From Flavipsychrobacter sp. (lineage in GTDB: Bacteria; Bacteroidota; Bacteroidia; Chitinophagales; Chitinophagaceae), in NCBI GenBank assembly GCA_025963465.1, contig JAOQAP010000202.1, positions 1 to 40,793 on the forward strand: 40,793 nt of DNA. Direction: 5' to 3'. Positions 1-40,793 of this stretch are shown piece by piece. The notes under the pieces are model-generated. The model did not search any database. It saw nothing but the letters and a program-made list of their open reading frames with translations, and was not told the origin of the DNA. The position numbers and the translations under genes were made by a program. How positions within the stretch are numbered: position 1 is the stretch's first letter; the number at the start of each line of letters is the position of its first letter.

Positions 1-1072
1 TCTGTGTAGCTACTGATAGAAGAGCACAATCTCCAACAATAAATTGCTCCGGAAAACAGGTATTACGCTTTCGTATAATTATATAGAAGGTGGCTCCGGT
101 ACCGTAGATAATGGAACAGTCTGGTACTACGATGGTAGTGCTTGGAGCTTGCTGGAAGATCCGCCGAAGACACTTACGTGCAGTGGCCAGGGCCAATGGG
201 CGCACAGGTCAGTAGCATTGCCGTCAAGTGCAAACAATAATGCAAATGTAAAGATCGGGTTCAGATGGGTGAATAATGATGATGGCGTTGGTACTGACCC
301 GTCATTTGCTGTCGACAGTGTTTCATTAAGCAAGTCTGCAACTGCACCGGTAGCTTCGTTCACAACAACAGCCACCACGGCATGCCTTGATAGCTGTATT
401 ACTTTCACTAGCACCAGTACAGGTACTATTGATAGTGTTCGTTGGGTAATTGTTGTAGCAGGCATACCTGTTATGGCAGCTAATACTAATCCAATGGTAT
501 TATGTTTCCCTGCTACGTTTGTTCCCCCTGGTTCTTATACCGTGCGTTTAAGAGCATATAGCGGTGGAGTAGCTGATTCGTCTTCTACAGGCATAACTAT
601 TAAAGCCAATCCGCATCCTGCTATAACTAAAACAGGCAAAACACTTACTGTGCCATCTACTTACTTGTGTTATCAATGGTACAATGGTACAACCGCCATC
701 ACTGGCGCAACAAACGCAACCTATACCTTCTCGGTATCAGGCACCTATAAAGTTGTTGTCGATTCAGGTGGGTGTAAGGCGCCATCCAATGTGATAAGTA
801 CGCTTGATGTAAATAATGTCAATAGTACCGTCAATAAGTTCTGGGTAACGCAGTCTTCAAACAATGTGCTGACTCTTAATTCGGAACTGGCACTGACAGA
901 AGACCTTGGCGTAGTGATCACAGACCAGGCCGGTCGGCAATTGCTGTCTGAAAAATGGGTGAAGGGTAGCGATAATAAACAGGTTAGCAGTAGCCATTTG
1001 GTCCCCGGTATATATTTTGTCCGCATCAGTAACAGCAGTACGGCAGAAGTATTGAAATGGATAAAGCAATAA
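1..1072 (+). CDS. T9SS-sorted surface protein, 5'-truncated and frameshifted
   Basis: The gene enters from the left edge. From position 3 one frame reads a typical pre-beta-sandwich segment (VATDRRAQSPTINCSGK), then continuity moves to another frame (TGITLSYNYIEGG) across the A-run at 53-56; one extra A would restore a single frame. Stops at 14-19 close the second frame upstream, so the TTG at 44 is not a true start. What remains is a beta-sandwich with the run GQGQWAHRSVALP, a PKD-like domain, an Ig-like segment (YQWYNGTTAITGATNATYTF) and a T9SS type A sorting domain ending in GIYFVRI...LKWIKQ. Family knowledge implies export by the Por secretion system and attachment to, or release from, the cell surface. 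Whether the indel is real or a sequencing error cannot be decided here. Confidence 0.8.
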
Positions 1073-1093
1073 AAAGTATCACATTATAATTTG

Positions 1094-1123
1094 AAAAAAG
1101 CTCCATCGTCACGGAGCTTTTTT
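1094..1123 (+). terminator. Intrinsic terminator after the T9SS-sorted gene
   Basis: Perfect 11-bp stem AAAAAAGCTCC (1094-1104) / GGAGCTTTTTT (1113-1123) with an 8-nt loop, 22 nt after the stop codon. The A and T runs flanking the GC core make it usable from either strand, but only the upstream plus-strand gene ends here. Confidence 0.85.
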
Positions 1124-1169
1124 CATTAGTTTCACAGTACCATCTGTTTTTGATCACCCTTTAACTTTT

Positions 1170-2774
1170 ATGGGCAAACTATTAAGCATCATACTGTTCT
1201 TTTTTTTGATGCCTTCGGCTTCTGCCCAGGTATTGCCTAAAGACGGAGCAAGGTTGCGCCATAGAATGATCGGTTTTTCATTTCCTGCGCAGCAGGCAGC
1301 GAAATACAAAATTGAGATCGCTACCGGCAACAGGGATAGTGAAGATACATTTAAGAAGAACATTGTAAGGTCTGTTGATTCAAAAACAAATAAGATAATA
1401 ATAGAGGTTCCGTTATTTGGCCGCGACTATACATGGAGGGTTATTTACACATCTGGCAAGGCTGTTGTTTCTACTACGCCGCTTCATCACTTTGCCACTA
1501 TATATGCTGGTGACATAGATACAGGTAGTATACGTCTGCGAATACTGCAGCCTGCGCTTAAGTATGATGACCATTTTGTTTTTGTGGATGGAAATAATGC
1601 CCTCTATAATATGAAAGGAGAGGTGGTCTGGTATTTCCCTTTTCCTGATAAAGACAAAAATCAGAGAGAGGGCACACTGGTCCGCGACCTGAAGATGACC
1701 CCGCAGGGCACTATCACCTTTTTGCATAATCAGCATGCTTATGAGGTAAACTATTATGGCGATACATTATGGAAGGGGCCCGATAACGGAGCTGTAAGCG
1801 GAGAAGATTCCGAGCGGTATCATCATGAGTTTACACGGTTGGCAAACGGGCACTACATGGTGCTGGGCACAGAGCATGTAAACTGGGACCACGATATCAT
1901 TGCTGTAGATACTTCTGTTTCACTGATAGAGGATGAAGGTATCAAACGCGATACCGCAGTTGCACATAAGAAAAGGACCCCCTTCGGCACTTTGATAGAA
2001 TATGATGAGAAAGGGAATGTGGTTTGGTCATGGAAATCTTCAAAATACTTTCTCGGGTCAGATATTGTGAATTACCGGCCGGAAGGAAAGGTAAAGAAGA
2101 TCGACGTGCATGAGAATGCATTCTTCTTCGATGAGCACGACTCCGTCATTTACATTAGCTTCAGAAATATTTCCAGGATTGTAAAAGTGAAATACCCCGG
2201 GGGTAATGTGATCGGCACTTATGGGGAGGTATTTACGCCGGGCCGTGCACCTGTGGGCAATGGCTTATTTTGTGATCAGCATGCCTGCAGGATATCAAAA
2301 GAAGGTTACTTATACCTGTATAATAACAATGCATGCAATGATGATAAGGCGCTGCCTACGGTCATTATGATGAAGGAGTCTTCAAAAGTGAAAGACAGTC
2401 TTGTAAAAGTATGGGAGTATGAATGCAATATTGATGATATACACCTTACCCCGGTATTAAGGAAAGCCCGCGAGAAAAGGAAAATGGACATTAAGAATAA
2501 TACGGCCTCAGGCTCATGGAAGGGTACACTGATGCATTATACATCCGGCGGCAATGTTATAGAATTGCCCGATCGTTCCTTGTTCGTATGTATGAATGCG
2601 CAATATGGCAAGCTGTTTATTATAAACCGCGATAAAAAAGTGCTGTGGAGCGCTGCTCCGGAGAAAATTAACCCCGGCAATAAGGAATGGTACGTTGCCC
2701 CGCAGCTCTACCGTGCCAGTATTATCACCCGCAAAGAGCTGGAACAGCTCATATGGCTAAATAAAAGCAATTAA
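1170..2774 (+). CDS. Arylsulfotransferase-like beta-propeller protein, secreted
   Basis: 534 aa with a signal peptide (residues 1-20, cleavage after SASA). The body is a repeated-blade propeller of the arylsulfate sulfotransferase (ASST) type. Diagnostic stretches are YHHEFTRLANGHYMVLGTEH (about 217-236), the earlier TPQGTITFLHNQHAYEVN, and IYISFRNISRIVKVKYPGG followed by DQHACRI. In the family such His and Arg residues line the central channel and a His carries the sulfate in bacterial AssT; which His does so here I cannot assign. The N-terminal 100 residues resemble the beta domain that precedes the propeller. It sits alone between a terminator and atpD, so the context gives no substrate. 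A non-catalytic propeller is the main alternative. Confidence 0.65.
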   Translation: MGKLLSIILFFFLMPSASAQVLPKDGARLRHRMIGFSFPAQQAAKYKIEIATGNRDSEDTFKKNIVRSVDSKTNKIIIEVPLFGRDYTWRVIYTSGKAVVSTTPLHHFATIYAGDIDTGSIRLRILQPALKYDDHFVFVDGNNALYNMKGEVVWYFPFPDKDKNQREGTLVRDLKMTPQGTITFLHNQHAYEVNYYGDTLWKGPDNGAVSGEDSERYHHEFTRLANGHYMVLGTEHVNWDHDIIAVDTSVSLIEDEGIKRDTAVAHKKRTPFGTLIEYDEKGNVVWSWKSSKYFLGSDIVNYRPEGKVKKIDVHENAFFFDEHDSVIYISFRNISRIVKVKYPGGNVIGTYGEVFTPGRAPVGNGLFCDQHACRISKEGYLYLYNNNACNDDKALPTVIMMKESSKVKDSLVKVWEYECNIDDIHLTPVLRKAREKRKMDIKNNTASGSWKGTLMHYTSGGNVIELPDRSLFVCMNAQYGKLFIINRDKKVLWSAAPEKINPGNKEWYVAPQLYRASIITRKELEQLIWLNKSN

Positions 2775-2818
2775 TACCCCATTTTTTTCCTGCTTTTTTC
2801 CACATTTGCATTTTTGCT

Positions 2819-2849
2819 TTTGTCATTTAGTTTATACCCCTTACCTTTG
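2819..2849 (+). promoter_or_regulatory. Bacteroidota promoter for atpD
   Basis: A -33 element TTTG (2819-2822) and a -7 element TACCTTTG (2842-2849) are separated by 19 nt, matching the Bacteroidota TTTG/TAnnTTTG consensus. The predicted transcript starts near 2856, giving a leader of roughly 37 nt to the atpD ATG. Confidence 0.75.
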
Positions 2850-2883
2850 CGCAAAATTTACAGACTTATTTATTTTTATATAA

Positions 2884-4396
<1,513 letters not shown>

Positions 4397-4398
<2 letters not shown>

Positions 4399-4525
4399 TT
4401 AGACAATTCGGCAATTTGACAATTAGCCAATTGCCTTTGTTAATTAAAGAATTGCCGGACTATTGAAATATGCAAGTGCGATAATGGGTCATTGTCGAAT
4501 TGCCGAATTATCGAATTGACAAATT
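4397..4525 (+). repeat. Octamer-phased inverted repeat between atpD and atpC
   Basis: The gap holds two runs of 8-nt words. The left run reads AATTAGAC, AATTCGGC, AATTTGAC, AATTAGCC, AATTGCCT (4397-4436) and begins inside the atpD stop codon. The right run reads GGGTCATT, GTCGAATT, GCCGAATT, ATCGAATT, GACAAATT (4486-4525) and is its approximate reverse complement. The arms at 4405-4428 and 4486-4509 can pair over most of 24 positions. It ends 6 nt before the atpC start, so an mRNA hairpin between the two cistrons is likely. Confidence 0.8.
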
Positions 4526-4531
4526 AAAAAC

Positions 4532-4786
4532 ATGCAACTAGACATATTAACACCGGAGCATAAGGTATATAGTGGCAAGGTATATGGCATACAGCTGCCG
4601 GGTACTGAAGGTTCTTTCGAGGTACTGGAAAACCACGCACCTATAATAGCTGCACTGGGAAAAGGTAAGATGAAAGTGCTCAAGGACAAGAACAGCACCG
4701 AAACTTACGAAATATCAGGTGGCTTTATAGAAATGATGAACAACAAGGCAAGTGTGCTCATAGAGGACGCTACTGCCCTTGACTAG
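4532..4786 (+). CDS. atpC: F1Fo ATP synthase subunit epsilon (short form)
   Basis: 84 aa. It contains only the N-terminal beta-sandwich of epsilon: LDILTPEHKVYSGKVYGIQL, PGTEGSFEVLENHAPIIAAL, and a final ISGGFIEMMNNKASVLIEDA. The C-terminal two-helix domain that inhibits the enzyme in E. coli (about 139 aa in total) is absent; short epsilon subunits of this kind are, to my recollection, usual in Bacteroidota. It lies 133 nt after atpD with the phased repeat between, and is followed by a terminator, so atpDC is a two-gene unit. Residual function would be rotor-stalk assembly and coupling. Confidence 0.95.
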   Translation: MQLDILTPEHKVYSGKVYGIQLPGTEGSFEVLENHAPIIAALGKGKMKVLKDKNSTETYEISGGFIEMMNNKASVLIEDATALD

Positions 4787-4810
4787 TCATTACTTACAAT
4801 TTTCAATAAC

Positions 4811-4837
4811 AAAATGCCGGGCTCGTCCCGGCATTTT
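4811..4837 (+). terminator. Terminator of atpDC
   Basis: Perfect 11-bp stem AAAATGCCGGG (4811-4821) / CCCGGCATTTT (4827-4837) with loop CTCGT, 24 nt after the atpC stop. Confidence 0.88.
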
Positions 4838-4850
4838 CTATTAGCGTTAA

Positions 4851-4953
4851 CTCGCTTTTGTCATGCTGAAGTATGAAGCATCTCTACTCACGATTATCAC
4901 GAAATGAGGGTAAGTAATCTCACTTCCCCTCTAGAGAGGGGTTAGGGGTGTGT
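4851..4953. repeat. Dispersed repeat, copy 1 (pair with 7921-8022)
   Basis: A block of about 100 nt starting CTCGCTTTTGTCATGCTGAA and ending in a CCCCTCTAGAGAGGGG hairpin plus TTAGGGGTGTGT. It recurs almost unchanged at 7921-8022. The rest of the 4838-5118 gap holds another TTTTGTCATGCTGAGGAACG fragment and GC-richer sequence with no convincing gene. Confidence 0.8.
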
Positions 4954-5118
4954 ATATTCTTTTGTCATGCTGAGGAACGTTTTTGCTAAAACACGAGCGT
5001 AGCTCATCTCTGCGTAACGCTGGTGCCTGCATGCCATCCCGAACCCTGAAGAGTGCGACGCACCGGAAGCATCATAGATGACTTAAAGCTCGTCCCCAAT
5101 ATTTATTGTTATTTAAAG

Positions 5119-5126
5119 TACCTTTG
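5119..5126 (+). promoter_or_regulatory. Promoter -7 element for the small secreted protein
   Basis: TACCTTTG, identical to the atpD -7 element, 21 nt before the ATG at 5148. No good TTTG lies 19-21 nt upstream, so only the -7 half is supported. Confidence 0.5.
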
Positions 5127-5147
5127 CACAGTTAGCAAAATAACAAT

Positions 5148-5570
5148 ATGAGAAAATCTGCCATTTTCATTTTACTGATGGTCACACTGCTGTTTACAGG
5201 CAGGGTAGTGGCACAGCAGAAGCCCGTAACCAAAATAGCATCTGTAAAGCAGAGCGGTAAAACGGTGTCTATCACCCTAACCTCATCTAAGCCATTCATC
5301 TTTGGTGGCAACAGGTATATGCTCTACGTGGGCGATAAAGACTTTATGCTATACACCCAGTCGCATGATGATGGTAAGAACCTGCTCACCTTTGCAGTGC
5401 CTGCAGAAAGCTACAACAGCTTTAAAGATGGCGAAGACGTATACCTCACCTATGGTCACATCTTCCGCAGTGGCAGCGACCGTGCTGCTATAGCTAAGCA
5501 AAACAAACGCTGCTGGTCGCTGGGCAAATTCAGCAGTACCATGACGACGAAGGAAAAGGCAACGAAATAA
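5148..5570 (+). CDS. Small secreted protein of unknown function
   Basis: 140 aa with a clear signal peptide (AIFILLMVTLLFTGRVVAQ, about 4-22). The mature part is a predicted beta-rich domain of about 115 residues (KTVSITLTSSKPFIFGGNRYMLYVGDKDF is one predicted strand region), with a basic, Ser/Thr-rich tail. It has no Cys pair or lipobox near the N-terminus, so it is probably periplasmic or exported rather than lipidated. I do not recognise a family. It lies 31 nt upstream of the secreted hydrolase on the same strand and may share its transcript, but nothing shows a common function. Confidence 0.75.
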   Translation: MRKSAIFILLMVTLLFTGRVVAQQKPVTKIASVKQSGKTVSITLTSSKPFIFGGNRYMLYVGDKDFMLYTQSHDDGKNLLTFAVPAESYNSFKDGEDVYLTYGHIFRSGSDRAAIAKQNKRCWSLGKFSSTMTTKEKATK

Positions 5571-5601
5571 GAAATAATATACACACCCACAAGCAGAAAC
5601 A

Positions 5602-7863
5602 ATGAATAGTAATAAACTGTTTTCACCGGCATACCTGTTGGGCTTACTTGTCCTTTGCGCAATAGGTTTCCGGTCACACGCCCAGTCCACCCCCGATCCG
5701 GGACTCATGGGTACGCACACCGTAATAAAGGATGAGTACAACCTCGGCGACCTTGCATACACGCCACCGCCTGCGGCAATGTTTCCGTCCAATATGGAAG
5801 TGCGCGGCTCCGTGCATTATCCTGCAGACCTCAGCTCCGGCCCGTTCCCGGTGCTTATATGGCTGCATGGCCGTCACGAGACCTGCTACGACAGCGTATC
5901 GCTCGTGTCCAGTTCTGCATGGCCATGCAAGGGCAAGAGAAAACCCATACTCAGCTACGAGGGGTATGACTATGCGGCCCGCACTATGGCCAGCCATGGA
6001 TATATAGTTATCTCTATCTCTGCCAATGCTATCAATGCCGGCGACGGTGTGCTGGCAGATGCAGGTATGAATGCCCGTGGCGTGCTCACCCAGCACCACC
6101 TCGATCTCTGGAACACCTGGAACACTACCGGCGGTGCACCATTCGGCACCACCTTCGTGGGCAGGCTGGATATGAAGAACATCGGCACCATGGGCCACTC
6201 GCGCGGTGGCGAGGGCGTCATCTACCAGGCCGAGTATAACCGCACGCTCGGCAGCCCGTATGGTATCAAGGCCATACTCACGCTTGCTCCTGTCGATTTT
6301 TACCGGCACTTTGTCAATGATATAGCACTGCTGGATATGGCCCCTTACTGCGATGGTGATGTGGCCGACCTGCAGGGTGTGCATTTTTATGATGATGCCC
6401 GCTACTCCGGTATTACCGATGAAGCCCCTAAGCACACTATACTCTTCATGGGTGCCAACCACAACTTCTTTAATACCGTATGGACGCCCAATATATACAT
6501 AGGCGGTGGCGCCGACGACTGGGGCGATTACGGCTGGAGCGATTCCGATCCACAATGCGGTATCCTCAAAAAATCACGCTTCGATACTACCAAGCAGAAG
6601 AACGCTTACAATACTTATGCAGCAGCATTTTACCGCGTATACCTGGGGCACGAGACTCAGTTCGCGCCTATACTGGAGGTAAATGATATTAAACCGCCCG
6701 CATCCTCTACACTGGACAGCACGAACGTATTTGTATCCTACCACCCCGGCAAGTCCGACAGGAAGGATATAAACACTGTAGAGTTCCTTACCAACCTCAG
6801 TACCAACACACTTTCCGGCACTGTGGTAGAGAGCGGCCTTACTACTTCCGATATCTGCAATGGCACTACCATGCCGCTCTGCAGCATAGGCACAGATCCT
6901 TCGCAGGAGCCGCACCAGCAGGGCCTGGGCGAAATGAGAATGACCTGGAACGGCGCCACAGACTATTACGAGAACGCCATCCCAGTTGCCAGCCAGAACT
7001 TCAGCAACTACCGCCACCTCATGTTCCGCTCCGCGGTCAATTTTGGCGAAACGCTCCCTTCTGTTAAGAACCTCGACTTCACCGTGCAGCTCATAGACTC
7101 TGCCGGCGTCACCGCCAGCCAGCTGGTGAGCGCCCATAGCCATGCCATGTTCTACGAGCCCGGCACAGAGGCCGGCGACCTCCCCAAGACAGTGCTGAAC
7201 ACCATCAACATACCACTAGACAGTTTCAAGCTAGTGAACCTCAAAAAGATAAGGAAAGTAAAATTCCTGTTCGATAAGAGCGCTGCCGGTGGCATACTCG
7301 TGAGCGACCTCGCCGTTACCAATTCCATCTGCGGCAATTTTACCGGCGCTTATAAAGACAGTATAGGCCACGGCCTCACCGTAGTGTTTACCAACCAGTC
7401 TACAGCCTCCGGCACCGATACCCTGTCTTACCTCTGGAGCTTCGGCGACCCCACATCAGGCACACGCGATACCTCTACTGCCAAGAACCCCGTGCACAAG
7501 TACACCGCCAAGGGCACCTACACTTCATGCCTCTATGTAAAAGTGAAGCGTGCCAACGGCCAGGCCACCACCTGCGCGGATACTATATGCACTACCATAG
7601 TTATGGTGGCCAGCGATGTGGCGCAGTACACCACTACCGATATTTCCATCATCCCCAACCCCGCCCGCGACTACCTGCAGATCACCGGCGCACAACCTAC
7701 CGACGTGCTCCGCCTCACAGACCTCTACGGCAGGGTAGTGCTCACACAGCAGCTTACCGACCCCATAGTGCATCTCCCGCAGGCCCTCGCCTCCGGCATC
7801 TACTATGCCACCGTCTCCACCCCCACCGGCAACAGCTACCAGAAGATCGTAATAACGAGATAG
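5602..7863 (+). CDS. Secreted alpha/beta hydrolase with PKD and T9SS sorting domains
   Basis: 753 aa. A signal peptide (1-27, ending FRSHA) precedes an alpha/beta-hydrolase domain: oxyanion-region motif PVLIWLHGRHE at about 83-93, nucleophile elbow MGHSRGG with Ser200, and a late His in MGANHNFFN that may complete the triad. A middle beta-rich region is followed by a PKD domain (roughly 580-670, LSYLWSFGDPTSG) and a T9SS type A sorting domain (about 675-753, IPNPARDYLQI...GIYYATV). Such proteins are exported through the T9SS; esterase or lipase activity is likely, substrate unknown. Codon use is strikingly C-ending (GCC, ACC, CTC, ATC), unlike the neighbouring genes. It ends 21 nt before a terminator. 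Confidence 0.88.
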   Translation: MNSNKLFSPAYLLGLLVLCAIGFRSHAQSTPDPGLMGTHTVIKDEYNLGDLAYTPPPAAMFPSNMEVRGSVHYPADLSSGPFPVLIWLHGRHETCYDSVSLVSSSAWPCKGKRKPILSYEGYDYAARTMASHGYIVISISANAINAGDGVLADAGMNARGVLTQHHLDLWNTWNTTGGAPFGTTFVGRLDMKNIGTMGHSRGGEGVIYQAEYNRTLGSPYGIKAILTLAPVDFYRHFVNDIALLDMAPYCDGDVADLQGVHFYDDARYSGITDEAPKHTILFMGANHNFFNTVWTPNIYIGGGADDWGDYGWSDSDPQCGILKKSRFDTTKQKNAYNTYAAAFYRVYLGHETQFAPILEVNDIKPPASSTLDSTNVFVSYHPGKSDRKDINTVEFLTNLSTNTLSGTVVESGLTTSDICNGTTMPLCSIGTDPSQEPHQQGLGEMRMTWNGATDYYENAIPVASQNFSNYRHLMFRSAVNFGETLPSVKNLDFTVQLIDSAGVTASQLVSAHSHAMFYEPGTEAGDLPKTVLNTINIPLDSFKLVNLKKIRKVKFLFDKSAAGGILVSDLAVTNSICGNFTGAYKDSIGHGLTVVFTNQSTASGTDTLSYLWSFGDPTSGTRDTSTAKNPVHKYTAKGTYTSCLYVKVKRANGQATTCADTICTTIVMVASDVAQYTTTDISIIPNPARDYLQITGAQPTDVLRLTDLYGRVVLTQQLTDPIVHLPQALASGIYYATVSTPTGNSYQKIVITR

Positions 7864-7884
7864 ACCAGGACCTCTTATATATTT

Positions 7885-7912
7885 ACAAAAGCTACCCTCA
7901 GGTAGCTTTTGT
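7885..7912 (+). terminator. Terminator after the secreted hydrolase
   Basis: Perfect 12-bp stem ACAAAAGCTACC (7885-7896) / GGTAGCTTTTGT (7901-7912) with loop CTCA. Confidence 0.88.
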
Positions 7913-7920
7913 CGTCTATA

Positions 7921-8022
7921 CTCGTTTTGTCATGCTGAAGTATGAAGCATCTCTACTCGCGCCCATCACGAACTAAGGGTAAGTAACCACACTTCCCCTC
8001 TAGAGAGGGGTTAGGGGTGTGT
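7921..8022. repeat. Dispersed repeat, copy 2 (pair with 4851-4953)
   Basis: Second copy of the block seen after atpC: TTTTGTCATGCTGAAGTATG..., the CTCTAGAG hairpin, then TTAGGGGTGTGT. Both copies sit directly behind a terminator. Confidence 0.8.
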
Positions 8023-8048
8023 TTACTCGCGCCTGCCCAATAAAAAAC

Positions 8049-8534
8049 ATGTCATCCTGAGCTCAGTCGAAGGGTGTCATAGGAAGGCCCCGGCGATCAT
8101 GACATGCCAAATATCCTTGACACATCTTAATAGCATTCCTTTACTCGCTTTTGTCATGCTGAGCCCCGAAGCATCTCTACTCGCGTTGGAAGAAAGCCCA
8201 ATAAAAACCATGTCATCCTGAGCTCAGTCGAAGGGTGTCATGGTAGCCTGTCCCGATGACTATCGGGAAGGCACCTCGAATCCATGACCTGCTGAGAACC
8301 GAAAAGAAGCCTAATAGCACTACTTCGCTGGCGCAGGTATGGGGCGTTGGCTTGCTTCGCCCGCCATAGCCCTCGCCCGCCATAGCTTCAGCGACGGAGG
8401 AAGGCGAAGGCGGGTGTCTACGCATAGTCATCCGGTTTGCAACCGGCATTTCCCTTGATAGTGCCCAATAAGCCACCTGTCATCCTGAGCCCAGTCGAAG
8501 GGCTGTCATCCTGAGCCCAGTCGAAGGGTGTCAT
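8049..8534. repeat. Four TGTCATCCTGAGC repeat units
   Basis: TGTCATCCTGAGCYCAGTCG followed by AAGGG occurs near 8050, at 8211, at 8478 and at 8504, mostly followed by TGTCAT. This is a dispersed non-coding element widely seen in Bacteroidota. No transposase lies nearby. Confidence 0.85.
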
Positions 8535-9092
8535 GGTGAGGCCCCTCGAATCCATGACATGCCGAATACCCTTGAGTAGGCCAATAGCGAACCTTTTGCT
8601 CTCCGCACGAACTCGCGACTTATCAACTTTTTAACCTATCAACCTTTTAACTTTTTTTGTTTCACCCGCCATAGCCTTTTTCACCCGCAGTAGTTTAAAC
8701 GAAGGAGGTGGCGAAGGAGGGGCGTCACCACCATACCGCTATTAAGCCTGATTTGCGATAGCACCGTTCATCAGCAGGATAGCTATGGAGCCCTCTCTTC
8801 GCTGGCGCAGGTATGGGGCGTTGGCTTGTGCGCTTGCCTACCTGTGTCTACGCATTGTCATCCGGTTTGCAACCGGCATTTACCTTGATAGTGCCCGATA
8901 GCGAAAGCTTTGCTCTCCTCCGCACTAACTCGCGACTTATCAACTTTTTAACCTATCAACCTTTTAACTTTTTTGTTTCAACCGCCGTAGCCTTTTTCAC
9001 CCGCCGTAGTTTAAACGAAGGAGGTGGCGAAGGAGGGCGTCACCACCACACCGCTATTAAACCTGATTTGCGATAGCACCGTTCAGCAACAG
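8323..9092. repeat. Duplicated composite repeat in a gene-free island
   Basis: Two blocks occur twice in the same order. Block X (CTTCGCTGGCGCAGGTATGG through the CCGGTTTGCAACCGG mini-hairpin to GATAGTGCCC) is at 8323-8470 and 8797-8900. Block Y (TTTGCTCTCC through AACTCGCGACTTATCAAC to GATTTGCGATAGCACCGTTC) is at 8595-8777 and 8909-9090. X1 and Y1 are separated by TGTCATCCTGAGC units; X2 and Y2 are nearly contiguous. The reading frames in here are interrupted or shared by the repeats, so the 7913-9177 interval is best read as having no gene. Confidence 0.8.
8621..8652. repeat. Octamer-phased word run (copy 1; copy 2 at 8938-8969)
   Basis: Four successive 8-nt words: TATCAACT, TTTTAACC, TATCAACC, TTTTAACT. 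The same four words in the same phase recur at 8938-8969 as part of the duplicated block Y. The period matches the word runs after atpD and after dut, though the words differ. Confidence 0.75.
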
Positions 9093-9177
9093 AATACCTA
9101 TTAAGCAACATAGAACAAACAACAGCGAAGCAGTCGGATGAACCGGGGTGGGTGACTCGCGCAAGGCAATTCTTAAA

Positions 9178-11373
9178 TCACAAAATAGTTTCGAAAATTC
9201 CGATCACTTTCAGCATTACTGATTCATCTTCAGTTATCTCGATATCAGTATATTCCGGATTGTCAGACAATGGTTTTAAGGTAATCGATTGATGGCTCCA
9301 TTGTTCGTTGTCAGCATTCTTTTTACTATGATACTCTTTTACAGTATAGCCAGAGCCATAATCGGGGTCTTGTATATTCGTATGCTCAACCAAAACAATT
9401 TTTCCGTTTCTGGAACCTCCGATATATTTCCTGAACAGGCAGATCGAACCATTCGGAATAACTTTATTCATCGATTCACCTTGAACCGTACAGGCAAATA
9501 ATTCTTTTGATGGTTTATATCTCGAAGGCAATTTTACCCAATCATAGTCACCAATGTTATCGCTCACAGTTTGTAGGTCACTAAAATTGCCAGCAGCAGC
9601 TTTTAGGTCATAAAGAGGAACTGAGTTTTGAAATGGGATTATGTCATCTTTAGGAACAAAGTCGACAACCTTTTTCGTTTTATAAGGTGCTATATGTTTT
9701 GCAAAATATTCCCGTAGATTTTTATCACAGACGTAAACATAAGTACCCTTAATCCCTCTCAACATTATTGTCTTGTAAATGTTGATGATAAAGTCTTTTA
9801 GCTTTGCAGGATCATTAATGGAATTCTTCCCATTAATGTCGAAATAATTTTCTTTCAGGATCACTATTTCATTTTTGGTTTTATCATAAGTTATTTCATT
9901 TCCAAAAACTACTCCTGTGTAATTTAGATCATATCCTTGTATAGTATGTATACATCCTACTTCATTGACGGAGTTTGCTGAATTAACCCAGTCAATGGAA
10001 ACACTGTTCCATTGTAGTTCAGTACCATCAATTTCAATATCAAATACTTTTTTATTTTCTTTTGATATCCATTTCCAGGAGTATCCAGCAATCAACCTCG
10101 ATAATCCATTTTCTTCATTTCTTAATTTAATCTCTCTTACAATATCCTTGATAGAATCAAAAAGTACAAATTCGTATTCTTTTGAGTTGAAGACTTTATC
10201 TGTAGCAATTGTACAGTTCAATAATCCATCTATATGTTGAACATAATTCTCACCACCTTTAACTCTGAATTGAGACCTTAAATATTCGATTTTGGTAGAG
10301 CTATTGGCTTTTAATTTATCGAAATCACTTTTGCTAACGTCAGATGGCTTTATTGATTGATTTTCGTCGTAGAATAAAATCAAATTATTAGATTGTTTGA
10401 TTACCCAATCTAGTTCGTTGCAATTGTTTTTATCAAAATCTAATTTTGCGCATGCTTTGTCGAAAGAGCTATAGTAGGCACCTAAATTAATTCTTTGCCT
10501 GAGTCGATGAGATTCATCAACAACTACAATGTCAAATTTATCGTTAGCAATTTCAGCAGGAGCAATGACCATATGTGAATTCAGTCCTTTCACATTTTTA
10601 AAGACTTTCTTTAGCGTATTTCTGAACGATGACATAGGAACTACCAATGCCATTTTGGGATTAGGATATTTATTTTTCAATTCTGCAATAAGCTGGATAA
10701 ACTCTAATTCGTTATCACCAAATTCTTTGAAATTGAAGTCCTCGTTATTTGAATTAAGGAGCTTAAATAAAAATACAGCCAAAATTGTTTTTCCGGTTCC
10801 TGCACCCCCTTCTACAACAATATTTTTAGAGTCATTTCTTAATAAGCTCTTTATGATTACCGAAAGGCCATGTTGTTGTTCTTTATTTAAGGTTTTGTAC
10901 GGAGAGTATTTGAACAGGTCAGAATTGTCAATATGAGAAATGGAATGTTTGGCAATTCCTTCACCTCTCAATTTATCCCAAATGGACACGAATATATCCC
11001 AGTATACTTCTTTCTTTTGGTAGTAATTATGGTTTGCTAAACCAATGTTTCCATTCATCAATTTAAATTCGCCATCGCCGGAAATATATTTGATCAGGTT
11101 AGATTCTATATCAAGAGTTGCTGATTTATTGAATTTTTCGCTTGTAATTAGATGAACTTCTGTTAGCTTGTTTTTGGCATTGCTTTTTAAATGGCTTGCC
11201 ATTCTTGCATAGGCATCTGTAGTCTCTCCTACATATGCTTCCTTTATTTTTCCGTCACTTAAAATATACACGATTGGCCAAAGGCTCTTTGCGTAGTGGA
11301 TATTCTGAAATTCATTAAATACGTTTTGATTAAAATCATACTTCCGAACCTCGAACACATTATTAACGGTCAT
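9178..11373 (-). CDS. GIY-YIG nuclease / DUF2075 helicase / LexA-like S24 peptidase fusion
   Basis: 731 aa. The N-terminus is a GIY-YIG domain (about 31-120): VYI 35-37, AYVG 46-49, Arg57, Glu90 and Asn residues at 107-116. The centre (about 155-570) is a DUF2075/COG3410 Schlafen-group helicase: Walker A GGAGTGKT 189-196, Walker B VVVDESH 283-289, LRSQFR 365-370, HTIQGYDLNYTGVVF 476-490 and TIMLRGIKGTYVYV 535-548. The C-terminus (about 580-731) is a LexA/UmuD-type S24 peptidase: candidate cleavage bond Ala594-Gly595 in KAAAGN, nucleophile Ser634 in GESMN, and Lys679 in YTVKEYH. The ATG overlaps the stop of the MazG-like gene by 4 nt. AT-richer than the flanking housekeeping genes. Inference: a nucleic-acid-processing effector whose CTD can be removed by self-cleavage, perhaps in a RecA-linked damage response. 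Defence against phage is plausible but unproven. Confidence 0.85.
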   Translation of the reverse strand: MTVNNVFEVRKYDFNQNVFNEFQNIHYAKSLWPIVYILSDGKIKEAYVGETTDAYARMASHLKSNAKNKLTEVHLITSEKFNKSATLDIESNLIKYISGDGEFKLMNGNIGLANHNYYQKKEVYWDIFVSIWDKLRGEGIAKHSISHIDNSDLFKYSPYKTLNKEQQHGLSVIIKSLLRNDSKNIVVEGGAGTGKTILAVFLFKLLNSNNEDFNFKEFGDNELEFIQLIAELKNKYPNPKMALVVPMSSFRNTLKKVFKNVKGLNSHMVIAPAEIANDKFDIVVVDESHRLRQRINLGAYYSSFDKACAKLDFDKNNCNELDWVIKQSNNLILFYDENQSIKPSDVSKSDFDKLKANSSTKIEYLRSQFRVKGGENYVQHIDGLLNCTIATDKVFNSKEYEFVLFDSIKDIVREIKLRNEENGLSRLIAGYSWKWISKENKKVFDIEIDGTELQWNSVSIDWVNSANSVNEVGCIHTIQGYDLNYTGVVFGNEITYDKTKNEIVILKENYFDINGKNSINDPAKLKDFIINIYKTIMLRGIKGTYVYVCDKNLREYFAKHIAPYKTKKVVDFVPKDDIIPFQNSVPLYDLKAAAGNFSDLQTVSDNIGDYDWVKLPSRYKPSKELFACTVQGESMNKVIPNGSICLFRKYIGGSRNGKIVLVEHTNIQDPDYGSGYTVKEYHSKKNADNEQWSHQSITLKPLSDNPEYTDIEITEDESVMLKVIGIFETIL

Positions 11374-11702
11374 AGTTCGGTGTATTTTTTTGCGTTACCT
11401 TTCGATTTATCAGCAGGATATTTAGCCTTGTTCTTTTCTATTTTTTCAAGAACGATTTCTTCAACATTGAATTGATATTTTTCTGCCAGTAAAAATGCAA
11501 ATGAAAATACGTCAGCCAACTCTTCTTTTACTTTATCCTTGTTAGCTTCTTCCGCATTTTTCCAAAGAAATAATTCAAGCAATTCGCCAGCCTCAATATT
11601 AATGGCTATCGCAAGATCTTTAGGGTTGTGAAATTGCCCCCACTCACGCTCATCTCTAAACTTCAGTAGTTCGGCAGTAATCTTATTAGAGTCCATACAC
11701 AT
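11370..11702 (-). CDS. MazG-like nucleotide pyrophosphohydrolase
   Basis: 110 aa, a single-domain all-alpha NTP pyrophosphohydrolase of the MazG/dCTPase-like superfamily. The metal-binding pattern ExxE-20-ExxD is present: Glu37-Ala-Gly-Glu40 (EAGELLE) and Glu61-Leu-Ala-Asp64 (EELADV). The family hydrolyses (d)NTPs to monophosphates and pyrophosphate; the substrate here is unknown. It is the first gene of a two-gene unit: its TGA overlaps the ATG of the nuclease-helicase gene (ATGA), so the two are translationally coupled and probably work together, for instance on nucleotide pools or damaged nucleotides. The start may be ATG 11702 or ATG 11696. Confidence 0.88.
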   Translation of the reverse strand: MCMDSNKITAELLKFRDEREWGQFHNPKDLAIAINIEAGELLELFLWKNAEEANKDKVKEELADVFSFAFLLAEKYQFNVEEIVLEKIEKNKAKYPADKSKGNAKKYTEL

Positions 11703-11776
11703 GATTTGAATAATTACCTAAACATAAGGCTATTACTTTTAACTAAAATTATGTGGCTTTAAATTTTTATATTAAC

Positions 11777-11792
11777 TATTCATTAATGAATA
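11777..11792. promoter_or_regulatory. Perfect 16-bp palindrome in the divergent intergenic region
   Basis: TATTCATTAATGAATA is its own reverse complement and lies midway in the 138-nt gap between the divergent MazG-like and 304-aa genes. The position suits an operator for a dimeric regulator, but no HTH protein is encoded in the cassette. AT-rich surroundings make chance possible. No clear TAnnTTTG element is visible on either strand of this gap. Confidence 0.4.
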
Positions 11793-11840
11793 AATCGCTG
11801 TAAATTATTTAATTTTAAATGAAACAAAAAAATCATCATC

Positions 11841-12755
11841 ATGAAAAGAGTAAATAATGCAGCAAATCATTTAGTAAACACAATAACGGAAGGACAAAAA
11901 TATTATATCGGATTTGGTATTAAACAATTGACAAAACTTGGTAGAGAAAATTCCGATATACAAGATATTATTAAAAAGAAAAAGAATTCGGCTATTATCA
12001 CGGGCAAAAAGGGAGTGCTCAAAGAGAATACACGGGGTAAATATATACGGAAAGAACCTCAGTCTAAAACTTCTGTAATGAAACATATTGAATATTATAG
12101 CAATCACTTTCATCGGGATATAAGCTATGATAGAGAATTCAACATTTGGGAAAAGGAATTATTACATAACTATAATCTTGCATTAACGATAGGCCTTACA
12201 CCCCAGGGTGAAACTATTCTTCATTTTCCGTTATTCACCATGCAGAGTAATGAAGCCCATTATCAGATGGCAGGAGCTGCAATGAACATCGCACTTCAGT
12301 TAGGCGAATACTTTCTATTCTATGACACGAATTTTGAGCCGATAATCCCTATAACCAAAGTAGTTGACAAAAGTATTTTACCATCAGGAACAAATTATGC
12401 ATCTGTTAAAGAGAAATTAGATGTGATTTATCAAAACATTATGGAAGGTAATTCCATAGATCAGGAAGGAAATAGTTATCGTTTTGCATTATTGAAGGAA
12501 GCGGCACCAGACGATGTAACTATGGGTAGAGGAGGATTTGATGACTACTTAATGTTTGAATACATTAAAAGTGATTTAATTGTATTAGAGAATCTAAAAA
12601 GTGGTAATGCTACTTATCTGTTTAAGCGATCAAAATTCGATAAGAACATGCTTTTAGATAAACAAACAGCTCGTAGTAATAAAGCGTTTAAGGAAAGAGT
12701 AATTCATGAAAATATGGTTGAATGGAATGAAAAAATGGGCAAACATTTTTCATGA
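11841..12755 (+). CDS. Unrecognised 304-aa protein of the accessory cassette
   Basis: 304 aa, with no signal peptide or membrane segment. The N-terminal 80 residues are strongly basic (KKKKNS, GKKGVLKENTRGKYIRK), suggesting nucleic-acid contact. The middle is a mixed alpha/beta region (LALTIGLTPQGETILHFPLF), and the C-terminus ends in a conserved-looking GNATYLFKRSKFDK block followed by a charged helix. I do not recognise a family. It is divergent from the MazG-like/helicase pair, shares its AT-rich composition, and lies with it between two repeat islands, so it may belong to the same functional cassette. A stable hairpin follows the stop codon. Confidence 0.75.
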   Translation: MKRVNNAANHLVNTITEGQKYYIGFGIKQLTKLGRENSDIQDIIKKKKNSAIITGKKGVLKENTRGKYIRKEPQSKTSVMKHIEYYSNHFHRDISYDREFNIWEKELLHNYNLALTIGLTPQGETILHFPLFTMQSNEAHYQMAGAAMNIALQLGEYFLFYDTNFEPIIPITKVVDKSILPSGTNYASVKEKLDVIYQNIMEGNSIDQEGNSYRFALLKEAAPDDVTMGRGGFDDYLMFEYIKSDLIVLENLKSGNATYLFKRSKFDKNMLLDKQTARSNKAFKERVIHENMVEWNEKMGKHFS

Positions 12756-12770
12756 TATAGTACCCAATCC

Positions 12771-12802
12771 CAGCTGTGCAGAATTACAAATCTGCACAGC
12801 TG
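12771..12802 (+). terminator. Hairpin terminator after the 304-aa gene
   Basis: Perfect 12-bp stem CAGCTGTGCAGA (12771-12782) / TCTGCACAGCTG (12791-12802) with an 8-nt loop, 15 nt after the stop. The downstream T-run (GGTTTTAC) is weak. Confidence 0.7.
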
Positions 12803-13004
12803 AATTGGTTTTACAATCCTTTTGACACTACCGCAAAATTTTGTTGGTAACTTTCTTGTCGGTCCGCATAGTCTGGCATTCATTTTGTGCGCTTATAGTC
12901 GCGCACCTCGGCAGGGTAGTAGTGTAAATTTTTCAGCACTAATACTTCCCTGCTCTGCGGCACCGGAAAAAACCGGAAGTTATCCCGCAGCAAAATGCGG
13001 GCAA

Positions 13005-13260
13005 GTACTCGCGTAACTCCCCTCCTGTTTTTAGGAGGGGCGATTGAACGAGACATTTTGTCGAGTGCAATCGGGGTGGTTGGCTCGCGCCTAACCGGAA
13101 AAAAACCGGAAGTTATCCCGCAGAAAAAGTGAGCAAGAACTGTGCAAAAAAGTGAGCAACAATTTTGCTTAAAACGAACGCAAAGCATTGACAATCAAAA
13201 TCAATGTGAGCAATAATTTTTGCAAGAAAATTACGGCAAGTCCCGCAGAATCCGGAAGTA
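13005..13260. repeat. Long intergenic repeat, copy A
   Basis: About 256 nt. It starts GTACTCGCGTAACTCCCCTC with an AGGAGGGG hairpin partner, passes through GTGAGCAA-rich motifs at 13129, 13152 and 13206, and ends in CCCGCAGAATCCGGAAGTA. Copy B at 13616-13859 has the same order of parts. Shorter fragments (CCGGAAGTTATCCCGCAG) recur at about 12973, 13107 and 13554. Confidence 0.8.
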
Positions 13261-13615
13261 GTCGGCAGAGTGCCGGAATGCTATTAAGCAGCATCAAGGT
13301 CGCTCAGCACGTCATGGATTCGAGGTGCCTGTTCCACCGCCATAGCTTTTTTTATTAACCGCCGTAGTTTTTTTCAACTGCCATAGCTTTAGCGAAGGCC
13401 GTAACGAAGGAGGTATCGACGGCGGTCACCATGACAGGAACTACATTAGGCTTTTCCCAACACGAGTAGAGATCCTTCGTTCCTGCTCCACCGCTAAAGC
13501 TATGGCGGCACGCGGTCAGGATGACAAACACGAGTAACCATACCGAAAAAAAACGGAAGTTGTCCCGCAGAAAAGTGTGCTGGAATTGTGCAAAAGTGAG
13601 AGCCAGTACTCGCGT

Positions 13616-13859
13616 AACTCCCCTCCTGTTTTTAGGAGGGGATGTCACGGAGGCGTTTTTGCCAGAGTGGCTGGGGTGGTTGACTCGCGTCTGACCAGAA
13701 GAAACCGGAAGCGATTCCCGCAATCTAAGTGAGCAAGAAGTTCGCAAAAAGTGAGCAACAATTTTGCCAAAAATTGACGTAAAGTGTTGATAGTTAAATC
13801 CAATGTGAGCAATAATTTTTGCAAGAAAATTACAGCCCGTCCCGCAGAATCCGGAAGTA
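13616..13859. repeat. Long intergenic repeat, copy B
   Basis: About 244 nt, matching copy A at both ends and in the GTGAGCAA-n-AATTTTGC motifs (13729, 13751, 13805), but diverged in the middle. The rest of 12803-14227 holds further fragments, such as AACTCCCCGCC...GGGAGGGGCGACGA at 13974 and a GGAG-rich hairpin near 14080-14120. No gene is supported in this interval. Confidence 0.8.
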
Positions 13860-14227
13860 ATAACCCTCATTTCGTGAGATCGCTTCGTACCTCGCGATGA
13901 CGGTCGCGAGCCGAGATCCTTCGTTCCTCAGGATGACAAACACGAGAAATATGGGCAGGTAGATATTAAGGGAACTCCCCGCCCTTTTTCAGGGAGGGGC
14001 GACGAGAGAGATAGCGCAGCAGTCGGACGAGGCGGGGTGGGAGGGTACTCGCAACGTAAAAACCCACATACCGTACAAAACCACCTCCCCCTTCGGGTAC
14101 TCCTCCTTGAAAAAAGGAGGAGAGTTGCCCACCTTGTTCCATCCTGAAAATTCTTTACTTCTGAAAATTCTGATTCTGACAATATTTTGTATTATATTGC
14201 CTTTCTTTCAAAAAAATAACACGCACA

Positions 14228-14974
14228 ATGTCCGTAAATCTTTGCATCGATTGGGGTAATACCAATGTGAAAGCCGCAATATTTGATAATGATGTACTGA
14301 AACATCAGTTTACGTTTGGTGAGGATGACGCACTGCAGCAGGTAACCAACATACTGGATACGCACAAGCCTGCAAAGGCTATTGTATGCTCTGTAGTGAG
14401 CCACAGTCATGAGCTGGAGCAGATGCTGCAAAGCCGGATAAAAAGCGTGGTGAAGCTGGACGGCAATACGCGCCTGCCCATCAACAATGCCTACGGAAGC
14501 AGCGAAACGCTGGGTGCTGACCGTATAGCGCTCATATGCGGCGCTCATGCGCTGTACCCGCAGTATAACAATTTAGTGATATGCCTGGGCACCTGCATTA
14601 CTTACAACCTGATGCAGAAGAATAAGACCTTCCGCGGCGGGGCTATATCGCCGGGTATGCATATGAGGCTCAGGGCCATGAACGAGTTTACCGACAAGCT
14701 GCCACAGGTAGATATGAACCGCACGGAGCTCATCTTCCTGGGTTATGATACGCCTACCTGCATGCTGAGTGGTGCCGTATATGGCATGGCGGCTGAAATA
14801 GACGCTATGACGGAAGAGTACAGGCGCCAGTATCCTGATTTTAACGCCATATTAACGGGCGGTGATGCCCCATATTTTGCAGCCAAACTTAAAAGCAAGA
14901 TATTTGCCGACCCTGACTTATTGTTGAAGGGATTAAATTTAATTTTAAACTATAATGTTCCAGTCCCACGCTAA
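14228..14974 (+). CDS. coaX: Type III pantothenate kinase
   Basis: 248 aa. It phosphorylates pantothenate, the first step of coenzyme A synthesis. Seen: the phosphate-binding DWGNTNVKAAIFD at the N-terminus (Asp8), ETLGADRIAL with the family GxDR motif, LVICLGTCITYNL, GGAISPGM, and the late ILTGGDA; together these are characteristic of CoaX in the ASKHA fold. The usual GT(A/C)xTxD Asp is not obvious after GTCITYNL. It is the first gene of a tight three-gene run: the next start lies 20 nt inside its 3' end. Confidence 0.95.
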   Translation: MSVNLCIDWGNTNVKAAIFDNDVLKHQFTFGEDDALQQVTNILDTHKPAKAIVCSVVSHSHELEQMLQSRIKSVVKLDGNTRLPINNAYGSSETLGADRIALICGAHALYPQYNNLVICLGTCITYNLMQKNKTFRGGAISPGMHMRLRAMNEFTDKLPQVDMNRTELIFLGYDTPTCMLSGAVYGMAAEIDAMTEEYRRQYPDFNAILTGGDAPYFAAKLKSKIFADPDLLLKGLNLILNYNVPVPR

Positions 14975-16268
14975 AAGCTTAGTAGTTACTTTATTTGTTT
15001 TTTGCGGGGTTAGTGCATCAGCACAAACCACTGGTGCGAGTAACCCAACCAATGGCAGGGAAAATAATCCGTATTCAAAATTTGGGATAGGAACGCTGAT
15101 TAATGGCAATAATACTGTGCTGAGAGGCATGGGTAATATTACCTCTGCATTCGCAAATCCGTATGAGGTAAATACTGATAACCCGGCATCTTATTCTTTC
15201 CTGCAGCGTACCACGTTTGAAGCAGGGGGAACGGGCAGCTCTAACACGCTGAAGACAACGGGCGAAGACTATAAGACGGGCACGGCTACAGTGGCCTACA
15301 TGAACATAGGCATACCACTGAGCAAGACCTCGGGCATGTGCTTTGGCTTCCGCCCGCATTCCCGCAGCTACTACAACCTGTACGACTCTGTAGTAGGCGG
15401 CTCGCCGATAGGCAACTATTCTAAAATATATCGTGGTGAAGGTAACCTGAACTACGCCTACCTGGGCGCTGCAAAGCAGTACAAAGGCCTGAGCGTAGGT
15501 TTTAACGTAGGGTATATGTTCGGCACCATGGAGAACTTTACGGCTATAGTGCCGGACAGTGCAGGCAGCTACCAGGCCTATACATCCAGCGTGAACAACT
15601 ACAACCGCCTGGGCGGTATATACTGGAAGGGTGGCATCATGTATGAGCATAAGCTGGACTCGAATTACACAATACGGATAGGTGGTACTTTTACCATGAA
15701 GCAAAACATCAAAGAGCGCCTGAACTCTTACCAGGTCAGCATCTTCGATTTTCATGACAGCCTTGTAAATGATACATCGCACTATGTGGGTGAGCAGAAG
15801 GGTAACATGACCCTGCCTATGTCTTTCAGTGTAGGTGTGATGCTGGCCAAAGGTACAAAATGGAACGTGGGTATTGACTTCAGCGGCACAAAATGGAGCG
15901 ACTTCAACAGCGCACCTGATAACTCCCTGAATATGAATGTGGGCGATGCAGCCTACAAAACAGCAATAGGTGGTGAGTATACCCCTGATGCAAACAATAT
16001 TCGCAATTATTTCTCCCGTGTTACTTATCGCTTCGGCGCTTACTATGGCACGGATTATGTGAAGATCAATAATACCACGCTGCCTTACTATGGCCTTACC
16101 GCGGGAGCCAGCCTGCCTTTCAGGCGCTCACTCTCTAAGGTGCACATGGCATTTGATATAGGCCGCCTGGGCATGACCACCAACAACCTGATACAGCAGA
16201 CCTACGTTCGCTTTACTTTAGGTTTCTCATTAAACGATAAGTGGTTTATACCGAAAAAGTATGATTAA
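14955..16268 (+). CDS. Outer-membrane beta-barrel protein, FadL/PorV-like
   Basis: 437 aa. A signal peptide (residues 1-23, ending GVSASAQ) is followed by a repeated pattern of amphipathic strands (GTATVAYMNIGIPLSK, LSVGFNVGYMFGTM, WNVGIDFSGTKWSDF) and a last strand with aromatic residues near the C-terminus (FTLGFSLNDKWFI). This is the layout of a Bacteroidota 14-stranded FadL-type barrel. The start overlaps coaX by 20 nt and its stop overlaps lptC by 8 nt, so the three are co-translated. The position next to lptC suggests an envelope role; the ligand is unknown. Confidence 0.8.
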   Translation: MFQSHAKSLVVTLFVFCGVSASAQTTGASNPTNGRENNPYSKFGIGTLINGNNTVLRGMGNITSAFANPYEVNTDNPASYSFLQRTTFEAGGTGSSNTLKTTGEDYKTGTATVAYMNIGIPLSKTSGMCFGFRPHSRSYYNLYDSVVGGSPIGNYSKIYRGEGNLNYAYLGAAKQYKGLSVGFNVGYMFGTMENFTAIVPDSAGSYQAYTSSVNNYNRLGGIYWKGGIMYEHKLDSNYTIRIGGTFTMKQNIKERLNSYQVSIFDFHDSLVNDTSHYVGEQKGNMTLPMSFSVGVMLAKGTKWNVGIDFSGTKWSDFNSAPDNSLNMNVGDAAYKTAIGGEYTPDANNIRNYFSRVTYRFGAYYGTDYVKINNTTLPYYGLTAGASLPFRRSLSKVHMAFDIGRLGMTTNNLIQQTYVRFTLGFSLNDKWFIPKKYD

Positions 16269-16848
16269 TAAAGGGCTGACATATTATTTCAATACAATTA
16301 CCCGGATGATCATTCCGGGTGTTTTGTTTTGTGCCGTTACCGCCTGCAATAATGACCTGGACGAAGTGCGTGCCCTCACCGGCAAGAACAACCGCCAGGA
16401 AGACCGCGCCGAAGATGTGACCATCATCAATAGTAAAGACGGTCATATAAAGATGCGGGCATTTGCCAAAGAATTTGTCCGCAGTGCCAATGCCCAGTTT
16501 GCCTACATAGATATGAACGGCCAGCTGAAAGCAGAGTTTTACAGCGACAGCGGGGTGATAGAGAATGTGCTCACGGCAGATTCATCGCGCTACTACGAGC
16601 AGGAAGGCAATGTGCTGGTATGGGACAGCGTGGTGATCAACAGCAAGAAAGGAGAAAGACTCAGCACCTCTGAGCTCATCTGGAACCAGCGTGGCCAGAA
16701 GTTTTTTACCGAAAAGCCGGTCACCATTCAGACCGCTACAGAAATAATACACGGCACCGGCATGGAAGCCAACAGCGATTTCACCCAATACCAGATCACC
16801 CGCCCAAAGGGCACCGTGCAGGTGCAGAAGAACGAGTTGCCGCAGTAA
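16261..16848 (+). CDS. lptC: LPS export protein LptC
   Basis: 195 aa. An N-terminal hydrophobic segment ending in VTAC looks like a lipobox with Cys about 30, so this form may be a lipoprotein rather than a single-pass protein. The rest is the LptC/OstA-type beta-jellyroll: AEDVTIINSKDGHIKMRAFA, AEFYSDSGVIENVLTADSSR, VLVWDSVVINSKKGERLSTS and the closing FFTEKPVTIQT...GTGMEANSDFTQYQI, which strongly matches LptC in Bacteroidota. It receives LPS from the LptBFG transporter and passes it along the periplasmic bridge. It abuts the convergent histidine kinase with no spacer. Confidence 0.9.
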   Translation: MINKGLTYYFNTITRMIIPGVLFCAVTACNNDLDEVRALTGKNNRQEDRAEDVTIINSKDGHIKMRAFAKEFVRSANAQFAYIDMNGQLKAEFYSDSGVIENVLTADSSRYYEQEGNVLVWDSVVINSKKGERLSTSELIWNQRGQKFFTEKPVTIQTATEIIHGTGMEANSDFTQYQITRPKGTVQVQKNELPQ

Positions 16849-18039
16849 TTATTTCGGAATAGTAAAGACGAACGCGGCGCCGCTTTGCGAACCGGTCTCT
16901 ACCTTTATTTCGCCACCCAGTTTTTCCACCAGTCGCTTTACTACAGATAAACCGATACCTGTGCTGTCACCTGTTTTGTGCAGGGTCTCAAACAGGTCGA
17001 ATATTTTTTCAGCGTCTTCATTCGGTATGCCGGCGCCATTATCGCGCACTATGAAAGTAAACGCGTTGGTGGTTTCCTGGAAGTCTACATCGGCAATGAT
17101 GTGTGGCTTGTTGTTGTGCTTTATGGCATTTTGCAGCAGGTTCAAAAGTATCTGCTTCAGCGCTATACGCGATGTGAAGATGGTACTGTTGTCCTCCCGG
17201 TAAGATATGCTGCAATTGGCCGGGGCATTGATCAGGCCCTTTACTTCAGCTATCAGCTCCGGTATGTTGATGTGTTCTTTATCTTCTGTAAGCAGCTGCG
17301 AGGAGCGCGAGTAGTTGAGTATGCCCGTCACCAGGTTTGATAACTGTCCGGCTGCCTGGTTCAGGTAATTGACGTAGTCGTTGCCTTCAGCATCCAGTTT
17401 GGCGCCATACTCACTGCTGAGCAGGTGGCAGATGGAGATGATGTTATTCATCGGGCTCTTCAGGTCGTGCGATGCGATCACCGCGAATTTCTCCAGGTCG
17501 GCATAGGCGCGTTTCAGCTCAGCCTCGCTGCTGTCCAGCTGCATTATTTTCTTTCTTAGCTCCAGTTGGGTCACCAGTTGCCTGCCCAGTGAGCGCAGGG
17601 TGCATATTTGCGCTTCGCTCAGTTCGCGTGGCTCATGGTCCCATACACTGAGTGTACCCAGTGCATAGCCCTCCGGTGTTACCAGCGGCACACCTGCATA
17701 GAACATAACATGTGGCTTGCCGGTCACATATGGATTCCACTTAAAGCGCTCGTCCTGGGAGAGGTCATTGACTACAAATACCTCATCGGGATGATTGATA
17801 GTATGGGCGCAAATGGCAGAGTCGCGGGCTATTTCAGATACATGAAAACCTTTCTTTGACTTTATCCATTGTCGCTGCGCATCTATAATACTTACAAGCG
17901 AAATAGGGGTGTGGCATATTTCAGAGGCCAGCCGTGTTATATCATCAAAGTCTTCTTCAGGTAATGTATCTAATATATAGTAATCGTTAATGGCCTTTAG
18001 TCTTTCCTGTTCATTATGAGGTAATGCAGCAGTGGTCAT
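16849..18039 (-). CDS. GAF-domain sensor histidine kinase (soluble)
   Basis: 396 aa from the ATG at 18039; an upstream start at 18099 is possible but adds only a weak N-terminus. Order: an N-terminal GAF domain (ERLKAINDYYILDTLPEEDF... to LGTLSVWDHEPREL), a short coiled linker, HisKA with the phosphoacceptor in ASHDLKSP, and HATPase_c with N-box NLLQNAIKHN, G1 DNGAGIP and G2 GIGLSVVKRL. No transmembrane segment, so it is cytoplasmic and senses an internal signal. No response regulator is adjacent, so it is an orphan kinase or works through a distant partner. It ends exactly where lptC ends on the other strand. Confidence 0.93.
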   Translation of the reverse strand: MTTAALPHNEQERLKAINDYYILDTLPEEDFDDITRLASEICHTPISLVSIIDAQRQWIKSKKGFHVSEIARDSAICAHTINHPDEVFVVNDLSQDERFKWNPYVTGKPHVMFYAGVPLVTPEGYALGTLSVWDHEPRELSEAQICTLRSLGRQLVTQLELRKKIMQLDSSEAELKRAYADLEKFAVIASHDLKSPMNNIISICHLLSSEYGAKLDAEGNDYVNYLNQAAGQLSNLVTGILNYSRSSQLLTEDKEHINIPELIAEVKGLINAPANCSISYREDNSTIFTSRIALKQILLNLLQNAIKHNNKPHIIADVDFQETTNAFTFIVRDNGAGIPNEDAEKIFDLFETLHKTGDSTGIGLSVVKRLVEKLGGEIKVETGSQSGAAFVFTIPK

Positions 18040-18152
18040 GGGGGTAAGTGGTGTTTTCAGATTGTAAAGATAACCCCCAATTACTGTAATAAAGTGCACC
18101 GCCTTTTATTCATACTGCTATTTAGATGTTAATGATTAAGTGTTAAGACCGT

Positions 18153-19229
18153 TTATAAACGGTACCCGAATTGTTCGCCTACTATATTTAACTCAGCTAT
18201 CACGCTTTCTGTTACAGGTATGCCTTCTTTCATTCTTATTACTTCCATCTCCCGCTCGGGATCTCCCGGTATAAGTACTTTTTCGTGGCCCGGTGCAGGT
18301 GTGGCGCTTCTGAACCTTTCGATCCAGTTGTCCATATGGTGCTTAAATTCTTCTGCCGTACGGAAGGCATCTATGCGCATAGCACCAAAGAAATGGCCCA
18401 GTCCCTGGCCCGGCATATTGAGCGGCATGGGCACATATGCGGGGAATGGGGGAGCCCATGGCCCGTAGCTGGCACCACTGAGCACAGCTGAAAATATATC
18501 TACTATACTGCCCAGTGCGTAACCTTTATGGCTACCATGCTCCCTGTCGCTGCCTAGGGGGAGGAGTACGCCGCCGGTCTTTAATGCGTTGGCATCGGTG
18601 GAATCATTGCCTTCTTTATCCTGTACCCAGCCTATAGGGGCTGCAGCGTTCTTACGTTGCAGGAGCTCCAGTTTACCATTAGCTGCGGTGGTGGTAGCAA
18701 AGTCGGCTACGAAGGGTGGCTGGTTGCCGGCGGGTATGGCCACGGCTATAGGATTAGTGCCCAGCATACGCTCTGTGGAGAAGGTAGGCGCTACCAGCGC
18801 GCTGGCATTTGTCATGGCAATTCCTATCATATCATGTTCCAGGGCCATCATGGCATGGAAGCCTGCTATCCCAAAATGGTTGCTATTCTTTACGCTTACC
18901 CAGCCGGTTCCTACGTTCCTGGCTTTGTCAATTGCTATCTGCATAGCGTGGGGAGCCACCACCAAACCGAGGCCGGCATCACCGTCTACTACGGCGGTTG
19001 ATGGGGTCTCATGTACAGTTTTTATATCAGGTGTTGCGTTGATCCTTTTAGCATCCCACAGGCGGATATACCCGGTAAGCCGGGCAACACCGTGGCTGTC
19101 TATACCCCTTACATCGGCAGAGAGAAGGGTGGTGGTAGCGGTAGTGGCGTCGGCATCACTGCAGCCAATTGCTTTAAAAATTGATTGTGTGAAGTTGTAT
19201 AAATGGGCGTAAGAGAACACTTTTTCCAT
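18153..19229 (-). CDS. Malate/L-lactate dehydrogenase family (Ldh_2) oxidoreductase
   Basis: 358 aa, normal length for the family. It is an NAD(P)-dependent 2-hydroxyacid oxidoreductase without a classical Rossmann fold. Seen: RGIDSHGVARL near residue 45 (catalytic His region), KNSNHFGIAGFH, GTNPIAVAIP, DFATTTAANGKLELL and GSHKGYALGSIVDIF. Members reduce pyruvate, oxaloacetate, ureidoglycolate or sulfolactate precursors; the sequence alone does not tell which. It stands alone between the kinase and a small membrane protein gene. Confidence 0.93.
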   Translation of the reverse strand: MEKVFSYAHLYNFTQSIFKAIGCSDADATTATTTLLSADVRGIDSHGVARLTGYIRLWDAKRINATPDIKTVHETPSTAVVDGDAGLGLVVAPHAMQIAIDKARNVGTGWVSVKNSNHFGIAGFHAMMALEHDMIGIAMTNASALVAPTFSTERMLGTNPIAVAIPAGNQPPFVADFATTTAANGKLELLQRKNAAAPIGWVQDKEGNDSTDANALKTGGVLLPLGSDREHGSHKGYALGSIVDIFSAVLSGASYGPWAPPFPAYVPMPLNMPGQGLGHFFGAMRIDAFRTAEEFKHHMDNWIERFRSATPAPGHEKVLIPGDPEREMEVIRMKEGIPVTESVIAELNIVGEQFGYRL

Positions 19230-19337
19230 GGGTGCAAGTTACGGTAAGGCGGCAAAATCTGGTAGGCCGGTGGATAACTTTTGACCGACGATTCCGTATC
19301 GGATAGCTTTTTTTGTGATCTCAGAATGAGGAAGCAA

Positions 19338-19370
19338 TTTGAAAATGTCGCTAAAAAAACTGTAATTTTG
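19338..19370 (+). promoter_or_regulatory. Promoter for the 66-aa membrane protein
   Basis: TTTG (19338-19341), 21 nt, TAATTTTG (19363-19370): a good match to the Bacteroidota consensus. The expected transcript start is near 19377, 11 nt before the ATG at 19388. Confidence 0.65.
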
Positions 19371-19387
19371 TCACACAAAGTAATTTT

Positions 19388-19588
19388 ATGATCAACTGGA
19401 GAACTATAGTAGGACTAATATTATTGACGTTTGGTGTGAGACAATTGTATAACATGATCGCTAATCCTGCCACGATGAACACATCAGCAAACCCGATATT
19501 TGTGGGATTTGGGTGTGTGGTGTGGATGGGGGTAGGGGTGTACCTGATGGTAAAAGGTACATCGAAAAAGGATAATACGAAGTTTTGA
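19388..19588 (+). CDS. Small two-helix membrane protein
   Basis: 66 aa. Two hydrophobic helices (TIVGLILLTFGVRQLYNMI and FVGFGCVVWMGVGVYLMV) are joined by a polar NPATMNTSANP loop, with a basic cytoplasmic tail KGTSKKDNTKF. No family is recognised. A proper promoter and start context support expression as a single-gene unit. Confidence 0.65.
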   Translation: MINWRTIVGLILLTFGVRQLYNMIANPATMNTSANPIFVGFGCVVWMGVGVYLMVKGTSKKDNTKF

Positions 19589-20096
19589 GCTTTGAGAAAA
19601 TGAAATGACGCAGGGTAGAATAATCTTATATTTTTCCTGTCCTTTTGAAAAATCGACAACCAGGTATGTGAGTTATTCTGCAAGCAATGCCACACTGGTG
19701 AGATCAATTACAGTACAAGAGGATTAAGGCGAATGGAGTGCCCGCTGCTTTTGGAATTGTATGTTTACTGAGGTAAAAGAGTAATGAAATTAAATAGTAA
19801 TTGTTTAGGTAGTTATTTTAATTAATTGATAATCAGTATTTTGATTTAAAAATAATTTTCTATTTGCATTTGTGAAGATCATTTACTCATTTTCGATCTC
19901 CTGAAGCATAATCAAGGTTATTGCCAGACAATATTTAGTGATTGTTGAGGTGTGAAATGGCCAATATTCGCATAAAATAGCTAAATTTGTACTTCATTTA
20001 TTAAATTTAATTAGTTGATAACCAGTTTTATAGTGATATTAGTATATTAAATTAACTATGTAAATAATAATTATAAAATTAAATTGTAATGACAAA
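19589..20096. other. AT-rich gene-free interval with a 21-nt direct repeat
   Basis: No coding region is supported here. The only structure seen is TTTAATTARTTGATAAYCAGT at 19817-19837 and again at 20006-20026 (two mismatches), plus a lone -7-like TAAATTTG at 19982-19989 that could serve the gene at 20097 with a leader of about 100 nt. Confidence 0.5.
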
Positions 20097-20687
20097 ATGG
20101 CTACTGAGATAAATTTTGATTTTATTGACTTTGACATTGTGAGCGATGGATCTGTGTCGCAGGCATTCAAAGAGCTTGGAATTACGAAATTCCATGATGC
20201 GTGTAAATATGTAAAGATCATGCCATTTAAAAGGAATGAGGATAAAACCGACCGGTTTTGTGTGCTCAAAGATGGGTACGGAACCTGCGGAACGAAGCAT
20301 GCCGTATTAAAAGTATTGGCCATGGAAAATGGTGCTGAGCAGGTGCATCTTAAAATGGGTATTTTTAAAATGAGTAAAACATATACTCATAAAATTGCTC
20401 ATACATTAGTGTCGAATAATTTAGAATATATTCCTGAGGCACACATGTACCTGGTAGTAGATGGCGAGATCGTTGACTGCACAAATGTCAGGTCGAGCAA
20501 AGAAGATTTCATAAATGAACTAATGGAGGAAATTGACATACAACCAGATCAGCTTATAAACTTTAAAGTAAATTACCATAAGCAATTTTTACAAAAATGG
20601 CTGGACGACAATAAAAATATAAAATATTCGTTAAGCGAATTGTTTGCTATCAGGGAACAATGTATCAAAGATCTGTATACGGATTAG
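20097..20687 (+). CDS. Unknown protein with a papain/transglutaminase-like Cys-His-Asp pattern
   Basis: 196 aa, cytoplasmic by composition. I do not recognise a named family. A plausible catalytic triad is visible: Cys64 in YGTCGTKHAVL at the start of a helix, His116 in IPEAHMYLVVDG on a strand, and Asp127 in IVDCT on the next strand. This order and spacing fit the transglutaminase-like/papain-like superfamily. The C-terminal third is helical and charged. It starts a run of four unrecognised plus-strand genes (20.1-22.4 kb). No signal peptide, so an intracellular amidase, protease or effector-type role would be inference. Confidence 0.7.
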   Translation: MATEINFDFIDFDIVSDGSVSQAFKELGITKFHDACKYVKIMPFKRNEDKTDRFCVLKDGYGTCGTKHAVLKVLAMENGAEQVHLKMGIFKMSKTYTHKIAHTLVSNNLEYIPEAHMYLVVDGEIVDCTNVRSSKEDFINELMEEIDIQPDQLINFKVNYHKQFLQKWLDDNKNIKYSLSELFAIREQCIKDLYTD

Positions 20688-20696
20688 GCACTACAT

Positions 20697-20908
20697 ATGA
20701 ACATTAATAAATGGATATTGAGGTTTGTAGTAACGGTATGCTTTATCGTTGGTATATTGATCGTTATTATATTAAACCATATTGTATGGATGTAAAACAC
20801 ATGACCTATGCGCAGGTGCTGAAGGATAATACTAAAGAAGAGGAAGTAAGGGGACAAATGATGGAATGGTACAGTAATACTAAACAAAGAAATGATCATG
20901 GAATATAG
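20697..20908 (+). CDS. Mini membrane protein, probably one gene with a 1-nt frameshift
   Basis: From ATG 20697 one frame encodes 32 residues that are almost all hydrophobic (FVVTVCFIVGILIVIILNHI), ending at a TAA at 20793. A second frame, with an ATG at 20786, carries the charged tail MDVKHMTYAQVLKDNTKEEE and beyond, to a stop at 20906-20908. Joined by a -1 shift near 20787-20791 they make one helix-plus-tail protein of about 70 residues. The second frame is also open back to 20711, but that stretch reads as the shadow of the hydrophobic helix. Either two overlapping small ORFs, a programmed slip, or a missing base. The next gene starts inside its 3' end. Confidence 0.45.
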
Positions 20909-21476
20909 AAAAGAAGCATTAGAACAGGAACTGGCAAAGCTGGTGGGTAAGCAGATAGCGGAGGTGTACTACTACGATAAGTATGAGTTTTTTGAATCAT
21001 TCACCCAGCTGAACGATAAGATGCAGGGTGTGATGCTAAAAGGTATACTGCTGAAAGCTACAGATGGCGCTTTCTTTGCTATAAATGATACAGACTACTT
21101 TCCTGAGCTTGCATTGGGAGGTATGACCCTGGCTGAAACCACAGATGCCAGCAACCCGGCAGACAGGAGAAACCATATAAACAGTAAACAATGGCTGAAG
21201 TACCATGGTAATGAGATAACGGGCAGCCGCGTGCACGAGATACAATATGTAGCGGATGGGAAAACATATACTGTACCGCTAGGGATTACCCTTGATTTTA
21301 AAGACGGTGCAGTACTACATATTTATAATGCATTTGTAGAGGACTATAATGCGGGAACAAGAAAATATGAACTGAGCAGGGGGGAAAGCCTGACCTTCTT
21401 TTTTGATACGGAGAGCCTGAAGGGATACAAGGAACTGGCGCATGGGCTGGTGGTGGAAGTGGAGGATATGGAGTAG
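20892..21476 (+). CDS. Unrecognised 194-aa cytoplasmic protein
   Basis: The start could be ATG 20892 or ATG 20898; both overlap the end of the preceding mini gene, suggesting coupled translation. The N-terminus is a charged amphipathic helix (RKEALEQELAKLVGKQIAEV), followed by a beta-rich fold (GVMLKGILLKATDGAFFAIN, KTYTVPLGITLDFKDGAVLHI) and an acidic C-terminus (VVEVEDME). There is no signal peptide or membrane segment. No catalytic pattern is evident and no family is recognised. It is followed by a triple-hairpin element rather than a standard terminator. Confidence 0.7.
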   Translation: MIMEYRKEALEQELAKLVGKQIAEVYYYDKYEFFESFTQLNDKMQGVMLKGILLKATDGAFFAINDTDYFPELALGGMTLAETTDASNPADRRNHINSKQWLKYHGNEITGSRVHEIQYVADGKTYTVPLGITLDFKDGAVLHIYNAFVEDYNAGTRKYELSRGESLTFFFDTESLKGYKELAHGLVVEVEDME

Positions 21477-21489
21477 TGCTGCACTCATT

Positions 21490-21534
21490 CGCAAATCGGG
21501 AGATTTGCGTCCAAGAGGACATAGTCGGAGACTA
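21490..21534. repeat. Three back-to-back small hairpins
   Basis: CGCAAATC-GGGA-GATTTGCG (21490-21509), GTCC-AAGA-GGAC (21509-21520) and TAGTC-GGA-GACTA (21522-21534) follow one another with almost no spacer, 14 nt after the previous stop. It resembles REP-like intergenic elements of Bacteroidota and could stabilise or end the upstream mRNA. Confidence 0.6.
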
Positions 21535-21585
21535 CGCCCAGCGATAGGATTGCAGAAAGGGCCTGATTTTTGATGTACCTTGGTT

Positions 21586-22353
21586 ATGCTGCATAGACCA
21601 GGATCATATTCATCTGCCACATTAGGAAGGTTTGCAGCATTCCTTTCTGTTTTATGCATTATTCCATCAGTCTGCCGTGCCGACTCTTTAAGCGCATTAG
21701 AATACCTGCCCCAGGTCTTTTTTGCGTTAGTCTATGTCTTTTTTGTTAATGGCTGGTCGTTTGTTATTATATCGTCTTTTAAAACGTCCGCATTCTCCAG
21801 GAGTTTTATAGTTGTTTCCATAATTACAGACGTAGCTTTATTTATTTACATTGTATGGTTATTATTACTACCAGATCTAAGCGGAAAAGATCATCGGAAA
21901 GTTGCATACTCTATTCTTATTATCCTGCTATACTGCATAGGTAATTATATAATATATTTGAAAAAGTCCAACATTTACAGACGTGATGTAAAGAATAGCA
22001 AGGCGTATTTTGCCGACCTTATATCATTAATACCTGATGGGGCTTTTATACAAATAAGACTGACGGATAAGAAGAACAGGGAGGTCAGGGAAAAACTTGA
22101 CTGGCCTGCTATGGATAGCAATGGCATATGTAATATACCATTGAATGCCAGCAGCAGAAGGATATTGTTAAGTGCTATTTCATTATATGCGATACAATAT
22201 GATATACAGGAGCTACAGATAAAAGCCGGGGGCAAAGTACTATTTAAAAGTAGCGCTGACCATGTAAACGGAACATTTTCAAAAGACTTTCCATTACCTG
22301 AAGACTTTATGCAAACTTATCATGGGTTGTACGCTATATCGGATGAATGGTAG
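21586..22353 (+). CDS. Multi-pass membrane protein of unknown function
   Basis: 255 aa from ATG 21586 (a TTG at 21580 is less likely). The N-terminal half has about four hydrophobic segments: FAAFLSVLCIIPSVCRA (possibly a cleaved signal), YLPQVFFALVYVFFVNGWSF, FIVVSIITDVALFIYIVWLL and VAYSILIILLYCIGNYIIYL. The C-terminal half (from about 130) is a soluble domain with LISLIPDGAFIQIRLTD and a terminal acidic/aromatic stretch. No family recognised. It closes the run of unassigned genes just before dut. Confidence 0.65.
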   Translation: MLHRPGSYSSATLGRFAAFLSVLCIIPSVCRADSLSALEYLPQVFFALVYVFFVNGWSFVIISSFKTSAFSRSFIVVSIITDVALFIYIVWLLLLPDLSGKDHRKVAYSILIILLYCIGNYIIYLKKSNIYRRDVKNSKAYFADLISLIPDGAFIQIRLTDKKNREVREKLDWPAMDSNGICNIPLNASSRRILLSAISLYAIQYDIQELQIKAGGKVLFKSSADHVNGTFSKDFPLPEDFMQTYHGLYAISDEW

Positions 22354-22399
22354 GACCACTGTTTCAGATACTTTTTCTGAATATTTGCCCTCCGCGTAT

Positions 22400-22407
22400 T
22401 ACCTTTG
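22400..22407 (+). promoter_or_regulatory. Promoter -7 element for dut, very close to the start codon
   Basis: TACCTTTG, identical to the atpD -7 element, ends only 9 nt before the dut ATG at 22417. If used, transcription would begin about 3-5 nt from the start codon, giving a near-leaderless mRNA. A weak TTCTG lies about 20 nt upstream. Confidence 0.5.
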
Positions 22408-22416
22408 CCGCCTATT

Positions 22417-22857
22417 ATGGAGCTACAGGTTCAGATCATCAATAAGTCGCCACATGAGCTACCGGCATACCAAACTCACGGTTCCAGCGGAATGGACCTG
22501 CGGGCATGGCTGCCGGAGCCGGTAACGCTGGCGCCAATGGCACGGAAATTAATACCAACAGGATTATATATGGCGCTGCCACAGGGCTTTGAAGCACAGA
22601 TACGCCCAAGAAGCGGCCTGGCCATAAAACGTGGACTGACACTTATTAATACTCCGGGCACTATAGATAGTGACTACCGTGGTGAAGTGATGGTGCCGAT
22701 AGTGAACCTGAGCACTGAGGAGCAGACGATAACGGACGGTGAACGTATAGCACAAATGATAGTAGCGAAGTATGAAACAGTGCAGTGGACGAATGTAGAA
22801 GTGCTGGAAGACACCGCGCGCGGTGCAGGTGGTTTTGGGCATTCGGGAAGTAATTAG
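22417..22857 (+). CDS. dut: dUTP diphosphatase
   Basis: 146 aa, the standard length of trimeric dUTPase. It converts dUTP to dUMP and pyrophosphate, keeping uracil out of DNA and feeding dTMP synthesis. Seen: [11 protein letters not shown] (motif 1), [20 protein letters not shown] (motifs 2-3), [22 protein letters not shown] (motif 4) and [10 protein letters not shown] (motif 5, the mobile C-terminal arm). I chose ATG 22417 because an upstream TTG falls inside the promoter element. The stop codon is the first part of an octamer-phased repeat. Confidence 0.96.
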
Positions 22858-23020
22858 CTGATTGGTTAATTAGCTGATTAGCTGATGACCATTTAATGAA
22901 AGAGAACGAACGAAATAATAGATTGGCTGATTATGCTTATTGCTAATTAGCTGATGGAAAAATAAAAATATTAAAAATTGAGTGAATTAGCTAATCAGCT
23001 AATCATCACATCAGCTAATC
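22854..23020 (+). repeat. Octamer-phased inverted repeat between dut and the nucleotidyltransferase
   Basis: Words TTAGCTGA, TTGGTTAA, TTAGCTGA, TTAGCTGA (22854-22885) start inside the dut stop codon. A middle run TTGGCTGA, TTATGCTT, ATTGCTAA, TTAGCTGA is at 22923-22954. An inverted run TTAGCTAA, TCAGCTAA, TCATCACA, TCAGCTAA is at 22987-23018. TCAGCTAA is the exact complement of TTAGCTGA, so the flanks can fold on each other. It occupies almost the whole gap up to the next ribosome-binding region. Confidence 0.8.
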
Positions 23021-23028
23021 GTAAAAAT

Positions 23029-24036
23029 ATGAACATTATTATTCCAATGGCGGGTATGGGCAAACGTATGCGCCCGCACACGCTTACTACTGCAAAACCA
23101 TTGTTACCTATAGCAGGCAAGCCGGTAGTGCAGCGCCTGGTAGAAGATATAGTAGCTACCTGCGGTGAAAAGATCGAAGAGATCGCATTCATCATAGGCC
23201 CTTCATTTGGCAAAGAGGTGGAAGCACACCTGCTGAAAGTAGCAGAAACACTAGGCGCTAAGGGTAAAATATGCTACCAGGATGAACCATTGGGTACGGC
23301 TCATGCCATACTTTGTGCAGGCGATACGCTTACGGGTAATACGTTCATTGCATTTGCAGATACGCTGTTCAAAGCTACATTCAGCATAGACAAGAATAAA
23401 GAAGCCATCATCTGGACGCACAAGGTGGAAGACCCGCGTGCCTATGGTGTGGTGAAGCTTAATGATAAAGGAGAGATAGAAGCATTTGTTGAAAAGCCAC
23501 AGGAATTCGTATCAGACCTGGCTATAATAGGTGTGTATTATTTCAAAGATGGCGATGGCCTTAAAAAAGAGCTGCAGCGCCTGATAGATGAAAAAATACT
23601 GCTGAAAGGCGAGTACCAGATAACAGATGCTATGGAGCATATGCTGGAAAACGGTGTGAAATTCTATACCGGGCAGGTAGAAGAGTGGCTGGATTGCGGT
23701 AACAAAGACGCCTTCATCTATTCTAACGAGCGTGTACTGGAGTTTAAGAATCATACTGAGCAACTGGTCGATCCTTCTGCCAGAATAGAGCAGTCGGTAA
23801 TAATACCGCCGTGCCATATAGGAGCAGGTGTGGTTGTTAAGAATTCAGTGGTGGGTCCTTATGTATCCCTGGAGAAAGGAGTGCAGGTGGAAGACTCCCG
23901 TCTGAAGAACTGCATCATCCAGTCTGATAGCATTGTTAAAAATGCTCAGCTGGAATCATCCATGTTGGGCAAAAGCGTAACTTACATAGGTACTCCTGAG
24001 GCACTGAGCCTTGGTGATTTTTCAACGAAAATATGA
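23029..24036 (+). CDS. Sugar-phosphate nucleotidyltransferase with left-handed beta-helix
   Basis: 335 aa from ATG 23029. The N-terminal NTP_transferase domain opens with MNIIIPMAGMGKRMRPHTLT and AKPLLPIAGKP, the nucleotide-binding signature, followed by DEPLGTAHAI and VEKPQEFVSDLAIIGVYYF. The C-terminal 90 residues are hexapeptide repeats (ARIEQSVIIPPCHIGAGVVV, NSVVGPYVSLEKGVQVEDS), a left-handed helix as in GlmU and some RmlA-like enzymes. It makes an NDP-sugar for envelope polysaccharide; the sugar is not determined. Its stop overlaps the TPR gene start by 4 nt (ATGA). Confidence 0.92.
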   Translation: MNIIIPMAGMGKRMRPHTLTTAKPLLPIAGKPVVQRLVEDIVATCGEKIEEIAFIIGPSFGKEVEAHLLKVAETLGAKGKICYQDEPLGTAHAILCAGDTLTGNTFIAFADTLFKATFSIDKNKEAIIWTHKVEDPRAYGVVKLNDKGEIEAFVEKPQEFVSDLAIIGVYYFKDGDGLKKELQRLIDEKILLKGEYQITDAMEHMLENGVKFYTGQVEEWLDCGNKDAFIYSNERVLEFKNHTEQLVDPSARIEQSVIIPPCHIGAGVVVKNSVVGPYVSLEKGVQVEDSRLKNCIIQSDSIVKNAQLESSMLGKSVTYIGTPEALSLGDFSTKI

Positions 24037-25775
24037 GGTTACCTCTTTTTACATACCTGGCCCTACTACTCTGTACCGGAGTTGCCATGCCGCATGCCCA
24101 TGCACAGATAAAAGACCCTACCGACACTTTAGAAGTATCGAAAGCGGGAAAGAATGCCCTGAATGATGCTATCTACTTTGAGGCAATAAAGGCAAAAGTG
24201 CGGAACGATGACAAGCAAGCCATAGTACTGCTGGAGCAATACACAGCCGTAAGGCCCGATGTGGCTGCAGCATGGTATGACCTGGCTAAGCTATGCTACA
24301 AGGCCAGGAACCTGGAGCGTGCTACGGGCTATATAAAAAAGGCACTGGAGCTGGACAAGAACAACAAATGGTACAAGGAGCAATATGCATCCATACTTGC
24401 AGACCAGGGATCGTATGGCGATGCGGCTAAAATAATGGCAGACCTGTCTACCACAGAAGGGCAGGACCCTGTGTACTTGCTTACTGCTGCCGAGTACTAT
24501 GAGCGGGCCAAAAAATATGATGAGGCAATAGCACTGCTGGACAAAGCGCTGGCAATAAATAATGATGACGAAGAGGTGCTGCTGCACAAAATGCAGGTGT
24601 ACCTAAGCATGAACAATGTGGAGAAAGCCGCCCAGGCAGTAGAACAACTAATAAAGCAGGACCCGAAGAACGGAAAGTATTACAAGTTGCTGGGTGAGCT
24701 GTATGATAATAATAAATTCCCTGCCAAAGCTACTGACGTATATAACAGGGCGAAGGCAACACTACCCAATGACCCGTCTGTGCAACTGGGGATAGCAGAA
24801 CACTACCTGAAGACAGGTGACTCGGCTTCCTATATAGCCTATGTGAAAAAGGTGATCGTGAACAATGAGCTGGACGCAGAAACACAGCTGGAGATGCTGC
24901 GTACTTATATACAGACCATACCCAGTGATTCTGTTTCCCGCGAGCAGGGCCTGCCGCTTATCCGTCAATTGTCTGCACAGCACCCGGGTGATGCGGATGT
25001 GATGGCTTACTATGGCGCTTTCCTGGAAGAGAATAACCAGCACGACAGCGCTGTATGGATGTATAAAAAGTCGCTGGCACTAAGGCCTGCCAATTTCAGT
25101 GTATGGGGTAAGCTGCTGGGTGCGTCTACTGATAAGCAGGATGCAGACTCCCTGATAAAGTACAGTGAAAAAGCTATGCGTCTTTTCCCTAACCAGGGTA
25201 TAGTACATTATTACAATGGTATAGGGCACATCAATAAAAAGGAATATCCAGCTGCTATCAAAGCTATTAACAGGGCAATAGATATGCAGCCGGAAAATGA
25301 TAAGGAAGCAGTAGCTATCATGCTGAGCACACTGGCGGACATATATCATTCCAACAAACAGGACGACCTGTCTGATCAGACATTTGAAAAAGCACTGAAG
25401 CTGGCCCCTAATGATGCATCGTTGCTGAATAACTACAGTTACTACCTGTCTGAGCGTGGTAAGAAACTGGATGAGGCGGAAAAGATGTCGAAGCACTCGC
25501 TGGAGCTAAAACCGGGTGAGGCTATATTTTTGGATACTTACGGCTGGATATTGTATAAGAAAGGAGACTATGCAAAAGCCAAAGAATACATACAAAAAGC
25601 AATAGACCTGGCCGGTGTAAAAGCTGATGCAACAGTCTATGATCACATAGGCGATGTGTGGTATAAACTAAACAATAAGGATAAGGCTATAGAAAGCTGG
25701 AAGATATCGAAACAAAAAGGCGGGGACAGCCCGCAGTTAGACAAAAAGATCAGTGAAGGAAAGCTATATGAATAG
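24033..25775 (+). CDS. Secreted tetratricopeptide-repeat protein
   Basis: 580 aa. The N-terminal hydrophobic segment ends in MPHAHAQ, a signal peptide, so the protein is periplasmic or surface-associated. It carries many TPR units from about residue 60 to the end, for example AAWYDLAKLCYKARNLERAT, KYYKLLGELYDNNKFPAKAT and FLDTYGWILYKKGDYAKAKE. TPR arrays hold other proteins together. It is translationally coupled to the nucleotidyltransferase and to the DUF4292 lipoprotein, an order I recall as common in Bacteroidota; a joint role in envelope or lipoprotein assembly is inference. Confidence 0.9.
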   Translation: MRLPLFTYLALLLCTGVAMPHAHAQIKDPTDTLEVSKAGKNALNDAIYFEAIKAKVRNDDKQAIVLLEQYTAVRPDVAAAWYDLAKLCYKARNLERATGYIKKALELDKNNKWYKEQYASILADQGSYGDAAKIMADLSTTEGQDPVYLLTAAEYYERAKKYDEAIALLDKALAINNDDEEVLLHKMQVYLSMNNVEKAAQAVEQLIKQDPKNGKYYKLLGELYDNNKFPAKATDVYNRAKATLPNDPSVQLGIAEHYLKTGDSASYIAYVKKVIVNNELDAETQLEMLRTYIQTIPSDSVSREQGLPLIRQLSAQHPGDADVMAYYGAFLEENNQHDSAVWMYKKSLALRPANFSVWGKLLGASTDKQDADSLIKYSEKAMRLFPNQGIVHYYNGIGHINKKEYPAAIKAINRAIDMQPENDKEAVAIMLSTLADIYHSNKQDDLSDQTFEKALKLAPNDASLLNNYSYYLSERGKKLDEAEKMSKHSLELKPGEAIFLDTYGWILYKKGDYAKAKEYIQKAIDLAGVKADATVYDHIGDVWYKLNNKDKAIESWKISKQKGGDSPQLDKKISEGKLYE

Positions 25776-26646
25776 AAATCTACCTGTACTATTATTGCTC
25801 ATTATATTTTCCGGTTACCTTTCATCGTGCTCGTTATTAAAGCGCAATGGAAAGCATAAACATGTTGCAAAGGATTCAGTAGTTGTTGTACAGGGTGAGG
25901 AGAAAGCAGTGCCGCATATAGATACCATTGTTACTGCGCCTCCGGTGGTAAAGCAAGATACCGTGGTGAAAAGCAATGATGCTGCAATGAAGGAGTTAAT
26001 AGCACGTGTTACGCCTTACTGGACGAACAGGATAGCTTACAAAACATTTTCCGGCAAGGCTAAGATACACGTGGAAACCCCTGATGCAGGCAATGATTTT
26101 GCTGCACACTTCCGCATACGTAAGGATAGTGTGATATGGGTAAGCATCAACCTTGCAGGAATATCTGTAGCCCGTGTGTTTGTTACACAAGACAGTATAT
26201 TTCTTATAGACTATTACCATAAAGAAGCCAAGGTGCTGCCACTAAGCCAGATAGCGAAAATATTGCCATCTGCTGTGGACTTTAAATCCCTGCAGAACCT
26301 GGTGATAGGAGAACCGCTGGTAGGCGGGGATATTACAGAGGCAAAATACACGGGCGATTCGCTGGTGCTGAAAGTAGAGGATAGCAATTATTTTCAGAAC
26401 ATCATATACAATAATGCTGACAGCACTATGCGCAGTGAGCTTCTGACCACTCAGAAGCCTGATGGGCCGATATCTACCGCTGAATACAAGGATTATGAAA
26501 TAACCAATGGCCGGAAGCTATCTGCCAGCAGGGTGCTGCATGTGCAGAACAAAGACGCGCTCTACCTGCTGGAAATGAATTTTTCCAAATGGGAATTTGA
26601 TGAGCAGCTTGATTATCCGTTCTCCATTCCAAAGAATTACAGGTAG
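25768..26646 (+). CDS. DUF4292 lipoprotein, LolB-like fold candidate
   Basis: 292 aa from ATG 25768, overlapping the TPR stop by 8 nt; an ATG at 25753 would only add five residues. The signal peptide ends in the lipobox GYLSSC, giving a lipidated Cys. The body shows the DUF4292 pattern (YKTFSGKAKIHVETP, DSVIWVSINLAGISVARVFV, DYYHKEAKVLPLSQIAKILP, DALYLLEMNFSKWEFDEQLD, FSIPKNYR). I recall DUF4292 as related in fold to LolA/LolB, which carry lipoproteins to the outer membrane. No terminator was found beyond a weak ACCC/GGGT stem near 26688. Confidence 0.9.
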   Translation: MNRNLPVLLLLIIFSGYLSSCSLLKRNGKHKHVAKDSVVVVQGEEKAVPHIDTIVTAPPVVKQDTVVKSNDAAMKELIARVTPYWTNRIAYKTFSGKAKIHVETPDAGNDFAAHFRIRKDSVIWVSINLAGISVARVFVTQDSIFLIDYYHKEAKVLPLSQIAKILPSAVDFKSLQNLVIGEPLVGGDITEAKYTGDSLVLKVEDSNYFQNIIYNNADSTMRSELLTTQKPDGPISTAEYKDYEITNGRKLSASRVLHVQNKDALYLLEMNFSKWEFDEQLDYPFSIPKNYR

Positions 26647-26804
26647 TGCGTATTATTCTTAAATAGTATCGGCGTGAAATAATGTCACCCGCTTCGGGGT
26701 TCTGTTTTTTTGAGGCATATTTTTCTATAATAATGTCATCCCTTCTGGATTTTATCCTTGCCTGAAAATGAAGATAATGTCGCCGGGAATATGTAACCGG
26801 GCAA

Positions 26805-27653
26805 CTATCTGTGACAAATATCCAACTCTATATAAAAGCTGTTCACCAGCTTTTCCTGGTAAGTTATTTTGGGGAATACGATCGTGTTGGGATTTAACGG
26901 GATAGCATAGGTGGGTATAGCCGTGAACAACCATTTACCCGTACGGTAAGTTATCTTAGTACTTAACTCGTAATCAAGCGCCTTAAACCGGTTAGCGGTG
27001 GCCAGGGCTTGAGTCAGCTTTAATGTCTTATCAGACTTGAGTAGTTTACCAAGTAAGTAGTCGTCATAAAAGTGCTGCGTACCGGCATTGAGCGTTGCAG
27101 CGGGGATTATATGCAGTGTTTTGTCCAGCAGTTTAAAATCGTGATCGAGCACGATACCTACTACATAGTCGGCCTTCTTTTTGTCCAGGTTCACATCAAA
27201 GCAGACCATTGGCTGTACCCAATTATTGCTATACTGTCCATATATACCTGTGCTTGCTCTTGTATTGCCCCGTATGGTGTTCGTATTCTTGTTGTAGAAG
27301 AATTTATCGATGGTGGCGCCGGTATTCAGATGCTCACCAAAAGTATGCTCATACCCGGCTTCCAGCGTCAGCAGGTCTACCCGTCTTTTATTGCCTGAGT
27401 AAGATGCGGTCACTTTAGCATAGAGTCCGTTCTTTAAGTGGTAGCCCATGTAGGGACTGTAGTAAGGTGAACGCGCGCTGTCTTTTCTGCCTACATACAC
27501 ATTGTCGCTCAGGTAATTGGCACCAAACATAAAGTAGTGCATATTTTCATAAGGGTCGTCATTATCGTCATTATTAATTCCTGTTACCGGCTGGGCAGTT
27601 ATTGAACCCGTGAATAAGACGAACAGTAAAACGCATAGCGGGAATATCTTCAT
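26805..27653 (-). CDS. Secreted beta-barrel-like protein of unknown function
   Basis: 282 aa with a signal peptide (MKIFPLCVLLFVLFTGSITAQ). The mature chain alternates polar and hydrophobic residues in long strands (NGLYAKVTASYSGNKRRVDL, KYTYRTGKWLFTAI-like segments) and ends in a strand of the type SFYIELDI, consistent with a small outer-membrane barrel. An acidic NNDDNDD stretch follows the signal. It is convergent with the DUF4292 gene. No named family recognised. Confidence 0.75.
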   Translation of the reverse strand: MKIFPLCVLLFVLFTGSITAQPVTGINNDDNDDPYENMHYFMFGANYLSDNVYVGRKDSARSPYYSPYMGYHLKNGLYAKVTASYSGNKRRVDLLTLEAGYEHTFGEHLNTGATIDKFFYNKNTNTIRGNTRASTGIYGQYSNNWVQPMVCFDVNLDKKKADYVVGIVLDHDFKLLDKTLHIIPAATLNAGTQHFYDDYLLGKLLKSDKTLKLTQALATANRFKALDYELSTKITYRTGKWLFTAIPTYAIPLNPNTIVFPKITYQEKLVNSFYIELDICHR

Positions 27654-27680
27654 AAGGCTTTACCTTAATATTTTGTAAAA

Positions 27681-27688
27681 CAAAGATA
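27681..27688 (-). promoter_or_regulatory. Promoter -7 element for the barrel-like protein
   Basis: TATCTTTG on the minus strand, 27 nt upstream of the ATG at 27653. No clear -33 partner. Confidence 0.45.
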
Positions 27689-27804
27689 TAGATATTAATG
27701 TATAGACTAATGGAGGGTATGGTTTAAACAATGTGTGGCTTGATTATTGTAATTTAACTATGTAGCTATCAATTATTCCCTAGCTTTATACAAACATTTC
27801 TGAA

Positions 27805-29586
27805 ATGGACGCACAACCGGTTGCCGCAACAATAAAAGGCGGAGGTTTCCTGATACAACCTTCCGATCCGCAACATACATTTACCCCTGAAGACCTTAAT
27901 GAAGAGCAGCACATGATCATACAGATGTGCAATGAGTTCCTGGAGAAAGATGTTCTTCCCTTCCTGGTAGAGATAGATGATAAGAAAGAAGGATTGATGC
28001 CTTCGTTGCTGGACAAAGCGGGTGAACTAGGTTTGCTTGGCGCTGCATTCCCTGAGCAGTATGGTGGCCTGGGAAAAGATTTTGTTACGGCTACGCTCAT
28101 CAATGAATGCCTGGGTGGTGGTCACTCATTTGCTGTGGCTATGGCCGCGCATAATGGTATAGGTTCATTGCCGATCTTATATTTTGGTACGGCTGCGCAG
28201 AAGGAAAAATATATACCTAAGCTGGCATCGGGTGAGATGAAGGGCGCTTATGCGCTTACCGAGCCGGGGTCAGGATCTGATGCCCTTGGTGCAAGGACGA
28301 CCGCGACACTAAGCGCTGATGGCAACAGCTATGCAATTAACGGGCAGAAGATATGGATCACCAATGCAGGGTTTGCAGATGTATTCACTGTGTTTGCAAA
28401 AATAGATGGTGACAAGTTCAGCGCGTTTATTGTAGACAGGAACACACCGGGTCTTAGCTTTGGCGAGGAAGAACATAAGATGGGTATCAAAGGATCAAGC
28501 ACCCGCCAGTTGTTCTTTGAGAACTGTGTGGTGCCTAAGGAGAACCTGCTGGGTGAAATAGGCAAGGGGCATGTGATCGCATTCAACATACTAAACATAG
28601 GCAGGCTGAAATTGTGTGCTGCTGCATCGGGTGGTGCCAAGCAGGCACTGAAGATAAGTATAGCATATGCCAAAACACGTGAGCAATTCAAAACACCGAT
28701 TGCGAATTTTGGCGCTATACAGCATAAACTGGCGGAGATGGCCATAAGGATATTTGCCGCTGATACCACGCTGTACCGGACTGCTGACTGGATAGACCTG
28801 AAGGAAAAAGAACTGGCCAGCGATGGCAAACATGATAATGCTTTGCTGGGTGCTGCTGAAGAGTATGCTATAGAATGCGCTATGCTGAAGGTGTTAGGAT
28901 CTGAGACGCTGGACTATGTGGTGGATGAGGGCGTACAGATACACGGTGGCAATGGTTTTTCAGATGAGTACGGTATATCCCGTTCTTACCGTGATAGCCG
29001 TATCAACAGGATATTTGAAGGCACTAACGAGATCAACAGGCTGCTGACGCTGGACATGTACCTGAAGCGTGCTATGAAAGGCCGTATCAACATAACGGGC
29101 CCGGCAATGGGTATACAGAAAGAGCTGATGAGCGTGCCCGATTTCAGTAGTGATGATGCACCATTTGCAGCAGAGCAAAAAGTTGTAGAGAACTTTAAGA
29201 AGGCCATACTGATGTGTGCAGGGGCAGCCGCACAAAAGCTGATGATGAAACTGGAGAGCGAGCAGGAGATACTGATGAACATTGCAGATATGCTCATTGA
29301 TACTTTCCAGGCAGAAAGCATGCTGCTGCGCACCATGAAGATGAAAACCAATAACAATGACAATGCCGACCTGGCAATGGATGCCACGCGAACATTTATC
29401 TACGATGCTGCTGACCGTATCAATCATGCAGGTAAGGCGGCTATCAATGCATTTGCAGAAGGTGATGATCAACGCATCATGCTGATGGGGCTGAAGCGGT
29501 TTACCAAATCTGATAACTTTAATACCAAGGATGCACGCCGCAGGATAGCTGCGAAACTGATAGAGAAAGGAGATTATTTCTTCTGA
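27805..29586 (+). CDS. Acyl-CoA dehydrogenase (long form)
   Basis: 593 aa, longer than the usual 380-aa enzyme. Order: N-terminal helical domain, middle beta domain with YALTEPGSGSDALGARTTA, INGQKIWITNAGFADVFTVF, and C-terminal helical domain with DYVVDEGVQIHGGNGFSDEY and RINRIFEGTNEINRLL, which holds the catalytic Glu of the short-chain/VLCAD type. A further C-terminal region of about 170 residues resembles the VLCAD/ACAD9 extension. It performs the first, FAD-dependent step of fatty acid beta-oxidation. It stands alone, with no hydratase or thiolase beside it. Confidence 0.93.
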   Translation: MDAQPVAATIKGGGFLIQPSDPQHTFTPEDLNEEQHMIIQMCNEFLEKDVLPFLVEIDDKKEGLMPSLLDKAGELGLLGAAFPEQYGGLGKDFVTATLINECLGGGHSFAVAMAAHNGIGSLPILYFGTAAQKEKYIPKLASGEMKGAYALTEPGSGSDALGARTTATLSADGNSYAINGQKIWITNAGFADVFTVFAKIDGDKFSAFIVDRNTPGLSFGEEEHKMGIKGSSTRQLFFENCVVPKENLLGEIGKGHVIAFNILNIGRLKLCAAASGGAKQALKISIAYAKTREQFKTPIANFGAIQHKLAEMAIRIFAADTTLYRTADWIDLKEKELASDGKHDNALLGAAEEYAIECAMLKVLGSETLDYVVDEGVQIHGGNGFSDEYGISRSYRDSRINRIFEGTNEINRLLTLDMYLKRAMKGRINITGPAMGIQKELMSVPDFSSDDAPFAAEQKVVENFKKAILMCAGAAAQKLMMKLESEQEILMNIADMLIDTFQAESMLLRTMKMKTNNNDNADLAMDATRTFIYDAADRINHAGKAAINAFAEGDDQRIMLMGLKRFTKSDNFNTKDARRRIAAKLIEKGDYFF

Positions 29587-29677
29587 TAGACGTGAGCAGT
29601 TGCGCACCTACGGAGCGCATGTATTTTAGTAGTTATGCTATCTACAAAGCTTTTGCCCCTACAGGGCAATGACACAC

Positions 29678-29708
29678 AATAATGGCTGCGATGATCGCGG
29701 CCATTATT
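29678..29708. terminator. Bidirectional terminator between convergent genes
   Basis: Stem AATAATGGCTGCGA (29678-29691) / TCGCGGCCATTATT (29695-29708) with a 3-nt loop, 14 pairs including one G-U, lying between two genes that point at each other. A smaller TTGCCC/GGGCAA hairpin precedes it at 29653-29669. Confidence 0.75.
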
Positions 29709-29729
29709 AATTATTATCTTTTATAACAA

Positions 29730-30137
29730 TTATGATCTGCGGTAACGGGATTGTTTTTTCCAGTTGTCCCATGTCCAGAGGAGGTTTGTTTTGGTATCGA
29801 GGTAGAAGATCTCCCAGCTTTGCGGGTCTACATAAAAGTGCAGGGGTATGTCTATGCCATCATACCTGCGATGGTCGATTACCTGCACCCAGTATTGTGG
29901 GAATGTCTTGCCAGGCTTTTGCTTTATTATTGTAGATACCTGCGAAGAGTAGATGAAATCGCCGGGTGTATTTATATCCTCATCGTAGTAGGAGAGTACG
30001 CGTTCCGTTTCTATTAGTTCCAGCACTTTTGCCTGAGCAGTACTGTCTTGCCTGCTGCCGCTTTGCAGCTGTGCATGAACAGCTACGGAAGAAGAGAACA
30101 TCAGAGCGAAGAGAAAAGAATAACGCATCATTGGCAT
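29730..30137 (-). CDS. Small secreted protein of unknown function
   Basis: 135 aa from ATG 30137 (further ATGs at 30131 and 30128 are equally possible). A start at 30179 is excluded by the -7 element at 30157-30164. The signal peptide is RYSFLFALMFSSSVAVHAQ. The mature part contains DFIYSSQVSTIIKQKPGKTF, PLHFYVDPQSWEIFYLDTKT, and a basic aromatic end NWKKQSRYRRS. No family recognised. It lies 42 nt downstream of the ABC ATPase gene and has its own promoter element. Confidence 0.65.
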   Translation of the reverse strand: MPMMRYSFLFALMFSSSVAVHAQLQSGSRQDSTAQAKVLELIETERVLSYYDEDINTPGDFIYSSQVSTIIKQKPGKTFPQYWVQVIDHRRYDGIDIPLHFYVDPQSWEIFYLDTKTNLLWTWDNWKKQSRYRRS

Positions 30138-30156
30138 TGCAGGTTGTTTATTGTAA

Positions 30157-30164
30157 CAAATATA
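30157..30164 (-). promoter_or_regulatory. Promoter -7 element for the small secreted protein
   Basis: TATATTTG on the minus strand, 19 nt upstream of the chosen ATG. No TTTG at the right distance upstream was found. Confidence 0.4.
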
Positions 30165-30179
30165 AAGCACCGGCGTCAA

Positions 30180-30941
30180 TTATCCTTCTCTCCATTCTTT
30201 CCCAGTCATATTCAGGAACACATCTTCCAGGTTAGCTTCTTTTACTGCTTTAGGGCGTTTGAAGCCTGTTGCCAGTAATTTGTCGATAAGTTCATTAGGT
30301 GTGCTGAGGGCTATTATCTGTCCGCTATCTATAATGGCCACACGCTCGCAGAGTTCTTCAGCCTCATCCATATAGTGGGTGGTAATAACCACTGTGGCAC
30401 CCCGCTCACGTAGTTGCTTTATCAGATCCCAGAGATTACGGCGAGCTTGCGGGTCAAGCCCGGTAGTGGGTTCATCAAGGAATATTATTTTAGGCTCGTT
30501 GATGAGTGTAGTAGCTATGGAAAAGCGTTGCTTCTGCCCGCCTGATAATTCTTTGAATTTGTTTTTGGCTTTTTCCCGAAGGTTTACTGTGTCCAGCAAT
30601 GCCATGGGATCTACCTCACGGTTATAGAGGCCGGCAAAAAGATCGATGATCTGTTTCAGGTTCAGGTTAGGGTAGTAACCGGCTGCCTGAAGCTGTACGC
30701 CTATTATGTTCTTTATGCCCTGCGGTTCTTTGTCCAGGTCCATGCCGTTCACTATCACTTTGCCGGATGTTTTTTCGCGCAGGGTTTCCAGTATTTCCAG
30801 CGTGGTGGTCTTTCCTGCACCATTAGGTCCCAGCAGACCGAATATCTCGCCCTCCATTACCTCGAAACTGATGCCTTTTACCGCTTCAAATGTTCCGTAT
30901 TTCTTTACGAGGTTACTGACCTGTATAATTGCTTTACTCAT
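30180..30941 (-). CDS. ABC transporter ATP-binding protein (ABC-2 exporter type)
   Basis: 253 aa, one ATPase domain. Walker A GLLGPNGAGKTTT, signature LSGGQKQRFS, Walker B IIFLDEPTTGLDPQ and the H-loop ITTHYMDEA are all present. The sequence is that of the drug/polysaccharide exporter ATPases (Ccm/Nod type) that pair with an ABC-2 permease. No permease is within the window, so this ATPase must work with a distant partner or one encoded elsewhere. Minus strand, between the exonuclease gene upstream and a secreted protein downstream. Confidence 0.94.
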   Translation of the reverse strand: MSKAIIQVSNLVKKYGTFEAVKGISFEVMEGEIFGLLGPNGAGKTTTLEILETLREKTSGKVIVNGMDLDKEPQGIKNIIGVQLQAAGYYPNLNLKQIIDLFAGLYNREVDPMALLDTVNLREKAKNKFKELSGGQKQRFSIATTLINEPKIIFLDEPTTGLDPQARRNLWDLIKQLRERGATVVITTHYMDEAEELCERVAIIDSGQIIALSTPNELIDKLLATGFKRPKAVKEANLEDVFLNMTGKEWREG

Positions 30942-31007
30942 AATGCGGTTGGAGAAGGATGTTGTGAACGTGCAGCAAAATTACAATAAAAGACAGGCTT
31001 ACTGTCA

Positions 31008-32348
31008 TTAAAATGCCACACATTTTTCAGGGTATTCGGTAGCATGGCGGAATACCAGGTTGCGGATATAGTCGTTGTCCTGCAGTGGTTCCATTCTTTT
31101 CAGGAGGGTATCTATACTTTGCAGTTGCTGCTGCTTGTCGGTAATATAGCCCATGCCGTAAAGGTTGCCTTCCATAATGAGTATGCAGCTATGCTCGTTA
31201 TCATCTATGCCTTTGTCTATAAGCGCAAAGGTGGGCAGGTGTTTTTTTATCCAGTCGATGGACTCGTCTACTTTCTCATTATACAGCAAAGGCGCTGCAT
31301 GTTCAGGACAGCCGCAATCAGGATTGGTAGACAGGTTACATAACCGCGTGCATAATCCAAATTCTGTTACCACCTCCCGAAGGCGCATATGGCCTTCTGC
31401 AATACTGTTGAACGTATAGATAGGCTTAAAGCTGCGCCTGTTCTTTTCTACTGCAAAGCGTTTGTAGCCCTGCATGTCCTCATAAGAGAACAGACCGAAC
31501 TGCGGCAGGTAACCACGCTGGCTGCGATTGTGTATGGGCCATAGCCTGCGTATCTCTGTGCTTTCCAGTATGTGTGCCATCAGCTCGGTAGCACATTCCT
31601 TATAGCTGATGCGGTGCGTCTCCCGCAGGAAATCCTGCTTCTGGCGGGTGATCTTGTTATTGGAAAAGTGGCTTCTTACCCGCTTGCGTATGTTCTTGGC
31701 CTTGCCTACATATATTGTCTTGCCGGAAGCATTATAAAAGTAGTAAACACCGGATGACGTAGGCAGGCTTTCCAGTTCTTCCACTGGCAGGTGCGGTGGC
31801 AGGTACTGCTCGCTGTTGCGGCCTTTCAGCATGCCATTAATGACGCCGGTAGTATCCTTTGCCAGGATTATAGCCAGCAGATCGGCGGTAGCCAATGCAT
31901 CGCCACCTGCGCGGTGATGCTGCCCGTGATTGATGTTGAGCTGGTGTGTGAGCTTGCCCAGGCTATAGCCATTGAGGCCGGGCAATACCTTGCGGGCCAA
32001 CCTTACGGTACATAGCTTTTTGGTGTCCAGGTCATGTCCACAACGCTGCAGGTGATGCTTTACAAATGAGTAATCGAAATTTACATTGTGCGCTACGAAT
32101 ATTTTATCCTGCAGCAGTTCAAAGACCTGTCCTGCTATCTCTTCAAAAGCGGGTGCATTGGCCACCATGCGGTTGTCTATGCCTGTGAGCCTTTGTATGA
32201 AATAGGGGATAGGTGTATGCGGATTTACCAGGCTTTCGTAGAAATTAAGCACCTTTACCCCATCATGTATCACTATGGCTATCTCTGTGATGCCATTACC
32301 GGCAGCATGGCTTCCGGTGGTCTCTATATCTACTACTGCATACTGCAT
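31008..32348 (-). CDS. DEDDh exonuclease fused to a GIY-YIG nuclease domain
   Basis: 446 aa from ATG 32348; the codons upstream overlap the promoter-like TACCTTTA and add no conserved residues. The N-terminus is a DnaQ-type 3'-5' exonuclease: VVDIETTG, HNVNFDYSFV and HRAGGDALATADL supply the DEDDh acids and His. From about 215 the GIY-YIG domain follows (SGVYYFYNASGKTIYVGKAK, IRKRVRSHF, ATELMAHILESTEIRRLWP), then a C-terminal tail with a Cys-rich CTRLCNLSTNPDCGCPEH. The architecture is that of DnaQ/UvrC-like repair nucleases (Cho-related) found in many bacteria. Role: DNA repair, specifics unknown. Confidence 0.9.
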   Translation of the reverse strand: MQYAVVDIETTGSHAAGNGITEIAIVIHDGVKVLNFYESLVNPHTPIPYFIQRLTGIDNRMVANAPAFEEIAGQVFELLQDKIFVAHNVNFDYSFVKHHLQRCGHDLDTKKLCTVRLARKVLPGLNGYSLGKLTHQLNINHGQHHRAGGDALATADLLAIILAKDTTGVINGMLKGRNSEQYLPPHLPVEELESLPTSSGVYYFYNASGKTIYVGKAKNIRKRVRSHFSNNKITRQKQDFLRETHRISYKECATELMAHILESTEIRRLWPIHNRSQRGYLPQFGLFSYEDMQGYKRFAVEKNRRSFKPIYTFNSIAEGHMRLREVVTEFGLCTRLCNLSTNPDCGCPEHAAPLLYNEKVDESIDWIKKHLPTFALIDKGIDDNEHSCILIMEGNLYGMGYITDKQQQLQSIDTLLKRMEPLQDNDYIRNLVFRHATEYPEKCVAF

Positions 32349-32454
32349 TGGGTGTGCTAAAGGTAAGAAAATAGAAAACGTGTTCCGCTCGCCAAACCCG
32401 CTCACAAATAAAAAATTATGAAAATATAATGTTTAGGGTATTACGTATATGAAA

Positions 32455-32483
32455 AAAACCTCCCGCTATCAGCGGGAGGTTTT
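32455..32483 (-). terminator. Terminator of the propeller lipoprotein gene
   Basis: Perfect 13-bp stem AAAACCTCCCGCT (32455-32467) / AGCGGGAGGTTTT (32471-32483) with a 3-nt loop. On the minus strand it is followed by a T-run, 21 nt after the stop. Confidence 0.9.
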
Positions 32484-32503
32484 CAAATAAAGTAATTATT
32501 GTA

Positions 32504-33778
32504 TTAATAAGTAAGGCCGCTGATCTGGCTCTGGAAGCCCATAGGTGCTGTAAAGTTGTCAACAGCAGGAGAGCATTCGATAGTACCGTTCACATTGACC
32601 AGCCATTTTACTGATCCTGTACCTGTATCTATAGCATATAAGTTCTTATCGTAGCTGCCCACAAATACATGTGACCCGTAAACAACAGGACTGGATTTAA
32701 CAAGCCCGTTTGTAGCACATTGCCATTTCTTGCTGCCGTCAATAATGTTAAGCGCGTAGAGATTCTGGTCGTTGCTGCCTATATACACCATCTGGTTGTA
32801 GGCAAGAGGTGATGAATATACCTGGCTGTTAGTACGGAATTTCCATACTTCCCTTGGTGTAAAGCGAGGTGCTCCGCCTATGCCATAGATATCGATCGAG
32901 GTATCGAGGCAGTATACATAATAGTCTGTGCAACCGAATATGCAATATCCTGCATATGCAGCCGGTGAGCTATAGATCGGGCCATTTGCCTTATAAGTCC
33001 AGCGCAGGTAACCAAGATATGGTGTAGGTGGTGGCGCTGGTGCCGGATAAACGGGAGGATCGATATAGATACAATACATATTGCTGTCGCTTATGCTGCC
33101 TACATATATGAACGGATCTCCTACAGTAATTGATGAAACGAATTTAGCCGGCAGAGTAGGGGTTATTCCGTAACCCGGATAATCCCACTTAGGGTTGCCT
33201 AATCCGTCAGGGCCGGTTGTTTTATCAAATGAAAAAACGTGACCACCCAGAGTTGCTGCATATACCTGGGTCTTATAAACAACAGGAGAAGATTCGAAAG
33301 ACGAGCCGGTATAGTATTTCCACTGCAGGTTGCCAGAAGTATCAAATGCATAAAGCACGCCATTAAGAGCAGTAATATATATGAATTTACCATCTACTAG
33401 CGGAGTTGAGACACATTTGAGTGGTTCCCCGCTCGGCTCAACTATCTTTTTTGTGATGACACCTGTCCTGGAATTGATCTTGTACAATGTGTCAGAATTC
33501 ACAGCCGCCATGTATACAGACCCGTTATAAACAACAGGGGAAGGTGTATAATGGGTGTTAGGTATAGCAGGCAGGTATGCAAAACTAAGTTCCCAGGCCT
33601 TTTTGCTTGAATTAGGGTCAAGAGCGTACATTACCTGGTTATCACTGTTGATGATAACAGATGGGGAATAAGTAGCCGGTAACGGATCATCTTTACTGAA
33701 CGTATTTTTTTTACAAGCTGCAAATACTAAAGTTGCGGCCGATAAGGACAATAAGATATTCCTCCAATGTTTTGCCAT
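32504..33778 (-). CDS. PQQ-like beta-propeller lipoprotein
   Basis: 424 aa from ATG 33778. The signal segment ILLSLSAATLVFAAC ends in a lipobox, so it is lipidated. The body is made of repeated PQQ/WD-like blades of the pattern SPVVYNGSVYMAAVNSDTLY, SSPVVYKTQVYAATLGGHVF and YIGSNDQNLYALNIIDGSKKW. A Pro-rich insertion (PPVYPAPAPPPTPY) interrupts one blade. Similar to BamB-like and periplasmic PQQ-repeat proteins, but no BamB-specific context is present, and PQQ binding is not implied. Single-gene unit with its own terminator. Confidence 0.85.
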   Translation of the reverse strand: MAKHWRNILLSLSAATLVFAACKKNTFSKDDPLPATYSPSVIINSDNQVMYALDPNSSKKAWELSFAYLPAIPNTHYTPSPVVYNGSVYMAAVNSDTLYKINSRTGVITKKIVEPSGEPLKCVSTPLVDGKFIYITALNGVLYAFDTSGNLQWKYYTGSSFESSPVVYKTQVYAATLGGHVFSFDKTTGPDGLGNPKWDYPGYGITPTLPAKFVSSITVGDPFIYVGSISDSNMYCIYIDPPVYPAPAPPPTPYLGYLRWTYKANGPIYSSPAAYAGYCIFGCTDYYVYCLDTSIDIYGIGGAPRFTPREVWKFRTNSQVYSSPLAYNQMVYIGSNDQNLYALNIIDGSKKWQCATNGLVKSSPVVYGSHVFVGSYDKNLYAIDTGTGSVKWLVNVNGTIECSPAVDNFTAPMGFQSQISGLTY

Positions 33779-33915
33779 GGAATTAAATTTTTCTGAACTT
33801 GCAAGATAGTATTTTTTCAAAAACTTTTTACAACTTAAATTTTTCAATACGGGTAGTAGAACTCCTGTTGTAAAAAGCTGGATATTATTGGCTTAAATAC
33901 TAACTCCGGGCTATT

Positions 33916-34146
33916 TTAAAGCCATTTAAGCGGGTTTCTGCGGCGCTGGAGGATATACAGCTTCAGATTCATCCAGAAGGCAAGCACCATATACACAATA
34001 AGCGGGGAGCCCAGTGTAAGGAAAGACACATAGATGAACCATAACCTGATGCGGGAGGTGGCTATGCCCATGCGCTCACCAATGGCAGAGCATACGCCAA
34101 AGGCTTTCCACTCAATAAAATCTTTTATATGATACAGGTTACGCAT
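33916..34146 (-). CDS. PspC-domain membrane protein
   Basis: 76 aa. It contains the PspC pattern: KAFGVCSAIGERMGIATSRIRLWFIY, then one or two hydrophobic segments (VSFLTLGSPLIVYMVLAFWM). PspC-type proteins sit in the inner membrane and are linked to envelope stress in other bacteria. No other psp gene is nearby. Its -7-like element TATTTTTG at 34155-34162 lies only 8 nt from the ATG, so a near-leaderless transcript is possible. Confidence 0.82.
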   Translation of the reverse strand: MRNLYHIKDFIEWKAFGVCSAIGERMGIATSRIRLWFIYVSFLTLGSPLIVYMVLAFWMNLKLYILQRRRNPLKWL

Positions 34147-34154
34147 GTATCATG

Positions 34155-34162
34155 CAAAAATA
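34155..34162 (-). promoter_or_regulatory. Promoter -7 element for the PspC-domain gene
   Basis: TATTTTTG on the minus strand fits TAnnTTTG; a transcript start about 7 nt further on would be within 2-3 nt of the start codon. No -33 element identified. Confidence 0.35.
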
Positions 34163-34236
34163 ATGAAGTATCGGGTTAGTAGGGTAGGTTATTTATTAAA
34201 GATTTGTCAACTTTTAAAAAATTGACAAACCTGTGT

Positions 34237-34287
34237 TACTATAAAAGTGAAAGCCCACCTAACAGGTGGGCTTTCACTTTTATAGTA
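34237..34287 (-). terminator. Very long hairpin terminator of the aconitase gene
   Basis: 24-bp perfect inverted repeat, arms 34237-34260 and 34264-34287, 3-nt loop AAC, 13 nt after the acn stop. The core is AAGCCCACCT/AGGTGGGCTT inside AT-rich flanks. A second inverted repeat TTTGTCAA (34203-34210) / TTGACAAA (34222-34229) lies just beyond it. Confidence 0.88.
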
Positions 34288-34299
34288 TTCAATAATTAC

Positions 34300-36576
34300 T
34301 TACGCTACAGGTTCAGCGGCTACGTTCCTGCGGATCACGTTAAGTGCGCCACCGGCTTTGAACCACTCGATCTGCTGTTCGTTGTAAGACTGGTTTACTT
34401 TTATTTCTTCCTTGCTGCCGTCCTTGTGGTTCAGTACAAGTGTTAGCTGGTCGCCCGGAGCGAAAGTAGTAAGGCCGATGATATCGATGCTGTCATCTTC
34501 CTGTATCTTATCGTAGTCTGTTTTTTCACAGAATGTGATGGCCAGCATTCCTTGTTTCTTCAGGTTGGTTTCGTGGATACGTGCAAAGCTCTTAACGAGT
34601 ATTACCTGCACACCCAGATGGCGTGGCTCCATAGCTGCGTGCTCGCGGCTGCTGCCTTCGCCATAGTTCTCATCACCTACTACTATGCTACCCATGTGCT
34701 TCGCTTTGTAAGCGCGCGCTACAGCAGGTACTTCACCATACTCGCCGGTAAGCTGATTCTTTACTTTATTAGTATCCATGTTGAAGGCATTGATAGCGCC
34801 TATCAGCATGTTGTTGGATATATTGTCCAGGTGGCCACGATACTTCAGCCATGGGCCTGCCATAGAAATATGGTCGGTAGTACATTTGCCAAATGCTTTG
34901 ATGAGCAACTTCAGGCCCGTCATGTCCTTGCCATCCCATCCGCTAAACGGCTGCAGCAACTGCAGGCGATCACTTGCAGGATCTACAAGTACCTGTACCT
35001 TAGAACCATCAACAGCAGGAGCGTGGTAACCAGCGTCTTCCACTGCATAGCCATTAGGTGGCATTTCAAAACCTACCGGCTCGTCCAGCATCACTTCTTC
35101 GCCATGTTCATTCTTCAGCTTGTCAGTAAGCGGGTTGAATGACAACTTGCCGGAGATAGCTAACGCTGTAACTATTTCAGGAGATGCTACGAAAGCATGG
35201 GTAGACGAAAGTCCGTCATTACGCTTAGCAAAGTTCCTGTTGAAAGAAGTAACGATCGTATTTTTCTTGTTCGGGTCAGTTACGTGACGCGCCCACTGGC
35301 CTATACAAGGGCCACAGGCATTAGCCAGCACTACTCCACCCATTTTGCCAAACGTATCCAGCATACCATCGCGCTCTATGGTAAAACGTACCATTTCAGA
35401 ACCCGGAGTGATAGTAAACTCACTCTTAGCTTTCAGCCCCTTGTCCATTGCGTTCTTTGCAATGAAAGCAGAGCGGGATATATCTTCATAAGAAGAGTTG
35501 GTGCAGGAGCCTATCAGGGCTACTTCCACATCTTCAGGCCAGCCGTGCTCTTTCAGCGCTGCAGCCATCTGGCTGATAGGCGTAGCAAGATCCGGTGTGA
35601 ACGGGCCGTTCACGTATGGCTCCAGTGAATCAAGGTTAATTTCTAACAGCAGGTCGTAGAATGCTTCAGGGTTGTCATATACTTCCTGGTCAGCGCGCAG
35701 GTCTTTGTAAACTGCGTTAGCCAGCTGTGCTACGTGCTCACGGTTAGTGCCGCGAAGGTAGTCAGCCATCTTCTCATCATAGCCAAACATAGAACATGTA
35801 GCTCCTATTTCAGCACCCATGTTGCAAATAGTAGCCTTACCAGTGCAGCTCAGGCTGTCAGCGCCTTCGCCAAAGTATTCAACAATAGCTCCGGTACCAC
35901 CTTTTACGGTAAGTATACCTGCTACTTTCAGTATGATGTCCTTTGCAGATGTCCATCCGCTCATTTTACCTGTCAGCTTTACGCCTATCAGTTTTGGCAT
36001 TTTCAGTTCCCAGGGGAGGCCGGCCATTACGTCTACCGCATCAGCGCCACCTACACCTATTGCTATCATACCCAGTCCACCTGCGTTTGGCGTATGGCTG
36101 TCGGTACCTATCATCATACCACCCGGGAATGCATAGTTCTCAAGCACTACCTGGTGAATGATACCGGCGCCTGCACGCCAGAAACCGATACCGTATTTGT
36201 TAGATATAGAAGCAAGGAAGTCATACACCTCTTTGTTCACGTCCATAGCAGTTGCCAGGTCGGCTACTGCTCCTGTTTTAGCCTGTATCAGGTGATCGCA
36301 GTGCACAGTGCTTGGTACTGCTACCTTATCGCGGCCGCATGTGCTGAACTGTAACAGCGCCATCTGAGCTGTTGCATCCTGCATAGCCACACGGTCAGGA
36401 GAGAAGTTTACATAATCATGTCCGCGACCATAAGCCCTTGTAGGAGCCTCGTAGGTGTGGGAGTACAATGTCTTTTCAGCAAGTGTAAGCGGGCGGCCCA
36501 ATAATTTGCGGGCTGCAGTTACTTTGCCTGGTAGTTGTTCATAAACTTTCTGGATGAGGTCAATATCAAATGCCAT
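34300..36576 (-). CDS. acn: Aconitate hydratase, mitochondrial type
   Basis: 758 aa. It isomerises citrate to isocitrate in the TCA cycle through a [4Fe-4S] cluster. Cluster ligands: Cys in GSCTNS and the pair in [11 protein letters not shown]. Other hallmarks: [33 protein letters not shown], and the swivelling domain with [20 protein letters not shown] and [13 protein letters not shown]. The length and the C-terminal LNVIRRN-type end match the ACO2 (mitochondrial) family rather than the 890-aa AcnA or AcnB. The start ATG is preceded by a weak promoter-like CGAAATTA on the other strand. Followed by the 24-bp hairpin. Confidence 0.97.
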
Positions 36577-36608
36577 TGTAAAAAATTAAAAAGATTTAAA
36601 AAGCGTTG

Positions 36609-36639
36609 CGAAATTACCAAAAAATGACAGAATGAGCAA
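36609..36639 (-). promoter_or_regulatory. Possible promoter of acn
   Basis: Minus-strand -7-like TAATTTCG (36609-36616) and a TTG (36637-36639) are spaced 20 nt. One mismatch from TAnnTTTG, so support is weak. Confidence 0.35.
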
Positions 36640-36720
36640 TAAAAAAGTCTTAATATTCCCTGAAAACCTTACCTGCTGCCAATTACAGGTCGCAGATATT
36701 TTTAATAATATGCATGAAAA

Positions 36721-36752
36721 AGACAAAGGCTGCCCGAAAGCAGCCTTTGTCT
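36721..36752 (-). terminator. Terminator of the glutamate dehydrogenase gene
   Basis: Perfect 13-bp stem AGACAAAGGCTGC (36721-36733) / GCAGCCTTTGTCT (36740-36752) with a 6-nt loop; the minus strand continues into TTTTTC. Confidence 0.88.
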
Positions 36753-36810
36753 AAACTAAATATACTCAACACCATCGTCTCATTTGGAGAGTGTCGGGTG
36801 AAGGTCTCAA

Positions 36811-38235
36811 TTATGGGAATATACCCAGCTCTTCGTAAGAAACGCCTACCTTATCGATAGCTACGGTGAAAGCCGCAGTACGCATGTCTACTTTACCGTC
36901 AAGGCGCATCAGTGCTTCGCGGATCTCATGGTAAGAGCCGATCATAGTATCTTCAAGGCCAGAGTAAACCAGGTCTACTTCATCAGGGCCATGTAATATC
37001 TGGCTACGTTCTATGTCAGACACTCTTTTGCCTGTAAGGCCTTCTACTGATTTCAGTATAGAGTCGTTCTGGTTTTCGCTGAAACGTTTGTCCATACGGC
37101 CGAAACGAACGTGGCTCAGGTTTTTCAACCATTCGAAGTAAGAAACCGTAACACCACCTGCATTCAGGTACATGTCAGGAACTACTATTACGCCTTTTTT
37201 GATCAGTATTTCGTCAGCTTCAGGAGTCAATGGTCCGTTTGCACCTTCGCCTATTATCTTAGCCTGTATGCGTGCAGCGTTGTCGCCGTTGATCACGTTT
37301 TCCAGTGCTGCAGGTATCAGGATGTCGCATGGCTGCTCCAGGGTTTCTGCACTGTTCTTGATGTTGGTAGCACCAGGGTAGTCATGGAGGTGGCCTGTAG
37401 CCTTACGGTGTTCTACTACTTTGTAGATATCCAGTCCTTTTTCGTTGTAGATACCGCCTTCGTGCTCAGCAAGACCAACGATAATAGCACCGTTATCGAA
37501 GAAGAACTTTGCCGCATGGTAGCCCACGTTACCCAGTCCCTGTACGATCACTTTCTTGCCTTCTATACCTTTTTCAAGGCCTAGTTTCTTCATGTCCTCA
37601 GCAGTGTTACATACCTCGCGGATACCATAGTATACGCCAAGACCTGTAGCCTCTGTACGGCCACGCACACCGCCCTGTGTTACCGGCTTACCGGTGATAC
37701 ATGCCAGTGCATCCACTTCACCCGGTTTCAGGGAAGCGTATGTATCTACTATCCAGCTCATTTCGCGTGCGCCTGTTCCGTAATCCGGTGCAGGTACATC
37801 GATACCAGGGCCTATGAAGTTTTTCTTTACCAGCTCTGATGCGTAACGGCGTGTTATTTTTTCCAGTTCAAACGGAGAGTATTTCTTTGGGTTGATCTTG
37901 ATACCACCCTTAGCGCCACCGAATGGTACGTTAACGATAGCACATTTATAGGTCATCAGTGCAGCAAGCGCCATCACTTCGTCCTGGTTCACATCCATGC
38001 TGTAACGGATACCGCCCTTACATGGAAGCTTGTGGTGAGAGTGCTGAACACGGTAGGCTTCTATAACTTCGATATTATCACCTATACGTACCGGGAATTT
38101 CATACGGTACACAGAGTTACAGGCTTTTATCTGTTCAAGGATACCTGATTCAAAACGTGTGTATTTGGCAGCTTTATCGAAGTTGCGCTCTACACCCTGG
38201 AAGAAACTGTATTCTTCATGTGTTGCTTTTTCCAC
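36811..38235 (-). CDS. Glutamate dehydrogenase, GLUD1-like type
   Basis: 474 aa from GTG 38235. It interconverts glutamate and 2-oxoglutarate plus ammonia. Seen: PCKGGIRYS (Lys73), PFGGAKGGI with the catalytic Lys109, [18 protein letters not shown], the Rossmann segment [26 protein letters not shown] and [20 protein letters not shown]. Sequence details match the mitochondrial GLUD1 branch more than the E. coli GdhA branch. The segment that would hold the allosteric antenna is present but shorter than in animals. A longer frame reaches an ATG at 38343 inside ccmD, but the conserved start and an internal promoter argue for the GTG. Confidence 0.93.
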
Positions 38236-38275
38236 CTTTGATTGTTTAAAGTTTATGTGATTAAAATAATGAAGT

Positions 38276-38479
38276 TTATTTTTCCTTTTCTGCTTTACTG
38301 ATCTTGCGGTCCAGTATAATGAGGTACGCAAAAATCCCCGCAAATATAGTTGCTAATACTGCAACAACAACGTATATTTTACCATTAGAGCGCATACCGT
38401 CCGCCATTTCGGCCTGAGCGCTTGCAAATGTTGTAGTTATTAGTATTAAAAATATAGTTATTAAAGCCCGTTTTCCCAT
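38276..38479 (-). CDS. CcmD-like small membrane protein
   Basis: 67 aa. A signal-like N-terminus ([18 protein letters not shown]) and a second hydrophobic helix ([22 protein letters not shown]) are followed by a charged [11 protein letters not shown] tail. Its ATG shares one base with the ccmC stop (TAATG). CcmD assists haem delivery with CcmC during cytochrome c maturation. The name rests on size, layout and position. Confidence 0.75.
38341..38370 (-). promoter_or_regulatory. Possible promoter of glutamate dehydrogenase inside ccmD
   Basis: Minus strand: TTG (38368-38370), 19 nt, TATATTTG (38341-38348). The expected transcript begins near 38334, leaving a leader of about 100 nt to the GTG at 38235, and would make gdh independent of ccmCD. 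Confidence 0.45.
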
Positions 38480-39171
38480 TATCTGATTTTTTTTTCAAGG
38501 TCGAACTGCAATGTATTGTCTCTTTTATATATCAGCAACCCAAGTCTTGTTTTCAGGGAGGCTATCCATACGCCACAGAGTATCCAGCCTATAACTGCAG
38601 GGTAGAATACCATGCGCATGTTCTTGTCCAGGTCGTATTGTTTGAATGCAGGGTTGCCGCCATTGCCCGGGTGCAGGGAATCGACCATGCGGGGCAATAC
38701 AAAGATGAGCGGTATAAGCATAGCAAAAGCAAATACATTATATACCGAGCTTATCTTGGCTTTTTTTTCATCATCCTTCAGCCCGCTGCGCAGTATACTG
38801 TAGGCAAAGTAAATAAGCATGCTCATAGCGGTGCCCAGTTCTTTAGGGTCGTTGCTCCATGCTTCGCCCCATGTATACTGTGCCCATTCCATGCCGGTAA
38901 GCATACCTATGATACTGAAGAAGATGCCTGTATTGGTAAACTGTACGGCATAAACATCATACTGCAGGTTGCCGGTGCGCAGGTATTTAATAGAATACCA
39001 GAACGCTGTAGCAAACAGTACGATCATGGTGAACCACATGGGTACGTGGAAGTAGAGATTGCGTATGGTCTCGTTCAGGATCTCCAGCCGTGGTACAGGC
39101 ATCAGGAGGCCGCCTATAACGGTAAATCCTACAAGGACAACACATAGTATTTTCCACCACCAGCTACGCAT
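38479..39171 (-). CDS. ccmC: Haem-handling cytochrome c maturation protein (CcmC/CcsA family)
   Basis: 230 aa, five to six membrane helices. Seen: NLYFHVPMWFTMIVLF with the first haem-ligand-type His, the Trp-rich periplasmic motif QYTWGEAWSNDPKELG in place of the classical WGxWWVWD, and the second His in DSLHPGNGGNP. It handles haem for delivery to apocytochrome c. The WWD variant is, as I recall, the form normal in Bacteroidota. First gene of a unit with ccmD, and possibly gdh. Confidence 0.88.
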   Translation of the reverse strand: MRSWWWKILCVVLVGFTVIGGLLMPVPRLEILNETIRNLYFHVPMWFTMIVLFATAFWYSIKYLRTGNLQYDVYAVQFTNTGIFFSIIGMLTGMEWAQYTWGEAWSNDPKELGTAMSMLIYFAYSILRSGLKDDEKKAKISSVYNVFAFAMLIPLIFVLPRMVDSLHPGNGGNPAFKQYDLDKNMRMVFYPAVIGWILCGVWIASLKTRLGLLIYKRDNTLQFDLEKKIR

Positions 39172-39191
39172 CAGGAAATTGAAAATTTTCG

Positions 39192-39222
39192 CAAAAGTAA
39201 TTAATTAATAGCTCAGTTGCGA
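39192..39222 (-). promoter_or_regulatory. Promoter of ccmCD
   Basis: Minus-strand -7 element TACTTTTG (39192-39199), 21 nt from the ccmC ATG at 39171. A degenerate TTTCG lies about 20 nt upstream in the -33 position. Confidence 0.5.
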
Positions 39223-39340
39223 AATGAAATATGCGCTACAAGGTATTATATATAGATGAAATAGCAGGATAGGGACCGGATCAATGGGCTTAATGTCCCG
39301 GATTGGATACTTTTTTATATTTTTAATGAAAAGTAATTTT

Positions 39341-39730
39341 ATGACGAAGACCATATGGTGTTTTGCTTTTTTTATGCTGGGGACGATGGGGTTAGTAAAT
39401 GCCCAGGGGCCTAAAGTGGAAGCCCCAAGGGTAAGGCTGGGTACAATGGATACGGCCTACGTAACCTGTGAAGCATTGCTGAGCAATACAAAACTGATTC
39501 CTGTAGACCCTAAGTGGAAGGTAACAAGCTTTTCCATCTCTTTTACGCTGCCCGATGGTAAGACCTATGGCCCATTTCCTACAGAAGGTAATGATCTGAA
39601 TGACCAGGAAAAAAAACTCATAAAAAGGTTGAAAGGAAAGAACTCGGTAATAGACATTACCCAGATAAAGGTGCTGTATAATGGCAAGGAGAAGTATACT
39701 TACCCTATTATGTTGAGGTATAATCAGTGA
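39341..39730 (+). CDS. Secreted GldM C-terminal-like domain protein
   Basis: 129 aa from ATG 39341 (ATG 39326 is an alternative). The signal peptide ends LVNAQ. The mature part reads WKVTSFSISFTLPDGKTYGP, FPTEGNDLNDQEKKLIKRLK and IDITQIKVLYNGKEKYTYPI; this order (V-SF strand, N/Q helix, LIK-LK, strand with I-DIK-like) resembles the last domain of the T9SS motor subunit GldM. It is a free-standing, exported version. No other gld or por gene is near. Remote similarity, so a chance resemblance is possible. Confidence 0.6.
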   Translation: MTKTIWCFAFFMLGTMGLVNAQGPKVEAPRVRLGTMDTAYVTCEALLSNTKLIPVDPKWKVTSFSISFTLPDGKTYGPFPTEGNDLNDQEKKLIKRLKGKNSVIDITQIKVLYNGKEKYTYPIMLRYNQ

Positions 39731-39764
39731 TTATGAGAACATTTTTTACACTTAAAAATCCCAG

Positions 39765-40304
39765 TTGAAGACGAAGCACTTTTACTATTACATACCCAAA
39801 GTGATTCTTGTAAGTATTATCATGTTGGTAATACTTTCGGGATTAGGATATGCAATTTCTTCGACATCGGATATCTCAACTAGAATAGTTGTTACATCTA
39901 TATTTATATTAGTGCTCTTAATATCATATTTTCTAGTGGTAGACGCCATAATACCGGTGCTTAAGAAAAAAGCTGTTTTGATTATTGATGATAATGGGAT
40001 TACAGACATAATTAGTTGGGGACTAATCAAATGGTCAAATATTAATGAACTAAAAGCAGCAGAAGTTGAGTCGCAAAATAGAGGTGCCAGATATAAATTT
40101 TCAGAAATGCGCATTTCATTGAAAGATATTAATGATTATGAGTGTTACGCAACTAGTCGGTGGATAAGAATTAAAATAAAATGGATAAAGATTTATCGAG
40201 GTGGGAATGCTGATATAATAATTGATATAGATGCCCTAGACGGAAATGTTGCCGATGTTTTTAATCAGATAAACGCATATTACAACCATTATAAATCTCC
40301 ATGA
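39765..40304 (+). CDS. Two-helix membrane protein with a C-terminal PH-like domain candidate
   Basis: 179 aa from TTG 39765; no in-frame ATG gives a sensible N-terminus. Two adjacent membrane helices (VILVSIIMLVILSGLGYAIS and IVVTSIFILVLLISYFLVVD) are followed by a beta-rich domain that begins KAVLIIDDNGITDIISWGLI and continues IKWSNINELKAAEVES. This is the layout of the STM3941-type family. Function unknown. Its TGA overlaps the next start (ATGA), so it is coupled to the aminotransferase gene. Confidence 0.7.
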   Translation: MKTKHFYYYIPKVILVSIIMLVILSGLGYAISSTSDISTRIVVTSIFILVLLISYFLVVDAIIPVLKKKAVLIIDDNGITDIISWGLIKWSNINELKAAEVESQNRGARYKFSEMRISLKDINDYECYATSRWIRIKIKWIKIYRGGNADIIIDIDALDGNVADVFNQINAYYNHYKSP

Positions 40305-40793
40305 ACAAACGCACCTTTATAAAAAGTACTTCCCTGTTGGGCATTGGTAGCCTTATCAGTTTTTCTTCGCTGGGTAAGATCATGGATGCGGTGGCGCATG
40401 TGCCGCCCGCCGAGCTGGCACAGGATGAGGAGTTCTGGGCAGCGGTACGCAGAGGGTATACCGTGACTTCGGAATACATAAACCTGGAGAATGGGTACTA
40501 CTGTATACAGCCTAAAGAAATACTGGAGCGCTATATAGAGCATATAAAAGACGTGAACCTGCAGGGCGCGCACTATATGCGTACTGTGCAGGAGGCGAAT
40601 AAAAAGGCGGCTGCAAAGAAACTGGCTGAGCTGGCGGGCTGCTCGGCAGAAGAGCTGATCATTACGCGCAACACTACGGAGTCGCTGGATCTTATTATTA
40701 ATGGTATAGACTGGAAGCCGGGAGATGAGGCCGTAATGGCTGAGCAGGACTATGGTGCTATGCTGGATATGTTCAAGCAGAACGCAAAAAGGT
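40301..40793 (+). CDS. Class V aminotransferase, 3'-truncated by the window
   Basis: 164 codons are visible; the gene runs off the right edge. The N-terminus MNKRTFIKSTSLLGIGSLIS carries a KRTF motif and looks like a Tat-type or lipoprotein-type signal, so the enzyme may be exported. Then come YINLENGYYCIQPKEILERY, the class V N-terminal pattern, and LIITRNTTESLDLIINGIDW followed by PGDEAVMAEQDYGAM, with the TTES region that binds PLP phosphate. The catalytic Lys lies beyond the window. It overlaps the previous stop by 4 nt. Related proteins include isopenicillin-N epimerase-like enzymes; substrate unknown. Confidence 0.85.
   Translation, partial: MNKRTFIKSTSLLGIGSLISFSSLGKIMDAVAHVPPAELAQDEEFWAAVRRGYTVTSEYINLENGYYCIQPKEILERYIEHIKDVNLQGAHYMRTVQEANKKAAAKKLAELAGCSAEELIITRNTTESLDLIINGIDWKPGDEAVMAEQDYGAMLDMFKQNAKR

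Follow-up and report, generated by a model that had tools for sequence, protein, structure and literature searches.

What would a LexA-like peptidase domain do at the end of a nuclease-helicase? The question is posed by a window of 40,793 nucleotides (the whole stretch of DNA that was analysed, from Flavipsychrobacter sp.), in which a minus-strand gene at 9178–11373, matching its open reading frame exactly, encodes a fusion protein of 731 amino acids. An earlier note, made from the sequence alone, had read this protein as a GIY-YIG nuclease, a Schlafen-group helicase and a LexA-like peptidase in that order, and the Pfam search bore this out, all three domains exceeding their cut-offs. The GIY-YIG domain (residues 34–95; 11089–11274, minus strand; PF01541, E 5e-5) does so by a small margin of 1.4 bits (24.0 against a cut-off of 22.6), and the corresponding match in L005, a relative 47% identical to the fusion protein, reaches 21.2 bits and lies below that cut-off. 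The helicase domain (residues 183–550; 9724–10827, minus strand; PF09848, E 1.8e-63) covers positions 2–354 of the 354 in the SLFN-g3_helicase profile, which we take to be the former DUF2075. The Peptidase_S24 match (residues 587–720; 9214–9615, minus strand; PF00717, E 3.2e-10; 40.2 bits against 23.3) falls in the last ~150 residues, where the note had placed it. The AlphaFold2 model of the protein has a pLDDT of 82.2 and a pTM of 0.71, and its best Foldseek matches as a whole are SLFN11 and RecD2, with TM-scores of 0.25–0.37.

Residue conservation was assessed in a family alignment of 47 members, three of them cut at the C-terminal end and one at the N-terminal end; L001–L004 and L009 (duplicate or partial) and L006–L008 and L010 (distant) were left out. 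In the nuclease domain, G49, R57, H61 and E90 are kept in all 47 members, among them the arginine and glutamate on which the earlier assignment relied, Y36 is kept in 46/46, and Y47 is also conserved. Walker A (G192–T196) and Walker B (D286–E287) form near-invariant columns. In the tail, S634 and K679 are each kept in 44/44 members, and A594 and G595 in 43/44. This conservation, with an alignment to LexA and UmuD, predicts a scissile bond between Ala594 and Gly595 (9589–9594), a catalytic Ser634 (9472–9474) and a catalytic Lys679 (9337–9339), all on the minus strand. The exception at the site, L046, has lost it in an otherwise intact gene that retains the GIY, Walker and Ser/Lys residues. Twenty-two GIY rows went into the tree, from which LexA, the long-branched L046 and many GIY rows resembling others were omitted.

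The predicted site, Ser and Lys share columns with E. coli LexA and UmuD: Ala594–Gly595 aligns with VAA/G of LexA and QC/G of UmuD, and in one chassis the site is AAC/G, a Cys-Gly pair as in UmuD. The Gly-to-Ser distance is 34–39 residues in the 39 rows, out of 42, for which the script gave a value, and 34 in LexA as counted from the alignment; Ser and Lys are 45 residues apart in the fusion protein versus 37 in E. coli LexA. The best 21 PDB matches of the S24 domain model are all LexA, lambda CI or UmuD' (E 1.5e-5 to 0.017), with four LexA rows and one lambda CI row being RecA-filament entries. At the sequence level the link to LexA is weak: a phmmer search of the PDB with the whole fusion protein found no LexA, and a profile search scored LexA of T. 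maritima at only E 0.12. These two results would favour a chance match or annotation artefact, a weak S24 hit ending an ordinary DUF2075 protein; that reading is extremely improbable against the Pfam E-value, the fold match to LexA (E 1.5e-5), the invariant catalytic residues and the presence of the module on other proteins, and we rejected it on the conserved site and dyad and the LexA-type fold matches. The earlier suggestion of a damage-responsive module thus acquires a putative LexA-type scissile site, a Ser-Lys dyad and LexA and CI as best structural matches, RecA-filament complexes included; the tail looks able to cut its own chain, with damage as the predicted stimulus.

A comparison with viral-contig S24 relatives, for which nine of the 30 Bacteroidota S24 loci supplied passed the threshold, gave an AAG site in 27 of 44 relatives and SAG in the other 17. 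This control is informative for the xAG alone, the Ser and Lys carrying no weight because the scan patterns themselves contain them. Forty of the 44 lie in frames of 213–261 amino acids, unannotated frames whose size we read as that of prophage repressors. Such repressors are cleaved upon RecA activation.

The fusion gene does not stand alone, and the earlier idea of a self-contained switch was not upheld. It comes second in an operon whose first gene (11370–11702, minus strand) overlaps it by four bases and encodes a MazG-like nucleotide pyrophosphohydrolase of 110 amino acids (Pfam MazG-like PF12643, E 1.8e-19). The nearest solved relatives of this partner are the pyrophosphatase 4qgp (E 1.3e-17) and dCTP pyrophosphatase 1 (6sqw, E 1e-16), and its ExxE...ExxD metal site is present, with E37, E40, E61 and D64 near-invariant in 46 sequences. 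Besides the window, a MazG-like gene lies upstream in 45/45 related loci of one scan, a set biased to close relatives because it was retrieved with patterns from the window protein. The earlier note does not mention this gene. A conserved third gene was sought and rejected: among 216 neighbours of 44 loci (up to three per side) the largest cluster spans 3/44 loci, and neighbours vary at most loci. A PADLOC and Pfam tally covering 102 of the 216, made without a control, listed some genes of defence type, namely methylases, dCTPase and capP with two to three members each.

Nor is the tail peculiar to the fusion protein. Among 395 genomes of the phylum, with at most nine candidates scored per genome, 18 bear the module: ten on GIY-SLFN proteins, five on SauUSI-like proteins, two on the type I subunit HsdR and one on a contig-end fragment. 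It terminates the SauUSI-like proteins, one of which (L035) has the PLD and DUF3427 of the SauUSI architecture, and these carriers have a Nudix partner whose nearest relatives are a putative CTP pyrophosphohydrolase and MutT. It likewise terminates HsdR and a further carrier, a second SLFN-g3 form whose front is PD-(D/E)XK-like. Besides the fusion protein, three or more motor proteins have the module, two of which show restriction-enzyme architecture, and site, Ser and Lys are jointly kept in 41/42 modules across chassis. The possibility that S24 tails are common on large enzymes was rejected; in 61 genomes, the listed PF00717 places are in ORFs of at most 315 amino acids bar three (738, 733 and 1127 amino acids), all carrying the present module, in a survey that is no full census and missed a known copy in G071. 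A search in the phylum of G453 returned the same places and no additional phylum. A natural form without the tail (G260/L219, 563 amino acids) emerged from a search scoring at most four candidates per genome, and because such tail-less forms exist, there and in Bacillota, the remainder of the protein looks complete in its own right.

The S24 module is portable, residue conservation and modelled fold place it in the self-cleaving class, and its sharing with three other kinds of restriction-type protein suggests a built-in fuse answering DNA damage. On balance we think it slightly more likely than not that a LexA-type autoprotease has become a transferable C-terminal fuse for four or more kinds of restriction-type motor protein (GIY-SLFN, PD-(D/E)XK-like SLFN, SauUSI-like and HsdR), through which the RecA filament would exert direct post-translational control without a repressor or transcription, a dNTP pyrophosphohydrolase accompanying the SLFN and SauUSI-like types. 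The partner genes themselves appear to converge, the MazG lying near dCTP pyrophosphatase 1 and the Nudix near a putative CTP pyrophosphohydrolase, and this recurrent (d)CTP-type pairing hints at what such nucleases may sense.

RecA is encoded in the same genome, its function in the strain being unsure because, in the assembly, two TAG codons lie in frame close to the beginning of the gene. A LexA DNA-binding domain was sought in the genome and not found, and ARAGORN, run on the Rfam tmRNA locus, found no tmRNA tag. The spread of the fusion is patchy, with matches in 8 of 60 genomes and in 4 of 35 same-genus genomes (identity at least 73%), the window's own genome included in both counts, and one GIY form adjoins a SauUSI-like gene on a plasmid. 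A phage-borne system was rejected as the viral-contig scan gave zero relatives; in the phages collection there were four records, none matching the tail, the best being an unannotated faecal contig that also has a MazG-like stretch.

The architecture, the operon, the conserved site and dyad, the LexA-type modelled fold and the recurrence of the module on further motor proteins are observed. From them we tentatively infer that the two genes form an anti-DNA system of restriction type, which would protect its host in two ways, by cleaning the nucleotide pool and by a fuse that RecA triggers to switch the nuclease off. The MazG-like protein would clear non-canonical or modified dNTPs, or lower dCTP, and by cleaning the pool would keep host DNA without the feature that the nuclease attacks. 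The SLFN-g3 motor with its front GIY-YIG nuclease would cut foreign, perhaps base-modified DNA; its placement as type IV (modification-dependent) restriction draws only on the shared module and the partner convergence. Upon damage, the RecA filament on single-stranded DNA would bind the S24 module, and Ser634 and Lys679 would cut the Ala594–Gly595 bond within the same chain, leaving a nuclease-helicase that ends in C-terminal ...AA. In LexA this ending is reportedly part of a latent ClpXP signal (Neher 2003), and by that resemblance damage to the cell's own DNA would lead to destruction of the nuclease; as a degron the ending lacks specificity, since Ala-Ala-Gly is common in LexA-class proteins. 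The outcome would be restriction alleviation built into the enzyme.

The opposite polarity is a serious rival, possible although we lean away from it. The tail would then silence the nuclease-helicase, and RecA filaments raised by phage attack or prophage induction would trigger self-cleavage and free an active nuclease, by analogy with UmuD, so that DNA damage as such would set off the defence. The apparent completeness of the tail-less homologues agrees with an add-on that could inhibit, and it counts against the off switch, as removal of the tail could equally free an active enzyme; the prophage-repressor size of the nearest viral-contig relatives points the same way. However, the loss of the site from L046 would be odd if activity needed cleavage, and on this single case (n=1) off fits better than on. 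A nuclease freed by ordinary DNA damage would also be dangerous, and the carrier HsdR is known for being switched off by proteolysis (PMC4231737).

Two further readings depart from a proteolytic switch on an anti-DNA enzyme. An operon for DNA and nucleotide-pool repair, in which MazG would sanitise dNTPs, the GIY-YIG helicase excise wrong bases and the S24 module tune it to damage, is unlikely: the partner does resemble a house-cleaning enzyme, and GIY-YIG and helicase domains occur in repair proteins such as UvrC, but patchy distribution, varying neighbours, two other carriers of restriction-enzyme architecture and the plasmid on which a GIY form neighbours a SauUSI-like gene speak against it. 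Equally hard to favour, and a shade more doubtful, is a module for dimerisation or RecA binding that, like UmuD', would recruit the nuclease-helicase to damaged DNA, with cleavage as a relic. S24 domains dimerise, UmuD' is among the fold matches and the Ser-Lys spacing is unlike that of LexA, yet the joint retention of site, Ser and Lys in 41/42 modules is beyond what a relic should keep.

The off switch would bear on an old question, namely how restriction enzymes are kept from cutting the host's own damaged DNA, and enzymes that bring a LexA-type cleavage site of their own would offer a directly testable route to restriction alleviation. Type I HsdR, which carries the module in two genomes, is a known ClpXP target in restriction alleviation and is removed under DNA damage (PMC4231737). 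The EcoKI case differs: that 2014 paper reports that the HsdR degron could not be identified and argues against a general SOS mechanism, and plasmid-induced alleviation needs no SOS activation, being retained in an E. coli lexA1 strain (PMC11109961).

A literature search found no description of the fusion system, and its likenesses are distributed over several known ones. Bacillota GIY-YIG and DUF2075 (COG3410-type) helicases resemble it in that the SLFN-g3 match extends into the GIY-YIG region, those plasmid matches that start within residues 9–44 having 26–34% identity, and the Lactiplantibacillus form has GIY-YIG and SLFN-g3 by Pfam with a nucleotide pyrophosphohydrolase gene just upstream; in contrast, the Bacillota forms gave no S24-tail match, and two of three loci opened (L141, L143) are without a MazG-like stretch. 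Nhi and AbiO nuclease-helicases are alike in the helicase part, where PADLOC matches Nhi at residues 145–415 (E 2.8e-9), whereas the chain ends are unmatched, the S24 tail is extra and the match stops short of full length. SauUSI, a type IV enzyme that cuts m5C/hm5C DNA and in whose account, within the excerpt of PMC3874153 cited here, no S24 domain is named, likewise joins an ATP-dependent motor to a nuclease and shares its architecture with one tail carrier; the fusion protein has GIY-YIG and SLFN-g3 in place of PLD, SF2 helicase and DUF3427, and with no Pfam match to PLD or DUF3427 it falls outside the SauUSI family. LexA, lambda CI and UmuD share the modelled fold, the scissile Ala-Gly (or Cys-Gly) and the Ser-Lys dyad, but here a large motor nuclease bears the module at its C-terminal end, and there is no DNA-binding repressor domain.

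An open reading frame at 9178-11373, which the earlier note had read as a fusion of GIY-YIG, helicase and S24 domains in that order, proved to be real. It runs on the minus strand from an ATG and encodes 731 aa, in which Pfam places a GIY-YIG domain (residues 34-95, above its curated cut-off by a small margin), an SLFN-g3_helicase domain (residues 183-550) and a Peptidase_S24 domain (residues 587-720), the latter two likewise above their cut-offs. No NCBIfam profile matched over its cut-off, and PADLOC returned partial matches only, the best being Nhi in the helicase part (E 2.8e-9). An AlphaFold2 model of the protein, based on 33 aligned members, reached pLDDT 82.2 and pTM 0.71; when the whole chain was compared with the PDB using Foldseek, the top matches included SLFN11, RecD2, RecD of RecBCD and Upf1, with E values of 1e-8 to 1e-7 and TM <0.4.

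The fusion gene and a MazG-like gene form a two-gene operon. The first 4 bases of the fusion ORF are shared with the end of a 110-aa ORF (11370-11702), and the window and each of the 45 related loci carry a MazG-like ORF upstream in the same orientation. Those loci were collected in one scan of genome contigs with patterns drawn from the window protein. The distance between the two ORFs is -4 in 34 of these 46 cases, -1 in nine, 0 in two and 109 in one. The ExxE...ExxD residues of the MazG-like proteins are near-invariant, and among solved structures the nearest relatives were a pyrophosphatase, at E 1.3e-17, and dCTP pyrophosphatase 1, at E 1e-16. No third gene is conserved, the biggest cluster among 216 neighbours at 44 loci covering three loci. 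The divergent neighbour of the operon, a 304-aa ORF at 11841-12755 (+), matched nothing in NCBIfam or PADLOC and no Pfam family above threshold.

All relatives carry Bacteroidota-group labels except L052, from a metagenome-assembled genome labelled Rhizobium; this label is probably wrong, because a search centred on that genome came back to the places already found in the window's phylum. The genome (G453) behaves as Bacteroidota and holds three S24 module copies on three kinds of motor protein. MazG also adjoins tail-less forms, namely L219, forms with another front (L006 and L007, and L182-L186, the latter five judged by ORF length only), one on a Lactiplantibacillus plasmid (L142) and one on a contig from the phage collection that has no annotation (L145); the MazG pairing therefore reaches wider than the S24 tail. 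At the remaining tail-less loci (L141, L143, L144, L187 and L188), the available DNA showed no MazG. Searching 296 genomes of the phylum with residues 1-576, and hence without the tail, recovered nine relatives of the GIY-YIG/SLFN-g3 architecture (GIY-SLFN) at ≥43% identity, the window's own included. Seven are intact and tailed, as judged by ORF length and the regions read, one is intact without the tail (G260, 563 aa, MazG kept) and one is broken (G122). The system is patchily distributed in the window's genus, occurring at ≥73% identity in four of 35 genomes, its own included; one of these copies is split by an internal stop and another is cut by a contig end.

The tail itself is found on several motor proteins. 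A tail-profile search of the window's phylum detected it in 18 of 395 genomes (14 of 171 genera): ten carry GIY-SLFN preceded by MazG (one of them, L076, broken), five carry SauUSI-like proteins with an overlapping Nudix gene upstream, two carry HsdR-like proteins and one a contig-end fragment. Across their length, the five SauUSI-like proteins share 55-64% identity with the L035 protein, in which Pfam finds PLD, ResIII/helicase and DUF3427 domains. The L088 HsdR has HSDR_N, SWI2_SNF2 and T1R_D3 domains and an adjoining HsdS gene, and the L089 protein shares 76% identity with it along its length. Just before HsdR, both loci (L088:54-9621, L089:1958-7459) also have genes for an SMC/AAA_21 (AbiEii-like) ATPase and an HNH protein. 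A further carrier form, in L153 and Halomonas L140, joins SLFN-g3 and S24 to a different front with an IELKQW-type motif, which we take to be PD-(D/E)XK; Pfam gives no nuclease match for this form. The predicted cleavage site of the L153 module reads AAC/G, and in L140 a different frame encodes the tail, which is followed by a MazG-like stretch. Other S24 places listed across 61 genomes, in a survey that is incomplete in having missed one known module copy, lie in ORFs of ≤315 aa, and in the plasmid collection the window's tail matched only Halomonas and one LexA-family regulator.

In a tree of 34 modules and seven viral-contig relatives, the two sets split at 100/100. The SauUSI-like (seven rows, 100/99) and HsdR (two rows, 100/97) modules each fit one origin, as do the GIY modules weakly (22 rows, 78/72); the two PD-type modules do not group together and are nested with HsdR. 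This pattern fits one S24 module passed among different motor proteins.

SLFN-g3 and Nudix/SauUSI-like systems stand side by side in L019, L035 and L153, and apparently in L007, as judged by a Nudix stretch alone. The Lactiplantibacillus plasmid has a PLD/ResIII/DUF3427 gene followed by a pyrophosphohydrolase gene and a GIY-SLFN gene lacking S24. Among solved structures, the Nudix partner comes closest to a putative CTP pyrophosphohydrolase, at E 1.5e-39, and to MutT. SauUSI cleaves m5C and hm5C DNA (PMC3874153), and DUF3427 is predicted to bind modified DNA (PMC7159879). The recurrence of two unrelated (d)CTP-type pyrophosphohydrolases as partners suggests that the partner may keep host DNA free of the feature attacked by the nuclease. 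Among the papers listed in a literature search that covered few subscription papers and no preprints, and as judged mainly from titles and opening lines of abstracts, none describes the fusion or its MazG partner, or reports a restriction enzyme with an S24 tail, which is not proof of novelty.

From sequence and structural modelling, the tail is predicted to be of the self-cleaving type. In the 44 members having this region, S634 and K679 are kept throughout and A593, A594 and G595 in 43 each. The lone exception, L046 (L046:9732-10169), has lost the cleavage site and kept Ser and Lys, making it a natural candidate for a non-cleavable variant; the broken L076, outside this set, has TAG in place of AAG. 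Among 44 viral-contig relatives, retrieved with patterns that already contained the Ser and Lys, xAG is kept in all (27 AAG, 17 SAG). Modelled separately (pLDDT 81), the tail matched LexA, lambda CI or UmuD' in its first 21 PDB entries (E 1.5e-5 to 0.017), including RecA-filament structures of LexA (8gms, 8trg) and CI (8gmu), and signal peptidases enter only from rank 22. By sequence only the link to LexA is weak (T. maritima LexA alone, E 0.12).

Self-cleavage of the tail is predicted with good confidence, and RecA is a reasonably probable trigger. The window's genome has a RecA gene (L223:1312-2330, contig C35), with two in-frame TAG codons close to its start in this assembly; these precede an open 295-aa core and may reflect assembly error, decay or recoding. 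Its two PF00717 places are the fusion's tail and a 274-aa ORF that we read as an HTH-S24 regulator; a search for the LexA DNA-binding domain found none in this genome and detected it in two of 40 genomes searched. As to direction, we prefer cleavage that turns the nuclease-helicase off, as in restriction alleviation, because HsdR carries the module, HsdR proteolysis is an established route of alleviation and L046 lost its site in an otherwise intact gene. That route is described in PMC4231737, which did not identify the degron. Three points count against switching off: plasmid-induced EcoKI alleviation is independent of SOS (PMC11109961), tail-less forms appear complete, and AAG is widespread across the LexA class. 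Cleavage that instead frees an active nuclease is a serious rival.

The S24 module was also aligned with E. coli LexA and UmuD (from NC_000913). Its AA/G falls on LexA VAA/G and UmuD QC/G, the slash marking the scissile bond, and its Ser and Lys share columns with theirs. Across the 39 of 42 rows that yielded a measurement, the Gly-to-Ser distance is 34-39 residues and the Ser-to-Lys distance 45; in E. coli LexA these spacings are 34 and 37, so that the second is unlike that of the module.
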